From: Desertivirga xinjiangensis
GTDB lineage: Bacteria > Bacteroidota > Bacteroidia > Sphingobacteriales > Sphingobacteriaceae
Direction of reading: 5' to 3'
DNA: 64,000 bases
Assembly: GCF_024436435.1 (NCBI RefSeq)
Contig: NZ_JAFMZP010000011.1
Span: 62,001-126,000 of the forward strand
Positions 1-64,000 of the stretch are shown here, piece by piece. The notes beneath the pieces were generated by a model. The model worked only from the letters and a program-made list of their open reading frames with translations, searched no databases and was not told the DNA's origin. Numbering within the stretch: position 1 is the stretch's first letter; every line of letters starts with the position of its first letter. The translations under genes and the position numbers were made by a program.

Positions 1-2415
1 CAGATGCTCAGGAGTATTCTCGAGCAGTTTGACGGCAAAGCTATTAATGTTCTGGCTCCGGTTATTAAAGGACGTAAAGGCCACTATCGAGAGTTGTTTG
101 AACAAATACGGAAACAAGGATACCTCAAAGTGCGGGTTGACGGTGAAATCCTGGACCTTAAACCTAAAATGCAGGTAGACAGGTATAAGATCCACGATAT
201 TGAGATGGTAATTGACCGCCTGATCGTTTCAGGAAAAGATCAAAAGCGCCTGTACAGCTCCATTCAAACGGCCTTAAAGGTAGCCAGGGGAATTATAAAA
301 ATTGCTGATCAGGAGAATAACGAATTCTTTTTCAGCCGCTTTTTGATGGATCCGGTTTCAGGTATTTCCTACGATGAACCACAACCAAATACATTTTCTT
401 TCAATTCACCTTATGGTGCCTGTGAACGCTGTAATGGATTAGGCTATATTTTAGAGGTAGACGAGAATTCCGTAATACCTAACCCCAAATTGAGTATTAT
501 GCAGGGCGGGCTGGCTCCGCTTGGCGAATACCGGGAAACCTGGATGTTTCAGATATTAAAGGCTTTGGCTAAAAAATTTGAGTTCTCACTTTCGACTCCC
601 ATTGAAAAACTTTCTAAGGATATCCTGAATATTGTTTTAAATGGTGTGGAAGATATCATTACGGTGCCCGTAGAGTATAATAAGTGGAACGTTCAGAATT
701 ATCAAATCAACTTCGACGGCATTATCAAAATGCTTGAAGAGCAAACTGAAAGGAAAGGAGAGGGTGCTTCTGAGGATATGGAGAACTATAGGGTGCTTAA
801 AAAGTGTCCTGTGTGTGAGGGAGCACGGCTGAAAAAAGAATCGTTGCACTTTAAAGTTGATCAGAAGAATATTTTTGAACTTGCTTGTATGGATATTTCT
901 GTACTTGCTGCTTGGTTTGAAGGCCTTGAAGAACGGTTGTCTGAGAGACAGAATGTTATTGCCAAAGAAATACTCAAAGAAATACGGGCGCGGATTGGCT
1001 TCTTGCTGGATGTGGGACTAAACTATCTCACACTGGACCGTACAGCAAGGACCCTTTCAGGGGGAGAGGCTCAACGTATTCGTCTGGCTACCCAGATCGG
1101 CTCACAGCTGGTAAATGTACTTTACATCCTTGACGAGCCAAGCATTGGCCTCCATCAAAGGGATAATGCACGGTTAATATCTGCGCTAAAGAACCTTCGT
1201 GATATCGGAAATTCTGTTTTAGTGGTTGAACACGACAAAGACATGATCCTGGAAGCCGATTATGTTATCGATATGGGGCCGGCTGCCGGTGTGCATGGGG
1301 GAGAAGTGGTAGCTGCGGGATCTCCTGAACTGGTAAAACTAGCTTCTACCCAAACTACTGTTTATCTTAGCGGAGAGAAAGAAATCTCAATTCCGATACA
1401 AAGGAGAAAAGGAAACGGTCATTCTCTGATCCTGAAAAACGCTACCGGCAATAATCTTAAAAATGTTACTGCGGAGTTTCCCCTGGGCAAATTTATTTGT
1501 ATCACGGGGGTCTCGGGAAGTGGTAAATCAAGCTTAATTGCCGAGACGCTCTATCCGATACTTAATCATCATTTTTTCAGGGCTAAGAAAGTTCCACTTG
1601 CTTATAAAAAAATTGAGGGTTTAGAGCATATTGACAAGGTGATTGAGATTGATCAGACACCAATAGGGCGTACACCCAGATCTAATCCATCAACCTATAC
1701 CGGAGTTTTTTCTGACATCCGGGCGCTGTTTGTGCAGTTGCCGGAAGCCAAGATCAGGGGCTATAAGCCGGGCCGTTTCTCATTTAATGTCAAAGGCGGC
1801 AGGTGTGAAACCTGTCAGGGTGCAGGTATGAAGGTGATTGAGATGAATTTCCTTCCGGATGTTCAGGTTCCTTGTGAGGAATGCCAGGGCAGACGTTATA
1901 ACCGGGAAACACTCGAGGTTAGGTACCGCGGAAAATCTATCAGTGATGTATTGGATATGAGCATTGAAGAAGCAGTTGACTTCTTTGAGCCTGTTCCATC
2001 AATATACCGTAAAATCAAAACCTTGTTCGACGTTGGTTTAGGATATATCAAGTTAGGGCAATCCTCTACTACTTTATCCGGGGGTGAGGCTCAGCGGGTA
2101 AAACTGGCTACGGAGCTGTCGAAAAAGGATACCGGAAAAACATTCTACATCCTCGACGAGCCAACAACAGGGCTTCATTTTGAGGATATCAATGTACTAT
2201 TGGGCGTTCTAAACCGTTTGGTGGATCATGGAAATACCATCCTGGTGATTGAACATAATCTTGACGTGGTTAAGGTTGCCGACTGGGTGATCGACCTTGG
2301 ACCGGAAGGTGGTTCAGGGGGCGGTAAGATCCTATTCTCCGGTACACCGGATGAGCTAATCAATGTTAAAGAAAGCCATACCGGTAAATTTTTGAAAATA
2401 GAGATGGGAAGATAA
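1..2415 (+). CDS. uvrA: UvrABC excinuclease subunit A, 5'-truncated by the window edge
   Basis: DNA-damage recognition ATPase of nucleotide excision repair; it loads UvrB at lesions in the cytoplasm. About 804 residues are visible, against about 940 for the family, and the frame is open to the first base, so the first ATP-binding motif lies outside the window. Seen: a zinc-binding CERCNGLGY motif near residue 140, first ABC signature LSGGEAQRIR near 353 with DEPSIGL near 377, second Walker A GVSGSGKSS near 502, a CETCQG...CEECQG zinc finger near 600, and second signature LSGGEAQRVK near 693 with DEPTTGL near 718. No internal damage is seen. The next gene follows after about 90 bases on the same strand. 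Confidence 0.97.
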   Translation, partial: QMLRSILEQFDGKAINVLAPVIKGRKGHYRELFEQIRKQGYLKVRVDGEILDLKPKMQVDRYKIHDIEMVIDRLIVSGKDQKRLYSSIQTALKVARGIIKIADQENNEFFFSRFLMDPVSGISYDEPQPNTFSFNSPYGACERCNGLGYILEVDENSVIPNPKLSIMQGGLAPLGEYRETWMFQILKALAKKFEFSLSTPIEKLSKDILNIVLNGVEDIITVPVEYNKWNVQNYQINFDGIIKMLEEQTERKGEGASEDMENYRVLKKCPVCEGARLKKESLHFKVDQKNIFELACMDISVLAAWFEGLEERLSERQNVIAKEILKEIRARIGFLLDVGLNYLTLDRTARTLSGGEAQRIRLATQIGSQLVNVLYILDEPSIGLHQRDNARLISALKNLRDIGNSVLVVEHDKDMILEADYVIDMGPAAGVHGGEVVAAGSPELVKLASTQTTVYLSGEKEISIPIQRRKGNGHSLILKNATGNNLKNVTAEFPLGKFICITGVSGSGKSSLIAETLYPILNHHFFRAKKVPLAYKKIEGLEHIDKVIEIDQTPIGRTPRSNPSTYTGVFSDIRALFVQLPEAKIRGYKPGRFSFNVKGGRCETCQGAGMKVIEMNFLPDVQVPCEECQGRRYNRETLEVRYRGKSISDVLDMSIEEAVDFFEPVPSIYRKIKTLFDVGLGYIKLGQSSTTLSGGEAQRVKLATELSKKDTGKTFYILDEPTTGLHFEDINVLLGVLNRLVDHGNTILVIEHNLDVVKVADWVIDLGPEGGSGGGKILFSGTPDELINVKESHTGKFLKIEMGR

Positions 2416-2505
2416 GGCTGCAAGCTGAAGGATGTCGCTTTTTGTTTGCAACCGTATCCAATTATATCTGAGAAACAATTATCGCAGGAGGCTAATTAAG
2501 ACGAT

Positions 2506-4017
2506 ATGCTTAATCTACTTACTGCTGACCAGATAAGGGCAGCTGATGAATATACCATTCGGAACCAGCCGGTTACCTCTTATGACCTAATGGAAAGAGC
2601 ATCCTCGGCATTTGTGACTGCATTTATAGCTGCATACCCAGATAGAAGCGAAGAAATTAGCGTTTATTGCGGAACCGGAAACAACGGCGGTGATGGGCTT
2701 GCAATCACAAGACTACTGAAGCAAAAGGGATATAATAACATCTCGGCTAAGATCGCCCGATTCTCTGAACGGTCAACCGCTGATTTCCTCAGGAATTATG
2801 AAATGGCCTTAAAAGCTGGAATCACGGTCAGGGATTTAAAGGGTGATGTGGGGCCCGAAAACGAGAATTGTGATGTCCTGATTGATGCATTGCTGGGAAC
2901 GGGGCTCAATAAGCCCCTTGAGGGACTTTGGAAGGCCCTCGCGATTAAAATAAATGACCTTCAGAAAACTGTAATATCCGTAGATGTACCAACAGGCTTC
3001 AAGTCGGAGGGGAGCATGTCTGTGAATGATACTGTTATCCGTTCAAACCTGACGATAACTTTTCAACGGCCTAAAATAAATTTTTTGTTACCTGAGTCGG
3101 GCCATTTTATCAAAGAGTTTAAGGTCGTCGAAATCGGCCTTGACGAAGATTTTATTAACTCACATGGAAGTCCCTGCCTGGTACTTACTGAAGACGACGT
3201 AAGCGGCTTTTTAAAACAGCGGCAACCCTTTGATCATAAAGGGACTTTCGGGCATGTATTGATTGTTGCCGGAGAAAAAGAAACCATGGGTGCTGCATTA
3301 CTGACAGCAGAAGCTTCTGTATTCACCGGAGCAGGATTAACCACTGCCTGTATTCCTTCCCAGGGCTTAATGGCATTAAATGTGCGGATCCCAGAAGTAA
3401 TGGCTGTAGTGCGTGAGAGCGTCGGAGTCCCGAAGTCCTTAGAACTTAAAAAATATAATTCTATAGCTATTGGTCCTGGCCTTGGGACTTCGATGGGAAG
3501 TAAAGACCTGCTGAGCGATCTGTTGAAAAGTGTTTCTTTACCCGTTGTTCTTGATGCAGATGCTCTTAACCTGATCTCTCAACATTATGAAATGATGCCA
3601 TTGGTGCCAGAAGGTTCTGTTCTAACTCCTCATGTTAAAGAGTTTGACCGCTTATTTGGTGAGCACAAGAGTTGGTGGGATAGAGTTGAGACGGGGATTG
3701 ACAGAGCGAGCTCTCTGGGTGTTACCATTGTCCTTAAGAACCGTTACACCATGATTTTTACTCCGGAAGGAAAGTGCATCTTTAATACTTCAGGTACTGC
3801 GGCAATGTCGACCGGAGGAATGGGAGATGTATTGACCGGAATGATTGCTTCTTTGATCGCTCAAGGGTATAAGCCTTCAATAGCGGCGATGCTGGGCGTT
3901 TTTCTGCACGGTACTGCCGGGGACAGTATAGGAGGCTATGTGGTGCCTCCATCCAGATTAATCAAAGAAATACCTCTAACGATATCTAAGTTTTTGAAAA
4001 CGAAAGGGACTCATTAA
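2506..4017 (+). CDS. nnr: bifunctional NAD(P)H-hydrate epimerase / ADP-dependent NAD(P)H-hydrate dehydratase
   Basis: Repairs damaged nicotinamide cofactors: the N-terminal domain (about residues 1-215) epimerises R- to S-NAD(P)HX, and the C-terminal ribokinase-like domain (about 225-503) dehydrates S-NAD(P)HX back to NAD(P)H using ADP. Seen: GTGNNGGDGLAI near residues 56-67, typical of the epimerase, and STGGMGDVLTGM near 437, typical of the dehydratase nucleotide site. At 503 aa it has the usual length of the fused protein. The ATG at 2506 gives the expected N-terminus. It is convergent with lipA, with a shared hairpin between them. Confidence 0.95.
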   Translation: MLNLLTADQIRAADEYTIRNQPVTSYDLMERASSAFVTAFIAAYPDRSEEISVYCGTGNNGGDGLAITRLLKQKGYNNISAKIARFSERSTADFLRNYEMALKAGITVRDLKGDVGPENENCDVLIDALLGTGLNKPLEGLWKALAIKINDLQKTVISVDVPTGFKSEGSMSVNDTVIRSNLTITFQRPKINFLLPESGHFIKEFKVVEIGLDEDFINSHGSPCLVLTEDDVSGFLKQRQPFDHKGTFGHVLIVAGEKETMGAALLTAEASVFTGAGLTTACIPSQGLMALNVRIPEVMAVVRESVGVPKSLELKKYNSIAIGPGLGTSMGSKDLLSDLLKSVSLPVVLDADALNLISQHYEMMPLVPEGSVLTPHVKEFDRLFGEHKSWWDRVETGIDRASSLGVTIVLKNRYTMIFTPEGKCIFNTSGTAAMSTGGMGDVLTGMIASLIAQGYKPSIAAMLGVFLHGTAGDSIGGYVVPPSRLIKEIPLTISKFLKTKGTH

Positions 4018-4040
4018 AATAAAGCCCTTTCGCTTATTTG
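4001..4040. terminator. bidirectional hairpin between nnr and lipA
   Basis: The arms CGAAAGGG (4001-4008) and CCCTTTCG (4025-4032) are perfect complements in the short space between two convergent genes. The nnr stop codon lies in the loop. T-rich sequence follows on the plus side. Likely a shared terminator, by position and structure only. Confidence 0.55.
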
Positions 4041-4046
4041 AGTTCT

Positions 4047-4937
4047 TTACCTGGGTAAATCAAACAGATGCTTTTCGGCATGATATGACGAACGGACCAA
4101 TGGGCCGCTTTCAACATATTTAAAGCCCATATCCATTCCAATTTCTTTATAGCGGGCAAACTGGTCGGGATGGATCCAGTCCAGAACGGGGTGGTGATTT
4201 TTTGTAGGCTGTAAATACTGACCTAAAGTAAGGATATGCACTCCTGCATCCGCCAGGTCCTGCATGGTTTCTACTACGTCTTCTTCGGTTTCTCCCAAAC
4301 CTAGCATGATGCCTGATTTGGTGCGGAGACCGAATTCTGATATGCGTTTCAAGGCCTCAAGGCTGCGGTCGTACTTCGCCTGGATACGAACTTCTTTAGT
4401 TAAGCGTTTAACAGTTTCGATATTATGGGAAACTACTTCCGGCCTTTCTTCACAAACCCTGTATAAATTATCCCAGATACCTTTAAAGTCGGGTATAAGC
4501 GTTTCCATTGTTGTTCCGGGACTTTCGCGGCGTACGGCTTTTATTGTTTCAGCCCAGATAACAGAGCCTCCGTCTTTAAGGTCGTCACGGTCTACGGATG
4601 TTATCACTGCGTGCTTTACATTCATTAATTTAATTGAATTGGCAACACGGTTAGGCTCATCCAGATCGACTGCCAGCGGCCTTCCGGTAGCTACTGCGCA
4701 AAAAGAACAGGAACGCGTACAGATGTTTCCCAAGATCATAAATGTGGCTGTACCCGCTCCCCAGCATTCGCCCATATTAGGGCAATTTCCGCTTTCGCAG
4801 ATCGTATGAAGTTTATGTTCATCCACTAAACCCCGAACATGAGCATATTCTTTCCCGACAGGTAATTTAACACGCAACCAATTCGGTCTGCGCTGTGGTT
4901 GTACCTCATTTGCAGGAATTACCGGCAATTCAATCAT
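4047..4937 (-). CDS. lipA: lipoyl synthase (radical SAM)
   Basis: Inserts two sulfurs into octanoyl groups on carrier proteins such as the pyruvate dehydrogenase E2 subunit. Both iron-sulfur cluster motifs are intact: [12 protein letters not shown] (C47, C52, C58) for the auxiliary cluster and CTRSCSFC (C73, C77, C80) for the radical-SAM cluster. At 296 aa it has normal family length. No lipB lies next to it. It is monocistronic by position, facing nnr. Confidence 0.97.
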
Positions 4938-5137
4938 AATACAAATGTAGAGTTTAGATACGAGAATTGAGAAAGGAGATGTGAGAATTTGACGCAGAGG
5001 AGATATCAGATCCCGGCTTGATATCTCTTCTGCATTATCTGTGTATAGAGTTCCGGAGGTTTCTAAGGATTTAGTAATAAAAGAAGTCCTTCAACTTCGT
5101 GCTAAATTTAACGCACAACTAGTTGAAGAGGGATCTT

Positions 5138-5315
5138 GGATCAAGCGGAAAGATTGTGGGCTAAGCATGTTAAGGCCGATCGTCATGCCGTCCTGAATCA
5201 AGTTCAGGATCCGGCACCTCTTGAATTGTGTGCATGAGGCCCTGTTTAAACAAGAGGTCCTGAAACAAGTTCAGGATGACCAAGAAAGAAAGCCCCCAAC
5301 TTTTACGCTTGACCC
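5138..5315 (+). mobile_element. MITE-like element, copy A
   Basis: Non-coding 178-bp element. The left end GGATCAAGCGGAAAGATTG (5138 on) and the reverse complement of the right end (5291-5315) agree at 20 of 25 positions, forming terminal inverted repeats. The 8 bases outside each end, GGGATCTT (5130-5137) and GGGACCTT (5316-5323), agree at 7 of 8, as expected for an aged target duplication. Inside are two 19-base palindromes, TCCTGAATCAAGTTCAGGA (5191-5209) and TCCTGAAACAAGTTCAGGA (5258-5276). The element at 44253-44445 is a second copy in the opposite orientation. Together with plain flanking sequence it fills the 4938-5333 gap. Confidence 0.8.
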
Positions 5316-5333
5316 GGGACCTTGAATATCTTT

Positions 5334-5672
5334 TTACGAATTAATAGTCATTTGTTCCGCAGCTTCCTCTGCAGAAATTTCACTGTGCGACGTCTCGTAT
5401 ATGCAGTCGCTATCCTTTATAAGCAGCAACTGCGGCGATTCATGAGCTACTTTAAAGATCTCTGCGATAGAATTTGATATCTCCCGAAAACGGATCAGGT
5501 CCAGAAAATAGATCGGGGTATTATCAGGCAATGCATCCCATTCAAATTCAAACTTCTTTTTAGCCATCAGGCTGATAGAACAGCGGGTACTATGCTTAAA
5601 AATTAGGCTGTATCCCGGGGCAGATTGTATTTGTTTTAATTGCTCTATGTTATCAAGTGTGATCCAGTTCAT
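5334..5672 (-). CDS. ytxJ: YtxJ-family bacilliredoxin (monothiol)
   Basis: Thioredoxin-fold protein of 112 aa; the family is thought to remove bacillithiol from proteins in the cytoplasm. The active-site segment KHSTRCSIS with a single Cys31 is visible, followed by the thioredoxin-like pattern of alternating strands and helices. There is no resolving CxxC, which is normal for YtxJ. It stands alone between a MITE and a small lipoprotein gene. The family assignment is good; the physiological thiol in this organism is inferred. Confidence 0.85.
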   Translation of the reverse strand: MNWITLDNIEQLKQIQSAPGYSLIFKHSTRCSISLMAKKKFEFEWDALPDNTPIYFLDLIRFREISNSIAEIFKVAHESPQLLLIKDSDCIYETSHSEISAEEAAEQMTINS

Positions 5673-5743
5673 TGGAAAATGTATTAAGCGTGGTCAGCTT
5701 TGCTTAAAGCGCCACACATGCCTGTTAATTAATAAAAATGAGT

Positions 5744-5860
5744 TTAAGATCTTCGGGCTTTAGGGTACGAATTATAAGCAGGACATACCTTTGAAGAACA
5801 TGATTCACACACTATGGTAACCGAAAATAGAAGGAGTAATCCGATAGCAACTCTTTTCAT
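5744..5860 (-). CDS. small putative lipoprotein, 38 aa
   Basis: A short gene found by reading the minus strand: the ATG at 5860 opens a frame of 38 codons ending in TAA (5744-5746). The product starts MKRVAIGLLLLFSVTIVC, a charged start and hydrophobic core, followed by ESCSSKVCPAYNSYPKARR. The Cys near residue 21 could be lipidated, though the lipobox is weak. The mature part would be only about 18 residues. Its function is unknown. It sits between ytxJ and ribH on the same strand. The evidence is a well-formed signal peptide and clean start and stop codons. Confidence 0.6.
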   Translation of the reverse strand: MKRVAIGLLLLFSVTIVCESCSSKVCPAYNSYPKARRS

Positions 5861-5969
5861 CTGTATTTTTTTAGATTGTAAAACTCAGCACGCATCCTAA
5901 TGATATTAATACCCGGCGCTTCACAATGTTTAAAATTATTATTTTTTTTAATACAATACGTGTTGTAAA

Positions 5970-6467
5970 CTATTTTGTTTCAAGATTGTAACCCAAATCT
6001 GCCATTAAAATAGCAGTTGCTGCGGCCTCATCGCCTTTATTGCCGTGTTTCCCTCCAGCCCTGTCCAGAGACTGTTCCTGGTTAAGTGTGGTAAGAACCC
6101 CAAAAATTACAGGTTTGTTATGTTTTATACTCACATTTGCGATGCCATTCGCTACAGCGTTGCAGATATAATCGAAGTGAGGCGTTTCACCCTGAATAAC
6201 GCAGCCGAGGCAAATAACCGCATCAAAAGGGTGTTTGCTAAGCAGGATGTCAGCGCCAGAGACTAGCTCAAAGCTTCCGGGAACCAGCACCGATGTGATG
6301 TTTTCCGGGGCAGCGCCTTGTTTAATTAGGAGGTCATATGCCCCTTTGTAAAGTACTCCCGTTATTTCTGCGTTCCATTGTGCGGTTACAATGCCGAAAC
6401 GGAAGTTTGCAGCAGATGGAATAGTGGTGTGTGAAAAATCAGAGAGGTTTTTGAATTGTGTTGCCAT
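5970..6467 (-). CDS. ribH: 6,7-dimethyl-8-ribityllumazine synthase
   Basis: Penultimate step of riboflavin synthesis: condenses the ribityl-aminopyrimidine with dihydroxybutanone phosphate. 165 aa, the usual size. Seen: the N-terminal FRFGIVTAQWN strand, VPGSFELV, CLGCVIQGETPHFDYI with the conserved GxTxH-type segment that carries the catalytic His, and the late PVIFGVLTTLNQEQSLDRAGG segment that closes the active site. No FMN riboswitch was noticed upstream. A TPR membrane protein gene lies just upstream on the same strand. Confidence 0.96.
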   Translation of the reverse strand: MATQFKNLSDFSHTTIPSAANFRFGIVTAQWNAEITGVLYKGAYDLLIKQGAAPENITSVLVPGSFELVSGADILLSKHPFDAVICLGCVIQGETPHFDYICNAVANGIANVSIKHNKPVIFGVLTTLNQEQSLDRAGGKHGNKGDEAAATAILMADLGYNLETK

Positions 6468-6550
6468 AGCTTAAAAATAATAAATGGTTACCTAAGAATT
6501 CCGGTAACCATTTTCGAGCAAGGATATAAATTTTTGAAGGTTTACTAAGC

Positions 6551-7231
6551 CTAGAGACGTGCTTCTACCCTGGCAATATAAGCATCGATTAAAGATGCCT
6601 CCTGACTTTCCGGATACGTTTCTTTAATTTTCTTATATGCATCCAATGCGTCATCATAATTTTTCTGTTCTTCATAAACCAAACCCAGCTTTTTCAGAAA
6701 AACAGGAGCGGTAAATGAATTAGCATTTTTGTCAGCTGCCTTTTTATAATAGGAGATGGCATCATCATAGTTTTTTAATTCGCAATACGCATCACCTAAC
6801 ATTCCTGTAACTAAAGGATCAATTACCGGGCTTCCTGTGGAGCTGTAATTTTCTAAAGCTTCAATAGCTTTCTGATACTCACCCTTTTTCAAGTATAAGC
6901 CGCCAAGATAGGCATTAGCCAAATTTGCAGATTTCGTGCTTGAATATTCCTCAGCAATTGTTTCGAAGCCAGGGTAAGAACCCGATTCTCCTTTAATGGC
7001 TTTGTCTGTTAAAGAGTCTACCGCAGTGTACTCCTCAGCTTTAAACATCTCGTTTATCGCTTTCTCGGCTCTGGGAGCTAAATAAAATTTCTGGTAGCCG
7101 ATATATAATAATACCAATGCTACAATTGCTCCACCAATTATTGCCAGGCTTTTACTGTTTTCCTGTACAAAATTACCCGTGTTGCCCAATTTATTTGGTT
7201 GAGTAGTGGTATCGATTTGATCTTTCGCCAT
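6551..7231 (-). CDS. TPR-containing single-pass membrane protein (YfgM-like)
   Basis: 226 aa with a short hydrophilic N-terminus, one membrane helix at about residues 28-46 (SLAIIGGAIVALVLLYIGY), then several tetratricopeptide repeats to the C-terminus, for example around YQKAIEALENY, YDDAISYYKKA and YDDALDAYKKI. The layout resembles YfgM-type periplasmic TPR proteins that assist envelope protein folding, but the role here is inferred from architecture only. It precedes ribH and is divergent from recF; the start region shares a short intergenic space with the recF promoter. Confidence 0.8.
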   Translation of the reverse strand: MAKDQIDTTTQPNKLGNTGNFVQENSKSLAIIGGAIVALVLLYIGYQKFYLAPRAEKAINEMFKAEEYTAVDSLTDKAIKGESGSYPGFETIAEEYSSTKSANLANAYLGGLYLKKGEYQKAIEALENYSSTGSPVIDPLVTGMLGDAYCELKNYDDAISYYKKAADKNANSFTAPVFLKKLGLVYEEQKNYDDALDAYKKIKETYPESQEASLIDAYIARVEARL

Positions 7232-7357
7232 TTGCGTTTAATTAAAGTCTGCAAAAATACAGTTTTACAGGTTACTGTCAACCCCCATTTCTCAAATAAA
7301 ACGCGTTTCAATTATTTCTGAGAGAAGGGGCCTGGCTTAGCTATTCAAAAATTTATC

Positions 7358-7365
7358 TAAGTTTG
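7358..7365 (+). promoter_or_regulatory. recF -7 box
   Basis: TAAGTTTG matches the Bacteroidota -7 consensus TAnnTTTG and ends 9 bases before the recF ATG. If used, the leader would be only about 6 bases. No clear -33 element was seen at the usual distance. Confidence 0.45.
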
Positions 7366-7374
7366 CGAAGGTTT

Positions 7375-8472
7375 ATGTGGCTGCAGAAGTTATCCCTCCT
7401 TAATTTTAAAAATTACGAAGAAGCAGAGCTTGCTTTTTCAGAAACGGTTAATGTGTTTACCGGTGATAACGGCGCTGGGAAAACGAATCTTCTTGATGCC
7501 ATTCACTATTTATCGCTGTGTAAAAGCTACTTTAATCCCATCGACTCCCAGCAGATACAACAAGGCGCCGACTTTTTCATGCTTCAGGGAGTTTTCGATA
7601 AAGAAGGGATCAATGAAGTGATCGCTTGTTCCCTTAAAAAGAATCAAAAAAAACAGTTTAAAAGGAACAAGAAAGAATATCAGCGCCTTGCGGACCATAT
7701 TGGCATGTTTCCACTGGTTATGGTTTCGCCCTATGATGTCAGCATTATAATAGAAGGCAGCGAAGAACGTCGCCGTTTCATAGACAATGTGATTTCACAG
7801 ACCGATAATAACTATCTGGACGAACTAATAGCTTATAATAAAAGTTTAACCAGCAGGAATGTCTTGCTTAAGAAAATCGCGGAGACAGGCAGATATGATC
7901 CTTTATTGCTTGAGGTATATGATGAGCAGCTGATTGCATCTGGCAATAAGATCTTTGAAAAGCGAAGCGCTTTTATGGAGGAGTTTTTGCCGGTATTTAA
8001 TAAGCACTATGAGTATTTAACGGAGGAGGCAGAGAAAGTAGAATTGCTTTACGAATCCCAGCTTTTAAAAGATCAGTTTGAAGAGTTGTTGAAGCGCTCT
8101 GCGGAGCGGGATAGAGTGTTGGAGCGAACCACATCGGGAATTCATAAAGACGATCTTGTGTTCTCAATACACGGCCTGCCTATGAAAAAGTTCGGATCCC
8201 AGGGACAGCAGAAGTCTTTCCTGATTGCCCTTAAGCTGGCGCAATATTCTTTCCTTCAGCAAAAAAAAGGATATAAACCCTTGCTTTTGCTCGATGATAT
8301 TTTTGATAAGCTCGATGACAAAAGGATCAGGAAGTTGATGCAAATGGTATCTGAGGATGACTTTGGACAAATTTTTATAACTGATACTACGCGAAGTCGT
8401 GTAGAAAGAATTTTCACATCGATTAATGTCAGCATCCGTATCTTTGAGGTAGAAAAAGGAACGGTTAAATAG
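7375..8472 (+). CDS. recF: DNA replication and repair protein RecF
   Basis: SMC-like ATPase that loads RecA at gaps during recombinational repair. Seen: Walker A GDNGAGKTN near residues 30-38, LSLCKSYF following it, and Walker B LLLLDDIFDKLD near 302. 365 aa, the family size. The ATG at 7375 is chosen over a TTG 12 bases earlier because the protein then begins MWLQKLSLLNFKNY, the normal RecF start. The DUF721 gene follows after 7 bases, a common Bacteroidota pair. Confidence 0.96.
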   Translation: MWLQKLSLLNFKNYEEAELAFSETVNVFTGDNGAGKTNLLDAIHYLSLCKSYFNPIDSQQIQQGADFFMLQGVFDKEGINEVIACSLKKNQKKQFKRNKKEYQRLADHIGMFPLVMVSPYDVSIIIEGSEERRRFIDNVISQTDNNYLDELIAYNKSLTSRNVLLKKIAETGRYDPLLLEVYDEQLIASGNKIFEKRSAFMEEFLPVFNKHYEYLTEEAEKVELLYESQLLKDQFEELLKRSAERDRVLERTTSGIHKDDLVFSIHGLPMKKFGSQGQQKSFLIALKLAQYSFLQQKKGYKPLLLLDDIFDKLDDKRIRKLMQMVSEDDFGQIFITDTTRSRVERIFTSINVSIRIFEVEKGTVK

Positions 8473-8479
8473 CCCCAGA

Positions 8480-8770
8480 ATGAATCGGAATAATGATAAG
8501 ACCCTAAAAGAGGCGATAGAACAAATGCTTAAGGTTTATAAGCTTAAGAGGAAGTTTGATGAGACCTCGCTTATTGCGGCCTGGCCTGAGATGATGGGGA
8601 AAGCAGTGGCGAACAGAACGGTTCAGCTTTATATAAGGGAGCGCAAATTATTTATTCGCCTCGATTCTTCGGTGGTAAAAAATGAGCTTGTGATGATCCG
8701 CTCTCAGATCCTGGATAAATTGAATGAAAGGGCCGGGGCGAATGTACTTGACGAAATTGTTTTTATATAG
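8480..8770 (+). CDS. DUF721 (DciA-like) protein
   Basis: 96-residue basic protein of the DUF721 family. In other bacteria the related DciA helps load the replicative helicase; that role is known for DciA proteins and only inferred here. Seen: the typical core LIAAWPEMMGKAVANRT followed by LFIRLDSSVVKNEL. It lies 7 bases after recF, so the two are almost certainly co-transcribed. It is convergent with ndk. Confidence 0.85.
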   Translation: MNRNNDKTLKEAIEQMLKVYKLKRKFDETSLIAAWPEMMGKAVANRTVQLYIRERKLFIRLDSSVVKNELVMIRSQILDKLNERAGANVLDEIVFI

Positions 8771-8822
8771 GAAGGGGAGATGTAAGCCGGACAGAGGTGT
8801 AATTCTGCCCGGATTTCATTAA

Positions 8823-9242
8823 TTAAAATCTTTCGAAAGCAGAGAAAAAGAAGTTTCCTTCGATATCTGCATTTTCGTCAGAATCTGAACCATGAACAGC
8901 ATTTGCTTCAATTGATTCAGCGTATTTTTGACGGATAGTTCCTTCGTCAGCTTTCTTAGGATCTGTAGCACCAATTAATTTTCTGAAATCTTCGACAGCA
9001 TTGTCTTTTTCAAGGATCGCTGCAACGATTGGCCCAGAGGTCATGAAGCTAACCAGGTCATTGTAAAAAGGACGCTCCTTATGTACTGCGTAAAAAGCAC
9101 CAGCCGCTTCAGTAGATAAATGGATATATTTAAGAGCGACTATTTTGAATCCGCCTTTAATGATATCATCTAAAATAGCACCAGTATAGCCGTTCTTCAC
9201 AGCATCTGGTTTAATCATTGTAAATGTTCTGTTTGTTGCCAT
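8823..9242 (-). CDS. ndk: nucleoside diphosphate kinase
   Basis: Transfers the gamma phosphate of ATP to nucleoside diphosphates via a phosphohistidine. 139 aa. Seen: the N-terminal [11 protein letters not shown] and the active-site segment NAVHGSDS with catalytic His117, in the expected place. There is a single start ATG at 9242. It is divergent from the NrnA-like gene. Confidence 0.97.
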
Positions 9243-9352
9243 TGTTTTTTAAAAATCGCTGCAAAAGTAGATAATTTTTAATAAAATGGATGTTAATTGT
9301 TTACGTCTGGCGGGGCGGTCGAAATCAGCCGGCCGACATCCATAAATAATCT

Positions 9353-9382
9353 TTTGTAACATCAAGCTTTTTGATAGCTTTG
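9353..9382 (+). promoter_or_regulatory. candidate promoter of the NrnA-like gene
   Basis: TTTG at 9353-9356 and TAGCTTTG at 9375-9382 are spaced by 18 bases, close to the Bacteroidota housekeeping pattern (TTTG, 19-21 bases, TAnnTTTG). The ATG follows 17 bases after the -7 box. Confidence 0.55.
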
Positions 9383-9399
9383 CAGTTCTTTTTTTGAAG

Positions 9400-10410
9400 A
9401 TGCAGGATTTAACATCGCTTAAAGATTTATTAGCTTATCCAAAGCATATTGTAATAACCACCCATCACAAGCCTGATGGAGATGCGATGGGCTCATCGCT
9501 TGGTTTATACAATTATTTGGCACAAAAGGGGCATCATGTGCGGGTTGTAGCACCTACTGATTATCCTATTTTCCTGCATTGGCTGCCTAATAACTCAGAA
9601 GTAATTATTTACACAGACAAAAAGGAAGAATGCGAAAAGCTTGTTCTTGAAGCTGAACTGATATTCTGTCTTGATTTTAATGCTCTTTCAAGAATTAATG
9701 AATTAGGTAATGTGGTCCGTCAGGCTGGAGGTGTAAAGGTGATGATCGATCATCACCTGGAACCGGAGGGTTTTGACGATTACCGTCATTGGACCATAAA
9801 TGCGTGTGCTACAGCCCAGTTGGTATACGATTTTATCGCGAATGTAATGGGCGAAAAGGGACTTATCAATAAAGACGTAGCTACATGTCTTTATACCGGA
9901 ATAATGACTGATTCAGGATCTTTCCGATTTCCAAGCACCACTCCTGAAGTTCATCACATCGTGGCAGATCTGATCTCTCGAGGAGCTGAAAACGCAAAAA
10001 TTCATCAAATGGTATACGATAACTTCTCAGAAAACCGTTTACGTTTCCTTGGACATTGTTTGTTAAATAACCTCGAAGTGCTAACGGAATACAATACGGC
10101 GTTGATATCAGTTTCGCAGGATTTGTTGAGGCAATACAGTATCAGCACGGGCGATACAGAAGGGCTGGTGAATTATGCTTTGACGATTAACGGAATAAAG
10201 CTTGCTGCGCTTATTATTGAAAGGCCTGATCGCGTAAAGCTGTCATTGCGTTCGACAGGAGATTTTCCGGCTAATGAAATATGCAAAAAATACTTCGATG
10301 GCGGAGGGCACAGAAATGCAGCCGGCGGACACTCAGAGGGATCTTTAGAACAGGTAGTTGACAGGTTTAAATCGATATTGCCGGAATACAAAAGTTTACT
10401 ATTAATATAA
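9400..10410 (+). CDS. DHH-family phosphoesterase, NrnA-like (oligoribonuclease / pAp phosphatase)
   Basis: Predicted manganese-dependent enzyme that degrades short oligonucleotides and dephosphorylates pAp. Seen: TTHHKPDGDAMGSS near residues 24-37, the DHH motif IDHHLEPEG near 115, CLYTGIMTDSGSFR, and the C-terminal DHHA1 motif GGGHRNAAGGH near 302. 336 aa from the ATG at 9400; a TTG two codons upstream is less likely. The last nine codons and the stop are present a second time just downstream (see the repeat at 10381-10499). Confidence 0.9.
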   Translation: MQDLTSLKDLLAYPKHIVITTHHKPDGDAMGSSLGLYNYLAQKGHHVRVVAPTDYPIFLHWLPNNSEVIIYTDKKEECEKLVLEAELIFCLDFNALSRINELGNVVRQAGGVKVMIDHHLEPEGFDDYRHWTINACATAQLVYDFIANVMGEKGLINKDVATCLYTGIMTDSGSFRFPSTTPEVHHIVADLISRGAENAKIHQMVYDNFSENRLRFLGHCLLNNLEVLTEYNTALISVSQDLLRQYSISTGDTEGLVNYALTINGIKLAALIIERPDRVKLSLRSTGDFPANEICKKYFDGGGHRNAAGGHSEGSLEQVVDRFKSILPEYKSLLLI

Positions 10411-10499
10411 ATATACAATAGAAATTGCCTATCATGGTGCCGGAATACAAAAGCTTATTATTAATATAAATATAAAATAGAAATTGGACTATCATGGTG
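10381..10499 (+). repeat. imperfect tandem duplication of the nrnA-like gene end
   Basis: Two adjacent units, 10381-10439 (59 bases) and 10440-10499 (60 bases), differ at only a few positions and one indel. A third partial unit starts at 10500. The first unit contains the last nine codons and stop of the upstream gene. The second unit encodes the same nine residues (PEYKSLLLI, stop); its two differences in that part are both synonymous (AGT/AGC and CTA/TTA). Confidence 0.9.
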
Positions 10500-10574
10500 C
10501 CGGATACCAGGCTACATTAAGGGCAGGTTCTCAACACGATGGCTTCATAACCACTCAAAAATTAAATTAAACAA

Positions 10575-11549
10575 ATGAAAAGAAACTTAATTGTTTTAGG
10601 ATTAGCTGCTCTTGCTTTTACAAGTTGCAAGCAATTCAAAAAGGGCGAAGGAGATTTGCAGTACATCATTCATGAAGACAAAGATGGCGCTACAATCAAA
10701 GAGGGAGATTTTTTATCGTTGAAGGTAACTCAGAAAACGGAAGAAGATTCTGTAATGTATGAGTCAGCTGCTTTTGACAGACCAGCATTGCTTGTACAGC
10801 AAAAGCCTGCGTTTAAAGGAGACCTTTACAGTGCGATTGGTATGTTAAGTGAGGGTGATAGTGCTACGTTTAAGATTAACCTTGACTCAATGCAAACCAA
10901 AATGGGTATGCCTAAGCCTACAAATACCAAAGGCAAATATCTGCTTTTCAGTATCCGTGTTGACAAAGTTATTCCAAAGGGAAAAATGAACGATCAGCAA
11001 ATGCAGGCCAAAGTTGAGACGTACATGAAGGGGGAGACTGAAAAAGCTAAAAATAAAGAAGCTGGTATAATCAGTAACTATATTTCATCAAACGACTTAA
11101 AACCGACTGTAACGGCATCGGGCTTAAACTATGTAGTAACCCAGCAAGGCAGCGGAGCTAAGCCTGCTGTTGGGGATACAGTTGAAGTAAACTATACCGG
11201 TAAATTTATTACCGGAAAAAACAAAGTATTTGATACCAGTGTCAAAGAAGTGGCAGAGAAAGAGAAAATGTTTGATCCGATGCGTCCTTATAAGCCAATT
11301 AAAGTTGCTGCGGGCACAAACGGAACTATTCCGGGATTCGATGAAGCTTTGTTGTTACTTAATAAAGGTGCAAAAGCTACTGTACTCATTCCTTCGAAAC
11401 TTGGTTACGGAGCGCAGGGAAGCCAGGTAATTGGCCCATACACTCCATTATTATTTGAACTGGAAGTTGTAAATGTTATTAAACAAACGCCTGGATCAGC
11501 TCCGGCAGGTTTACCTCAAATTCCTGCTCAGCCTCCTGTAACGAAATAA
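10575..11549 (+). CDS. FKBP-type peptidyl-prolyl isomerase lipoprotein
   Basis: 324 aa. The N-terminus MKRNLIVLGLAALAFTSC is a lipoprotein signal with Cys18, so the protein is probably anchored on the periplasmic side of a membrane. Residues about 185-305 form a canonical FKBP domain (VGDTVEVNYTGKF, then PGFDEALLLLNKGAK, then IPSKLGYG and the closing LLFELEVVNVI). Residues about 40-140 look like a degenerate second FKBP fold (EGDFLSLKV, LSEGDSATFKI, LLFSIRVDKVI). A Pro/Gln-rich tail ends the protein. The next gene is a paralogue. Expected role: proline isomerisation in envelope protein folding. Confidence 0.88.
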   Translation: MKRNLIVLGLAALAFTSCKQFKKGEGDLQYIIHEDKDGATIKEGDFLSLKVTQKTEEDSVMYESAAFDRPALLVQQKPAFKGDLYSAIGMLSEGDSATFKINLDSMQTKMGMPKPTNTKGKYLLFSIRVDKVIPKGKMNDQQMQAKVETYMKGETEKAKNKEAGIISNYISSNDLKPTVTASGLNYVVTQQGSGAKPAVGDTVEVNYTGKFITGKNKVFDTSVKEVAEKEKMFDPMRPYKPIKVAAGTNGTIPGFDEALLLLNKGAKATVLIPSKLGYGAQGSQVIGPYTPLLFELEVVNVIKQTPGSAPAGLPQIPAQPPVTK

Positions 11550-11581
11550 TGAACCTTTCAAAATAAAGGATCTGTAAGATT

Positions 11582-11617
11582 AGCCCGCCTGAATATAAAC
11601 AGGTGGGCTGTTTATTT
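11582..11617 (+). terminator. hairpin between the two FKBP genes
   Basis: AGCCCGCCTG (11582-11591) pairs with CAGGTGGGCT (11600-11609), with one G-T pair, followed by TTTATTTT. It fits an intrinsic terminator of the first FKBP gene, although the second gene starts only a few bases later. Confidence 0.6.
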
Positions 11618-11625
11618 TAAAAAAA

Positions 11626-12687
11626 ATGAAATTGAAGAATGTTTTAGCCGTATTGCTGCTGGTAGCATCAGTGCAGGTGTTTGGTCAGAATACCGCTGAT
11701 TTGCAGCGTTTACCTAATGGGGCATTTTATAAAATTTATACAAGCAGTACTGCTCCCAAAATTAAATTGAATGATGTTATTACCTTCCACTTTATTCAAA
11801 AAACGGATAAAGATTCTGTATTGGCAAGCAGCTATCAGATGGGGCGTCCGGCAACTGTGCCCGTTCAACCTGCCCGGAATATTGCCGACCTGATGGATTT
11901 TTTTCAATTGCTGGCTGTAAAGGACAGTGCATTAGTAAAAGTTCCAACCGACTCCATATTTAAAGGACCAGAAGCAGAGGCTGGCCGGCCTCCGTTCCTC
12001 CCTAAAGGAAGTTATTTGACTTTCATTATTAAGGTAGAAAAAGTGCAAACGATGGACGAAGCCATGGCCGAATATCAAAAGGAGATGGACAAGATGAAGT
12101 CGGACGAACTTGTTGTACTTAATAGATATGTTGCTGATAATAGCCTGAAACCTACAACCACAAGTTCAGGTTTAAAATATTTTGTGACAAAGTCTTCGGT
12201 TAAACCTAAGCCGGTGAACGGAGATACAGTACTTGTAAACTATATAGGAAGTACTCTCGAGGGTAAAGTATTTGATTCAAGCATTGAGGCAGAAGCTAAA
12301 AAAGCCGGCTTAGAGCAACCTGGACGTAACTATGAGCCGATCAGTCTCGTTTTAGGGCAAGGGCAGGTGATCAAAGGATGGGAAGAAGGATTACTCATGT
12401 TAAATGAGGGTGCTAAAGCTACATTTTTAATCCCTTCAGATTTAGGATATGGCCCTCAGGGCGCTGGTAATGATATTAAACCTTTCAGCAGTTTGAGGTT
12501 CGACCTGGAACTTGTAAAAGTCAAAAAAGCTAAAAAAGCACCGGCGACAACTTCTCCGACAATCAAAAAAACTACGCCGGTTAAAAAACCGGCAACCCCT
12601 GCTAAGAAACCCGTAGCACCTGCTAAAAAACCAGTTGCTCCAGTGAAGAAGCCGACAACTTCGAGTACGGCAAAGCCTTCGAAATAA
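11626..12687 (+). CDS. FKBP-type peptidyl-prolyl isomerase with Lys/Pro-rich tail
   Basis: 353 aa, paralogue of the gene upstream. The Sec signal MKLKNVLAVLLLVASVQVFG probably ends before QN, so it is periplasmic and not lipidated. Residues about 190-300 are an FKBP domain (NGDTVLVNYIGSTLEGKVFDSS, KGWEEGLLMLNEGAKATF, IPSDLGYGPQG). The N-terminal half again resembles a degraded FKBP domain. The last 50 residues are a repetitive KKPxAPAKKPVAP tail, low complexity and basic, which could bind the cell wall or nucleic acid. A clear terminator follows. Confidence 0.88.
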   Translation: MKLKNVLAVLLLVASVQVFGQNTADLQRLPNGAFYKIYTSSTAPKIKLNDVITFHFIQKTDKDSVLASSYQMGRPATVPVQPARNIADLMDFFQLLAVKDSALVKVPTDSIFKGPEAEAGRPPFLPKGSYLTFIIKVEKVQTMDEAMAEYQKEMDKMKSDELVVLNRYVADNSLKPTTTSSGLKYFVTKSSVKPKPVNGDTVLVNYIGSTLEGKVFDSSIEAEAKKAGLEQPGRNYEPISLVLGQGQVIKGWEEGLLMLNEGAKATFLIPSDLGYGPQGAGNDIKPFSSLRFDLELVKVKKAKKAPATTSPTIKKTTPVKKPATPAKKPVAPAKKPVAPVKKPTTSSTAKPSK

Positions 12688-12693
12688 TCTAAG

Positions 12694-12717
12694 AACCTCC
12701 TCCGGGAGGTTTTTTTA
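12694..12717 (+). terminator. intrinsic terminator after the second FKBP gene
   Basis: AACCTCC, loop TCCG, GGAGGTT, then a run of T residues. A compact rho-independent terminator 7 bases after the stop codon. Confidence 0.85.
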
Positions 12718-12787
12718 TGAAAGACTGATTTCATTATCGAATGTTCCGGGTGGTTTTCAGCTTCCCAAATGATCAATTCTGAAAAAA

Positions 12788-12800
12788 TGACAGCTTGTCA
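12788..12800. promoter_or_regulatory. TGACA-N3-TGTCA palindrome upstream of dnaK
   Basis: A 13-base perfect palindrome (TGACAGCTTGTCA) lies about 130 bases before the dnaK start. Two further TGTCA copies are at 12831-12835 and 12842-12846. The grouping suggests a stress-regulator site for dnaK; no CIRCE element is present. The binding factor is not identified. Confidence 0.4.
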
Positions 12801-12930
12801 TTTGCATTCTCTGGAATTAAGCTGTTTTCGTGTCAAAATACTGTCAGCGTTGAGGTAGAGATATCTTGGCATAACGCTTGATAAGGAACAAACAGAATAT
12901 TTGTTGAACAATCAAAAAAGTAAATATATC

Positions 12931-14841
12931 ATGTCAAAAATTATTGGTATCGACTTAGGAACAACTAACTCCTGCGTAGCCGTAATGGAAGGTAATGAGC
13001 CTGTCGTTATAGCGAACAGCGAAGGTAAACGTACAACTCCTTCTATTGTCGCGTTTGTTGAGAACGGTGAGCGTAAAGTTGGTGATCCTGCAAAACGCCA
13101 AGCCATTACTAACCCTAAAAAAACTATTTATTCCATTAAACGCTTCATGGGCAATAGCTTTAATGAAGTAGGTAAAGAAGTAGGACGGGTTCCTTATAGT
13201 GTGATTAAGGGAGATAATAATACTCCGCGTGTAGAGATAGACGACAGAAAATATACTCCTCAGGAAATCTCAGCTATGGTTCTTCAAAAAATGAAGAAGA
13301 CAGCTGAGGACTTCTTAGGGCACGAAGTTTCTGAAGCGGTGATCACTGTTCCTGCATACTTTAATGATGCACAACGTCAGGCTACAAAAGAGGCTGGTGA
13401 AATTGCCGGATTAAATGTAAAGCGTATTATAAATGAGCCGACAGCTGCCGCTTTAGCGTATGGTTTGGATAAAGCACATAAAGATATGAAGATCGTTGTG
13501 TTCGACTGCGGTGGTGGTACACACGACGTTTCAGTGCTTGAATTAGGTGACGGCGTTTTTGAAGTTAAGTCAACGGATGGTGATACTCACCTGGGTGGTG
13601 ACGACTTCGATCAGGTGATCATTGACTGGCTGGCTGCAGAGTTTAAAGAAGAAAACGGAATGGACCTTGCTAAAGATGCAATGGCTTTGCAACGTTTGAA
13701 AGAAGCTGCCGAAAAAGCCAAGATTGAGTTGTCAAGTTCTACTCAAACCGAGGTTAACCTTCCATATATTACAGCCGATCAAAGTGGTCCGAAACACCTT
13801 GTGCGTACTTTAAGCCGTGCAAAGTTTGAGCAGTTAGCAGATAGTCTGATCAAAAGGACTATTGAGCCATGCCGTTCAGCCTTGAAAAATGCTGGTTTGT
13901 CTACATCTGATATTGATGAGATCATCCTGGTAGGTGGATCAACCCGTATTCCTGCAATTCAGGATGCTGTTAAATCTTTCTTTGGCAAAGAACCTTCGAA
14001 GGGTGTTAACCCCGATGAGGTTGTAGCTATTGGTGCTGCAATTCAAGGGGGGGTATTAACTGGTGAAGTTAAGGATGTATTGTTACTAGACGTTACTCCG
14101 CTTTCACTAGGTATCGAAACCATGGGTGGTGTAATGACCAAGCTTATCGAGGCTAACACTACTATCCCATCAAAAAAATCAGAGACTTTCTCAACGGCGT
14201 CAGATAACCAGCCTTCAGTGGAAATTCATATCCTGCAGGGTGAGCGCCCAATGGCAAACCAAAACCGTACAATCGGTCGTTTCCATTTAGATGGAATTCC
14301 ACCTGCACCTCGCGGTGTGCCTCAAATTGAAGTTACCTTTGATATTGATGCGAATGGTATCTTACACGTGGGAGCTAAAGATAAAGCAACTGGTAAAGAA
14401 CAGAAGATCCGTATCGAAGCTTCTTCTGGTTTGTCTGATGACGAAATCCAAAAGATGAAGCAAGAAGCTGAAGCGAATGCAGAAGCTGATAAAAAAGCAA
14501 AAGAAGAGGTAGATAAATTAAATGCTGCGGATGCGCTTATATTCTCAACTGAAAAACAATTGAAAGAATACGGCGATAAGATCCCTGCCGAGAAAAAAGC
14601 GCCGATTGAAAGTGGCTTAACCAAGCTGAAAGATGCTTATGCTGCTAATAACTTCGCGGATATCGAGGTAGCTCAAACTGAACTTCAAACTGCATGGACT
14701 GCAGCTTCTGAGGATATGTACAAAGCAACTCAGGATGCCGGTGCTCAACCAGGCGCCGAACAGTCGAATGGGCAAGCAGGTAATGGCGCTAATAACGCAG
14801 GAGATGCTGTAACTGATGTTGATTTTGAAGAAGTAAAATAA
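12931..14841 (+). CDS. dnaK: molecular chaperone DnaK (Hsp70)
   Basis: ATP-driven cytoplasmic chaperone, 636 aa. Seen: [16 protein letters not shown] at residues 6-21, the second phosphate loop [12 protein letters not shown] near 192-203, [22 protein letters not shown] near 335, the hydrophobic linker [13 protein letters not shown] near 387-399, the substrate-binding domain, and a C-terminal tail ending in EEVK. The ATG at 12931 is used because [10 protein letters not shown] is the universal start; an upstream TTG would add ten unusual residues. No dnaJ or grpE lies alongside. The CGGGTH variant of the usual LGGGTF is noted as a finding. Confidence 0.98.
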
Positions 14842-14862
14842 ATTCATTAAAATATCTTTTTT

Positions 14863-14898
14863 AAAAAGCCGTTTCAGAGTCTGGAACGGCTTTTTTTT
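14863..14898 (+). terminator. dnaK terminator
   Basis: AAAAAGCCGTTT and GGAACGGCTTTTT flank an 8-base loop, with a long T run, 22 bases after dnaK. A strong rho-independent terminator. Confidence 0.9.
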
Positions 14899-14982
14899 GA
14901 TCTGGCACCTAATATTTTTGATTAGTTTGTTGGCGGTTGTTGAAAAAAAGCGATTTGCGGGAATATAGCCTGCTATTTTTTT

Positions 14983-14990
14983 TATTTTTG
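14983..14990 (+). promoter_or_regulatory. -7 box of the TatD-family gene
   Basis: TATTTTTG is an exact TAnnTTTG match ending 6 bases before the ATG, which predicts a leader of about three bases. No -33 TTTG was found at the usual distance, so the promoter is tentative. Confidence 0.4.
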
Positions 14991-14996
14991 TAAAAA

Positions 14997-15764
14997 ATGA
15001 TGTTAACGGATACACATACTCATCTTTATTATGAGAAAGATGAGGCTAAGCGGAGGGAGTTGATTGATCGCTGTTTTGAAAATGGGGTAAAACGCTTATT
15101 CCTTCCGAATGTAGACGCCAAGTCTATTCCTTTAGTCATGAATCTGGCGGAAGCTTATCCTGATAACTGCTTTCCCATGCTCGGTTTACATCCTTGTGAT
15201 GTGAAAGAGGGTTACGCCACAGCACTCGACACCATATTTGAATCTCTGGCTGATTATAAAATTTATGCTATTGGGGAGATCGGAATAGATTTGTATTGGG
15301 ATAAAAGCACATTAAATATTCAGCAGGAAGCGTTTAAGAAACAAATAGCCTGGGCTAAGCAATTGGATCTGCCAATTGTGATACATTGCCGGGATGCTTT
15401 TGATGAACTTTATAAGGTTCTTCTTGAAGAAAAGGATGAAAAATTGAAAGGTATATTTCATTGTTTTTCAGGAAATACAGATGAGGCAAAGAAAGTCATT
15501 GAATTAGGTTTTTATTTGGGTATAGGGGGAGTAGTGACTTACAAAAACTCAGGATTGGATAAAGTGGTCGCTGAAATCGGGCTTGAACATTTGGTGCTTG
15601 AAACTGATGCGCCCTATCTCACTCCCGTGCCGTTCAGAGGGAAGCCAAATGAAAGTAGTTACCTGGTGTATGTTGCAGCTAAAGTGGCCGAGGTGAAGAA
15701 TATATCCCTTGAAGAAGTTGCTGCAATTACCACGGAAAATTCAAAAAATATTTTTAAGATATAA
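14997..15764 (+). CDS. TatD-family metal-dependent hydrolase / DNase
   Basis: 255-aa TIM-barrel amidohydrolase-like protein. Metal ligands are visible: DTHTHL at the N-terminus, GEIGIDLYWD in the middle, PIVIHCRDA, HCFSG, and the late ETDAPYL aspartate. Family members are deoxyribonucleases acting in DNA repair or quality control; the exact substrate is not clear. The start is MMLTDTHTH at 14997; the second ATG is equally possible. The asparaginase gene follows on the same strand after 50 bases. Confidence 0.9.
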   Translation: MMLTDTHTHLYYEKDEAKRRELIDRCFENGVKRLFLPNVDAKSIPLVMNLAEAYPDNCFPMLGLHPCDVKEGYATALDTIFESLADYKIYAIGEIGIDLYWDKSTLNIQQEAFKKQIAWAKQLDLPIVIHCRDAFDELYKVLLEEKDEKLKGIFHCFSGNTDEAKKVIELGFYLGIGGVVTYKNSGLDKVVAEIGLEHLVLETDAPYLTPVPFRGKPNESSYLVYVAAKVAEVKNISLEEVAAITTENSKNIFKI

Positions 15765-15814
15765 TAAAGGTATTCCTTTTCTATATTTATGAAAATTTAA
15801 TGTGTAACGTATAA

Positions 15815-16864
15815 ATGACAAAGGTATTAATCATATACACCGGTGGAACCATAGGAATGGTGTTTGATAAGGTGACAGGTGTGTTGAAGCCTCTGGATTT
15901 TGCTCACATTACCGATAATGTTCCTGAATTGCAGCGGCTTCCATATGAGATCACGGTGCATTCTTTTGCAGAGATCATCGATTCATCAAATATGAGTCCC
16001 GAAATATGGATAGAGCTGGCAGAGCTGGTTGAGCGGAATTATGATGCCTACGATGGCTTTGTTATTCTTCATGGCTCGGATACGATGGCTTTTACGGCTT
16101 CTGCATTAAGCTTTTTACTTGAAGGCTTAAACAAGCCGGTCATATTTACGGGCTCGCAGCTTCCTATAGGCGAAATCCGGACAGATGCGAAAGAAAACCT
16201 GATCACTGCTCTTGAAATTGCGTCAGCCAAATTAAACGGTACGGCTAGAGTTCCCGAAGTTTGTATCTACTTCGACTTTCAACTGTTCCGTGGTAATCGC
16301 GCATTTAAGTATAACTCAGCGAAGTTTGAGGCATTTCGCTCCCCGAATTACCCGGTGTTAGCCGAAGCTGGAGTGCATTTACGATATAATGATGCGAGCA
16401 TCCGAAAATGTGAAGATTGCGTTTTCAAAGCCCATAAAAGGCTTAACAATTCGATTACTGTTCTTAAACTTTATCCCGGGATTAGTAAGGAAACCGTTGC
16501 TGCTATTGTTAATTCGAAGACTGATGCTATTATACTGGAAACTTTTGGTGCCGGAAATACTACCACGGAGAAGTGGTTTCTCGACTGCCTTGAAAGCGCT
16601 ATTAAAAGCGGTAAAGTACTTCTTGATATATCGCAATGTAAAGTAGGAACGGTTGAACTCGGGAGGTATGAAACCAGCAGACCCTTAAAGAATATGGGTG
16701 TGGTAAGTGGTTACGATATGACCTATGAAGCGGCTGTTACTAAACTGATGTTTTTACTGGGCAGAGGTTATACTTACGATAGATTAACCCGTCTTTTAGA
16801 AACAAATCTACGTGGAGAGTTGAGTAAAACACTGCTTGCGGCTCCTGCAAAGTCGGTATTTTAA
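15815..16864 (+). CDS. ansA: type I L-asparaginase
   Basis: Hydrolyses asparagine to aspartate and ammonia. 349 aa without a signal peptide, so cytoplasmic (type I). Seen: the first catalytic threonine in IYTGGTIGM near residues 8-16, the second in LHGSDTMAFTASAL near 88-101, and GSQLPIGEIRTDAKENL. The C-terminal domain carries the regulatory fold seen in cytoplasmic asparaginases. A tRNA-Ser gene follows. Confidence 0.93.
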   Translation: MTKVLIIYTGGTIGMVFDKVTGVLKPLDFAHITDNVPELQRLPYEITVHSFAEIIDSSNMSPEIWIELAELVERNYDAYDGFVILHGSDTMAFTASALSFLLEGLNKPVIFTGSQLPIGEIRTDAKENLITALEIASAKLNGTARVPEVCIYFDFQLFRGNRAFKYNSAKFEAFRSPNYPVLAEAGVHLRYNDASIRKCEDCVFKAHKRLNNSITVLKLYPGISKETVAAIVNSKTDAIILETFGAGNTTTEKWFLDCLESAIKSGKVLLDISQCKVGTVELGRYETSRPLKNMGVVSGYDMTYEAAVTKLMFLLGRGYTYDRLTRLLETNLRGELSKTLLAAPAKSVF

Positions 16865-16914
16865 ATTAATTTATACTTTAGGCGTATTCTCCGTCTTTTT
16901 TCAAATCTATTTCC

Positions 16915-16922
16915 TATTTTTG
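16915..16922 (+). promoter_or_regulatory. -7 box of tRNA-Ser
   Basis: TATTTTTG matches TAnnTTTG exactly and ends 11 bases before the mature tRNA. A -33 TTTG is not evident. Confidence 0.5.
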
Positions 16923-16933
16923 CGCACCTTAAC

Positions 16934-17021
16934 GGAGAGTTGTCCGAGTGGTTGAAGGAGCACGCCTGGAAAGTGTGTATACCTCAAAAGGGTATCGAGA
17001 GTTCGAATCTCTCACTCTCCG
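16934..17021 (+). tRNA. tRNA-Ser (GGA)
   Basis: 88 bases with a long variable arm. The acceptor GGAGAGT (16934-16940) pairs with ACTCTCC (17014-17020), with discriminator G17021. The anticodon arm CACGC-CTGGAAA-GTGTG gives anticodon GGA at 16968-16970, and the T arm contains GTTCGAATC. The variable arm pairs as GTATACC..GGTATC. CCA is not encoded. All parts are intact. Confidence 0.97.
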
Positions 17022-17043
17022 CATAAAATGTGTCAAAGCACAG

Positions 17044-17074
17044 AAAAGCCTGCAATTTATTTGCAGGCTTTTTT
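17044..17074 (+). terminator. tRNA-Ser terminator
   Basis: AAAAGCCTGCAA (17044-17055) and TTGCAGGCTTTT (17061-17072) form a perfect 12-bp stem with a 5-base loop and a T run. Confidence 0.9.
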
Positions 17075-17370
17075 AATTCAGGCCCCGCGAAAGAGTTTTG
17101 ATTTTATACACCACTGATTGTTGAGAAGCAGTTATGTCACACGCGGCACACGTTCGTCAGCAGGTTGACGTAGCTAGCACGCGTGCGTCCCGAGAGAAAA
17201 TTTATGGCAAGAAAAGGATTCTTGTCGCTCGGCCACTGCTGGAATCCCTCCACAGTTGAAGGGTGTAGATTTGCTTTTCCTATGGTCTTTTAAACAAAGG
17301 ATATTCGGCCTTCTGAACAAAAATGCGTAAGAATATCTGCTCTATTTTTGTATCAACAAACAAAATCAAC
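17075..17370. other. intergenic stretch with a GC-richer island
   Basis: About 300 bases without a convincing gene. The part at 17137-17261 is richer in G and C than the neighbourhood. On the minus strand 17137-17289 is open for 50 codons, with no ATG and no recognisable domain. TATTTTTG at 17343-17350 is a possible -7 box for the SDR gene. The rest shows nothing. Confidence 0.5.
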
Positions 17371-18387
17371 ATGATACAGAACAACAATCAGGGAGCATTA
17401 CAGCATCCGCTAGGAACCGGTTTCAACGCCCAATCAACAGCAGCAGAGGTTATCGAGGGAATAAACCTTACTGGCAAGATCACTATCGTGACTGGGGGCA
17501 ATACGGGTATAGGACTCGAAACAGCAAAAACGCTTGCAGCCGCAGGAGCCACGGTAATAATACCTGCGAGGGATGTGGAAAAAGCAAAGAAAAATCTGGA
17601 AGATCTTACCAACATAGAAATCTATGCCCTGGACATTATGGATCCCGCCTCTATCGATAGCTTTGCAGAAAAGTTTTTATCTTCAAACCGTCCTTTACAT
17701 TTATTGATCAATAATGCAGGAATCATGTGGGTGCCTTTACGTAAAGACAGCCGCGGTATCGAATCACAATTGTCCACAAATTACATCGGACAATTTCATT
17801 TAACTGCTAAACTGTGGCCGGCGCTTAAGCAAGCAAATGGAGCAAGAGTGGTAAATGTCTCTTCGCTTGGTCATCATATGGCAGCGTTTAATTTCGATGA
17901 TCCCAATTTTGATCACCGCGAATATGAGACACTGCAGGCATATGGTCAGTCCAAAACAGCCAGCAACCTTTTTACCCTGGAACTGGACAACCGTGCAAGA
18001 GAGCACAACGTAAGAGCGTATTCAGTACACCCGGGATCCATTGCAGGCACCGAGTTGGGCAGGGAAGCTTCAACGGAGCTGTTTCAGAAGATGGGATTCC
18101 TGGATGAAAAGGGTAGTATGCGCCCGGAGGTTTTAGCAACGTTGAAAACAATACCCCAGGGTGCCGCTACAACCGTTTGGGCCGCTACCAGTGGTCTGCT
18201 CAAAAATATGGGTGGTGTGTATTGTGAAGATGGTGATATTGCGGAACTGTTGTTCTCTGATCGGGAGGTGAACGGGGCAAGGCTTCATGAATCAGGTGTG
18301 CAGCCCTATTCGCTTAATGGAAATAGTGCAAAGCGTTTGTGGGTACATACAGAAGAGATAACCAATATTCGGTTTCGAATAGCCTGA
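17371..18387 (+). CDS. short-chain dehydrogenase/reductase
   Basis: 338-aa NAD(P)-dependent oxidoreductase of the classical/extended SDR type. Seen: the nucleotide-binding TGGNTGIG near residues 44-51, NNAG near 117, and catalytic YGQSK near 179. The substrate is unknown; relatives are annotated as retinol dehydrogenase- or WW-domain oxidoreductase-like. The ATG at 17371 (MIQNNN) is preferred to an upstream in-frame ATG whose extension has no SDR features. An AraC regulator follows 90 bases later and may control it. Confidence 0.88.
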   Translation: MIQNNNQGALQHPLGTGFNAQSTAAEVIEGINLTGKITIVTGGNTGIGLETAKTLAAAGATVIIPARDVEKAKKNLEDLTNIEIYALDIMDPASIDSFAEKFLSSNRPLHLLINNAGIMWVPLRKDSRGIESQLSTNYIGQFHLTAKLWPALKQANGARVVNVSSLGHHMAAFNFDDPNFDHREYETLQAYGQSKTASNLFTLELDNRAREHNVRAYSVHPGSIAGTELGREASTELFQKMGFLDEKGSMRPEVLATLKTIPQGAATTVWAATSGLLKNMGGVYCEDGDIAELLFSDREVNGARLHESGVQPYSLNGNSAKRLWVHTEEITNIRFRIA

Positions 18388-18478
18388 AACTCAGCAATCT
18401 TTTTTATCTGGGGAAATGGATTGTAAGATTCGAATTTAATAACCAGATAGCTTAGATTTGCTTATAAGAAGTGTCGAT

Positions 18479-19282
18479 ATGGAATATCAGGCTAAATACA
18501 TTACCGAACATATTAAGTTGTCTTCTTTCCATGACAAGTTCTTTAAATCAGACGTCATGTTCGAGCATCACATGCTAATCTGGTTTGTCTCCGGTGAAAC
18601 CAAAATAGTTCGTACGGAAGGATCCTACCTCTTTAAAAAGGGAGATATTTTCTTAATACCCAGGAACCAGTTAGCCACTATCATCAATTATCCCAAGGAT
18701 GGACAGCCGCATAAAACGGTGGTAATGCATCTTACCACCGAATGGCTTCGGAGTTTCTATGCTAAGCTGGATGTTAAGCCGCTAGTTGGAGACGTTCAAA
18801 CTCTAAGTTGTTATAACCATCACCCCTTGCTTGAAAGTTGTCTTTCATCGTTGATTCCTTATTTTGACATGCAGAATCTACCACAGGACATTGCCAACCT
18901 AAAAATTACGGAAGCTGTTATCATATTACGTTCCATTGATCCCAGCATTGACAATATACTGGCCAATTTCGAGGAACCTGGTAAAATTGACCTAGCCGGT
19001 TACATGGAAAGGAATTTTATGTTCAACATGCCGCTTGAGAAATTTGGCTATTTAACCGGCAGAAGCCTGACAACATTTAAAAGGGATTTTAAAAAGGCAT
19101 TCGCTACTACACCGCAACGATGGCTGACTAAAAAACGCCTGGACCTGGCCCATTACCAGTTAGAGCAGAAAAATAAAAAGCCGACAGAAGTTTGCTATGA
19201 AGTTGGATTCGAAAACCTGTCTCATTTTTCTTTCGCATTTAAAAAACAATTTGGTTATGCACCTACAGATTTGTTGTCATAA
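18479..19282 (+). CDS. AraC-family transcriptional regulator
   Basis: 267 aa. An N-terminal cupin-like sensor domain (about 1-150) is followed by an AraC/XylS two-helix DNA-binding domain at about 165-265, with the typical FGYLTGRSLTTFKRDFKKAF and VCYEVGFENLSHFSFAFKKQFG. The ATG at 18479 starts MEYQAKYI; a TTG seven codons earlier is unlikely. Its position directly after the SDR gene suggests it regulates that gene; the ligand is unknown. Confidence 0.9.
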   Translation: MEYQAKYITEHIKLSSFHDKFFKSDVMFEHHMLIWFVSGETKIVRTEGSYLFKKGDIFLIPRNQLATIINYPKDGQPHKTVVMHLTTEWLRSFYAKLDVKPLVGDVQTLSCYNHHPLLESCLSSLIPYFDMQNLPQDIANLKITEAVIILRSIDPSIDNILANFEEPGKIDLAGYMERNFMFNMPLEKFGYLTGRSLTTFKRDFKKAFATTPQRWLTKKRLDLAHYQLEQKNKKPTEVCYEVGFENLSHFSFAFKKQFGYAPTDLLS

Positions 19283-19456
19283 AGAGTCTGATTAGAGAGG
19301 TTCCAGCCTGTCGACAAATCTGCCTCAAAAAACTCGTACTTTGAGCTTAAATGTTTAATTTTAGCCTTTAACCATTTTAATAAAGTAAAGCATTTTATAA
19401 ACCGCTTTTTGTTAAATAATTCTGCAGCTTTATTATTGATTGATTTTTAGCAAAAT

Positions 19457-21076
19457 TTGAAAAACTTCTTACTGACTGTCTTTTTGCTGCTTATCGCCTA
19501 TTTCGCCTTTTCTGTAGATTATGCGGATTCTATCTATATGCGTCTTGACAAAGTTATGGATAACAGGCAGCTGTATATGGCCAATAAGGAAGCAAAGATT
19601 GTTGCCATTAAGCAGTTGCTGAATCTTGGAAACTTGTCGGCAGGCCAGATCTATGATATCAACCTCAAGCTTTGCAATGAGTACAAAAAATATAAGGCTG
19701 ATTCCGCGGTATTTTACATCCGCAAAAATATTAAAATAGCCAACGAGCTGGAAAGCCAGTATCTGCTTAATAAGGCCGAAATACAGTTGGCATGGTTGTA
19801 CTCTACGGAAGGTTTGTATATTGAATCAAAAGACTTACTGGAAAATATTGACAGATCAGCTCTGGCTAAAAGTCTTCTTCCGGATTATTACGAGTGCTAT
19901 AATGCTTTTTGTAGTCACTATGGACAGAGTAATAATAACAACCTCTACTATACCAGAAGCGAATTATACCGTGATTCTTTATTGACCGTCCTCGATTCTG
20001 GTTCTCTCAAGCACCAGATTGTACATGCCACGAAGATCCTGTATAAAGGAAAAAGGAAGGAAGCCGAAACTGCCCTGCTCTTATTGCTAAATAAAACCAC
20101 AGATAAAAATACGGAGCGAGCTGAGATTGCTTATTTATTGGGCCGGATGTATATGGATGAAGGGAATAAAGAATTGCAGAAGAAGTATTACGCAATCTCG
20201 GCTATAACCGACGTGGAAAATTCTATTAAGGATAACGCCTCCCTTCAAAGCCTGGCGCTTACCTTTTATAAAGAAGGGGATATCGACCAGGCTTTCCGTT
20301 TTATTGAAGCTGCCATAAACGATGCGCTGTTTTGTAACGTCAGATACCGGACTGTTGAGGGATCTACTTTCTATCCTATTATCAATGCCTCATTTCAGGA
20401 AAAGGAAAGAAACCAGAAGATGGAGTTTCGTATGTATCTTATTCTGATAAGCATCCTTTCTGTATTTCTGATTGCCGGTATAATTTACATTTACAAGCAG
20501 ATGAAACGGGTTTCAAAGATTCGCCAGGAGCTATTTCAGACCAACGAAAAGCTGAGCAAGTTAAATAACGAATTACAACAGGCGAATGATAACCTCTTTG
20601 AATCAAATCATATTAAGGAAGAATATATCGCCCATTTTTTCGATCTGTGCTCTACCTATATTGACAAGCTGGAAAACTACCGTAAATCTTTACATAAGAA
20701 AGCTGCGAATAACCAGCTTGATGATTTATTTAAGACTTTGAAATCAACAGGTATTGTGGAAACAGAGTTGGGCGAATTGTATAAAAACTTCGATACGATT
20801 TTCCTGAATCTTTATCCCACTTTTGTGCGGGAGTTTAATGTTCTCCTTGTACAGGAGGAACATATCTATCCGAAGCAGGGAGAGTTGCTGAATACCGAGT
20901 TAAGGATCTTCGCCCTCATTCGTCTGGGTATTACAGACAGTGTTAAAATAGCTAGCTTCCTGAGGTATTCACTAAGAACAGTTTATAACTACCGGACCAA
21001 GGTTAGGAATAAGGCAATATCCCGCGATGATTTTGAAGAAATGGTGAAAGAGATCGGCACCCTAAAGCACGATTAA
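19457..21076 (+). CDS. TPR-DUF6377 membrane regulator
   Basis: 539 aa. Signal peptide MKNFLLTVFLLLIAYFAFS, a periplasmic TPR-like helical region to about 320, one membrane helix at about 325-344 (YLILISILSVFLIAGIIYIY), a coiled coil at about 350-385, and a cytoplasmic C-terminal domain resembling DUF6377 with a terminal helix-turn-helix-like segment (TDSVKIASFLRYSLRTVYNY). It probably senses a glycan-derived signal and controls the adjacent SusC/SusD locus. The start is TTG at 19457: an in-frame TAG lies three codons upstream, and the first ATG would destroy the signal peptide. Confidence 0.82.
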   Translation: MKNFLLTVFLLLIAYFAFSVDYADSIYMRLDKVMDNRQLYMANKEAKIVAIKQLLNLGNLSAGQIYDINLKLCNEYKKYKADSAVFYIRKNIKIANELESQYLLNKAEIQLAWLYSTEGLYIESKDLLENIDRSALAKSLLPDYYECYNAFCSHYGQSNNNNLYYTRSELYRDSLLTVLDSGSLKHQIVHATKILYKGKRKEAETALLLLLNKTTDKNTERAEIAYLLGRMYMDEGNKELQKKYYAISAITDVENSIKDNASLQSLALTFYKEGDIDQAFRFIEAAINDALFCNVRYRTVEGSTFYPIINASFQEKERNQKMEFRMYLILISILSVFLIAGIIYIYKQMKRVSKIRQELFQTNEKLSKLNNELQQANDNLFESNHIKEEYIAHFFDLCSTYIDKLENYRKSLHKKAANNQLDDLFKTLKSTGIVETELGELYKNFDTIFLNLYPTFVREFNVLLVQEEHIYPKQGELLNTELRIFALIRLGITDSVKIASFLRYSLRTVYNYRTKVRNKAISRDDFEEMVKEIGTLKHD

Positions 21077-21230
21077 GCTATTAATTTCTTCCCAAACCAG
21101 TACTTTTTTGAGCTTATATTTATTTGCAATAGATTGTAAATGAATATGTTATGTTTTTATTTAAGTACTTTTTTTAATGCATCGAAAGTAAAGGGGATTA
21201 TATGTGTTTACATTTGATCAGCCAATAAAA

Positions 21231-21253
21231 TGCAATGCTAACTATTCATTGCA
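21231..21253. promoter_or_regulatory. inverted repeat upstream of susC
   Basis: TGCAATG (21231-21237) and CATTGCA (21247-21253) are separated by 9 bases, about 44 bases before the susC ATG. Candidate operator for the upstream regulator; short arms, so tentative. Confidence 0.3.
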
Positions 21254-21296
21254 CTTTCAAATACCGATTATTTAAATAACCACAAGATCAAAGATT

Positions 21297-24263
21297 ATGA
21301 GGCCTTTATTTACAAAAAGACTTTTACAGTTTTTTATTTTTTTTGCATGTGGCATTTCTGCGCCTGCTTTTGCCCAGAACTTCCGGGTGCAGGGTACTGT
21401 CACTGATGCAGCCACGGGCGAGACTTTAATCGGAGTTTCCGTTGTCGTGAAAGGGACGAGAACCGGAACTTCGACAGGTGTTGATGGTCGTTACACCATT
21501 GCAGACGTACCACCGGGTTCAGTGCTGGTTGTTTCTTACATCGGCTACGATGCTCTTGAAGTTCCGGCAAATTCCGTCAAGGTTGACATCAAATTAAAGG
21601 CTTCCAACAACGTATTGGAAGACGTTGTGGTTATTGGTTACGGTTCCGTAAAACGGAAGGACGTTACCACTGCCATTTCCACTGTTTCTACGAAAGACCT
21701 GGAACAGCGTCCGATTGTGTCTGCTGCGCAGGCGATACAAGGCCGGGCCGCGGGGGTTTCAGTGATACAACCTAACGGAGCCCCTGGTGCTGAAATGTCT
21801 ATCCGTGTGCGAGGTACAACTTCGTTTAACGGTAGCAATGACCCTTTGTATGTGGTAGATGGGGTGCCGGTTGATAATATCAGATTCCTGGCGCCGACAG
21901 ATATTGAGAGCATGCAGGTTCTGAAGGATGCCTCTTCAGCGGCAATTTATGGTTCGCGCGCCGCAAACGGCGTAGTTTTGATCACAACCAAGACAGGAAA
22001 AAATGGCGATCCGAAGATTTCATTCAATGCTCAGTTCACACAAAACAAAGTCACGAATGAAATTGATGTGCTAAATACGGCGCAATACAGGGATTTGCAA
22101 AATGAGATTGGCCTTATCAATCTTCCTGCCGGATTGACTGATCAAACCAACTGGGCTGATGAAACTTATAAAACGGGGGAATTACAGAATTACCAGTTAT
22201 CTATATCTGATGGTACAGAAAAACTTAGGTATTATCTTTCCGCAGGGTATTTGGGCGAAACGGGTATATTAACTAGTTCATTCTTTAAACGGTATAGTTT
22301 CCGAGCTAACATCGATAATAAAGTACGGAAGTGGCTAACTATAGGTGCCAATGTCAATTATTCTGATAATTCAAGTAATGGCGTATCAACAGGCCTGGGA
22401 TCCGATCAAGGTGGCGTTGTTTTGGCAGTGATAAACACACCGACCTTCGCACCTGTACGGAATGCGGATAACCAGTATTATAATAATTTCTACGGAGCCA
22501 ATATTGTAAGCCCGCTTGAAAACATGGCGCGAAGCAGAAATAATAAAGACAGGGAAAACCGGCTCATCGCTTCGGGAAATGCATTATTCACTTTTATTCC
22601 TGAATTGACCTTTAAAACCTCGTTAGCAATGGACAGGAGGAATGCCCTGAATACCACTTTCCTTGATCCACTTTCAACTAGCTGGGGCCGGAACCAGTTT
22701 GGTGAAGCTTCTGACAACCGGAACATGAACACGGTGTTGACATTCGACAATGTATTGAATTATAATAAGACATTCAATAAACATGGAATAGAAGCAATGG
22801 CGGGAACATCCTACACCAACTCAGATTATTCGAATAGTTATATCAATGCTTCGCATTTTAGGAACGATTTGATACAGACGCTTAATGTAGCCAACAGAAT
22901 AGCCTGGGATAACACAGGCACAGGCCGGTCTCAATGGGCAATCATGTCTTACTTCGGCCGGGTAGCCTACAATTATGATAGCAAATACCTTTTAACCGCC
23001 AATATTCGTTCTGATGGGTCCTCTAAGCTTCATCCGGATCACCGCTGGGGTTATTTTCCATCGTTTTCTGCAGCATGGAGGTTGTCCTCGGAGGAGTTCA
23101 TGGACGGAATAGACTGGCTGAATGATTTAAAGATTCGCGGGGGATGGGGTCAAACTGGAAATCAGTCAGGAATCGGAGATTATGCGTATCTGCAACGTTA
23201 TAATGTTCGCCGCGTTGAGTGGTTTCAGACTGGAAATGAAAAAGCCGTTCCAACAATTAGTCAGGCAAACTTACGTACTCCCGATCTTACCTGGGAGACC
23301 ACAACTCAAACAAACCTGGGCTTAGATTTTACTGCGTTCAAAGATCGAGTGACTGTTAATCTCGATTATTATTACAAGAAAACTAAAGATATGTTGATGA
23401 ATGTGTCATTGCCATCAGGAGCTGCAGCAGCGAACACCATTGCAAGAAATGAGGGAGAAATGTCTAATAGAGGTTTTGAAGTTTTGGTGAATACCCGAAA
23501 TTTCGATGGCCCATTTGCCTGGAACACTGATTTCAATATTTCCTTTAACAAAAATAAACTTGAAAGTCTTCAATTACAACAGATCTATACTGATGCTGTA
23601 ACCAGCAACTTCAGTGACGAAGCGGTTGTCCGTAACCAACCTGGCCGCTCTTTAGGAGGATTTTTCGGTTATATCAGTGATGGGGTTGATCCTGAAACAG
23701 GCGAACTGATGTACAGGGACCTGAATGGAGATTCAAAAATCTCTTCCACTGACAGAACTTATATTGGAGATCCGAATGCTGATTTTATTTTTGGACTAAC
23801 CAACTCCTTCTCGTACAAGAATTTTAATTTAAGCGTATTCCTGCAAGGGTCTTACGGCAACGATATTTTCAATGCTTCAAGAATTGAGACAGAAGGCATG
23901 TACGACGGTAAGAATCAATCGGTAAGGGTACTGGACAGATGGAGGGTTCCGGGGCAAATAAAAGAAGTGCCCAAGGCTGGTTTTGTATTAAGAAACTCCA
24001 CGTACTTTATTGAAGACGGTAGTTATTTGCGCGTGAAGAATGTATCGTTGTCTTACAATGTTACTGGAGACCTTTTAAGAAAATTAAAAATAAGCCGTGT
24101 GCAGCCATATTTCTCTGCAAGCAATTTATTAACATGGACTAACTATTCAGGAATGGATCCGGAGGTTAATCAGTGGGGAAATAATGGTGCTGTACAGGGG
24201 ATAGATTGGGGTACTTACCCACAGAGTAAATCATTTGTACTTGGTCTAAATGTTCAATTTTAA
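21297..24263 (+). CDS. SusC/RagA-family TonB-dependent outer membrane transporter
   Basis: 988 aa. A signal peptide ending near AFAQ is followed by an N-terminal carboxypeptidase-regulatory-like domain (VQGTVTDAATGETLIGVSVVVKGT, residues about 31-115), a plug domain starting near VVIGYGSVKRKDVTTAIS with SRAANGVVLITTKTGK, and a long beta-barrel ending in aromatic-flanked VLGLNVQF. It imports oligosaccharides through the outer membrane with its SusD partner. No N-terminal signalling extension is present, so regulation is not of the anti-sigma type. First gene of the utilisation locus. Confidence 0.97.
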   Translation: MRPLFTKRLLQFFIFFACGISAPAFAQNFRVQGTVTDAATGETLIGVSVVVKGTRTGTSTGVDGRYTIADVPPGSVLVVSYIGYDALEVPANSVKVDIKLKASNNVLEDVVVIGYGSVKRKDVTTAISTVSTKDLEQRPIVSAAQAIQGRAAGVSVIQPNGAPGAEMSIRVRGTTSFNGSNDPLYVVDGVPVDNIRFLAPTDIESMQVLKDASSAAIYGSRAANGVVLITTKTGKNGDPKISFNAQFTQNKVTNEIDVLNTAQYRDLQNEIGLINLPAGLTDQTNWADETYKTGELQNYQLSISDGTEKLRYYLSAGYLGETGILTSSFFKRYSFRANIDNKVRKWLTIGANVNYSDNSSNGVSTGLGSDQGGVVLAVINTPTFAPVRNADNQYYNNFYGANIVSPLENMARSRNNKDRENRLIASGNALFTFIPELTFKTSLAMDRRNALNTTFLDPLSTSWGRNQFGEASDNRNMNTVLTFDNVLNYNKTFNKHGIEAMAGTSYTNSDYSNSYINASHFRNDLIQTLNVANRIAWDNTGTGRSQWAIMSYFGRVAYNYDSKYLLTANIRSDGSSKLHPDHRWGYFPSFSAAWRLSSEEFMDGIDWLNDLKIRGGWGQTGNQSGIGDYAYLQRYNVRRVEWFQTGNEKAVPTISQANLRTPDLTWETTTQTNLGLDFTAFKDRVTVNLDYYYKKTKDMLMNVSLPSGAAAANTIARNEGEMSNRGFEVLVNTRNFDGPFAWNTDFNISFNKNKLESLQLQQIYTDAVTSNFSDEAVVRNQPGRSLGGFFGYISDGVDPETGELMYRDLNGDSKISSTDRTYIGDPNADFIFGLTNSFSYKNFNLSVFLQGSYGNDIFNASRIETEGMYDGKNQSVRVLDRWRVPGQIKEVPKAGFVLRNSTYFIEDGSYLRVKNVSLSYNVTGDLLRKLKISRVQPYFSASNLLTWTNYSGMDPEVNQWGNNGAVQGIDWGTYPQSKSFVLGLNVQF

Positions 24264-24274
24264 AAGCAACCATA

Positions 24275-25795
24275 ATGACACTTAAATATATATATCAAGG
24301 CTTATTATACAGCTCACTTCTGATCTGTGCTTCATGCTCCTTAGTCAAAGATCCTTTAGATACCTATTCTGATGTAACAGAGGGAGTGACTGAGGATGGT
24401 GTACAGATTGTTTTCAAAGATAAGGCAGCGGCTCAAAGCCATTTGACAACACTTTACAATCAAATGAGGGACCGCCAGGAGCATTGGTATCTCGATTTGC
24501 TACTAATTGCAGAGTCACATTCTGACAATGCTTATGCCGGGACGACAGGCGCCGAGGTTGTTCCTTTTGAAACAAATTCAATTGAAGGTTCGAATTCTGT
24601 TATTGCGAGGGACTGGGACAGGTATATGGAGGATGTAGCGCGAGCAAACCGGCTGATCAATAATGTGGATTCAGTGGTAGATAATACCTTCAGTACTGCT
24701 GAAAGAGAACAAATCAAATCGCAGGGAAAGATCTTCAGAGCTATGGTTCTTTTTGATATGGTTCGTTTGTGGGGATCAATTCCTGTAATCACACGGGAAG
24801 GCCGTAATATAACTTCTGGAACAATTGGCGAGGTTTACGGGGATTATTTCCCTGCTCAAAATACTGAAGAGGAAGCTTACAGGCAAATCGAGAAAGACCT
24901 GACAGAGGCCCTCGTATCTGCACCGGATAATGATGCGACGAATAAAACGCTTTTCACCAAATCTGTTGCCCGTGCTTTACTCGCTAAAGTGTATGCAGAA
25001 AAACCGATAAGAGACTATGCAAAAGTTATTCAGTACGCAGATCAGCTTGCCGCTGATGGTTTCGATCTTGTCCAAGATTTCAGCGATCTGTTTGGGATGA
25101 ATGCAGGAGGAACAGATGCTAAGATGAGAAACACAAAGGAATCGATCCTTGAAGCGCAATTCTTTTCCGGAAACGGCAATTGGGTAACCTGGATGCTTGG
25201 TCGCGATCTGACAAACTATAACAATAGTTTCACCTGGGCGAAATGGGTCACTCCCTCGCGAAACCTGATCAAAGCTTTCCAGGACGAAGGAGACCAGGAG
25301 CGTTTTGCCGAATCGGTTGTATATTACGAAACTACATGGAGCAATTATTATCCGGCTAACAATTATCCCTTCATGTACAAAACCCGCTCTGCATTTAACA
25401 GTATCATCAAGTTCAGATATGCAGATGTTCTACTATTAAAAGCCGAAGCTCTCATTATGAGGAGTAATCCGGATCTTGGCGCTGCTGCTGACATTATTGA
25501 CAGGATTCGTGAGCGTGCCAGTCTTGGAAAGTTATCCAATTCCGTACGCAGTAGCAAGGATGCTATGGTAAATGCATTGTTGAAGGAGCGCCGTTTGGAG
25601 TTGGCTTTTGAAGGTCAGCGCTGGTTCGACCTGGTTCGATTAAATAAAGTGGAAGAAGTAATGAACGCGGTTTATGCAAAAGATTCAGGCAGAAAACCCC
25701 TGGCTTACCGTTTTAATCAAACATCTTATCGCCTGCCAATCCCACAAGCTGTAATCGACCAAAATCCTAAGATCATTCAGAATCCGGGTTATTAA
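24275..25795 (+). CDS. SusD/RagB-family glycan-binding lipoprotein
   Basis: 506 aa. Lipoprotein signal with Cys near residue 21 (LLICASCS), exposed on the cell surface. It has TPR-like helices and the typical SusD segments RAMVLFDMVRLWGSIPVIT near residue 150 and LLKERRLELAFEGQRWFDLVRL near 430-450, ending in a LPIPQAVIDQNPKIIQNPGY-type C-terminus. It forms the lid over the SusC barrel. Only 11 bases separate it from susC, so they are co-transcribed. Confidence 0.96.
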   Translation: MTLKYIYQGLLYSSLLICASCSLVKDPLDTYSDVTEGVTEDGVQIVFKDKAAAQSHLTTLYNQMRDRQEHWYLDLLLIAESHSDNAYAGTTGAEVVPFETNSIEGSNSVIARDWDRYMEDVARANRLINNVDSVVDNTFSTAEREQIKSQGKIFRAMVLFDMVRLWGSIPVITREGRNITSGTIGEVYGDYFPAQNTEEEAYRQIEKDLTEALVSAPDNDATNKTLFTKSVARALLAKVYAEKPIRDYAKVIQYADQLAADGFDLVQDFSDLFGMNAGGTDAKMRNTKESILEAQFFSGNGNWVTWMLGRDLTNYNNSFTWAKWVTPSRNLIKAFQDEGDQERFAESVVYYETTWSNYYPANNYPFMYKTRSAFNSIIKFRYADVLLLKAEALIMRSNPDLGAAADIIDRIRERASLGKLSNSVRSSKDAMVNALLKERRLELAFEGQRWFDLVRLNKVEEVMNAVYAKDSGRKPLAYRFNQTSYRLPIPQAVIDQNPKIIQNPGY

Positions 25796-25799
25796 TAAA

Positions 25800-27314
25800 A
25801 TGAACATGAAAAAATATATGAGCAAATTGAAAAGCATTGCGCTGGCCTTAACCCTTTTGGGTTCGATAGTCACCGCATGTGGGACTGATAAAAAAAATAG
25901 TGACACAGCGCAACCGGTTGATCCAGAGGTTCCTACCAGCGGCGATGTGACTATATATGTGACCACAAATACGCGGTCACAGGACTTCACAAAAACCTTT
26001 GTTGATTTCAGCGATAAATCCAACATGTCGCCTAATACCATAACATTAAACCCGGCCCAAACCTATCAGTCAATGGACGGTTTCGGATCGGCAATAACAG
26101 GGTCTGCCTGTTATAACTTGCTAAAAATGACACAGGCTGACAGAACGAAGTTCCTTAAGGAAACTTTTTCTGAAACTGAAGGAATGGGTCAAAGCTATGT
26201 TCGTATAGCCATTGGGTGTTCTGACTTTTCGCTGAGTGAATATACTTGCTGGGATACCCCGGGTATTGAGAATTTCGGGCTGCAGAACGAAGAGGTTCAT
26301 TATGTTATTCCGGTTTTAAAGGAAATACTTGCTATCAATCCTAACCTCAAAATTATAGGTTCACCATGGACTTGTCCCCGCTGGATGAAAGTCAATAACC
26401 TGACCGACCTGCAGCCGTTTAACTCATGGACCAGCGGTCAGCTTAATCCGGCTCATTACCAGAATTATGGAACATATTTTGTGAAATGGATCCAGGCGAT
26501 GGCTACAAACGGAATCAATGTTTCAGCCATTACGCCACAAAACGAGCCATTAAACAGGGGGAATTCAGCATCGCTTTATATGAGCTGGGAAGAGCAGCTT
26601 GCTTTTGTGAAAACAGCCTTGGGGCCAAAACTGAGAGGAGCGGGACTCGATACAAAGATCTACCTCTTCGACCATAACTATGACTATGATAACATCGCTT
26701 CACAAAACGATTATCCTGCAAAGATCTATGAGGATGCCGTTGCAGCAGGATATGTAGCAGGTGCTGCTTTTCATAATTACGGTGGAAATAGAGCTGAACT
26801 TCTAGATATTCAGTCTAAGCGTCCCGACAAGGAACTGATCTTCACAGAGACCTCCATTGGTACATGGAATGATGGCCAAAATCTGGCTGTCCGTTTAATG
26901 GATGATATGAGAGAAGTAGGATTGGGAACAGTGAACAACTGGAGCAGGGCAGTGATCGTGTGGAACCTGATGCTCGATACCGAGCGCGGACCTAACAGGG
27001 CCGGGGGGTGTCAGACTTGTTATGGTGCTGTAGATATAAATAAATCCGATTACAAGACGATCAAGAAAAACTCACACTATTACATAATCGGCCATTTATC
27101 ATCTGTGGTTAAACCTGGTGCTGTCCGTATCGGCGCAAGCGGATATTCTGCAGAAGGTGTTACCTATTCCGGATTTAAAAATACCGATGGCACTTATGCC
27201 CTGGTTTTGCTGAACGAATCAAATGAAATTAAGAAAATAACATTAAGCGACGGAACAAAGTATTTCAGTTATGCTGTGCCATCAAAATCCGTGGTTTCAT
27301 ATCGTTGGAAATAA
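25800..27314 (+). CDS. glycoside hydrolase family 30 lipoprotein (likely beta-1,6-glucanase)
   Basis: 504 aa. Lipoprotein signal (SIVTACG), probably surface-exposed. The GH30 (beta/alpha)8 domain covers about residues 80-420, with acid/base Glu in TPQNEP near 247 and nucleophile Glu in FTETSIG near 352; a beta-sandwich side domain forms the C-terminus. GH30 includes glucosylceramidases and endo-beta-1,6-glucanases. The gene order of this locus favours beta-1,6-glucan as substrate; that is inference. It starts 4 bases after the susD stop. Confidence 0.9.
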   Translation: MNMKKYMSKLKSIALALTLLGSIVTACGTDKKNSDTAQPVDPEVPTSGDVTIYVTTNTRSQDFTKTFVDFSDKSNMSPNTITLNPAQTYQSMDGFGSAITGSACYNLLKMTQADRTKFLKETFSETEGMGQSYVRIAIGCSDFSLSEYTCWDTPGIENFGLQNEEVHYVIPVLKEILAINPNLKIIGSPWTCPRWMKVNNLTDLQPFNSWTSGQLNPAHYQNYGTYFVKWIQAMATNGINVSAITPQNEPLNRGNSASLYMSWEEQLAFVKTALGPKLRGAGLDTKIYLFDHNYDYDNIASQNDYPAKIYEDAVAAGYVAGAAFHNYGGNRAELLDIQSKRPDKELIFTETSIGTWNDGQNLAVRLMDDMREVGLGTVNNWSRAVIVWNLMLDTERGPNRAGGCQTCYGAVDINKSDYKTIKKNSHYYIIGHLSSVVKPGAVRIGASGYSAEGVTYSGFKNTDGTYALVLLNESNEIKKITLSDGTKYFSYAVPSKSVVSYRWK

Positions 27315-27327
27315 TAAGAATAGTATT

Positions 27328-28659
27328 ATGAGAATATTTTTAAGTATCCTGTTTATTGCAGTGGGAATGATGCTTTTCAATTCCTGCAAAAAAGATGAAG
27401 CCACTAATCCGGGAAATCCTGTTATAACACAAAAAACAGAATTTACGGCTGCGCATTTTGGTGACAGTCTGGAGTTTAAGATTGATGTTTCTGATGCGGA
27501 AGTTCCGCTCTCTACCTTGAAAGCGCGGCTTTATTATAGCGATGATATGGTTTCGGAGACAGTAATCCGTACTAAGACTAACGGCGAATATACCGGTAAG
27601 ATCTATGTTCCATTTTACGTTAATGTACCTAATGGTACGGCTACATTGAAGCTCATTCTTCAGAACACCAATCTGACAATCACTGAAAAGGAAATTGATC
27701 TGCCATTGACCAGGCCTGATTTTCCATATCTGACACTAGTTACCTCAACCGGGGAACATCGAATGGACCGTGTTAATATGTACGAATATGCGGTTACAGA
27801 AGTATTTCCTTCAGCTGTTAATGGTTATATCAAGGCTCCCAAAGTCGGGGCTTCCGGAAATGAGTTGACATTTGGTTGGGAGGACAATGCAATCGCTCTT
27901 GGCTCGATGAACGATATTCCCTTTTCGAATCCGGCAGCAGGTTCGTATTCCATCACTTTCAATACTTTCAATTATCATGCATCACCTTTTATCGTTTATA
28001 AAGTAAACGGCATGCTGATGGACCGGATCGATGATAACCGGTTTAAAGCAGATGTAACACTAACCCAAGGGCAGGAAGTTACCATTGATGGCATCGAAGA
28101 CCTTAGCAGCTGGTATATTGATCCGGATTACTTCAGCAAAGATGCAAGTGGTAAACTTACGTTCCTGCCAATAAGCGGAAAGTACCGTATAACTGCCAAC
28201 TTTATCCTCAAATATTTCATTGTAGAAGCAATGAACGGAACAAATCTGGCCACTTTACAAGCTGATGGAACCGGTGCCCTCTGGATTATCGGAGAAGGTA
28301 TTGGTAAGCCATCCATCGCCACAAACCAGGTAGGCTGGAATACGGATAATGCGCTATGCATGGCACCGGTCGGCAATAAAAAATATCAGATTACTACCGT
28401 GGCTGGTACATCAATTAGAACGGATAATATTAACTTTAAGTTTTTCCATCAGAAAGGATGGGGGGGTGAGTACAAGAACACCGAACTGAGTACAACAAGT
28501 GATGTCATTTTTGTTGGTAGTGGAGGCAGCAGTGGCAGGGATCCAGGAAATCTGGGAATAGTTGCTGGAAAGACCCTGGAAGCTGGTGCAACTTATGTAT
28601 TCACGGTGGACTTAAGCGCCGGGAATGATAAGGCTGTATTGACTGTCACGAAAAAATAA
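27328..28659 (+). CDS. surface glycan-binding lipoprotein (SusE/F-position)
   Basis: 443 aa. Lipoprotein signal MRIFLSILFIAVGMMLFNSC with Cys20, followed by beta-rich domains. No catalytic motif is seen. Its place between GH30 and GH3 and its multi-domain beta architecture match the glycan-binding proteins of such loci; the sequence resembles the DUF5125/DUF5121 type, from memory. The C-terminal part (about 300-443) with TYVFTVDLSAGNDKAVLTVTKK resembles a SusE/SusF C-terminal module. The ATG at 27328 is chosen because it starts the signal peptide. Confidence 0.78.
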   Translation: MRIFLSILFIAVGMMLFNSCKKDEATNPGNPVITQKTEFTAAHFGDSLEFKIDVSDAEVPLSTLKARLYYSDDMVSETVIRTKTNGEYTGKIYVPFYVNVPNGTATLKLILQNTNLTITEKEIDLPLTRPDFPYLTLVTSTGEHRMDRVNMYEYAVTEVFPSAVNGYIKAPKVGASGNELTFGWEDNAIALGSMNDIPFSNPAAGSYSITFNTFNYHASPFIVYKVNGMLMDRIDDNRFKADVTLTQGQEVTIDGIEDLSSWYIDPDYFSKDASGKLTFLPISGKYRITANFILKYFIVEAMNGTNLATLQADGTGALWIIGEGIGKPSIATNQVGWNTDNALCMAPVGNKKYQITTVAGTSIRTDNINFKFFHQKGWGGEYKNTELSTTSDVIFVGSGGSSGRDPGNLGIVAGKTLEAGATYVFTVDLSAGNDKAVLTVTKK

Positions 28660-28696
28660 ATTAAGCCGCAAACACACACTCTGTTAATGATATATT

Positions 28697-30919
28697 ATGT
28701 TTAGATCAGTTAAATCATTTCTAATCCTGTTGCTGATGGGGAGCCTAGGTGCTAAATCGACAGCACAGGAGAACCTGCCCATATATTTAAACGAAGCAAA
28801 ACCCATAGAACAACGTATTGAGGATGCTTTATCCCGAATGACGCTCGAGGAAAAGGTTGCGATGGTTCATGCTCAGTCAAAATTCAGTTCGCCTGGTGTT
28901 CCCCGCTTAGGCATTCCCGAGAATTGGATGACCGACGGACCTCACGGAATCCGTGCCGAAGTTTTTTGGGATAAATGGGACCAGGCTGGCTGGACGAACG
29001 ACTCCTGTATTGCATTTCCTGCCTTAACGTGCCTGGCGGCTTCATGGAACAAAGACATGTCAGCACTTTACGGAAAGGTGATCGGCGAGGAAGCCCGCTA
29101 CCGTAATAAAAACGTACTTCTGGGGCCGGGTGTGAACATTTACCGCACTCCTCTTAATGGGCGTAATTTTGAATACATGGGCGAAGATCCTTTTCTTGCT
29201 TCAAGAATGGTTGTTCCCTATATTCAAGGAGTTCAGGCGAATGGAGTTGCTGCCTGCGTGAAGCATTTTGCTTTAAATAACCAGGAAATAGACCGTCATA
29301 AAGTTAATGTTACGGTGGATGACCGGACTCTTTACGAGATCTACCTGCCTGCGTTTAAAGCGGCAGTTCAGGAAGGTAAGGCCTGGGCAATTATGGGAGC
29401 GTACAATAGGTACAAAGGACAATGGGCCTGCCAGAACCAGTTTTTGTTAAACGATATCCTTCGCGGGGAATGGAAATTCGACGGGGTGGTTGTATCCGAC
29501 TGGGGTGGTGTAAATGATACCAAACAAGCTATTTATCATGGTTTGGATATGGAATTTGGTTCATGGACAGATGGTCTTACTATGGGTGCCTCTAACGCTT
29601 ACGACAATTATTATCTGGCTAATCCTTTCCTTAAATTGTTAAGATCTGGCGAAGTCAAAGAAGAAGAACTAAATAAAAAAGTGCGAAATATCCTTCGATT
29701 GGTTTTCCGTACCAACATGAACACTAAGCGGCCTTATGGGTCGTTTGGGACGGCAGAACATGCTTCGGCTGGTCGTAAGATTGCAGAGGAAGGGATAGTG
29801 TTATTAAAAAACAACAACAACACACTCCCAATTAACTTTTCAAAAGCAAAGAAGATTGCTGTAATCGGTGAAAACGCTATTAAGGTGATGACTGTTGGCG
29901 GTGGAAGTTCTTCTTTAAAAGCAAAATACGAGATCTCTCCACTGGACGGTATTAAAAATCGTATAGGCAAAGAGGCGGAGGTCGTTTTTGCAAGAGGTTA
30001 TGTTGGGGAGAAGTCAAAAGCGCAGGACGGATTGAGCACAGGCCAGAATCTTGCAGACAATCGTTCCGCTGATCAGTTGATCAAAGAAGCAGTTGATTTA
30101 GCAAAGACTGCAGATTTCGTTGTGTTTGTTGGTGGCTTAAACAAAAATGATGGACAGGACAGCGAAGGAAACGACCGCAAGTCTCTTGGATTGCCTTACA
30201 GCCAGGACAAACTAATCAGTGCCCTGGCTAAAGCAAATAAGAACCTGGCTGTTGTGATGATCTCAGGAAATGCAGTGGCCATGCCATGGGTAAATGAAGT
30301 GCCATCCATTGTTCAAGGCTGGTACCTTGGTACAGAAGCTGGAAATGCCCTGGCCTCGGTTTTAGTCGGCGATGTGAACCCATCAGGAAAATTACCCTTT
30401 ACCTTCCCGGCTAAGCTTGATGATAATGGTGCGCATAAGTTAGGTGTTTATCCTGGAAATGGCGAGCAGACCTACAACGAGGGTATCTTTGTAGGGTATC
30501 GTTGGGCCGATAAGCACGGCACCAAACCTTTATTCAGTTTTGGTCATGGCTTAAGCTATACAAGCTTTGAATACGGCAAAGTAATCGCCAATAAAAAAGA
30601 TCTGGCTGAAGATGGCAAGATCACGTTTTCTGTTGAAGTGAAAAATACAGGAAAACGCGAGGGGCAGGAGATTGTGCAGTTATATATCAATGATGTGAAA
30701 TCGTCAGTGCCTCGTCCTGTAAAGGAGCTGAAAGCTTTTGAGAAAGTTAGCTTAAAAGCAGGCGAAACGAAGACGGTTAAGTTTACTATCGATAAAACTG
30801 CCCTAAGTTTCTTTGATGCCGCTAAACATGATTGGGTTGCCGAGCCGGGAGATTTCAGGGCTTTGGTTGGTGCATCTTCAGCGGATATCCGCCAGTCAAT
30901 TGGTTTCAGGTTAAAATAA
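28697..30919 (+). CDS. glycoside hydrolase family 3 beta-glucosidase
   Basis: 740 aa. A Sec signal peptide (ends near STAQ) makes it periplasmic. N-terminal (beta/alpha)8 domain with nucleophile Asp in VVSDWGG near residue 268 and the KHFALNNQE motif near 193; second alpha/beta sandwich domain around residues 360-600; C-terminal fibronectin-III-like domain. It would cleave oligosaccharides released by the GH30 enzyme to glucose. Last gene of the locus, followed by a strong terminator. Confidence 0.95.
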   Translation: MFRSVKSFLILLLMGSLGAKSTAQENLPIYLNEAKPIEQRIEDALSRMTLEEKVAMVHAQSKFSSPGVPRLGIPENWMTDGPHGIRAEVFWDKWDQAGWTNDSCIAFPALTCLAASWNKDMSALYGKVIGEEARYRNKNVLLGPGVNIYRTPLNGRNFEYMGEDPFLASRMVVPYIQGVQANGVAACVKHFALNNQEIDRHKVNVTVDDRTLYEIYLPAFKAAVQEGKAWAIMGAYNRYKGQWACQNQFLLNDILRGEWKFDGVVVSDWGGVNDTKQAIYHGLDMEFGSWTDGLTMGASNAYDNYYLANPFLKLLRSGEVKEEELNKKVRNILRLVFRTNMNTKRPYGSFGTAEHASAGRKIAEEGIVLLKNNNNTLPINFSKAKKIAVIGENAIKVMTVGGGSSSLKAKYEISPLDGIKNRIGKEAEVVFARGYVGEKSKAQDGLSTGQNLADNRSADQLIKEAVDLAKTADFVVFVGGLNKNDGQDSEGNDRKSLGLPYSQDKLISALAKANKNLAVVMISGNAVAMPWVNEVPSIVQGWYLGTEAGNALASVLVGDVNPSGKLPFTFPAKLDDNGAHKLGVYPGNGEQTYNEGIFVGYRWADKHGTKPLFSFGHGLSYTSFEYGKVIANKKDLAEDGKITFSVEVKNTGKREGQEIVQLYINDVKSSVPRPVKELKAFEKVSLKAGETKTVKFTIDKTALSFFDAAKHDWVAEPGDFRALVGASSADIRQSIGFRLK

Positions 30920-30947
30920 CATATAGCGGTCGCATTGACTGGGTTTA

Positions 30948-30987
30948 TAACAGAAAAAGCCACTAGTAAGGGTGGCTTTTTCTGTTA
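30948..30987. terminator. bidirectional terminator ending the glycan locus
   Basis: A perfect 16-bp inverted repeat, TAACAGAAAAAGCCAC (30948-30963) and its complement (30972-30987), with an 8-base loop. Each side ends in a T-rich run when read outward. It separates the GH3 gene from the convergent MpaB-like gene. Confidence 0.92.
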
Positions 30988-30996
30988 GCGAAAAGT

Positions 30997-31755
30997 TTAG
31001 TCTATGTCCAGATCGCTGATCTGTTGCTTGTACTCCTGAGGGAGGATCATGTTCCTGATAAATCCCTGAAGTTTGAGCTTCCCCGATATTTTGTATATTC
31101 TTAATAAGGGCCTCAGTAAACCCGCTTTTTTCAGCATTAAGAGTTGCTGTACTGTTTCAGGAATTACCATGGCCTGTGCTTGTTTCAATAGCTCGTACCT
31201 TGAAAAGCCAAGATGTTTACGGTATTGCTTGTACAAATCGGTCGTTAATTTGCCCGCGACCAGGTCTTGCTGAAGGTGTTTTCTCCGGGCAATTTGCCAT
31301 GCGGTATGATCTGCCGGCAAACCGGGAATATTCATTCGAAGGCCAACACGCTTAAATACCTCGAAGATCTCGGCTTTTTCCTTTTTTGTGAGTTCCCTTT
31401 CCAGTACCTCAAACGACCGTATGGAGTAGTCGATTAGCATAAACAATACATCCCGGTATGCCCAGTCTGGGATCCGGTCGGCCCTCGATGCTTCTACCGA
31501 TTTATGGATCGCCGTGATTTTATCAATAGCGGCTAATGCACCGTTGTAATCCGAAAATATAATTTGCCTCGCATAGGATACTGTAGAAAAGAGCCTTCCC
31601 AACGGATCACCGGGCAGTCGACCCGTAAAATAAAGCCAGTCGACCGCTTTGTTAAAGGCAAACTCAGCCGAGGCACCGGCGAAAATGAAAAGGATGGTAT
31701 CTCCTTTGCCCCAGATCCTGCGTATAATCGAATCTTTTTCTACAAAAAAAGTCAT
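30997..31755 (-). CDS. MpaB-like (DUF2236) oxygenase-family protein
   Basis: 252 aa, mostly helical. The opening FVEKDSIIRRIWGKGDTILFIFAGASAE and the central LPADHTAWQIARRKHL resemble the DUF2236 / MpaB family, whose studied members include the latex-clearing protein and fungal MpaB. Function here is unknown, and no redox cofactor motif can be proven. It follows a DUF2809 gene by 5 bases on the same strand, so the pair is likely an operon. Confidence 0.75.
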   Translation of the reverse strand: MTFFVEKDSIIRRIWGKGDTILFIFAGASAEFAFNKAVDWLYFTGRLPGDPLGRLFSTVSYARQIIFSDYNGALAAIDKITAIHKSVEASRADRIPDWAYRDVLFMLIDYSIRSFEVLERELTKKEKAEIFEVFKRVGLRMNIPGLPADHTAWQIARRKHLQQDLVAGKLTTDLYKQYRKHLGFSRYELLKQAQAMVIPETVQQLLMLKKAGLLRPLLRIYKISGKLKLQGFIRNMILPQEYKQQISDLDID

Positions 31756-31760
31756 AGAGC

Positions 31761-32159
31761 TTAACTGTTTATGATCGCTTTTCTCCTGTGAGCCGCAGGC
31801 CTTTGCTTTTCGACCACCAGCACAATCAGAATTCCCAATGTATATGCCAGAATATCAATCCAGGTGAAATAATTACCTATGATAGTATTGGCGATTGTAG
31901 AATGTGCCAGTCCCAGATGCTGAACAATATTGAGGTACTGCAGCGTTTCTACCAGGTAGGAGAAAGCGAGGACGGACAGAGCTGTTCTGGTTATCGCCGA
32001 ATTAAAGAAGCTTCTGACGCCGCAATACAAAAAGATTACAACCAGCAGATCTCCAATATAGGGCCTCACAATATCATCGTGAACAAAGGCAGTAATAATG
32101 ATCTCGATAATGAATAGTGTGATGAAGAGAATAAAATAAGTTATTTTAAAAGTGATCAT
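31761..32159 (-). CDS. DUF2809-type small membrane protein
   Basis: 132 aa with four predicted membrane helices and a charged C-terminal tail (EKQRPAAHRRK). The pattern, including RPYIGDLLVVIFLYCGVRSF and YLVETLQYLNI, matches DUF2809, a VanZ-like family of unknown function. It lies 5 bases upstream of the MpaB-like gene and is expected to be co-transcribed with it. Confidence 0.8.
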   Translation of the reverse strand: MITFKITYFILFITLFIIEIIITAFVHDDIVRPYIGDLLVVIFLYCGVRSFFNSAITRTALSVLAFSYLVETLQYLNIVQHLGLAHSTIANTIIGNYFTWIDILAYTLGILIVLVVEKQRPAAHRRKAIINS

Positions 32160-32283
32160 ATATACAGTGTTTTACCGGAGCTAACCCGGACTTGATTAGA
32201 GAAGAGGCACAAGTTGGCAAGATTTCGTATAGGTTAAGTGCTGCCATTTAATCTTCAGGCAGCTTATGCTGCTTGTTGAAAAA

Positions 32284-33636
32284 CTATTTTTTGACCCAGT
32301 CAATTTTGGCCGACAGATACATCATTACCGCTACCGTTATGAACAGGCCCACACTTCCAAAAAGTAAAGCCAGATCTTGTAATTGGATGATGACGAATAT
32401 GAACCCATAAAAAATACTGAGTATACCTGAAAAGATGATTGCTGGTTTTTTGCTTCTGAGCAGGGCAGTTATAAACGAGCCGATAAGAAGCACTGTTGCT
32501 ACGGAAGCGATCAGATACGCCAGGCTAAATCCGACCCGCTCTGAAAAGGACAGGAGCAAGGCATAATAGATAATCATGGCTGCACCGATAAGTACATACT
32601 GCAGTAAATGGACTTTTTTCTTATGAAGCAGCTCAGTAAAAAAGAGTGATATAAATGTCAGCAAAATGATCAGTATGGAATACTTTGCAGATCTCATAGT
32701 CTTCTGATACTGATCTACAGGCAATATAAATTTAACTCCAAAAGATCCCTCTTTCCCCGGCTTACTTAACACGGTATTTTGATCGGTCCATTGCTGCGGG
32801 AATGGCCGGTTGAAATAGGGCATTTTCCACAGCGCTGTAAACCCGTCAGGCGTGATTTTCCGGTTTTCTGGGAGGTAACGCCCGGTAAAACTAGGGTTGC
32901 CCCATCCTCCCTCGATCTTTACTGTAGTACTCTTGCCCAAATGCAGAAAATTAAGTTCACTGCTTCCCCTCAAATCCAAATCAAAACTAAAGTGGAGTGC
33001 TGTATGTTTTAAAGCGCTAAGGTCCGGCAGAATAATTAAGTTATTGCTGAACAGATTAAGGGAGCTAAAATCAGGTTCCACATTGTACACTGAATCGCCG
33101 AGCTTAATTGATGGATTGTTCTTCAAGCCTTTCAAATCGCTTAGGCCGATGGCTAGCTTGACTTTGTCCCACTGAATAAGTTCAGGGTTGATCCCTGATT
33201 TTTTTAGTTCAAGACGGCCGAAGTTTCCGGCAACTTTTATCCGGGTATTATAGACAACGGCATCAAATATGCCTCTTTTCAATAATTGAGGATCTGCCTT
33301 ACTTGAGATGTCCAGGTTTTCGGGTAGAAGGTAAATATTGGTGAGGCCTTCCTTGTAGGAGATCTTTCCGGTGGCGTCCTTCTGGCTTACCAGGGTTTTA
33401 TAAGGCAGCACCATAACCGGGCCTTCTACTAGCTGGCTTCCGGCCCATTTGTCTGAGATCTCTGCGATAACTTCATCTTGTCTGCCCTGCCGTTCAAGGA
33501 TCAGATCCTGAAGCCAGCTAGATGGGATAAGGAGGAGTAAAGTAAGTATTCCAATTAATACTAATTTAATTAAAACTGCAGTCCCTGGTTTGTCGGGCCC
33601 ATTCTCTGTTGTGTGGTGTTCAAATTTTATTTCCAT
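32284..33636 (-). CDS. creD: inner membrane protein CreD
   Basis: 450 aa. One N-terminal membrane helix (about 22-42), a large periplasmic domain, then five or six membrane helices from about residue 310. Family features: LLIPSSWLQDLILERQGRQDEVIAEISDKW near the start and FTELLHKKKVHLLQY later. CreD is linked to envelope stress and beta-lactam response in some bacteria; no creBC genes are here. The small winged-helix gene directly upstream on the same strand is its probable regulator. Confidence 0.93.
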   Translation of the reverse strand: MEIKFEHHTTENGPDKPGTAVLIKLVLIGILTLLLLIPSSWLQDLILERQGRQDEVIAEISDKWAGSQLVEGPVMVLPYKTLVSQKDATGKISYKEGLTNIYLLPENLDISSKADPQLLKRGIFDAVVYNTRIKVAGNFGRLELKKSGINPELIQWDKVKLAIGLSDLKGLKNNPSIKLGDSVYNVEPDFSSLNLFSNNLIILPDLSALKHTALHFSFDLDLRGSSELNFLHLGKSTTVKIEGGWGNPSFTGRYLPENRKITPDGFTALWKMPYFNRPFPQQWTDQNTVLSKPGKEGSFGVKFILPVDQYQKTMRSAKYSILIILLTFISLFFTELLHKKKVHLLQYVLIGAAMIIYYALLLSFSERVGFSLAYLIASVATVLLIGSFITALLRSKKPAIIFSGILSIFYGFIFVIIQLQDLALLFGSVGLFITVAVMMYLSAKIDWVKK

Positions 33637-33687
33637 GATAATGATATTAAAGTACTTTGTTTTTCAAAGTATTTGAATAAAAAAATA

Positions 33688-33990
33688 TTAATGTTTCTGT
33701 TGTTTAATTAAGTTTTCCAGTGCCTCAAGATGTTTTTTAAAGGCTTCGCGCCCCAGCTTCGAGGCAATATATTGGGTATTAGGTTTGCGGCCGATAAAAC
33801 TTTTGTTCACGGTAATGTATTGCTCTTTTTCCAGAGCTTTAAGATGAGAAGCCAGATTTCCATCAGTCACATTCAGCAGGTCTTTCAGTGAATTGAAATC
33901 ATAGCTGTCGTTTGCAACCAGCACGCTCATTATCTGCAGGCGTATCCGGTTTTCAAAAGCTTTATCAAACTGTTCTAAGGATATCTTCAC
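33688..33990 (-). CDS. winged-helix transcriptional regulator
   Basis: 100 aa, a bare winged helix-turn-helix of the MarR/ArsR-like (HTH_27) type: NRIRLQIMSVLVANDSYDF, LKDLLNVTDGNLASHLKALE (recognition helix), and the wing INKSFIGRKPNTQY-like strand (ITVNKSFIGRKPNTQY). Its start overlaps the stop of the membrane protein gene upstream by 4 bases (ATGA), so they are translationally coupled; creD follows 51 bases downstream. Confidence 0.88.
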   Translation of the reverse strand: MKISLEQFDKAFENRIRLQIMSVLVANDSYDFNSLKDLLNVTDGNLASHLKALEKEQYITVNKSFIGRKPNTQYIASKLGREAFKKHLEALENLIKQQKH

Positions 33991-34607
33991 TGATTGTATT
34001 TAAAATGCATGATGGAACCGTACAAAATATGCAGTAAACCAAAACCGATGATCCAAAAAACAAGGCCATAGCCTGGAATTAAAGCTGCCAGTAAACCAAG
34101 GATGATTTCGCAGAAACCAAGCCACTTAACGTCGGAGAACGTATAATGGCTTCCTGCAACCAATGCAAGTCCGTAAAACAGAAGGCATGAGGAAGCTATC
34201 ATTCCAAAATAACCTCTGGAAATTAAGATAATAATATACAAACCTCCGGTGATCAGGGGAAATGCCAGATTGATCAGTAAACGCCTGCTTACAGGGTTCC
34301 AAAAGTTTTCACCCTTTTTCCGTGCCTGTCGTACAGTTAACCAAACGCCTGTTGCCAGGGACAAGACAAGTACCACTGTCGCCACCAGAAACAAGGGCCA
34401 CCATATCGTGGGATCGTTCACATAATAATCCCTGAATAAGAGTCCGCTGTTCTCTGTATAAACCAGTTTATAACCGATAAAGGCTCCTATCAGCGCATAA
34501 ATACCCGCCATTATCCCAGATAACCCGCTTAATGATATAAACTTGGTAGAGCGCTCCATTAAATTTCTGATGGAACTTAGCTCGGAATAGATATCGTCTT
34601 CTTTCAT
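33987..34607 (-). CDS. six-helix membrane protein of unknown function
   Basis: 206 aa with about six membrane helices, a hydrophilic N-terminus (MKEDDIYSELSSIRNLMERS) and no known catalytic motif. Coupled by a 4-base overlap to the winged-helix regulator, with creD beyond. The regulator may act on this three-gene unit. Proteins in this position are common in Bacteroidota but uncharacterised. It is divergent from the DUF4143 ATPase; the palindrome at 34679-34725 lies between them. Confidence 0.75.
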   Translation of the reverse strand: MKEDDIYSELSSIRNLMERSTKFISLSGLSGIMAGIYALIGAFIGYKLVYTENSGLLFRDYYVNDPTIWWPLFLVATVVLVLSLATGVWLTVRQARKKGENFWNPVSRRLLINLAFPLITGGLYIIILISRGYFGMIASSCLLFYGLALVAGSHYTFSDVKWLGFCEIILGLLAALIPGYGLVFWIIGFGLLHILYGSIMHFKYNQ

Positions 34608-34678
34608 GTAAAAGGACTTTGAACTACAAAGTAAGGAAGAATAATTTATACTTGCAATATTAAATGACCTGGGCCTCT

Positions 34679-34725
34679 GTATTTCTTACAATTTCGGAAT
34701 CTGAATCCTAAATTGTAAGAAATAC
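34679..34725. promoter_or_regulatory. 16-bp perfect inverted repeat upstream of the DUF4143 ATPase
   Basis: GTATTTCTTACAATTT (34679-34694) and its exact reverse complement (34710-34725) are separated by 15 bases. The right arm ends one base before a -7 box TATCTTTG (34727-34734). Length and location suit an operator controlling the ATPase, possibly also the divergent gene. A hairpin in DNA or RNA is the alternative. Confidence 0.7.
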
Positions 34726-34737
34726 GTATCTTTGAAT

Positions 34738-35892
34738 ATGATAGAACGTACCGCTACAGCGGAATTAAAACTTCTCGCGCGGCAATTCAAAACTGTTGCA
34801 ATCATCGGGCCGCGCCAATCAGGAAAAACCACCTTAGCAAGAGCTGTCTTTCCTGATAAAAAATATGTATCTCTGGAGAATCCTGATTTGAGATTGTTTG
34901 CTACAGATGATCCGCGAGGCTTCCTGGAGCAGTATCAAGAAGGTGCCATTTTTGATGAAGCTCAGCGCGTGCCTCAACTATTCTCATATCTTCAACAGAT
35001 TCTCGACGAAAGCACAGAAAAAGGCAAGTTTATATTAACGGGATCAAATAATTTCTTGTTGCAGGAAAATATCTCACAAAGCCTGGCTGGCAGGATTGGA
35101 TATTTATTTCTTCTTCCGTTCGCCACAGAAGAGATCGGGAAAGCTGCCAGATCGCCTCAAACTGTAGAAGAAGTCTTATTTAAGGGGGGCTATCCTCCGA
35201 TATACGACAATGATATACCACCAAACAAATGGCTTCCCAATTATATTCGAACCTATGTGGAGCGCGATGTACGACAGATCAAGAATATCAGCGACTTAAA
35301 TTCTTTCGAAAGGTTTGTAAAGTTATGTGCCGGACGGATCGGGCAGTTGCTCAATCTGAGCAGCCTGGCAGTGGAAACAGGGGTAGACAGTAAAACGATC
35401 TCATCATGGATGAGCGTGCTGGAAAGTAGTTTTATCGTTCATTTATTAAAGCCGCATTACAATAATTTCAGCAAACGAATTGTAAAAATGCCCAAACTGT
35501 ACTTCAATGATACAGGATTAGCTTGCTCTCTATTAGGTATTAACAATTCAGAGCAACTGTTAACGCATCCACTGAAAGGAAGCCTGTTTGAAAACTATGT
35601 CATTACCGATTTGATCAAATCAAGATACAACAGGAATGAAGCATTGAACCTTTATTTTTGGCGGGATAATGCAGGTAACGAAATGGATATCGTAATTGAC
35701 AAGGGCACGGAACTTTATCCCATAGAAATAAAGGCGGGTAAAACTATAACACCCGACTATTTTAAAAATTTCAAATTTTGGAAGAAAATAACTGGCTTTG
35801 AAGGGGGAATTGTTATTTATGCGGGAAAAGAAATGCAAAAAAGAAGCAATGGTATACAGGTAATTCCATGGAATGAAAAGCTACCGGTATAG
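34738..35892 (+). CDS. AAA ATPase with DUF4143 domain
   Basis: 384 aa. Walker A GPRQSGKTTLAR near residues 24-35, then GAIFDEAQRVPQLF (Walker B, near 78) and ILTGSNNFLL (sensor 1). The C-terminal DUF4143 domain includes YFNDTGLACSLLGI and a restriction-endonuclease-like fold with ENYVITDLIKSRYN and the D...EIKAGK nuclease-like core near 315-335. The role of the family is not settled; many are solitary, horizontally moved genes. The ATG at 34738 starts MIERTATAEL and lies 3 bases after a -7 box, so the mRNA may be leaderless. Confidence 0.88.
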   Translation: MIERTATAELKLLARQFKTVAIIGPRQSGKTTLARAVFPDKKYVSLENPDLRLFATDDPRGFLEQYQEGAIFDEAQRVPQLFSYLQQILDESTEKGKFILTGSNNFLLQENISQSLAGRIGYLFLLPFATEEIGKAARSPQTVEEVLFKGGYPPIYDNDIPPNKWLPNYIRTYVERDVRQIKNISDLNSFERFVKLCAGRIGQLLNLSSLAVETGVDSKTISSWMSVLESSFIVHLLKPHYNNFSKRIVKMPKLYFNDTGLACSLLGINNSEQLLTHPLKGSLFENYVITDLIKSRYNRNEALNLYFWRDNAGNEMDIVIDKGTELYPIEIKAGKTITPDYFKNFKFWKKITGFEGGIVIYAGKEMQKRSNGIQVIPWNEKLPV

Positions 35893-35964
35893 ATCTATGA
35901 AAGAACCTATTCACTCCTAGGTTGCATATTTAGTGTTCAATTAACTTTACCCTCTGGTTTTATT

Positions 35965-38799
35965 ATGATCTTACTTAGCCCTCAGCAACTTTTAAACAGT
36001 GGTCTTCTTCTGCAGTCTTTAGTAATTGAAAAAGCCGGGAAACAGGTTTCTTATACCACCAGCGAATTAACCGTTCAGGAGATAAAAAAGCATTTTGCCG
36101 ATGCCCCTAAAGAAGCGAAGAATGTGCTGAAATCATTTTCTGGTGCTGGAAATCAGGGTATTATTGAGCAGTTACACTTCATTCATTCCAGGCAGCGCTC
36201 TGGTGTCGAATTCGACACCTACCTGAAAAATGCTTTTCCGAGAAAGATACACGAAGCATGTGCCTCCCTGTTACCTTTTCTGGCATCGCTTAAATGTTAT
36301 CACAAGATCAAAGATACCTCAGGCCGGTTTAGGACAGCCCCTTGTGCAATAAATACTTCAAAGCCCCGGCTATATTTTGAAGTATTGAAATCAGGTACAA
36401 ACTTGCAGATCGGAGTTAAGATTGGCCTTGAGGGTAAAATATCCGGGCTGGATGATTTTAACCGGTATCATTTTTTTCTTGAGCAAAACAACGAATACTA
36501 TCTGTTGGGCTATAAAGATTTCCGGAATCTGGAATGGCTGGAATCTGCAGACAGTACCCGGTTCGGAGCAGATGAAGAAGAATTTAAGAAACATATCCTT
36601 TTGCCGTTGGAGCAAAGTTACCAGGTAAACCGCAACGGACTTCTGAATAAAAATGTTATCGACTCAGTTCCACAAAGCCAGTTGATGGTTTCAGAGTTAA
36701 GCGGATCGTTCCTGATGCTTACACCACAATGGGTGTACGAAGGGATTTTGATTGAGGGGACATTTAAAGAAGTGCAGGAGCTGGTTCGTGCCGGGAAATC
36801 GTACAGCATTAAGCGAAACCGTGAAGAGGAAGAAAAATTTATCGAGCTTCTTAAAAATTTGCACCCATCCTTTGAAAAGCAACGTAACGGTTATTTCTAT
36901 CTGACATTCGACGAGGCGAGAAAGAAGCAATGGTTCCTGAAAGCATATCACCAACTAATTAATCAGGATGTGCGCGTGGCGGGAATGGATTTACTGCAGC
37001 ATTTCCGCTATTCAGAATTTAAACCGGAAACAGAATTCCTGATAAAAGAAGAGCAGGAAAGCGAGATCAGGATACAGCTAAGCGTGCGTTTTGGTAATGA
37101 AGAGGTTCCGCTTAATAAACTTCAGAGAATCCTGCTGGGCGGACAGCACCATTTGCTGCTGAACGATGATAAGATTGCTATCCTTGATGAAATATGGTTG
37201 GAAAAATATGCTACGATCATCAAACATGGCCGGGTCAAAGACAATGAGGTGTATCTTGAGCGTTGGATGGCTATCAGCCAGCATGAAACAGGCAACAGCG
37301 AAGGCCTGCTTAAACCTGCTTTCAATAAAGATTGGTGGCAACAATGGGAGCAATGGCAAAGTTCAGAGAGCTTTTTGCCGCTTCCGGCTGCAGTTGAGGT
37401 GCCCGCTCTGAGGCCGTATCAGCAGAAAGGATACGAATGGATGGTTCTGTTAGCGAATGCAGGTGCGGGAGCCTGCCTTGCTGACGATATGGGCTTGGGT
37501 AAAACACTTCAAACCATCTGCTTTCTGGCAAACAGAGTCGAAACCAAACCCGGAAAGAAGCATTTAGTGATCTGCCCCTCTTCTTTGATCTATAACTGGC
37601 AGCAGGAATTTCAAAAGTTTGCTCCTACGTTAAAAGTATACATCTATCATGGCGCAGGCCGGAGAGCTAACTTTATAGATCAAAATGATGTAAATATAGT
37701 TATCACAACTTACGGAACTATCCGCTCTGATATTGACCGGTTGGCCCAGCTTCGCTTTGGCGTGGTGGTATTAGATGAGAGTCATAACATTAAGAACCCC
37801 CAGGCACAGGTTACACAGGCTGTATGCAGGCTGCGTGTACAAACACGTGTGGCACTGAGTGGTACCCCGGTTATGAATAACACGTTCGATCTGTATTCAC
37901 AGCTAAATTTCTTATTGCCCGGTATGTTCGGTAGTCACGATTTCTTTAAAAATCAATATTCCGACCCGATAGACCGCGATCTGGATCCTGTAAAAACAAA
38001 GGCTCTTCAAAAGCTGACCGCCCCTTTCATCCTGCGGCGAACCAAAGAACAGGTGGCTTCCGACCTGCCTGAAAAGACTGAGCTGACACTCTGGTGTGAT
38101 ATGGGAGCCATCCAGATGGAACAATATGACTCTATAAGGGAGAGTATCAAAAGCTCCATTTTTTTGGAGATTGAACGCGAAGGTTTAAGTAATAGTAAGC
38201 TTTCCATCATTCAGGGTATAACGAGGCTAAGGCAGGCTTGTAATTCGCCGTTGCTTCTTCCTGCTGAAGAACGGATCTGCGAAGATTCTGTAAAAACGGA
38301 AGTACTGATCGATGAACTGACAAACAATCTTAAAGATCATAAGGTGCTTGTTTTCTCCCAGTTCACTAAGATGCTCGATCTGCTGGCCGGTGAAATGGAA
38401 CGTAATGGCATCTCCTTTTACCATTTCGACGGACAAACGCCAGCACAAAGACGAATGGAGATGGTGCAGGCCTTTCAGCAGGAAGACGATACCACTAATG
38501 TGTTTCTGATCAGCCTTATGGCAGGCAATGCCGGACTGACACTTACAGCTGCTGATTATGTATTCTTGTTTGATCCCTGGTGGAACACAGCTGTTCAGCA
38601 GCAGGCTATTGACCGTACGCACCGTATCGGACAGACTAAAAATGTTTTTGCTTACAAAATGGCCTGCAGAGATACTATCGAAGAAAAGATCATTCACTTA
38701 CAGGAACGAAAAAAAGCACTGTCTGAGGAGCTGATCGGAGCCGAAACAGACTTTGTTAAAAATCTCACATTGGAGGATATTCGATATTTGTTTAACTAG
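35965..38799 (+). CDS. SNF2-family DEAD/DEAH-box helicase
   Basis: 944 aa. An N-terminal region of about 450 residues without a clear domain is followed by the two RecA-like lobes: motif I DDMGLGKTLQT near residue 505, motif II DESHNIKN near 602, SGTPVMNN near 633, LRRTKEQV near 690, and C-terminal motifs LAGNAGLTLT-like (MAGNAGLTLTAADYVFLFDP) and DRTHRIGQ near 884. Bacterial RapA/HepA-like or uncharacterised ATPases remodel nucleoprotein complexes. It is not adjacent to restriction genes. Start ATG at 35965. Confidence 0.92.
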   Translation: MILLSPQQLLNSGLLLQSLVIEKAGKQVSYTTSELTVQEIKKHFADAPKEAKNVLKSFSGAGNQGIIEQLHFIHSRQRSGVEFDTYLKNAFPRKIHEACASLLPFLASLKCYHKIKDTSGRFRTAPCAINTSKPRLYFEVLKSGTNLQIGVKIGLEGKISGLDDFNRYHFFLEQNNEYYLLGYKDFRNLEWLESADSTRFGADEEEFKKHILLPLEQSYQVNRNGLLNKNVIDSVPQSQLMVSELSGSFLMLTPQWVYEGILIEGTFKEVQELVRAGKSYSIKRNREEEEKFIELLKNLHPSFEKQRNGYFYLTFDEARKKQWFLKAYHQLINQDVRVAGMDLLQHFRYSEFKPETEFLIKEEQESEIRIQLSVRFGNEEVPLNKLQRILLGGQHHLLLNDDKIAILDEIWLEKYATIIKHGRVKDNEVYLERWMAISQHETGNSEGLLKPAFNKDWWQQWEQWQSSESFLPLPAAVEVPALRPYQQKGYEWMVLLANAGAGACLADDMGLGKTLQTICFLANRVETKPGKKHLVICPSSLIYNWQQEFQKFAPTLKVYIYHGAGRRANFIDQNDVNIVITTYGTIRSDIDRLAQLRFGVVVLDESHNIKNPQAQVTQAVCRLRVQTRVALSGTPVMNNTFDLYSQLNFLLPGMFGSHDFFKNQYSDPIDRDLDPVKTKALQKLTAPFILRRTKEQVASDLPEKTELTLWCDMGAIQMEQYDSIRESIKSSIFLEIEREGLSNSKLSIIQGITRLRQACNSPLLLPAEERICEDSVKTEVLIDELTNNLKDHKVLVFSQFTKMLDLLAGEMERNGISFYHFDGQTPAQRRMEMVQAFQQEDDTTNVFLISLMAGNAGLTLTAADYVFLFDPWWNTAVQQQAIDRTHRIGQTKNVFAYKMACRDTIEEKIIHLQERKKALSEELIGAETDFVKNLTLEDIRYLFN

Positions 38800-38815
38800 A
38801 TAGATAACTTAGTTA

Positions 38816-39481
38816 TCACGTTTCCCTGTTAGTTCCATTTGTCTCCGGCGAGGCCCTTCTTTCGGGTAAGGTACCAAATATCACATCCCAAAGAGTAGAG
38901 CTTACTCCGAATCCTTTTTCAGGGTATTTGTAATGATGCAGGTGATGATTGCGCCAGAGAGCTTTTAAATATTTAGGAGGTGTAAAGGCATGGATAGCAT
39001 AGTGCATTGACACATAGGCAAGGTAGCCAATGATAAAGCCTGGGAAAAAGACTAGAGCATCCTTTCCTGTACCATTAAACAGGTAAAATAATACCCATAT
39101 AATAGATAAGAGCATACCCGCGAAAATGATGCTCGGTATAGGAGGCATAAATAGCCGCATTTTGTCGCGCGGGTATTCATGATGGTTTCCGTGAAAAATA
39201 TAAACAATGCGCTGTCCCAGGTCGCTGCTGGCATGGTAATGAAACAGGTAGCGATGGGCAATGTATTCAAAAAGAGACCAACTGATCAGGCCGGAAACAA
39301 ATAAGATAAAAATGGCTGATATCGAAAAGCCTAGCTGGGAGTAACTGTAATACACCATGAATGCACTTAGGGGGATGTAGATCGAATAGATCATCCAGGG
39401 TCTGGTCTTACTTAAGCTTTCGAGGACCGAGTTTTTAAACAGTCGCGCCTGACCTTTATTTTTTATTGCAACAGTTTCCAT
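38816..39481 (-). CDS. fatty-acid-hydroxylase / sterol-desaturase superfamily membrane enzyme
   Basis: 221 aa with four membrane helices and the full di-iron histidine set: HRYLFH, HGNHHEYPRDKMRLFMPP, HYAIHAF, HHLHHYKYPEKGFGVSSTLWDVIFGT. The spacing and the P-R-D-K-x-R-L and GFGVSS-x-x-WD-x-x-FGT stretches are closest to fatty-acid 2-hydroxylases (FA2H/SCS7) and not to carotene hydroxylase CrtZ. A role in hydroxylating sphingolipid acyl chains is a plausible inference for this group. A free cytochrome b5 gene lies in the same island (42762-42998). Confidence 0.85.
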   Translation of the reverse strand: METVAIKNKGQARLFKNSVLESLSKTRPWMIYSIYIPLSAFMVYYSYSQLGFSISAIFILFVSGLISWSLFEYIAHRYLFHYHASSDLGQRIVYIFHGNHHEYPRDKMRLFMPPIPSIIFAGMLLSIIWVLFYLFNGTGKDALVFFPGFIIGYLAYVSMHYAIHAFTPPKYLKALWRNHHLHHYKYPEKGFGVSSTLWDVIFGTLPERRASPETNGTNRET

Positions 39482-39568
39482 AATATCAATAATTAGGTGT
39501 TATTGACTTGGTACAAACGTATAAGGATTATGAATAACGTCTGTTTTAAAAAGGTAAAAATTGAGCAA

Positions 39569-39865
39569 TTAAAGATGCTGTTCGATTAATTCTTTCAATT
39601 GAGCTGCCTGTATAACGCCCGACTGCCTCCATTTGGTTTGGCCATTTTTAAAAAGTATAAGGGTAGGGACGCCCTGCACATTATAGGCACTTGCTGCTGC
39701 GGGATTTTTATCGACATCCACTTTAAGAATAGTTGCCTTGTCTCCAAGCATGCTTTTTAACTGCGTTAAAATAGGCGCCATCATTTTACAGGGGCCGCAC
39801 CATTCCGCTGAAAAATCTACTAAAACAGGTTTGTCTGCGTTGATTAAGTCTTTAAAGTTTGCCAT
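39569..39865 (-). CDS. trxA: thioredoxin
   Basis: 98 aa, cytoplasmic disulfide reductase. The active site WCGPC is at residues 22-26 and the cis-proline segment [11 protein letters not shown] follows. The ATG at 39865 gives a normal N-terminus ([18 protein letters not shown]); a longer in-frame start at 39943 would overlap crtI and adds no thioredoxin sequence. It lies between crtI and the hydroxylase gene on the same strand. Whether it serves them is unknown. Confidence 0.93.
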
Positions 39866-39914
39866 TAATATATAACGGAATTTGCGGCTGGATGTTCTCT
39901 GGGCCTGATGTGAC

Positions 39915-41393
39915 TCAGTTGTTGAGTATTTTAAGTGCTTCATTAGCAGTTACCTGCCCCGATATAATAGCAGGAGGAACTCCTGGGCCGGGAACCGTAA
40001 GCTGGCCCGTAAAGAGAAGATTGTGTATTTTTTTAGAGCGAATTCTGGGTTTCAAAAAAGCTGTTTGGAGCAAGGTATTAGCGAGTCCATAGGCATTTCC
40101 TTTATAAGAATGATAGTCGCTGACGAAATCTTTAATGGCATAACTCCTTTTAACGACCACAGAGTCGCGGATGTCTACGCCTATAATACTATTAAATCGT
40201 ATCATTAACAGATTAAAGTACTTTTCCCGAACATCGTCAGAGTCTTCCAGGCCTGGAGCGACCGGGACAAGAAAGAACAAATTTTCAGACCCCTCAGGGG
40301 CTACTGTGTTGTCGGTTTGCGAAGTGCATGAAACATAAAACAAAGGCTTTGATGGCCACTGGGGATTCTGATAAATCTCTTCAGCGTGTTGGTCGAAATC
40401 TTCGTCAAAGAATAAGTTATGATGCTTTATTCCAGGGATAGTTTTGTTGATCCCAATATAAAATAACAAGGATGAGGGCGAGAGTGTCCTGCTGTTCCAA
40501 TATTTTGGTGTGTAATTCTGGGAGTCTCTATCGGTCAGTACTTGATCAGTATGTTCATAATCGGCATTGGATATGATCAGGTCAGCCTCAAAATACCCTT
40601 TATTGGTTTCCAGGCCTTTGGCCAGTTTGTCCTTAACTACAATGCGTTTCACTTCGTGCCCAAAGTGAAAGCGTACTCCTTGCTGCTCTGCGATAGCGCT
40701 CATAGCCTGGACGATCTGATTCATTCCGCCTTTTGGATACCAGGTTCCAAGTACCAGGTCCGCATAATTCATCATGCTGTAAAGCGCCGGAGTGTTTTTT
40801 GCTGTACCTCCGAGGAACAAGACCGGAAATTCCAGGATCTTGATCAGCTTAGGGTGAGAAAAATATTTCCGGATGTGTTTACCAATAGAGCTAAACATTT
40901 GAATTTTAAAACTCTCAGCCAGTAAGCCCAGGTCAAGATATTCAGAAACAGAGAGGGAAGGCTTAAACACATATTTGCCCATACCTTTATCATATTTGTA
41001 CTTAGCCTGCTTCAGAAATTCATCTAATCTGCCCCCTGAGCCAGGTTCAAGTTCTTCAAATAAGAGTTTCAGGCCAGAAATTGAAGCAGGGATGTCTGTA
41101 TATTCCTCCTTTCCCCAGTAAACCCTGTATGAAGGATCAAGACGAACCAGCTCATAAAAATCGGATGAAGTTTTGCCAAATAATTTATAGAAATTTTCAA
41201 ACACATCGGGCATCCAATACCAGCTAGGGCCCATATCGAAGCGAAATCCGTCTTTCTCCCAGACACGTGCTCGTCCTCCAGGCTGATCATTTTTTTCATA
41301 GACCGTCACTTCATGTCCTTCTTTAGCCAGTATAGATGCCGCCGCCATTCCTCCAAAGCCAGCGCCTATTATAGCTATCTTTCGTTTAATCAT
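39915..41393 (-). CDS. crtI: phytoene desaturase (CrtI-type)
   Basis: 492 aa FAD-dependent carotenoid desaturase, membrane-associated. N-terminal dinucleotide-binding [10 protein letters not shown] near residue 9 and [15 protein letters not shown]-terminal family signature [20 protein letters not shown]. It introduces double bonds into phytoene towards lycopene. No phytoene synthase (crtB) is found in the window. It is divergent from the lycopene cyclase unit; three GTACAA motifs lie in the promoter gap. Confidence 0.93.
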
Positions 41394-41415
41394 TTACTAA
41401 GTGATAAGTTGTAAT

Positions 41416-41478
41416 GTACAAAGGGAATTAATAAATAAGAACCGTACAAGCTTTTTTTGCTTAGGTCAATTCTTGTAC
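41416..41478. promoter_or_regulatory. three GTACAA motifs between the divergent carotenoid genes
   Basis: GTACAAA at 41416, GTACAAG at 41444 and the inverted CTTGTAC at 41472 start exactly 28 bases apart. They sit just upstream of crtI. MerR/CarH-type light regulators of carotenoid genes use TGTACA-like sites, so this is a candidate operator; the regulator is not in the window. Confidence 0.4.
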
Positions 41479-41573
41479 CCCACAGGCCGCATAAAGAACC
41501 AAGTTTTTGTTGCAGCAGTAAACAATAATGAACACATTCAGTTTTTTTGGTTTTGAAACATTAATTTCACGCC

Positions 41574-42083
41574 ATGTCCTGCTTTAATTTTTTATTGCTT
41601 TTACTTGTGCCATTCTTATCGAACAATTACGACATCAAACAAGTTCGTTTAGATTACTATGAGGCCGTAAATAGTGAAAATGCAGCTGTTGAGCTTTATG
41701 AAAAACTGAAGAAAAGCGACCTGTCTGAACCTTTGCTTTTAGCATATTACGGCGCAACTGAGGCCGTAAAAGCCAAACATGCCTGGAATCCTTATAACAA
41801 AATAGCTTATTTAAAGAAAGGAATGAAAAACCTGGAAACTGCAGTTAGCAAAAGCAGGGACAATCTGGAGATTCGCTTCCTGAGATTTAGCCTGGAACAT
41901 TATATTCCCGGCTTTTTAGGTTTTAGTAAACACCTTGAAGAAGACAGAAAAAAGATCGTTGAATTGATACAAAGAAAGCAAACCAGTTTGGTTGATAAAA
42001 CGCTGCTTTCCAATATTGTTTCTTTTATGATAGAATCGAAAAGGTGTACAGCAGCCGAGATCGCAATATTAAGCAAAGCCTGA
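41574..42083 (+). CDS. conserved hypothetical protein of the carotenoid island
   Basis: 169 aa. Short hydrophobic N-terminus (FNFLLLLLVPFLS), likely a signal peptide, then a helical soluble domain with the repeated-looking segments LLAYYGATEAVKAKHAWNP and LEIRFLRFSLEHYIPGFLGF. No function is known to me. It is joined to the lycopene cyclase gene by a 1-base gap, and such proteins are often seen beside carotenoid genes in Bacteroidota (from memory). Confidence 0.7.
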   Translation: MSCFNFLLLLLVPFLSNNYDIKQVRLDYYEAVNSENAAVELYEKLKKSDLSEPLLLAYYGATEAVKAKHAWNPYNKIAYLKKGMKNLETAVSKSRDNLEIRFLRFSLEHYIPGFLGFSKHLEEDRKKIVELIQRKQTSLVDKTLLSNIVSFMIESKRCTAAEIAILSKA

Positions 42084-42084
42084 T

Positions 42085-42765
42085 ATGGAAAGCCGGTACA
42101 CCTATTTGCTGATCAATTTCTTAACAGTATTGTTCCCTGTTATTCTCTCCTTTGATAAAAAGGTGAACTTCTTCAAAAGCTGGAAGTATATCTTTCCCGG
42201 GTTGTTGATAAGCGGAGCCATGTTTTTAATATGGGATTATGTCTTTACCGTTTATGATGTCTGGTCGTTTAATCCAAGGTATATCATCGGCGTTTATTTC
42301 TTTGAACTCCCTCTTGAAGAGATCCTTTTTTTCATTACCGTCCCTTTCGCATGTTTGTTTATTTACGCCTGCCTTAACTATTACATCAAGATCGACTATT
42401 TAGGAAGGATAAGCCTGCATATAAGTTATGCTTTGGCGCAGCTATCAATGGTGATGCTGTTGATCTATTATCAGCGGGTTTATACTGTGATAACATTCAT
42501 GCTGCTGTTCGTGATCTGCGTTTACCTGATCCTAAAAAGACCAGTATTTTTAGGACGGTTCTACCTGGCCTTCCTGGTGTCGTTATTGCCTTTTTACATT
42601 GTCAATGGTCTCTTAACATCTATTCCCGTGGTGCTTTATAACGATCTTGAAAACTGTGGTTTCCGGGTAGGTACTATCCCTTTTGAAGATCACTTTTATT
42701 CTTTGTCTATGTTAATACTGAATGTTCTACTGTTCGAATACTTCAAAAAGGCTAGTGTTAAATGA
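42085..42765 (+). CDS. lycopene cyclase domain membrane protein
   Basis: 226 aa with six or seven membrane helices. Two tandem cyclase-type halves can be seen, the first with the PLEEILFFITVPFACLFIY-type motif (FELPLEEILFFI, near residue 76), whose glutamates are conserved in CrtYcd/CrtY-type cyclases, the second with PFEDHFYSLSMLIL near 200. It converts linear lycopene ends to beta rings. Its stop overlaps the next start (ATGA), so it is translationally coupled to the cytochrome b5 gene. Confidence 0.9.
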   Translation: MESRYTYLLINFLTVLFPVILSFDKKVNFFKSWKYIFPGLLISGAMFLIWDYVFTVYDVWSFNPRYIIGVYFFELPLEEILFFITVPFACLFIYACLNYYIKIDYLGRISLHISYALAQLSMVMLLIYYQRVYTVITFMLLFVICVYLILKRPVFLGRFYLAFLVSLLPFYIVNGLLTSIPVVLYNDLENCGFRVGTIPFEDHFYSLSMLILNVLLFEYFKKASVK

Positions 42766-42998
42766 AAGATGTTCCGGTTTATACGAAGTCTCAATTAGCG
42801 TTACGTAATGGCCAGGACAAGCCACAGATATGGATAGCATTCAAGGGCGTTATTTACGATGTTACTGACAGTCGTCTGTGGAAGAACGGCAAACATTATG
42901 AACATTGGGCAGGACAGGATCTTACCCTGGAATTAAAGGATGCTCCGCATTCCAGCTCCGTATTTGAACGGTTCAAAGTTATTGGTATACTGGGATGA
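42762..42998 (+). CDS. free-standing cytochrome b5 domain protein
   Basis: 78 aa, a single heme-binding b5-like domain: IAFKGVIYDVTDSRLWKNG, GKHYEHWAGQDLT and APHSSSVFERF. It lacks the HPGG of classical b5 and belongs to the bacterial group with histidines in the GxHxxH and APH positions. It has no signal peptide or membrane anchor. Overlaps the cyclase gene by 4 bases. A likely electron carrier; the di-iron hydroxylase at 38816-39481 is the most attractive partner, by inference. Confidence 0.85.
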   Translation: MKDVPVYTKSQLALRNGQDKPQIWIAFKGVIYDVTDSRLWKNGKHYEHWAGQDLTLELKDAPHSSSVFERFKVIGILG

Positions 42999-43048
42999 TT
43001 AGGTAGGTTAGCAGCCTGCTGTTTGTCAAACTGCTAACCTGTTTTAGA

Positions 43049-43966
43049 TTATTCGATAACAAAGCTGCTTAGACTTACAAACTCTCTAATCCGGGCTTCA
43101 ACTTCCTGATCGGTTAAGTCTTTTATCTTCTCTGTGCCGAATTTTTCCACGCAGAACGATGCCAGTGCCGAGCCATAGATCACGGCGTTCTTCATATTGT
43201 TGAAGTTTATAGTGCCTACTTTTGCCAGAAAGCCGATAAAGCCTCCCGCAAAGGTGTCGCCCGCTCCGGTTGGGTCGAATACTTCTGCCAAAGGAAGTGC
43301 AGGTGCCGAAAATATCTTATCCTCGCTAAATAGCAGGGCTCCATGTTCCCCTTTCTTAATAATCAGATATTTTGGTCCCATTCCAAGGATCTTTTTAGCC
43401 GCTTTGACCAGTGAAAACTCACCGGATAGTTGACGTGCTTCTGCATCATTGATTGTAAGCACATCAACAAGCTTTAAAGTCTCGAGTAAATCTTCAAGCG
43501 CGACGTCCATCCAGAAGTTCATGGTGTCAAGTACTACGAGCTTTGGCCGCTTCCTTAGACGGTTAATTGTAGTTTGTTGAATTTTGGGAGTGAGGTTTCC
43601 TAACAGAAGATACTCACAATCCTGATATGATTCCGGGATAACGGGATCGAAATCTGCAAGAACATTTAGCTCTGTTACAAGTGTATCCCTGCTGTTCATA
43701 TCATTATGGTATTTGCCTGCCCAGAAAAAAGACTTTTCACCCTGTTTGATTTGAAGTCCTTCAACGTCTATTCCGCGCGTTTTAAAGTCTTCTATATCTT
43801 CTGTATGAAAATCGTCGCCAACCACCCCGACTATTTTTGTTTTATGGTAAAAGTAAGATGCAGCAAGGCTAGCATAAGTAGCTGCTCCGCCAACTATTTT
43901 ATCTGTTTTTCCAAACGGAGTCTCGATGGCATCGAATGCCACGGTACCTATAATCACTAAGCTCAT
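43049..43966 (-). CDS. PfkB-family carbohydrate kinase
   Basis: 305 aa ribokinase-fold kinase. Seen: N-terminal VGGAATYASLAA substrate region, NDAEARQLSG near 180 and the ATP/anion-hole motif DPTGAGDTFAGGF near 245-257 with the catalytic Asp. The substrate (sugar or nucleoside) cannot be read from the sequence. It is single, between the cytochrome b5 gene and the tRNA-Asn cluster. Confidence 0.9.
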   Translation of the reverse strand: MSLVIIGTVAFDAIETPFGKTDKIVGGAATYASLAASYFYHKTKIVGVVGDDFHTEDIEDFKTRGIDVEGLQIKQGEKSFFWAGKYHNDMNSRDTLVTELNVLADFDPVIPESYQDCEYLLLGNLTPKIQQTTINRLRKRPKLVVLDTMNFWMDVALEDLLETLKLVDVLTINDAEARQLSGEFSLVKAAKKILGMGPKYLIIKKGEHGALLFSEDKIFSAPALPLAEVFDPTGAGDTFAGGFIGFLAKVGTINFNNMKNAVIYGSALASFCVEKFGTEKIKDLTDQEVEARIREFVSLSSFVIE

Positions 43967-44093
43967 AATTTTTCAAAAAAGTTTATACAAATATTGCAGA
44001 AATAAATTTAAATCCCGAATATTGCAGTCCCAAAACATAGCAATATTCTTAAGCGAAAAACAAGCAATAGAGCTATTGGGACCGGAAAAAGAT

Positions 44094-44167
44094 TCCTGAG
44101 TAGCTCAGCCGGTTAGAGCATCTGACTGTTAATCAGAGGGTCGCTGGTTCGAGCCCAGCCTCAGGAG
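44094..44167 (+). tRNA. tRNA-Asn (GTT), copy 1
   Basis: 74 bases. The acceptor TCCTGAG pairs with CTCAGGA (44160-44166), with discriminator G. The anticodon arm TCTGA-CTGTTAA-TCAGA gives GTT at 44128-44130; the T arm is GCTGG-TTCGAGC-CCAGC. CCA is not encoded. Its upstream region (GAATATTGCAGTCCCAAAACA) is repeated in slightly changed form before copy 3. Confidence 0.97.
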
Positions 44168-44168
44168 C

Positions 44169-44197
44169 AAACCCCCACAAGCCCGTGGGGGTTTTTA
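44169..44197 (+). terminator. terminator of tRNA-Asn copy 1
   Basis: ACCCCCAC (44171-44178) and GTGGGGGT (44185-44192) with loop AAGCCC, then a T run. Confidence 0.88.
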
Positions 44198-44252
44198 TTT
44201 TACAGGATTTCCGTAGCCGGGGAGAATGATTGATCAAGCTGATGGCAAAATG

Positions 44253-44445
44253 GGATCAAGCGGAAAAGTTGAGGGATGTTCTTTCCTTCGTCATCCTGAA
44301 CTTGTTTCAGGACCTCTTGCTTAAGCATGTCCTTTATAGTCCAAGTGTTGCCGAATCCTGAACTTGATTCAGGATCGGCATGACGACCGTTTTAAAAAGT
44401 TTGGCACTAATACGCTTAGCCGCCCCCAACTTTTCCACTTGATCC
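44253..44445 (-). mobile_element. MITE-like element, copy B
   Basis: 193-bp non-coding element, the reverse complement of copy A at 5138-5315. The ends GGATCAAGCGGAAAAGTTG and GGATCAAGTGGAAAAGTTG (right end, reverse strand) match at 21 of the first 23 positions. It is flanked by an exact 8-bp direct repeat, GCAAAATG (44245-44252 and 44446-44453), the mark of transposition. Two 19-base palindromes lie at 44294-44312 and 44356-44374. No coding capacity, so it would need a transposase from elsewhere. Confidence 0.88.
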
Positions 44446-44453
44446 GCAAAATG

Positions 44454-44740
44454 ATATAGAGATTGGAGATTTTTTACAATAAATAACACCATTAAGATAT
44501 ATGTTTGATTTAACGGAAATGTAATGCCTGGAAAGTTCGAGATCACTGCTAGTAGTCCGGTTTCTATTAACCTATCCGGCAAGGGGTGTTCGTTCTCAAA
44601 TTTGTGGATACTAAGAAGAATGAAACAATTCACCAGAGTAAGGTAATTCTTCATTAATAAATTTTAAGAAAGCCTCTTGCTTTTATAGGGCAAGGGGCTT
44701 TAATTTTTTTAGGAGTTCGCGGTAGTGAATTGGTCGACAG
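44454..44740. other. intergenic sequence between MITE and tRNA-like gene
   Basis: No supported gene. A hairpin AAGCCTCTTGC / GCAAGGGGCTT (44670-44700) with a following T run (44701-44710) looks like an orphan terminator. A minus-strand open frame runs from here into the MITE and is not believed. Confidence 0.5.
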
Positions 44741-44813
44741 TCCTGAGTAGCTCAGCTGGTTAGAGCATCTGGCTGTAATCAGATGGTCGCTGGTTCGAGC
44801 CCGGCCTCAGGAG
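44741..44813 (+). pseudogene. tRNA-Asn-like gene with a 6-nt anticodon loop
   Basis: 73 bases, one fewer than the two intact tRNA-Asn copies beside it. Acceptor and D arms are intact. The anticodon arm reads TCTGG-CTGTAA-TCAGA, so one T of the loop is lost and the last stem pair is G-T. The T arm GCTGG/CCGGC has a G-T pair too. Either a decaying tRNA-Asn or an unusual tRNA; a tRNA-Tyr (GTA) reading fails because the stem then does not pair. Confidence 0.75.
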
Positions 44814-45008
44814 CTAAAGGCAAGTAGATGGAACGAAAAGTTTAACGGTTTATCGATAACAGACCACGTTTAAAGATACATACTGATACTGAAGATGATG
44901 CAGGTAAAACGAAAAAAGGTATTGGAATTTTAAATTATATTTCCGACTATTGCAATCCCAAAACAAAGCAGCCTTTTGAGTAAATTGGTAGCTTAAATTG
45001 GTCGACAG

Positions 45009-45082
45009 TCCTGAGTAGCTCAGCCGGTTAGAGCATCTGACTGTTAATCAGAGGGTCGCTGGTTCGAGCCCAGCCTCAGGAG
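45009..45082 (+). tRNA. tRNA-Asn (GTT), copy 3
   Basis: 74 bases, identical in all stems to copy 1, anticodon GTT at 45043-45045, discriminator G45082 followed by CCA. The 13 bases before it (AATTGGTCGACAG) are shared with the tRNA-like gene at 44741, so the two arose by tandem duplication. Confidence 0.97.
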
Positions 45083-45089
45083 CCAAAAT

Positions 45090-45129
45090 GGGCAAGCACG
45101 GTAGAACGGTCGCTTGCCCTTCTTTTTAT
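45090..45129 (+). terminator. terminator of tRNA-Asn copy 3
   Basis: GGGCAAGC (45090-45097) and GCTTGCCC (45112-45119) followed by TTCTTTTTAT. Confidence 0.85.
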
Positions 45130-45162
45130 ACCTACTCTTATCTTGAGAGCGCATATACTTAA

Positions 45163-45446
45163 CATCAAGCAATTAGCCAAAGTATTGTGCCGGCCAGGGG
45201 TGGTGCAAATTTCGGCAGTTCTGTTGAACTTAACGGAAACTGGCTAAGAATTGGGCAGCTTACCCTGAGAAACCTGACGCGGCGGGTAAGAGTTTATTGA
45301 TCGATGCCGGGGCGACTTATCTGATGGAGATGCACTAGTGCCGCAATGCAGGCTCAGTCTTCTTTGCAAACGTTGCACTGGCTGCAAACGATCGCAAGGT
45401 GTTAAAACGTTGCCCTGTTTTTAGCACTTCGACCGGCAATAGCTAA
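45163..45446 (+). pseudogene. decayed coding fragment, function unknown
   Basis: Two plus-strand frames read like protein. One (45163-45300) gives ANFGSSVELNGNWLRIGQL and then stops. The other (45234-45446) gives SLLIDAGATYLMEMH, a TAG at 45336, then AGSVFFANVALAANDRKVL up to a TAA that overlaps the alkB end. A frameshift plus an in-frame stop in one former gene explains this best. The strand-rich pattern suggests the C-terminal part of a beta-sandwich surface protein. No family can be named. Confidence 0.5.
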
Positions 45447-46048
45447 TCACCGATAATAGTTCTGAACGTTAAATTAACCCTTGGGGAGGTCACTTTTTTC
45501 GATTTTGGAAGCGAATGAAGCCAATGAGTCTGGGTTGTTCCTTTCATAAGCAGCAGACTACCATGTTCTAAAACTATTGACCGGTTCTCCTTACTAACCT
45601 TGTGTTTAAATGAGAACTTGCGTTCGGCGCCTAAGCTTAGAGATGCAATATTAGTATCTCGGCCTAAGGTTTTTTCATCATCGCTGTGCCATGACATTCC
45701 TTCCTCACCGTTATGGTATAAGTTTAACAGGCACGAGTTAAATGTCAAACCCGATACTTTTTCCACCCGAGCCTTAAGTTGCAGAAGCTCATCAGTCCAG
45801 CCTAAGGCCTGCTTCGTGGTGTTCGAATAAGTATAGCTATACTCTGCATTACCGTACCAGGCAACTTTCCGTTTAGTTACTATCCGTTTGCCAAATATAA
45901 CAGCCTCATCGTGTTTCCATTCAATGTCGCTGAGCAAGCGGTCTAAATAAGTCCGGGCCAGGGTAGGTTCAAATATCTTACCATAGTAAACAGCTTCACC
46001 GTCGTAAGGCAAAAAGTTTACGGCTTGTTCAATGCTAAATAGATCCAT
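45443..46048 (-). CDS. alkB: AlkB-family alpha-ketoglutarate-dependent DNA dealkylase
   Basis: 201 aa Fe(II) dioxygenase that oxidatively removes methyl groups from bases such as 1-methyladenine. Seen: NLYHNGEEGMSWHSDDEKTLG with the HxD metal pair, the distal His in THWLHSLPKSKKV, and the RVNLTFR arginines that bind alpha-ketoglutarate. It is 5 bases downstream of the Ada-like gene, so the two form an alkylation-repair operon. Confidence 0.94.
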   Translation of the reverse strand: MDLFSIEQAVNFLPYDGEAVYYGKIFEPTLARTYLDRLLSDIEWKHDEAVIFGKRIVTKRKVAWYGNAEYSYTYSNTTKQALGWTDELLQLKARVEKVSGLTFNSCLLNLYHNGEEGMSWHSDDEKTLGRDTNIASLSLGAERKFSFKHKVSKENRSIVLEHGSLLLMKGTTQTHWLHSLPKSKKVTSPRVNLTFRTIIGD

Positions 46049-46053
46049 CTCGC

Positions 46054-46917
46054 TTAATTATCGTTATGTAAATCACTATCAATTACCGAAGCTTCCCAAC
46101 CAATCATTAAAATTTTACGCTCACTACCCCAATGGTATTGTCCTGATTCTCCGTTAGATCTGATAACCCGGTGGCAGGGGATGAGGTAAGCTACCGGATT
46201 ACTTCCTACAGCAGTGCCGACCGCCCTGCAAGCCAGGGGACTATCGGTGAAGCCAGCAAGTTTTGAATACGTAGTCAGATCGCCTTGGGGCACCTTTAAC
46301 AGGGCTTCCCATACCTTAATCTGAAATGGAGTAGCTTTTAAGTGAAGTTTGATGTCGTTTAAGTTTGACCAATCCCGATCGAATAGCTTTAGCGCATCCT
46401 GTTGCATACTGTCTGGAGCCTCACGATAGCGGGCGTTGGGAAACCGCGCTTGCAATTTTAATAGGGCATCGTCTACACCCTTGTCTATAAATGCCGCATG
46501 GCATATTCCAATTCCAGTACTTGCAATCAGGATCGAGTTAAAAGGACTTTCAGCAACGCTGTAGTTTATCTGTAAGTTCTGGCCGCCATTTTTATATTCG
46601 CCCGGAGTCATGCCCTCCACTTTTATAAAGAGGTCATGCAGCCGGCTGGTACTTGACAGCCCAATTTCATAGGAAGTATCAAACAGCGTTGCTCGTTTAT
46701 CTTTCAAAATGGATTTAGCTCTGTCCGCACTGATGTATTGCAGAAATTGTTTAGGACTTACACCTGCCCATTCTTTAAACATGCGTTGAAAGTGAAAAGG
46801 ACTTAAGTGTACGTGTGCTGCGGCTTCTTCCAATGAAGGTTGCATTTTATAGTTTAACCTGAAAAACTCGATTGCCTTGGCTATCCTGATATAATCTATT
46901 TCTTTTTGCGAGTCCAT
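46054..46917 (-). CDS. Ada-like AraC regulator / O6-methylguanine-DNA methyltransferase
   Basis: 287 aa. An N-terminal AraC-type DNA-binding domain (about 8-105, with LEEAAAHVHLSPFHFQRMFKEWAG) is joined to an O6-alkylguanine methyltransferase domain (about 115-280) with the suicide cysteine in IPCHRVIRSNGESG near 250. It lacks the zinc-bound N-terminal domain of E. coli Ada that senses methylphosphotriesters, so any self-induction must work differently. Co-transcribed with alkB. Confidence 0.93.
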   Translation of the reverse strand: MDSQKEIDYIRIAKAIEFFRLNYKMQPSLEEAAAHVHLSPFHFQRMFKEWAGVSPKQFLQYISADRAKSILKDKRATLFDTSYEIGLSSTSRLHDLFIKVEGMTPGEYKNGGQNLQINYSVAESPFNSILIASTGIGICHAAFIDKGVDDALLKLQARFPNARYREAPDSMQQDALKLFDRDWSNLNDIKLHLKATPFQIKVWEALLKVPQGDLTTYSKLAGFTDSPLACRAVGTAVGSNPVAYLIPCHRVIRSNGESGQYHWGSERKILMIGWEASVIDSDLHNDN

Positions 46918-47135
46918 TTGCTAATGTATATACAAAGGTAGCGGAGCCAGCTTATTTAAAGAACCCGGTTCTTGCTGTTATTTATGACTGTCCTGTCAGG
47001 CGGTAGTTGGATGATTTTAATTTTTGCTTGTTTAGAATTATTTTAAATACTTTTGAGGCTAAGTTTTATAATAGCCAGCTTAAAGACAACATATCTTACA
47101 AGTTAGCTTAAATTTTAATTTCTGATATTGCCACT

Positions 47136-48314
47136 ATGAAAGCCTCAGCGATAAGAACCTGGTTCAATGTCCATAAATGGACAAGTTTGGTTTGCACGTT
47201 ATTCTTGCTAATGCTTTGCGTAACCGGGCTGCCTTTGATCTTCTACGAGGAAATTGATCACATGCTGGGGAAAGAAGTGGAGGCCACTGCCATTCAGGGC
47301 GAATCAAGATATTCGAAGGACCAAGTACTGGAAGCCGCAATGAGGCATATTCCCGGCAAGGAAGCAAAGTATTTATTCTGGGATCAAAAGGATCATCCGG
47401 GCCAGATGTTTGTCACTTTGGCTGATTCATCTGAAGCTCCTATTGAAGCCGATCATTATCTCACTATGGATGAGCGGACGGCTAAGGTCCTGGACGCACC
47501 AGCGAACGAAATGGACTTCATGCTGATCATGTACTATCTGCATGTGGAGATGCTTGCTGGTATTCCTGGGAAGCTTTTTCTCGGTTTTATGGGCTTCTTA
47601 TTTTTGATAGCCATTGTTTCGGGGGTAGCACTTTATGGCCCCATCATGAAGCGCTTTGATTTCGGGATGATCCGGACAGAAAAGTCGGCGCGTTTAAAAT
47701 GGCTCGACCTTCATAACGTGCTGGGTATCGTCACCCTGGCATGGGCTTTTGTTGTAGGAATTACAGGAGTAATTAATACACTGGCCGACCCCGCATTGGA
47801 CGCCTGGAGGGCCGGACAACTAGCTGAGATGGTCGCCTCATATAAAGAAAAACCGCCTCTGGAAGGTAAACTCAGCTCGCTCGATGCAGCTCTGGATAAA
47901 GCCCGGCAGGCAGCACCGGGTATGGATGTGTCTTTTGTGGCTTATCCGGGAACGCTTTATTCCAGCAAGCACCATTATGCGGTTTATATGATTGGGACAA
48001 CACCTTTGACTTCACGGATCATTAAACCTGCTTTGATAGATGCTAAGACCGGCGAATTTACCGATATGAGAGACTTGCCCTGGTACCTGAACACAATTTT
48101 CATCTCGCAGCCATTTCATTTCGGCGATTATGGTGGTCTCCCAATGAAGATCATCTGGGCCATATTTGATATTGCCACCATTATAGTGCTGATCTCAGGA
48201 CTATACCTCTGGTTCGCACGCCGCAAGGCGAAAGCAGAACAGCTGGCAAGACTTTTAAAAAACTCGGAATCACTCACCCTTTCAGCTGTTACTGAAAATG
48301 AAAACCAAATCTAG
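47136..48314 (+). CDS. PepSY-associated transmembrane protein
   Basis: 392 aa with four membrane helices: one at the N-terminus (VHKWTSLVCTLFLLMLCVTGLPLIF), two central (about 148-168 and 190-212) and one near the C-terminus (IIWAIFDIATIIVLISGLYLWF), with a large periplasmic loop. PepSY_TM proteins are often linked to iron or siderophore uptake and ferric reduction; no TonB receptor is adjacent here. It overlaps the following small gene by 17 bases. Confidence 0.88.
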   Translation: MKASAIRTWFNVHKWTSLVCTLFLLMLCVTGLPLIFYEEIDHMLGKEVEATAIQGESRYSKDQVLEAAMRHIPGKEAKYLFWDQKDHPGQMFVTLADSSEAPIEADHYLTMDERTAKVLDAPANEMDFMLIMYYLHVEMLAGIPGKLFLGFMGFLFLIAIVSGVALYGPIMKRFDFGMIRTEKSARLKWLDLHNVLGIVTLAWAFVVGITGVINTLADPALDAWRAGQLAEMVASYKEKPPLEGKLSSLDAALDKARQAAPGMDVSFVAYPGTLYSSKHHYAVYMIGTTPLTSRIIKPALIDAKTGEFTDMRDLPWYLNTIFISQPFHFGDYGGLPMKIIWAIFDIATIIVLISGLYLWFARRKAKAEQLARLLKNSESLTLSAVTENENQI

Positions 48315-48480
48315 CCATTTTCTTAAACTATGGGGCATGCCGGTATTTTTGGCCGTGATAACCATTGCTGGCCTTTTGCTGGCAATCATGGGAACCGGAG
48401 TATGGCATTATTTGTCCTGGATAGCATTGTTTGTTCCTGTGTTTGTCATGACCAGACATTCGATTAAGTTTTTTAGATAG
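48298..48480 (+). CDS. small two-helix membrane protein
   Basis: 60 aa, starting inside the end of the PepSY gene. Two hydrophobic helices (about 12-32 and 37-53) with a basic end (TRHSIKFFR). Small membrane proteins often follow PepSY_TM genes. Function unknown; translational coupling by the 17-base overlap supports that it is real. Confidence 0.65.
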   Translation: MKTKSSHFLKLWGMPVFLAVITIAGLLLAIMGTGVWHYLSWIALFVPVFVMTRHSIKFFR

Positions 48481-48499
48481 TTCAACTAACCGTAGCTCC

Positions 48500-49246
48500 A
48501 TGAAAACATTCTTTCTGCCAGCACTGCTTCTGTGTTGCTTGCAACAAACCAATGCACAGAGTACCCTGGGGCTAACTGGTAGACGCGACACTTCTTTTAC
48601 CTCGTCCTCGGCGTATCTAAAAACTCTTAAGCAGTACCCAAGTATAAGTTTGGTGAAAGAACAAGCCTCAAAATCTATAAAGGAAATTCGCAATCAGGTT
48701 TATTGCACAATTGCCGGCCGCGAACTACAGATTGATGCTTTTCTGCCTGTTCAGAAAAGAAAGTCAAAAACCCCGGCAATACTGATCGTTCATGGGGGAG
48801 GATGGCGCTCTGGTGACCGCCGACAGCATATTCCCCTGGCGCAACGATTGGCTGCAGCTGGGTATGCAAGCTACACGGTTGAGTATCGTTTATCCACCGA
48901 GGCTCTTTATCCTGCAGCGGTTCATGACCTTAAGTCTGCACTGAAGTGGATACGGGCCAATGCGCAAAAATTTAATGTTGATACTGCTAAAATCGCGGTG
49001 CTTGGTTTCTCGGCAGGAGGAGAGCTTGCTGCATTTCTTGGCGTGACAGCTTGTATGTCCAGGTTTGAAGGTAAGGATTGTAAACTCCCTTATTCATGCA
49101 GTGTTCAGGCCGTCATTGACATCGACGGAACTCTTTCTTTTGTCCACCCCGAATCGGGCGAGGGAGATGACAGCAAATCAACTTCAGCCGCAACTTACTG
49201 GTTCGGTTACCCAAAGAAGGATGTGCAGCATATAGTTGAACATTAG
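48500..49246 (+). pseudogene. alpha/beta hydrolase (BD-FAE-like), 3'-truncated
   Basis: 248 aa visible, 50-70 residues shorter than expected. Signal peptide MKTFFLPALLLCCLQQTNA, oxyanion motif VHGGGWRSGD near residue 94 and nucleophile GFSAGGE near 175 are present. The frame leaves family-like sequence after TSAATYWFGYPKKD and ends at once; the catalytic Asp and His normally found further on are absent. The lost part abuts a truncated acetyltransferase on the other strand. Probably inactive. Confidence 0.75.
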
Positions 49247-49559
49247 GCGCCAGAAATACATTTTTACCCAAAGTAACCTTTGCACAATCAAGTATCGTAC
49301 AATTGAAGTTTATAAAAAGATTTTCACCAGCATAGATATTGCTTCCGTAGTCGCAATAGAAAGGTGTTTGAATATCTATTTGTTCACCTGTTTCAGCAAA
49401 CAGTTGTTTAAGGATCAGTTTTCGTTCAAGCGTATTTTCAGCTAAAGTCTGATTGTATTTCGCAAACAGGCTGCGCGCTTTTAAGCGCATTTGTACTAGT
49501 TCAGGGTCGTTTGCATTATATAATTCCCCTGCAAGCATCTTTTCTAGTTCTGACTTCAT
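49216..49559 (-). pseudogene. sugar O-acetyltransferase (maltose acetyltransferase type), 3'-truncated
   Basis: About 115 residues of a left-handed beta-helix acetyltransferase remain: MKSELEKMLAGELYNANDPEL, GSNIYAGENLFINFNCTILD, and NVQLYAAHP with the catalytic His. The last beta-helix coils (about 65-70 residues of a usual 185) are gone; beyond 49216 the frame only reads the antisense of the hydrolase. It lies 10 bases downstream of the MTHFR-like gene on the same strand. Presumed non-functional. Confidence 0.78.
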
Positions 49560-49569
49560 AGAATTTTTT

Positions 49570-50514
49570 TCAAGCTTCCGTTAAGGTGTTTCTTATCCCT
49601 TTAGTTTCTAAAATCTCTGTTACAGCTCTCAATAAGGCTTCCGATGCTTCGATCTCTTCCTTGCGGATAGAGACACTTTCGATGTTCAAGCCAAAAGGAA
49701 TGTTTTTCTCCTGGCAAAAATCGATGATCTCTCTGGCAATCTTGATGCACAGGTCTACAGATTTTTTAAGGATATCCTGGGAGTTTGCTAGTTCATTTGT
49801 CAGCCAGTCAGGTACATGTATTCCAAGCCAATCCAGAAACTTCAAGGTTTTAAGTGAACCACAAGGAGTAATGGTAAATATTAATGTTGGGACCGGTGTA
49901 TTATGTTTTTGGCTATGAAAGTATACATCAGAGATTAGATTTTTGACGTATTCAATGTTGTAAACACATTGAGTAATGAAAAACCTGCAGCCGCTTTCCA
50001 TTTTATGTACTAATTTGAGATGTTCATTCTTTTTAAGACAATGCCTTTCCGGAATGGCTACTGCTCCCAGGTAGTTATTTAAATTTGCCTGCCGCCAGAT
50101 TTCGTATGCCCTGTATAATGGTAATTGGATGGGATGCTCTTTAGAAGGGACACCAACAAAAACGGTGGAGTTTTCGCCCGGATTATTTTTCAAGAGCAAT
50201 AACAGTTGCTGTTCTGAAAGTTTTCCTACGGAGCAATAAACAATTTTTTCAACAGTTAAGCTCTTTAAATTAACATTGGAATAAGTGAAGGCGTCGATAG
50301 TTTGGTAAAAAGGGAATGGGCGCTCATTAGGATTTCGAGAACTTTCATCCTGCAGGTCATACACCACAAGGCCATCTATATTAAGTTTTTCGATCCGGCT
50401 AATTGTTTTCTGCGTTATTGTATCGATTTTTTCCTCTGAATTCTGCGATTTTGGAGGGGTGATACCATAAAGCAAAATTCCTGACTCCCGGTTTTCGATC
50501 TTATTTCTGAACAT
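49570..50514 (-). CDS. methylenetetrahydrofolate reductase-like protein
   Basis: 314 aa TIM-barrel protein of the MTHFR superfamily. Family-like parts: LNIDGLVVYDLQDES, GCRFFITQCVYN (flavin-side segment), PTLIFTITPCGS and GLNIESVS. The N-terminal motif reads YGITPPK, where MTHFR enzymes have a Glu three residues before PP (for example FEFFPP or YEITPP); here it is Gly. Catalysis may therefore differ or be lost. Upstream of a truncated acetyltransferase gene. Confidence 0.75.
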   Translation of the reverse strand: MFRNKIENRESGILLYGITPPKSQNSEEKIDTITQKTISRIEKLNIDGLVVYDLQDESSRNPNERPFPFYQTIDAFTYSNVNLKSLTVEKIVYCSVGKLSEQQLLLLLKNNPGENSTVFVGVPSKEHPIQLPLYRAYEIWRQANLNNYLGAVAIPERHCLKKNEHLKLVHKMESGCRFFITQCVYNIEYVKNLISDVYFHSQKHNTPVPTLIFTITPCGSLKTLKFLDWLGIHVPDWLTNELANSQDILKKSVDLCIKIAREIIDFCQEKNIPFGLNIESVSIRKEEIEASEALLRAVTEILETKGIRNTLTEA

Positions 50515-50714
50515 AGCGCTGCAATTTACTACAGTTCATAAGAATTTCAACGTGATAAATTAAAAAGTGTAAATAGATTATTGTAACAAAATTTCAAATT
50601 AGCTGTTATTGCTTTTAATCGAGAGCAGCGGGTATCAGGCTTAATTTATGAAAATCTGATATTAAATGTTTAAACATCTTTGAATATTTTTATATTTGGA
50701 CAACCAGTTGGCCT

Positions 50715-51110
50715 ATGGCAAGAGTTATTTTAATAGACGACGATCCCACGCACCATCACTTAGCTAAAGCGCTCATGCAGCACTACGAGTTTTTTGATGA
50801 CTATAAGTGTTATACAGATCCCAGAACCGCACTGATTGATCTGATGGATGCCTATTACTCCTCAGAAGCTCTGCCTGATCTTATACTACTTGATCTGAAT
50901 ATGCCGGGAGTAAATGGCTGGGAATTTCTTGATATGTTTGACAATCTGAGAGCCATGGTTTCTAAGGATATCCCGGTTTTTATTGTCACCTCTTCTATTG
51001 ACCCTAATGATATGCAACGTTCCAAAGAATATACTGCTGTTAAAGGCTTTTATTCTAAGCCAATTTCGCCTGCTATTTTCAAGGAAGTAGTGGAAAAAAG
51101 GTCTGCATAA
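50715..51110 (+). CDS. single-domain response regulator
   Basis: 131 aa CheY-like receiver without an output domain. Seen: acidic pocket IDDDPTHH near residues 7-14, phosphoacceptor Asp in LILLDLNMPG near 58, the VTSS threonine/serine switch near 91 and the KP lysine in FYSKPIS near 115. No histidine kinase lies nearby, so the partner is elsewhere. A TATATTTG box at 50691-50698 is a possible -7 element. Confidence 0.93.
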   Translation: MARVILIDDDPTHHHLAKALMQHYEFFDDYKCYTDPRTALIDLMDAYYSSEALPDLILLDLNMPGVNGWEFLDMFDNLRAMVSKDIPVFIVTSSIDPNDMQRSKEYTAVKGFYSKPISPAIFKEVVEKRSA

Positions 51111-51230
51111 GCTATCGTATTGCAGCTTCAGCTAAAATCTATTAAACGAAACACCCCGGCAGAAACATAGCTGGTTTCATTAAAAGCATTATAATTGCTA
51201 CCTTAGCCGTCTTTTGTTATCAATTTGCGA

Positions 51231-52184
51231 ATGAACACATCCTTTGATTTTGAGAAGCCAATTGCTGATTTACAGCAACAGATAGAAAAAGTTAAGCAAG
51301 TAGCTGAAAAAACAAAAGTGGACATGTCTGCTACACTTGCGGAACTTGAAGAAAAGCTCGATGCTTCAAAAAAGCATATTTATACTAACCTTACCGGTTG
51401 GCAGCAAGTACAGATATCCAGGCATCCCGAACGGCCTTATACGCTACAGTACATAGATATGATCTGTGAAGATTTTATTGAACTTCATGGTGACCGTACT
51501 GTGAAAGATGATAAAGCTATTGTTGGTGGTTTTGCGTCAATTAACGGTGAGACAGTTATGGTGATTGGTCATCAGAAGGGCACAAATACCAAAATGCGCC
51601 AATACCGTAATTTCGGAATGGCTAATCCTGAAGGTTACCGGAAGGCTTTACGCCTGATGCGACTGGCCGAAAAATTTAATAAACCGGTAATTACCTTTAT
51701 TGATACGCCTGGCGCTTTTCCCGGTTTAGAGGCAGAAGAACGCGGACAGGGCGAAGCTATTGCAAGAAACTTGCTTGAAATGTCGGTACTTAAAGTTCCT
51801 ATCTTATGTTTCGTAGTAGGAGAGGGGGCTTCGGGCGGAGCATTAGGAATTGGCATTGGAGACAGGGTATATATGCTTGAACATACCTGGTATTCGGTGA
51901 TATCTCCGGAGTCTTGTTCTTCAATTTTATGGCGTAGCTGGGATTACAAGGAAAAAGCAGCGGAAGTACTTAAGCTTACGTCTGAAGATATGTACAAGAA
52001 TGGCCTGGTCGACGGTATCATCCCCGAACCTTTGGGCGGAGCTCATTTAGATCCGCAGCAGATGGCCGATACTATAAAGTCTAAAATACTTGAGGACCTT
52101 GCTGTATTAAACACCAAAGATGCTGAACTTAGAATCACTGAACGGATAGATAAATTTTGTGCGATGGGCGTTGTAGTGGAATAA
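51231..52184 (+). CDS. accA: acetyl-CoA carboxylase carboxyltransferase subunit alpha
   Basis: 317 aa; together with AccD transfers the carboxyl group from carboxybiotin to acetyl-CoA, the first step of fatty acid synthesis. Seen: [53 protein letters not shown]-type core, [21 protein letters not shown] and [15 protein letters not shown] oxyanion glycine motifs. The ATG at 51231 is used; a TTG two codons earlier is not needed. Convergent with the DUF2723 gene. Confidence 0.97.
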
Positions 52185-52190
52185 CCTAAG

Positions 52191-52243
52191 TAGAGTATAA
52201 AAAAACCCGGAAGCTTAACGCTTTCGGGTTTTTTTATACTCTA
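52191..52243. terminator. bidirectional terminator between accA and the DUF2723 gene
   Basis: 24-base arms (52191-52214 and 52220-52243) match with a single G-T pair and a 5-base loop; A/T runs on both sides allow termination in both directions. Confidence 0.93.
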
Positions 52244-52251
52244 TTTGGAGA

Positions 52252-55200
52252 CTAGAATCCTGAGGACATAAAGCGAGACTCTAATGCAGTGAATTTACTC
52301 TTAAGCTTATTATTAAGTGCCGTTTGTTTATTAGCTTCTGTTGTCTTTAGCATTTCATTCAACACAGAGATTCCCAGCTGAACATCGTTGGATGCCAGGT
52401 TTGGTTTGTTTGATGAAATATCACCCAGGTAATTAAGTTCAGCCTCTATAAAGTTCGCAGTGTTTTCGATAAGCTTGTTTGCTTCTGCAGTTTCATTTAC
52501 TTTATACAAGAGGTCTGCCGTATAGTATTTGTGAAGAACGTAGTAGAATAAGTAGTTCTTCTCAGGGATCACTTCAAGAGCTTTTTTCAAAGTTTTACGT
52601 GCCTCTTCAGTTTTGCCTTCCTTTAAGAGTTTTTCAGCCAACGAGTTGAAGGTCTTAATCACCGTAGCTATCATACGGGTCGATTCAGGATCCAAGTAAG
52701 AAGCCTGCTTCATATTACCCCACTTGAATTTATTAACCACGTTATTATACATTGCTGTACTATTGATCAGGTCAGGTGCTTGTTGGGTGGAATCTACCTG
52801 AGCGGGTTTCAAAGGAACCAGGCGATAAGCAAAACCTTCATTATATAGGTACTTCTGCAGGCCGATGTAGTTTTCCGATGGAACAGTAACTGCAAAGTAA
52901 ATTGGTCGTTTCCAGTTGTTATGAGCAAGGATGTCGAACATGGCAAGTTCAGCCTTGGTAACGTAGTTCTGGTTATATGACCACTCCATTACCGGAGCGA
53001 TACTGTCTTTCATTGCAGGACTTACTGTCTTAGTAGCAAGAACATCGGCCGGATTAATTGTAAGTTTAAGGTTTTTAGTCGGCAGAATATTTTCCCTGCT
53101 TCCATCCTGAAGCGTTACCTTATCACTTTCGTCGTCTGATGTAATTACGTCAAAAACGTTTTTTAGCTCTACAGGACCCTCAATTTTATAATCATAATAA
53201 TAAATCACATCTCGCACACCCTGAACAAATTTATCGTCGCTCATCGTGATAGGAAGCGCCTCAGCTTCATTCACTTTCTTTTTCATCTGGCGCACATACC
53301 AGTCGGTGCCTAAAAGACTAAGGTTGACTATACGTATGTCGGGACGTACACCTTCCACTTCCTGCACGTACCATAAAGGATAGGTGTCATTGTCTCCGTA
53401 TGTGAATAATATAGCATTTGGTTCGCATGATTCCAGGTAGTCAACAGCGAAGTCGCGCGTAGTGTATTTTTCCGAACGGTTATGATCGTTCCAATTTTCT
53501 TTGGCCATTAACACCGGTGCTGCCAGCAAACAAATTACAGTAGCCAATACTCCGGCGTTGGTTGCCGATACTTTTGCTCTCAGCCATTCTGCAATAGCAG
53601 CAACACCTAAACCTATCCAAATAGCAAAAGCATAGAATGAACCGGCGTAGGCATAGTCACGCTCGCGCGGTTGCAAGGGGTTTTGGTTAAGATAAAGTAC
53701 AATAGCGATCCCTGTGAAAAAAAAGAGCAATCCTACTACACCAGCGTCCTTCTGATTCCTTTTGAAATGCCAGAACGCACCAATAAGACCTATGATTAAA
53801 GGAAGAAAATATAAACGGTTATAGGCGTTGTTCTCCTTAATGCTAGGGGGAAGATGTTCCTGTGAACCTAATCGTATTGCATCCAGAGGTTTAATGCCGC
53901 TTATCCAGTTGCCCGAAGTGAAGTTTCCATGGCCCTGATCATCGTTTTGCCTTCCGGCGAAGTTCCAGAGAAAATACCTCGCATACATAAAACCTGACTG
54001 GTATGAGAACAGAAATCCAAGATTATCCCCAAATGTCGGAGATTGGCCTTCCGGGATTTTCATCCAATCGCGGTAAAAGCCTACATGCTGCTGGCTTCTG
54101 CTGTACATTCTTGGAAGCAAAGTGTTCCTGTCATAGATGGTTTCGTACTTCTTGCCGGCAATCTCATATTTATCTTTTCCTTTGCGGTAAATGTTCCCGC
54201 CTTCCTTGTTCTCTATAGGTTGTGAATCAAAATATTCGCCATATAACAGAGGCCGGTCGCCATATTGCTCGCGGTTTAGGTAGCTTAATAAGGCGAATAC
54301 ATTTTCAGGATCACTGTTATTTAAAGTAGGATCTGCTTTAGCTCGAATTACGATCATGGCAAATGAACTGTAGCCAACAAGGATAAAAGTGGTACAAAGT
54401 AAAGCCAGGTTCAATACTGGTTTTGCATGTTTAATAGAATGAAGTATACCGTATGTCAAGCCTCCGATGACGAGTAGCGAAAATACCACGACGCCGGTTC
54501 CAAAACCTAAACCAATAGTGTTAACAAAGAAAAGGTCAAAGTACGCGGCAAACTTTACGATGTATTGAATAATTCCGTATTGAATAACCCCCAGTATAAT
54601 AATACCCACGATCAATGCAGTAATTGTTCCGGCACTGGTAACCTTTTTCGAACGGCGGAAATAATAAATAAGGGCGATTGCAGGAATCACCAGAAGGTTC
54701 AGAAGGTGGACCCCTATTGACAATCCCATAACATAAGCGATGAAAATGATCCATTTGTCGGCACCTTCTTCATCAGCATGATGATCCCATTTCAATATTG
54801 CCCAGAATACAATGGCAGTACATAATGACGACAAGGCATAAACTTCTGCCTCGACAGCCGAAAACCAGAAAGTATCTGAAAACGTATAGGCCAACGCGCC
54901 AACAATACCCGCACCCATAATAGTAATCAGCTTGCCTGTCGATATTTCTTCGCCTGTTTTTATCAATACCTTTCGGGCGAGTGCTGTAACTGTCCAGAAC
55001 AGGAACAAAATGGTAGCAGCACTGGCTAGGGCAGAGCTCATATTCATCCAAAATGCTACGCGGCTTGCATCAGAGCCTGCAAGTAATGAAAATATCTTTC
55101 CGATCATCAAAAAGAGGGGAGCTCCCGGTTGATGAACAATTTGTAATTTATAGGCAGATGCAATAAATTCTCCGCAATCCCAGAAGCTGGCAGTAGGCTC

Positions 55201-55278
55201 AAGAGTAAGCGTGTAGGTAATTGCTGCAATAAGGAAGCAAAGCCACCCTAAAAGATTGTTGGTTTTTGTGTAATTCAT
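52252..55278 (-). CDS. DUF2723 multi-pass membrane protein (GT117-like)
   Basis: 1008 aa. The start [37 protein letters not shown] is the DUF2723 signature with the conserved WDCGEF acidic motif in the first periplasmic loop. About a dozen membrane helices follow to residue 600, then a soluble region ending in helical repeats. The family is classed with GT-C type protein O-mannosyltransferases (TMEM260 in animals), so a role in glycosylating exported proteins is likely but inferred. Single gene, convergent with accA. Confidence 0.9.
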   Translation of the reverse strand: [1008 protein letters not shown]

Positions 55279-55411
55279 AATGATATTAGGTGCAATCCTA
55301 AATTTATTGAAGCCGAAAATAGCGAATAGTATTTAATTAGCAATCTATTAAAAGGAGGTTTAACATATTTTAAGCATTGAATCAGGGCTTTAGTTAAATT
55401 TTAAAAATTCT

Positions 55412-55443
55412 TTTGTGGTTTTTGTTTTATACTTCTATATTTG
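55412..55443 (+). promoter_or_regulatory. promoter of tRNA-Gln
   Basis: TTTG (55412-55415), a 20-base spacer, then TATATTTG (55436-55443). This fits the Bacteroidota housekeeping promoter (TTTG, 19-21 bases, TAnnTTTG) exactly. The tRNA begins 36 bases later. Confidence 0.8.
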
Positions 55444-55479
55444 CAGACCAATTCGGAAGGACGCTTTCGACGAGGAGAT

Positions 55480-55550
55480 TGCCCGATAGTATAAAGGTAG
55501 TACGACGGTTTTTGGTACCGTTTGTCTAGGTTCGAATCCTGGTCGGGCAA
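55480..55550 (+). tRNA. tRNA-Gln (TTG)
   Basis: 71 bases. The acceptor TGCCCGA pairs with TCGGGCA (55543-55549), discriminator A. The anticodon arm ACGGT-TTTTGGT-ACCGT gives TTG at 55512-55514, and the T arm has GTTCGAATC. CCA is not encoded. Confidence 0.97.
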
Positions 55551-55564
55551 CTGAAATTTTGAAA

Positions 55565-55599
55565 GAATCGGGTTGTAATATGCAATCCGATTCTTTTTG
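55565..55599 (+). terminator. terminator of tRNA-Gln
   Basis: GAATCGGGTTG (55565-55575) pairs with CAATCCGATTC (55583-55593), with one G-T pair, followed by TTTTT. Confidence 0.85.
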
Positions 55600-55628
55600 T
55601 ATAATACCATTTCAATAACAATCACAGT

Positions 55629-56573
55629 ATGCCACTGCAATTTAATCCTGTTAAGTTATTTGCTGGTTCCGGAACAACGGATCTGGCCGCAAAAATTGCT
55701 AAAGCTTACGGTGCAGAATTAGGAGATGTTGTCCTTTCCCGGTTCAGCGATGGAGAATTTCAACCTTCATTTAATGAGTCTGTTCGCGGTTGTGATGCCT
55801 TCTTAATTCAATCAACAAGTCAGCCTTACGATAATCTTATTGAGTTGTTATTGCTTACAGATGCGGCAAAGCGTGCCTCGGCTCATTATATTACTGTGGT
55901 AGTGCCTTATTTCGGCATGGCCAGGCAAGATAGAAAAGACAAACCCCGCGTAGCTATCGGAGCGAAGTTAATTGCAAATCTGATCACTGCTTCAGGTGCA
56001 AACCGCATTATGACCATGGATCTTCATGCGGCGCAGATACAGGGCTTTTTCGATATTCCGGTTGATCACCTGGATGCCTCAGTGATTTTTGTTCCTTATA
56101 TCAAAAGTCTCAATCTTCCTAATTTAACTATCGCTTCTCCAGACATGGGAGGTTCATACCGGGCCCGTACTTTTGCAAAGTTCTTTAATGCAGAAGTGGT
56201 GATTTGCGATAAAAGAAGAAAAAGAGCGAATGAAATTGAATCTATGTCGATTATCGGTGACGTCACGGGAAGAGACATCGTTTTAATTGATGATATTTGT
56301 GATACAGCAGGTACCTTAGCTAAAGCTGCTGAGCTGATCATGCAAAACGGTGCAAATAGCGTAAGAGCGGTTTGTACACATCCGGTTCTATCTGGTAAAG
56401 CCTATCAAACCGTAGAAAATTCTGTATTGACTGAACTGATCGTTACGGATACAATTCCATTAAAACAACAATCTCCAAAAATAAGAGTGCTTTCTACAGC
56501 TGAGTTGTTTGCAAAGGCTATTGCGAATGTGAACGAACACGGCTCTATAAGTAAATTATTTCAAGTAGACTAA
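55629..56573 (+). CDS. prs: ribose-phosphate pyrophosphokinase (PRPP synthetase)
   Basis: 314 aa, makes PRPP from ribose 5-phosphate and ATP for nucleotide and amino-acid synthesis. Seen: the N-terminal FAGSGTTDLAAKIA phosphate region, YFGMARQDRKDKPR ATP loop, DLHAAQIQGFF metal/regulatory segment, and the PRPP loop VLIDDICDTAGT near residue 218. rplY follows after 37 bases. Confidence 0.97.
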   Translation: MPLQFNPVKLFAGSGTTDLAAKIAKAYGAELGDVVLSRFSDGEFQPSFNESVRGCDAFLIQSTSQPYDNLIELLLLTDAAKRASAHYITVVVPYFGMARQDRKDKPRVAIGAKLIANLITASGANRIMTMDLHAAQIQGFFDIPVDHLDASVIFVPYIKSLNLPNLTIASPDMGGSYRARTFAKFFNAEVVICDKRRKRANEIESMSIIGDVTGRDIVLIDDICDTAGTLAKAAELIMQNGANSVRAVCTHPVLSGKAYQTVENSVLTELIVTDTIPLKQQSPKIRVLSTAELFAKAIANVNEHGSISKLFQVD

Positions 56574-56610
56574 GAACTTATATATTTTTTAATTTTTTAA
56601 TTTTTTTACG

Positions 56611-57195
56611 ATGAATACTATCGCTATTAGCGGTTCTAAAAGAGAGAACGTAGGGAAACGCGATGCCAAAGAGCTGCGTTACCAGGGAAAAGTTCCTGCT
56701 GTTTTATACGGCGGAAAAGAGCAAACTCACTTTGCTGTAGTTGCAAGTGATTTGAAACCTTTAATTTACAGTGCTGATGTTCACTTTGTTGAAATTGAGG
56801 TTGACGGTGTAAAAACAAAAGCAATTGTTCAGGATGCACAGTTCCACCCATTGAATGAGCAGATCATGCATGTTGATTTTTTCCAGCTTGATGAGAAAAA
56901 ACCACTTGTTATGCAAATTCCAGTGAAGTTAACAGGTACTTCTCCTGGTGTTAAAATGGGGGGTAAATTAGTTCATAAATTACGTAAATTACGTGTTAAG
57001 GCTCTTCCTGCGGATATGCCTCAATATGTTGAAGTAAGCATTGAGCCATTAGAAGTTGGTAAATCGGTTCGTGTACGTGATTTGAAATTTGATAATTTTG
57101 AAATCACTAACACTCCTGAAGATACTATCGTTTCTGTAACTACATCACGTGCTCTAAGACAAGCAGAGCAGGAAGCTGCAAAAGCTGGTAAATAA
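56611..57195 (+). CDS. rplY: 50S ribosomal protein L25 / Ctc
   Basis: 194 aa, the long Ctc form with an N-terminal 5S rRNA-binding L25 domain (about 1-90, with KRENVGKRDAKELRYQGKVPAVLYGGKEQ) and a C-terminal beta domain (about 95-185). In operon with prs, a common pairing in bacteria. A strong terminator follows. Confidence 0.96.
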   Translation: MNTIAISGSKRENVGKRDAKELRYQGKVPAVLYGGKEQTHFAVVASDLKPLIYSADVHFVEIEVDGVKTKAIVQDAQFHPLNEQIMHVDFFQLDEKKPLVMQIPVKLTGTSPGVKMGGKLVHKLRKLRVKALPADMPQYVEVSIEPLEVGKSVRVRDLKFDNFEITNTPEDTIVSVTTSRALRQAEQEAAKAGK

Positions 57196-57215
57196 TCTTA
57201 GGCTTGAGAAAAATT

Positions 57216-57261
57216 AAGGACCTTACCACCCTTGCATTTGCAGGGTGGTAAGGTCCTTTTT
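57216..57261 (+). terminator. terminator of prs-rplY
   Basis: AAGGACCTTACCACCCT (57216-57232) pairs with AGGGTGGTAAGGTCCTT (57242-57258), a perfect 17-bp stem, followed by T residues. Confidence 0.95.
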
Positions 57262-57308
57262 CATTTCAAAACAATACGATAAATTGCACTGGATTAAACA
57301 ACAAAATT

Positions 57309-57731
57309 ATGGATACAGCATGCATGTATTGCGCCCAGGATCAAAGGCTTACAGATATTATGATCGAAGTCTGTACATTGGAATCTTCCACTCTCTACCT
57401 GTTTAAAGAGCAAACTTACAAGGGAAGATGTGTTATTGCCTACAATAAAGCACATATTCAGGAGATCTTTGAACTCTCGAAGGAAGAGCGGGCGACATTT
57501 ATAGATGATGTGGCAAGAGCCGCGAAGGCAATCAGCGTCGCCTTTGGTGCCGGAAAGATGAATTACGGTGCTTATGGCGACAAAATGCCGCACTTGCATT
57601 TTCATCTGGTACCTAAGAACGAAAACGCTCCCAAATGGGGAAGTACTTTCGATATGATGCCTGATGAAAAAAACTACCTAACTGAGGCGGAATATTCAGA
57701 AGTAATTGAAGCTATCAAGGTGCATTTGTAA
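57309..57731 (+). CDS. HIT-family nucleotide-binding protein
   Basis: 140 aa. The histidine triad HLHFHLVP lies near residues 96-103, preceded by MNYGAYGDKMPH. HIT proteins hydrolyse or transfer nucleotidyl groups from phosphoramidates or dinucleotides. A Cys pair (MDTACMYCAQD) at the N-terminus might bind zinc with a downstream histidine. Single gene, convergent with the beta-lactamase gene. Confidence 0.92.
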   Translation: MDTACMYCAQDQRLTDIMIEVCTLESSTLYLFKEQTYKGRCVIAYNKAHIQEIFELSKEERATFIDDVARAAKAISVAFGAGKMNYGAYGDKMPHLHFHLVPKNENAPKWGSTFDMMPDEKNYLTEAEYSEVIEAIKVHL

Positions 57732-57736
57732 AGGCT

Positions 57737-57778
57737 GCATTCATCTTTCTGCCAGTGCTTTACCAGAAAGATGAATGC
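57737..57778. terminator. bidirectional terminator between HIT and beta-lactamase genes
   Basis: Perfect 15-bp stem GCATTCATCTTTCTG (57737-57751) and its complement (57764-57778) with a 12-base loop, between convergent genes. Confidence 0.9.
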
Positions 57779-57779
57779 T

Positions 57780-58541
57780 TTATTTAAAAAGCTCTATAGT
57801 GTAATCGAGCAAATTCTGGCCGCCAGGTTTACCATGACCGGGAACAACGATTTTTACTTCCGGGAATCTCTGTTTTAGCTTTTGTACGGTTGAAGGCCAT
57901 GCTTTTAAATCAGCATCATTAAGATTCCCCTTTTGGGCTCCCTGCTCTTTGATGAGGCAGCCCCCAAACAACACACTATCTGCAGCAAAGTATCCCACTA
58001 CATTGTCTGGCGTATGGCCAGCTCCAAAAAATCCTGCATATACTTGTAGGTTGCCTACTTTAAGAATAAGTGAATCCGTAAAGGTGTATTCAGGCTGTGT
58101 AAGTTGCGGTTCCTTTGTTTTAAGTATATTAATTGTGCGGCTGTTTGCATACGATCTTATGTTATGGTCATGGAATGCCTTCAATCCTCCTACGCAATCT
58201 GCATGAAAGTGGGTAGCAACAACTGCAATAATGTCAAGCTTTCTTTTGCTTGTAAGGAAGGAAATAAGCTCTTCTGCACTTACGTCGTCTGCAGGCGAGT
58301 CGAAAACCACTGCTTGATTGCCGTTTACTACAATAATGCCGTTGCAGGGCACTTTTCCGAAGCTTTCTATCTGTAGAAAAGAAGTATGCAAATAAACATG
58401 CGGCGAAATTTGTGTGATGCTGAGAGTCTGTGATTGGTATACCGGTTTATCAGTCCCCTTTAAGGTATCTGATGTCTCAGCAGATAATTTTGAAAGTAAT
58501 CCCAAAGAGATAAGTATAGTAAAGAAAGACCGGATCATCAT
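57780..58541 (-). CDS. subclass B1 metallo-beta-lactamase
   Basis: 253 aa with a signal peptide (MMIRSFFTILISLGLLSKLSA), periplasmic. All zinc ligands of subclass B1 are present: H111, H113 and D115 in THFHADC, H176 in GAGHTPDN, C195 in FGGCLIK and H236 in VPGHGKPG; the Lys after the Cys, used for carboxylate binding in B1 enzymes, is present too. It should hydrolyse beta-lactams, probably including carbapenems. No mobile gene flanks it, which suggests an intrinsic chromosomal enzyme. Confidence 0.92.
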   Translation of the reverse strand: MMIRSFFTILISLGLLSKLSAETSDTLKGTDKPVYQSQTLSITQISPHVYLHTSFLQIESFGKVPCNGIIVVNGNQAVVFDSPADDVSAEELISFLTSKRKLDIIAVVATHFHADCVGGLKAFHDHNIRSYANSRTINILKTKEPQLTQPEYTFTDSLILKVGNLQVYAGFFGAGHTPDNVVGYFAADSVLFGGCLIKEQGAQKGNLNDADLKAWPSTVQKLKQRFPEVKIVVPGHGKPGGQNLLDYTIELFK

Positions 58542-58636
58542 GTTGTTGCAGTTTTCGCTAAGGTACAGTTCGGTGTTTAGACTTTGTAGATAATCGATTG
58601 TTTTCTGTTATCATAATTGTAGTTTATCATTTGCTC

Positions 58637-59830
58637 TTACAACTTCCGAATCACCCAATAAAACCCCACAGCTGTAAGGATAGACACCAGACCGGTTACA
58701 GACCAAAGGACATCAAAGCCAAAGTGGCTGGCTAGGCGGGTGCCTGCAAAAGGTGAAATGATGTGTGCCGCAGAAAAGGAAAGTGAGTTGACCCCCATGT
58801 AGGCGCCTTGTTTGTCTCTTGGCGATCTTTGCATAGTAAGAGTCGCCATAAAAGGCATCGCTAGTATTTCAGATAAACAAAGAAGCAGCATCCCAAAATA
58901 TAACACTGGATATTTGCCTGGAAGTAAAAGCGCCAGGTAGGAAGCCCCGCAGAGTAGCGTACCTGTGATGATAATCGTAGAGGCACTCCATCTTTTTCCA
59001 GCAATATGAACGAGGATCATTTCAAGAGAGAATACCACAAAGCCGCTGAAAGCTAAGATTACGCCGATATTCCACTCACTTAAGTGATGGGCCGTGCGGT
59101 AAAAAAGCGGAAGAGTGCTTAATAACTGAAAAAAACATACGCTATACAGGCAACAAAAGAAACTGAAAATAAGAAAATAAGGGTCTCTCCACGGCGAACC
59201 CATTGCCCGCGAAGCTGATACTTCGGGCTTTGCCAGTTTTCTCTTCCCACGTCCCCTGAAATACAGATAAAAAAATAATCCAGCCAAACCAGAACTCAAC
59301 GCATTGCCGTAAAATAACCAGTGGTACGACCAGGCAGCAAGAAAGCCTCCAAGGGCAGGACCGATCGAAAAGCCAAGGTTCATAGCCATGCGGTTGAGGG
59401 AAAACGCTTTGGTGATGTTTTCAGGCGTAGTATACGAAGCAATCGATACCGTATTTGCAGGCCTGAAAGTTTCGCTGATCACACTCAATACAAACACCCC
59501 GGCCGCAAGTGAGATGGGATCTTTTAACTGGGGAAGAAGGCAAAATATGGGAACTGCAAGCAGGAGGCATAGAAATTGGACTTTAAAGTTTCCTACTTTG
59601 TCACTTAGCCAGCCCCCGAGCGTTGATCCAAATACTGCTCCCACACCAAAACAGCTTAAAATTGTTCCTGCATCTTTCAGGCTAAAATTCAGGGCGTCTG
59701 TCATATAAACACCAAGAAAGGGAATCACCATCGCTCCGCTTCGGTTGATAAGCATGATTAGAGCCAGGACCCAGGCTGGCCTTGACAGGCCTCTGTAGGA
59801 GTTAAGATAGGTTTGGAAAAGTTTTCTCAT
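58637..59830 (-). CDS. MFS transporter
   Basis: 397 aa with 12 predicted membrane helices. Seen: the loop 2-3 signature GGWLSDKVGNFKVQFLC near residue 77 (G-x-x-x-D-x-x-G) and a PxxxPxxGGxLA-like region (SIGPALGGFLAAW) near 155. Probably a drug or small-molecule exporter of the H+-antiporter type; the substrate is unknown. Same strand as the beta-lactamase gene but 95 bases upstream. Confidence 0.88.
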   Translation of the reverse strand: MRKLFQTYLNSYRGLSRPAWVLALIMLINRSGAMVIPFLGVYMTDALNFSLKDAGTILSCFGVGAVFGSTLGGWLSDKVGNFKVQFLCLLLAVPIFCLLPQLKDPISLAAGVFVLSVISETFRPANTVSIASYTTPENITKAFSLNRMAMNLGFSIGPALGGFLAAWSYHWLFYGNALSSGLAGLFFYLYFRGRGKRKLAKPEVSASRAMGSPWRDPYFLIFSFFCCLYSVCFFQLLSTLPLFYRTAHHLSEWNIGVILAFSGFVVFSLEMILVHIAGKRWSASTIIITGTLLCGASYLALLLPGKYPVLYFGMLLLCLSEILAMPFMATLTMQRSPRDKQGAYMGVNSLSFSAAHIISPFAGTRLASHFGFDVLWSVTGLVSILTAVGFYWVIRKL

Positions 59831-59939
59831 GTTGCTGCTTGCCGATGGTAAAAGTACAGAATTGCTAAAACGTTAAAAATCCTGCTTATGCAACATGAGG
59901 CTAATACATTTACTGCCTTTAACCTTTAGACGTGCCGGA

Positions 59940-60407
59940 TCACCGGATAATGTCAGTATCTATAGGGATATATCCGAGGTGCCTTGAGAGTGACAGTATC
60001 TGCCCTTTATGATGGAATTCATGAGTGATCACGTGACAGAAAAGTTTTAATGGACTAACAGTGCCTGGTATATTATCTAAGATCACATTTATCTCTTTGT
60101 GCATCTTTCCTGAATAAAGGGTAAGAAAATCTTCCAAAAGGTTGTCAATGCTAAGGAAGTAAGTAATGACAGCCGGAATGTTACTGATTGAAACATAAGC
60201 AGGAATGTCGATATCCCGGCCAAGAGCATGCTTGCCAATCCAAAATTCATAGGTGTTGCCAATGTGCACGAGCAAATTCCTAATACTTCCTTTGCCAAAA
60301 GAACTGTTTTCAGCAATGAAGTCTCTTTCCGAAAGGGTCGTGCAATAATTAAACAGAACATTGCGGGATGACTTAATAAACTCGTATTGTTGCTTTATTA
60401 ACTCCAT
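59940..60407 (-). CDS. DinB-family protein
   Basis: 155 aa four-helix bundle of the DinB/YfiT type. Metal ligands are seen in VHIGNTYEFW (near residue 47) and HEFHHKGQI (near 128-136). Such proteins are thiol-dependent or damage-induced enzymes of mostly unknown activity. The ATG at 60407 (MELIKQQYEF) is preferred; a TTG ten codons upstream gives an atypical leader. Confidence 0.85.
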   Translation of the reverse strand: MELIKQQYEFIKSSRNVLFNYCTTLSERDFIAENSSFGKGSIRNLLVHIGNTYEFWIGKHALGRDIDIPAYVSISNIPAVITYFLSIDNLLEDFLTLYSGKMHKEINVILDNIPGTVSPLKLFCHVITHEFHHKGQILSLSRHLGYIPIDTDIIR

Positions 60408-60521
60408 AAAGTCCGGATAAGATAGTATTTTATACAATCAGGCAGGCATTTCAGCCCGCCTGATTGTAGTGTTTTTTAAAGTCTGCGCCATGGCTTTGCG
60501 CCACCACCTAAGCATCATAAT

Positions 60522-61004
60522 TTAACCGGCCACTTCTGCCAGCTCTTTTTTTGCCCCCGGAGCCTCATATTTTCCTGGCGTTGGTCCGAAGGATTTAACA
60601 AGCCGGTTCCATGAATTGATCTGAGCTACCGCGAGGGTGAGGTATGCAATTTCGTCTTTGCTGAAATACTTATTCAGATCTTCATGGATGTCGTCGTTTG
60701 TTTCGTCTGTGCGCATTAGTGTAAGTCTCTCCGCAAAAGCTAGCGCTGCTTGCTCTTCGCCATTGTAGTATGGCGCTTCCCTCCAGGCAGACACAGACAT
60801 TAAGCGGAGAGGAGTTTCTCCAGCATGTATAGCTTCTTTATAATGCATGTCAAGGCAGTACGCACAGCCGTTGATCTGTGAAACACGCATCCGCACGAGC
60901 TCCAGCATCTTGTAGTCAAGACCGCTTTTGTCAATTACTTTTTGTACCTGCATCATTGATGCATAAAAGCCCTCAGGCAAATGGTTAAATGAAATCCGTT
61001 CCAT
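60522..61004 (-). CDS. carboxymuconolactone decarboxylase / AhpD-like protein
   Basis: 160 aa all-helical AhpD-fold protein. The redox motif CAYCLDMH (C47, C50, H54) and the following AIHAGET are intact. It resembles alkylhydroperoxidase-like CMD proteins. It stands 35 bases downstream of an ECF41 sigma gene, with an ECF41-type promoter in between, so it is the direct target of that sigma factor, as is usual for this group. Substrate unknown. Confidence 0.92.
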   Translation of the reverse strand: MERISFNHLPEGFYASMMQVQKVIDKSGLDYKMLELVRMRVSQINGCAYCLDMHYKEAIHAGETPLRLMSVSAWREAPYYNGEEQAALAFAERLTLMRTDETNDDIHEDLNKYFSKDEIAYLTLAVAQINSWNRLVKSFGPTPGKYEAPGAKKELAEVAG

Positions 61005-61022
61005 ATTCTATTTTTCTACAAT

Positions 61023-61049
61023 GACAAACAGCGTGTTCTTTATGTGACA
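61023..61049 (-). promoter_or_regulatory. ECF41-type promoter of the CMD gene
   Basis: On the minus strand: TGTCACA (61049-61043), 16 bases, TGTC (61026-61023), about 18 bases before the CMD start codon. The -35 part lies in the last codons of the sigma gene. The known ECF41 consensus is TGTCACA with CGTC. The same spacing recurs upstream of the sigma gene. Confidence 0.75.
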
Positions 61050-61882
61050 GCATCGCGATTTTTTAATAAAGATAATTTTTCCGGATTTCGTAAAATGAAT
61101 ACATTTTTAATTATACCTTTTTCAATATGAAATATCTTGCAGGTTGTAAGGCTCTCGCCCTCATAATAACAGAGGGCAGGTGAGTGATTGATAAAGCAAA
61201 AAGACCCGTCCCGATCCTGGTAAAACTTTTGATAGATACCAGATAAAAATGCAAGGCAGTCCTGTTTGCCGTGCAAGGGATTAACTGCAGCGCTGGCTTT
61301 TCCACCGCCGTCCGAAACAATGCTGATATCTTCTTTTAAAAGTTGTTCAAGCTGGCTGATATCAGCCCTTGCCATAATGTCGAGATACTTCTGCAATAAG
61401 AGGGTATCTGGCATAGATTGCGCTGGCGCCTGTACCTTTATCCTCTTTTTTGACCGGGCTAAGAGTTGGCGGGAGTTTTCTTCGGTCATGTCGAGAAGCC
61501 GGGCAATTTCTGAGTGATCATAATCATAAGCTTCCCTTAGAATGAAAACAGCGCGCTGGCGGGCATTTAATTTTTCGAGAAGAACCATCATGGAGTATGA
61601 AAGAACCTCCTTTCGGTCTATACGCTTATCGGCGGTGTCTGTTTCCACAGGTTCAGGCAGCCATTGTCCCGGATAGTTTCTGATTTCCCGCCGGTGTTTG
61701 TTTTTGAAATTAATAGCATGGTTTATCACCATCTTTTTTATGTAGGCCTCTTTGTTAAAAAGTGAGCTTTCATTAAGCTGCAGGTACTTTATATAAACAT
61801 CCTGGACAATGTCCTTCGCTTCGTCAATGCATCCGGTGATATTGTACGCATACGTGGTAAGTACAGGCCTTAAATCTTCCAT
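61040..61882 (-). CDS. ECF41-group RNA polymerase sigma factor with SnoaL-like extension
   Basis: 280 aa. Sigma region 2 (about 1-60, EAKDIVQDVYIKYL), the linker motif WLPEP at residues 74-78, region 4 (about 95-150, RQRAVFILREAYDYDHSEIARLL) and a C-terminal SnoaL-like domain (about 160-275) with DGGGK at 191-195 and NPEKL at 266-270. These three motifs mark ECF41 factors, which lack an anti-sigma partner and are controlled by their own C-terminal domain. An ECF41-type promoter before the gene suggests autoregulation. Confidence 0.93.
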   Translation of the reverse strand: MEDLRPVLTTYAYNITGCIDEAKDIVQDVYIKYLQLNESSLFNKEAYIKKMVINHAINFKNKHRREIRNYPGQWLPEPVETDTADKRIDRKEVLSYSMMVLLEKLNARQRAVFILREAYDYDHSEIARLLDMTEENSRQLLARSKKRIKVQAPAQSMPDTLLLQKYLDIMARADISQLEQLLKEDISIVSDGGGKASAAVNPLHGKQDCLAFLSGIYQKFYQDRDGSFCFINHSPALCYYEGESLTTCKIFHIEKGIIKNVFILRNPEKLSLLKNRDAVT

Positions 61883-61907
61883 ATTTCTAATTACTATGTC
61901 TTATCCC

Positions 61908-61934
61908 GACAAGTTGGCCAAGGAAAAAGTGACA
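61908..61934 (-). promoter_or_regulatory. ECF41-type promoter of the sigma gene
   Basis: On the minus strand: TGTCACT (61934-61928), 16 bases, TGTC (61911-61908), about 25 bases before the sigma ATG. One base in the -35 part differs from the promoter in front of the CMD gene. Confidence 0.7.
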
Positions 61935-61965
61935 AGCAATTTAAGGAAAATGTTTTTATACGAAA

Positions 61966-61995
61966 ACAGGGTTAAAACAATCGCTTTAACCCTGT
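61966..61995 (-). terminator. terminator of the 93-aa protein gene
   Basis: ACAGGGTTAAA (61966-61976) and TTTAACCCTGT (61985-61995) form an 11-bp stem 24 bases past the stop; read on the minus strand it is followed by TTTT. Confidence 0.65.
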
Positions 61996-62019
61996 CTTTA
62001 AACTGAAAAACTTTAGTCG

Positions 62020-62301
62020 TCAGGAGTTATCATCAGCCCCCGAATTGCCGGATTTTAATTTATCCTTTTCATCGAGATAATCCATATCCATTTGTTCTTC
62101 GTGCCCATCGTAACCAATCATAGTGTCTTCTACAGCCATCTTATAGCCGTCCTGTTCGTGCAGATCTTCACTTACGGCGTTGGTGGTACCTGCAAAACCA
62201 GTATCATTTGTTGCTTCCGGATCAGGTTTGTTCGTTTGAGCACCTCCAATGGAATTGTCATGTCCCTTAGCCTGTTCTTTATTTTTTTCCTGCTTTTCCA
62301 T
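62020..62301 (-). CDS. acidic, disordered hypothetical protein
   Basis: 93 aa, very hydrophilic and rich in Asp, Glu, Gly, Asn and Lys, without hydrophobic segments (MEKQEKNKEQAKGHDNSIGG at the start, DMDYLDEKDKLKSGN near the end). It is predicted to be disordered. Function is unknown; such proteins are sometimes stress-related. It has a clean ATG and its own terminator, which supports that it is a gene. Confidence 0.6.
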   Translation of the reverse strand: MEKQEKNKEQAKGHDNSIGGAQTNKPDPEATNDTGFAGTTNAVSEDLHEQDGYKMAVEDTMIGYDGHEEQMDMDYLDEKDKLKSGNSGADDNS

Positions 62302-62461
62302 AGTTTTTGTTTTACTGTTATCGAATAATTATTGTGCCAGTATTTACCCTGTATGAATCTCTTACTGCTGGTAAATACTAAATGTCAACGGAAAAAAACT
62401 GCATTCACGCTCGAAAATAATTTTTGAAACACCCCTTGCTGGTTTTTGTTGCCAATCTGAT

Positions 62462-63877
62462 ATGAGAAATTTGACTATACTGTGTATATTAATTTGTTCC
62501 CTGGTTAACAGGTCTTTTTCACAAGGATCTAAAGCAAAATTAAAAGCTTCTTTCAAACAACGGGTTATTACATCGAATTTAAAAGACCCCTGGGAAATTA
62601 TATATGGGCCCGACGGTTATCTATGGATAACTGAATCTAAAGCTTATTCGGTAAGCAGGATTAATATTGCCGACGGGAAGAAAACGGAGATTTTAAATTT
62701 AAATTCGGAGAAAAACTTTGGCGACAAGCCATGGCCGCAGGGAGGGTTAATGGGCATGGCGCTGCACCCGCAGTTGTTGTCGGGAAAGCCTTTTGTATAT
62801 CTGGCATTTGTCAACAAGTTTATCCAATCTGAGCCAAATTATGGTGGAAATTTCTTTCAGACGAAAATTGTTCGATATACCTGGAACCCTAAAAGAGGTA
62901 TGCTTTATGATCCAATAGTTATTTCTGATTCAATTCCCGGAAGTAATGATCATAATGGAGGTCGTTTGATCATTGCCAGGGCTGATGGACGAGACTATCT
63001 ATTTTATTCCGTGGGAGATATGGGCGCAGGTCAGTTCGATAATGGAGGAAGAGCAAATCATGCGCAGGACATTCGGTACTACGAAGGAAAGATATTGCGG
63101 TTTAATGCAGAACCCGATCAGGATCAAGATTCTGTAAAAAAATGGATACCCGGGTCCAATCCTTTTGAAAACGCAGTATGGAGCTTAGGGCATCGTAATC
63201 CTCAAGGCCTCGCCTCGGCTATTATAAATGGAAGCTCAAAATTATATTCATCAGAACACGGGCCATATTCTGATGATGAAATAAATCTGATAGAAAAAGG
63301 TGCCAATTACGGTCATCCATTTATTATTGGATATAGGGATGGGAATTATGACGGCCTGGCTGCTAGTGTAAGTGATCACGATAGTTTGCCGGGTAAGTGG
63401 AATACAACGTATCCGCTCATAGAAAGCGAGGCTAAAAATGCAAAAAGGATCGGCTCGTCGTACCGTGATCCTCTCAAGGCTTTTAACCCTAACCATAGCA
63501 AATTTTTAAATGAACTTTTTAACGCTACAATAACTAAAGCGAACAAACCCGACTGGCCTTCAGAAGCGCCGTCAAGTCTTGCGATATATACATTTGATGC
63601 GATTCCCGGCTGGAAAAATTCACTGCTAATTCCAACACTAAAGGGCGGAAAGCTGCTAAGAATGAAACTGGATAATGATGGAAGAAAGTTATCAGGCAAG
63701 GAAGAGGAGTATTTCAATTCAGATAACAGGTATCGTGACATTGCAATTTCACCCGATGGAAAGACCATCTATCTCATTACGGACCAAAGCGCTGAGACAT
63801 CAGGGCCAACTAAAGAAGATCCGCAGGGAAGTTCACAAAAAGGTGCCGTTATTGAGTTTACGTATGATGGGATGTAA
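62462..63877 (+). CDS. PQQ-dependent sugar dehydrogenase (soluble GDH/Yli type)
   Basis: 471 aa, signal peptide MRNLTILCILICSLVNRSFS, periplasmic six-bladed beta-propeller. Family segments seen: LKDPWEIIYGPDGYLWITE, GGLMGMALHPQL, NDHNGGRLIIA, SLGHRNPQGLA with the catalytic-type His near residue 240, and YSSEHGPYSDDEINLIEKG. These enzymes oxidise aldoses with PQQ as cofactor. No pqq synthesis genes are in the window, so PQQ may come from elsewhere in the genome or from outside. Single gene. Confidence 0.88.
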   Translation: MRNLTILCILICSLVNRSFSQGSKAKLKASFKQRVITSNLKDPWEIIYGPDGYLWITESKAYSVSRINIADGKKTEILNLNSEKNFGDKPWPQGGLMGMALHPQLLSGKPFVYLAFVNKFIQSEPNYGGNFFQTKIVRYTWNPKRGMLYDPIVISDSIPGSNDHNGGRLIIARADGRDYLFYSVGDMGAGQFDNGGRANHAQDIRYYEGKILRFNAEPDQDQDSVKKWIPGSNPFENAVWSLGHRNPQGLASAIINGSSKLYSSEHGPYSDDEINLIEKGANYGHPFIIGYRDGNYDGLAASVSDHDSLPGKWNTTYPLIESEAKNAKRIGSSYRDPLKAFNPNHSKFLNELFNATITKANKPDWPSEAPSSLAIYTFDAIPGWKNSLLIPTLKGGKLLRMKLDNDGRKLSGKEEEYFNSDNRYRDIAISPDGKTIYLITDQSAETSGPTKEDPQGSSQKGAVIEFTYDGM

Positions 63878-64000
63878 AGAATTCATTATTGGTTACCGGT
63901 TGTTGCATCGTCCCGTCTAAAAGGGCCTGAAGTACGGTCTTGACACTAATCCTGTAAATGGCCATGGAATAGAACTTAAAATAATCAGAAGGCCGATGGT

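Follow-up and report, generated by a model that had tools for sequence, protein, structure and literature searches.

The window, by which we mean the whole stretch of 64,000 nucleotides analysed here from Desertivirga xinjiangensis, holds a tRNA-Asn cluster in which a short mobile element, copy B of a MITE family, has inserted (Table 1). An earlier, sequence-only reading had set copy B beside this cluster, and the annotation agrees: there are two intact genes and one defective copy, the latter probably a tRNA pseudogene that lost one base. The insertion lies 56 bp past the T-run of the terminator-like hairpin that follows the first tRNA-Asn gene. The order of a kinase gene and tRNA-Asn is kept in both congeners (2/2), in which the spacer past about position 44203 does not align.

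That reading had also described an exact 8-bp duplication at both ends of a 193-bp element with ends matching at 21 of 23 positions, and both descriptions proved correct. The first 23 bases of copy B are the reverse complement of the last 23 at 21/23 positions, GCAAAATG abuts the element on either side, and no transposase gene lies inside, for which 193 bp would be too short. Its designation as a MITE is upheld by these inverted ends, the 8-bp duplication, the missing transposase gene and ends held in common with autonomous elements. A mechanical ORF of 106 aa (44334-44654, minus strand) crosses from the spacer into the REP-bearing part of copy B, and REP-derived ORFs of this sort could end up annotated as spurious proteins.

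Table 1. Positions of the mobile elements, their parts and the neighbouring tRNA genes; plain numbers refer to the window, numbers after a C to other contigs of the same genome
Feature	Position	Strand	Remarks
MITE copy A, older subfamily	5138..5315	-	18/23 ends, 7/8 duplication GGGATCTT/GGGACCTT
Intact tRNA-Asn	44094..44168	+	3' end 84 bp upstream of copy B insertion
Hairpin then T-run after tRNA-Asn, intrinsic-terminator-like	44170..44196	+	
Left target site duplication GCAAAATG	44245..44252	+	abuts copy B directly
MITE copy B	44253..44445	+	193 bp, without transposase gene
Left terminal inverted repeat GGATCAAGCGGAAAAGTTGAGGG	44253..44275	+	21/23 against right end
First CGTC-tagged REP (CGTCATCCTGAACTTGTTTCAGGACC)	44289..44314	+	likeness to the description in the available part of PMC3733652
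Second, inverted CGTC-tagged REP of head-to-head dimer	44349..44385	-	sequence and folds
Right subterminal stretch with TAAGC, like ISAon1 3' end	44405..44422	-	IS end comparison
Right terminal inverted repeat GGATCAAGTGGAAAAGTTGGGGG, minus-strand reading	44423..44445	-	
Right target site duplication GCAAAATG	44446..44453	+	abuts copy B directly
tRNA-Asn copy with defective anticodon	44741-44814		ARAGORN tRNA-???; Rfam 55 bits against 70 for intact ones
Second intact tRNA-Asn	45009-45085		
IS4-type element or fragment in MITE palindrome tip	L059 (C3:48364-49938), L076 (C23:7143-7624), L024 (C26 start)		ACTGTTGTCCGG/TTTACCGG-type ends, at or near GAATTGAATTC

The MITE family and its REP interior

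A search of the genome with the element gave 49 matches, and the pattern of its terminal inverted repeat (TIR) occurred 48 times at up to 2 mismatches, with 0 occurrences of the backward control. The family comprises 28 loci in this genome, according to a list compiled by hand; solo ends, the pair at C4:135223 and a 148-bp pair of ends at C20:622 that lacks a REP are not among them. The C20 pair (C20:622-769, L260) consists of facing ISAon1-type ends with neither a REP interior nor a matching duplication, and is perhaps another type of MITE or a deletion relic. In the stretches of this genome that were fetched a script listed 17 TIR pairs, of which 16 are distinct and one pairs C3:48364 in an alternative way. 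Ten of the 16 are flanked by an exact 8/8 duplication without offset, its sequence differing from pair to pair; the others comprise one exact duplication with a 2-base offset, three at 7/8, one at 6/8 and one at 2/8, the last of which, at C4:135223 near the end of contig C4, looks spurious. When flanks were deliberately mispaired, the distribution peaked at 2-3 matches and reached 7/8 in three mispairings and 8/8 in one, the latter expected because the C3 row was doubled. The 8-bp duplication of the MITE copies is thus not a matter of chance, and a target duplication of fixed length is present in many copies (10/16 at exactly 8 bp), as is usual for MITEs. Bacterial MITEs as portrayed in the available portion of a review (PMC10969869) are likewise short, multicopy, bounded by TIRs and duplications, and devoid of a transposase; a whole-word search of that text returned neither 'tRNA' nor 'ISL3'.

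The sequence-only reading had taken copy B to be younger than copy A, and the comparison with a family consensus supports this, with 3 substitutions in 193 positions for copy B against 39 in 173 for copy A. Thirteen of 17 aligned copies went into the consensus, those omitted being copy A, its relatives C21:136 and C22:89619, and C25:154059; since copy A and its relatives were excluded, the distances date subfamilies as much as single insertions. Independently of the consensus, the ends (21/23 in copy B, 18/23 in copy A) and the duplications (8/8 and 7/8) point in the same direction. Both subfamilies have the same inner structure.

That inner structure is a head-to-head dimer of CGTC-tagged palindromes at element positions 37-133. 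It agrees with the CGTC REPs of Di Nocera et al. 2013 (PMC3733652), which, in the part of that paper available, have the tag, a stem of about 8 bp, a 5-base loop and a head-to-head dimer; in sequence and folds the interior conforms to the type as defined there (the tag, a stem of 8-9 bp starting with AT, a loop of 4-5 bases and head-to-head dimers), although in the first REP of copy B the first stem pair is a mismatched A/C and CTC follows the first stem where a CCA-like tail is described. The whole element folds with z-scores of -6.3 as RNA and -7.4 as DNA, values to which the long inverted ends contribute. Across the genome the REP pattern has 120 sites at up to 2 mismatches (control 0), and among 77 exact sites listed, 22 lie inside MITE copies as counted by eye.

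Five related dimers without MITE ends stand alone elsewhere in the genome, and 139 of 398 other genomes of the taxonomic family match part of the element. Most of the matches listed cover 25-40 bp of the first palindrome and a few about 90 bp of the dimer; none of those listed spans the whole element, in a search that scored two candidates per genome and could therefore have missed a full-length MITE elsewhere in the family. The composite TIR+REP pattern had 0 matches in the contigs of other genomes, and the TIR pattern 0 in viral contigs. These solitary dimers and partial matches would be expected if copy B were a repeat of the REP/REPIN type that a tyrosine transposase (RAYT) mobilises, its outer inverted repeats being incidental. 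We regard this as very improbable, and rejected a RAYT as the mobiliser, since Y1_Tnp has 0 matches in this genome; moreover, duplications of 8 bp together with conserved ends of 19 bp are the signature of a DDE transposase, and all five stand-alone dimers inspected are without MITE ends. According to the available part of Di Nocera et al., CGTC REPs apparently have no dedicated transposase and are not associated with transposase genes, whereas the dimer here is enclosed by DDE-type ends and duplications; as a likeness, that paper also reports CGTC-1 dimers of H. neapolitanus inside 41-bp palindromes (PMC3733652). The MITE is a vehicle that has copied CGTC REP dimers, and it leaves the stand-alone dimers unexplained.

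The palindrome is itself a target. On contig C3 a resident IS4-type element with a DUF4372 transposase (C3:48576-49505) lies between intact left and right MITE ends, an arrangement in which the transposase ORF might be taken for that of the autonomous parent. We consider this almost certainly wrong, and rejected the element as parent, since it is nested: ends of its own (ACTGTTGTCCGGTAAA...) bound it, and its 11-bp duplication, GAATTGAATTC, falls within the MITE palindrome, whose uninterrupted form is seen in the copy at C25:108543. Its ORF also stops at 310 aa, against 387-394 aa open in several relatives, and the same type of insert occupies the same palindrome tip in the MITE copy at C23:7143 and at the start of contig C26. 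The MITE/REP palindrome is thus an insertion hot spot, with which the report of REPs as IS targets in the accessible part of PMC1525189 fits.

Autonomous ISAon1-family elements

The 19-bp end pattern, at up to 1 mismatch, occurs in 40 of 398 other genomes of the taxonomic family (41/399 with the genome of the window) and was found in neither of the two congeners (0/2), by exact search or at up to 1 mismatch. Several family genomes have two such ends facing each other about 1.4 kb apart, with transposase ORFs between them. The match is exact at one end of the element in genome G030, whose other end is 3 mismatches off the pattern; in G112 and G057 each of the two ends is 1 mismatch away from it. 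In these three genomes and G233 the ORFs match NF049916 and NF049917 far above the cut-offs: the first corresponds to NF049916 (ISAon1 upstream protein) and the second to NF049917 (ISAon1 transposase) and Pfam DDE_Tnp_ISL3 (PF01610). The four larger proteins score 150-162 bits on NF033550 (ISL3 family), below its cut-off of 180, and pass that of PF01610, so we call them ISL3-like rather than ISL3. Exact 8-bp duplications flank 4 of 7 two-ended elements in the family genomes (TAATTTTA, ATTGAAAT, TTTATACT and AAAGTCAA) and none was found in the other 3. The earlier suggestion that an 8-bp duplication narrows down the transposase family is supported and made specific: the ends of the autonomous elements identify the family as ISAon1/ISL3-like.

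For a broader sample we used a scan of named genomes with aligned transposases, from which 80 of 438 relatives were listed; the titles listed include Pedobacter, Flavobacterium, Algoriphagus, Dyadobacter, Bacteroides and Dysgonomonas, all of which we take to be Bacteroidota. A first pass at finding the element ends in 65 of the 80 loci had extended them too far (duplication of 8 bp in 17, 6 bp in 3, 4 bp in 1, 7 bp in 1, 12 bp in 1, none in 42) and was replaced by anchoring at GGATCA or GGGTCA. Anchoring placed no ends in 13 of the 80 loci, and a further 15 that lay at contig edges or Ns were set aside; the remaining 52 were each counted as a separate insertion regardless of relatedness, also when from one genome (e.g. 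L230/L232 and L257/L258). An exact 8-bp duplication was present in 27 of the 52, in a count that presupposes the end motif and leaves the duplication length free from 4 to 10 bp. Three more match at 7 of 8 positions, one has exactly 7 bp, none has 4, 5, 6, 9 or 10 bp, and L187 has a 12-bp repeat, these 7-bp and 12-bp cases being among the 25/52 loci without an exact 8-bp duplication.

The elements and the MITE also agree inside their ends. Of 53 IS 3' ends, 32 contain TAAGC, against 0 of 52 5' ends (about 1 expected after shuffling). These ends came from 46 of the 52 loci, supplemented from other genomes by seven 3' ends and six 5' ends; Ns were present in one 3' end. In the MITE, TAAGC lies at a comparable place in the right end. 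As read from the sequence, the motif would mark where the transposase gene stops (NIYA-stop). Apart from the ends and this TAAGC stretch we found no clear sequence common to the MITE and the fetched IS ends, and the likeness of the left ends is weak. ISAon1-family IS (NF049916 and NF049917; PF01610) thus resemble the MITE in their GGATCA... ends, 8-bp duplication, 3' TAAGC and class of target, and differ in being about 1.4 kb long with a transposase, whereas the MITE has no transposase gene and carries the REP dimer.

Taken together with the position of the insertion, copy B is in all likelihood a non-autonomous MITE derived from an ISAon1-family (ISL3-like) IS, mobilised in trans and inserted past the tRNA-Asn terminator. 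An IS ancestor would have lost its transposase gene and kept both terminal inverted repeats and a short piece of its 3' end, with a CGTC-tagged REP dimer carried between the retained ends. An ISAon1 transposase would recognise the GGATCAAG...GTTG ends and excise or copy the element, and, acting in trans, would cut the target with an 8-bp stagger and join the element to it; mobilisation by this enzyme is suggested because ends and duplication length are common to both. Insertion in the tRNA-Asn 3' flank, just past the terminator, would fall in the class of sites that the autonomous elements also prefer.

The elements sharing ends with the MITE are those of other family genomes; no intact ISAon1 transposase was found in this genome with a transposase query and the PF01610 profile, the sole find being a decayed remnant at C25:108772-109044. 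Beside it the MITE at C25:108543 sits in a solo TIR-like stretch (GATCGAGCGGAAAAGTTGGGG, with one CGGAAAAG), a site that serves as a paralogous empty site. The idea that this MITE lies inside the relic's own TIR was rejected, as that TIR, read from the sequence, is a different variant (GGTCAGTACCAAAATCTGTGG). ISAon1-type ends are also found in tandem or nested at L119, L120 and L112 in other genomes and at L010 and L011 in this one, e.g. by insertion at CGGAAAAG within a TIR-like stretch, an apparent case of self-targeting. With a decayed relic alone, the MITE family has probably lost its mobility here, barring an intact copy in an assembly gap or one acquired from outside; the assembly has 26 contigs, some starting near such repeats, which leaves room for an unassembled intact ISAon1 copy.

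Insertion in the 3' flanks of stable-RNA genes

The tRNA-Asn neighbour of copy B is not incidental and belongs to a pattern; the sequence-only reading had contained neither this target preference nor the REP cargo. A tRNA occurs in the flanks of 27 of the 52 ISAon1 insertions, and in 27/27 the 3' end of the nearest one faces the IS, at 60-126 bp in 20 of them. The IS occurs in both orientations, with tRNAs found on one side of the transposase gene or the other. Rfam, applied to 32 of the 52 loci (the 20 with a near tRNA being left out), adds a 5S rRNA at 79-102 bp in four, another at 166 bp, and one tmRNA at 65 bp. In all, 25/52 insertions follow a tRNA, 5S rRNA or tmRNA gene at 60-126 bp, and 32/52 have a stable RNA facing the IS within about 400 bp.

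The MITE behaves in the same manner, 8 of its 28 loci being 66-100 bp downstream of a stable RNA. Five follow tRNA genes (Asn at 84, Arg at 79, Pro at 90, Leu at 68 and Glu at 89 bp), one follows RNase P RNA at 66 bp, and two lie 84 and 100 bp past a 5S rRNA end, these 5S ends being cut by contig starts, uncalled by Rfam and recognised by likeness to the 5S end of L115. Two further loci have facing tRNAs at 168 and 351 bp, and 20/28 are farther than 130 bp from any recognised stable RNA. Solo ISAon1-type ends without a MITE interior were seen about 78 bp past tRNA-Lys (C23:180474, L048) and about 69 bp past tRNA-Phe (C11:38869, L259).

A tRNA was present at 36 of 80 ISAon1 loci, compared with 1/30 IS4/DUF4372 control loci, 0/23 REP-only loci of the family and 0/5 REP-only loci of this genome. 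Fisher's test gave p of about 1e-5 each for ISAon1 against the IS4/DUF4372 and the family REP-only loci, a comparison that is inexact since control loci span about 3 kb and ISAon1 loci 3-5 kb, the IS4 flank being short on one side; both control sets are small. Rfam found no further stable RNA in the controls it covered (20 of 30 IS4-type and 20 of 23 REP-only loci). The distance peak at 60-126 bp is independent of the control comparison.

Between the stable-RNA gene and the insertion there is usually a hairpin with a T-run, and the insertion lies at a median of 47 bp past a scored terminator-like site (37 sites). The 20 loci without a counted stable RNA have such a site in 12 of their 40 flank windows, while the figure for windows 560-1000 bp away is 6 of 185; this is a weak indication of terminator enrichment, as the distant windows are expected to be mostly genes. 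At L207, one of these 20, Rfam gave a weak tRNA match of 31.7 bits, facing the IS at about 107 bp, which was not counted.

The chief competitor to a choice of target by the transposase is survival, in which closeness to stable RNAs would reflect persistence in a harmless site. Intergenic 3' flanks are safe landing places, and the A+T preference at the centre of the duplications is weak. We hold this to be rather unlikely: the 3' flanks of protein genes are far more numerous than those of stable-RNA genes, and it would account poorly for so many IS loci facing a stable RNA, for the clustering of their distances, and for the near absence of tRNAs from the two small control sets. On balance we favour, with reservation, the view that ISAon1 transposases choose stable-RNA 3' flanks past the terminator and that the MITE has spread CGTC REP dimers by this route. 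Recognition may be of the terminating transcription complex or of terminator DNA, or there may be a bias towards strongly transcribed 3' flanks.

Among the matches listed from the open-access literature (titles and abstract starts) we found no report of the stable-RNA preference or of this MITE, and a search of that literature for the name ISAon1 found no matching paper. Elements on the 3' side of genes are known from other systems, namely Tn7 at glmS, group IIC introns at terminators and TRE3 of Dictyostelium downstream of tRNA genes. These are like ISAon1 and the MITE in their position downstream of a gene or terminator and differ in machinery, ISAon1 elements having one DDE protein and a small upstream ORF. 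The outcome is comparable to that of the tRNA-linked retrotransposons of eukaryotes.

Our analysis names, from sequence alone, the likely mobiliser of a MITE family. It also offers one concrete way in which CGTC REPs, reported in the part of the literature available to us as being without a dedicated transposase, may be copied round a genome. The MITE itself is of a known kind; the surprise lies in how strongly a widespread IS family of the Bacteroidota prefers to insert in the 3' flanks of tRNA, 5S rRNA and tmRNA genes.
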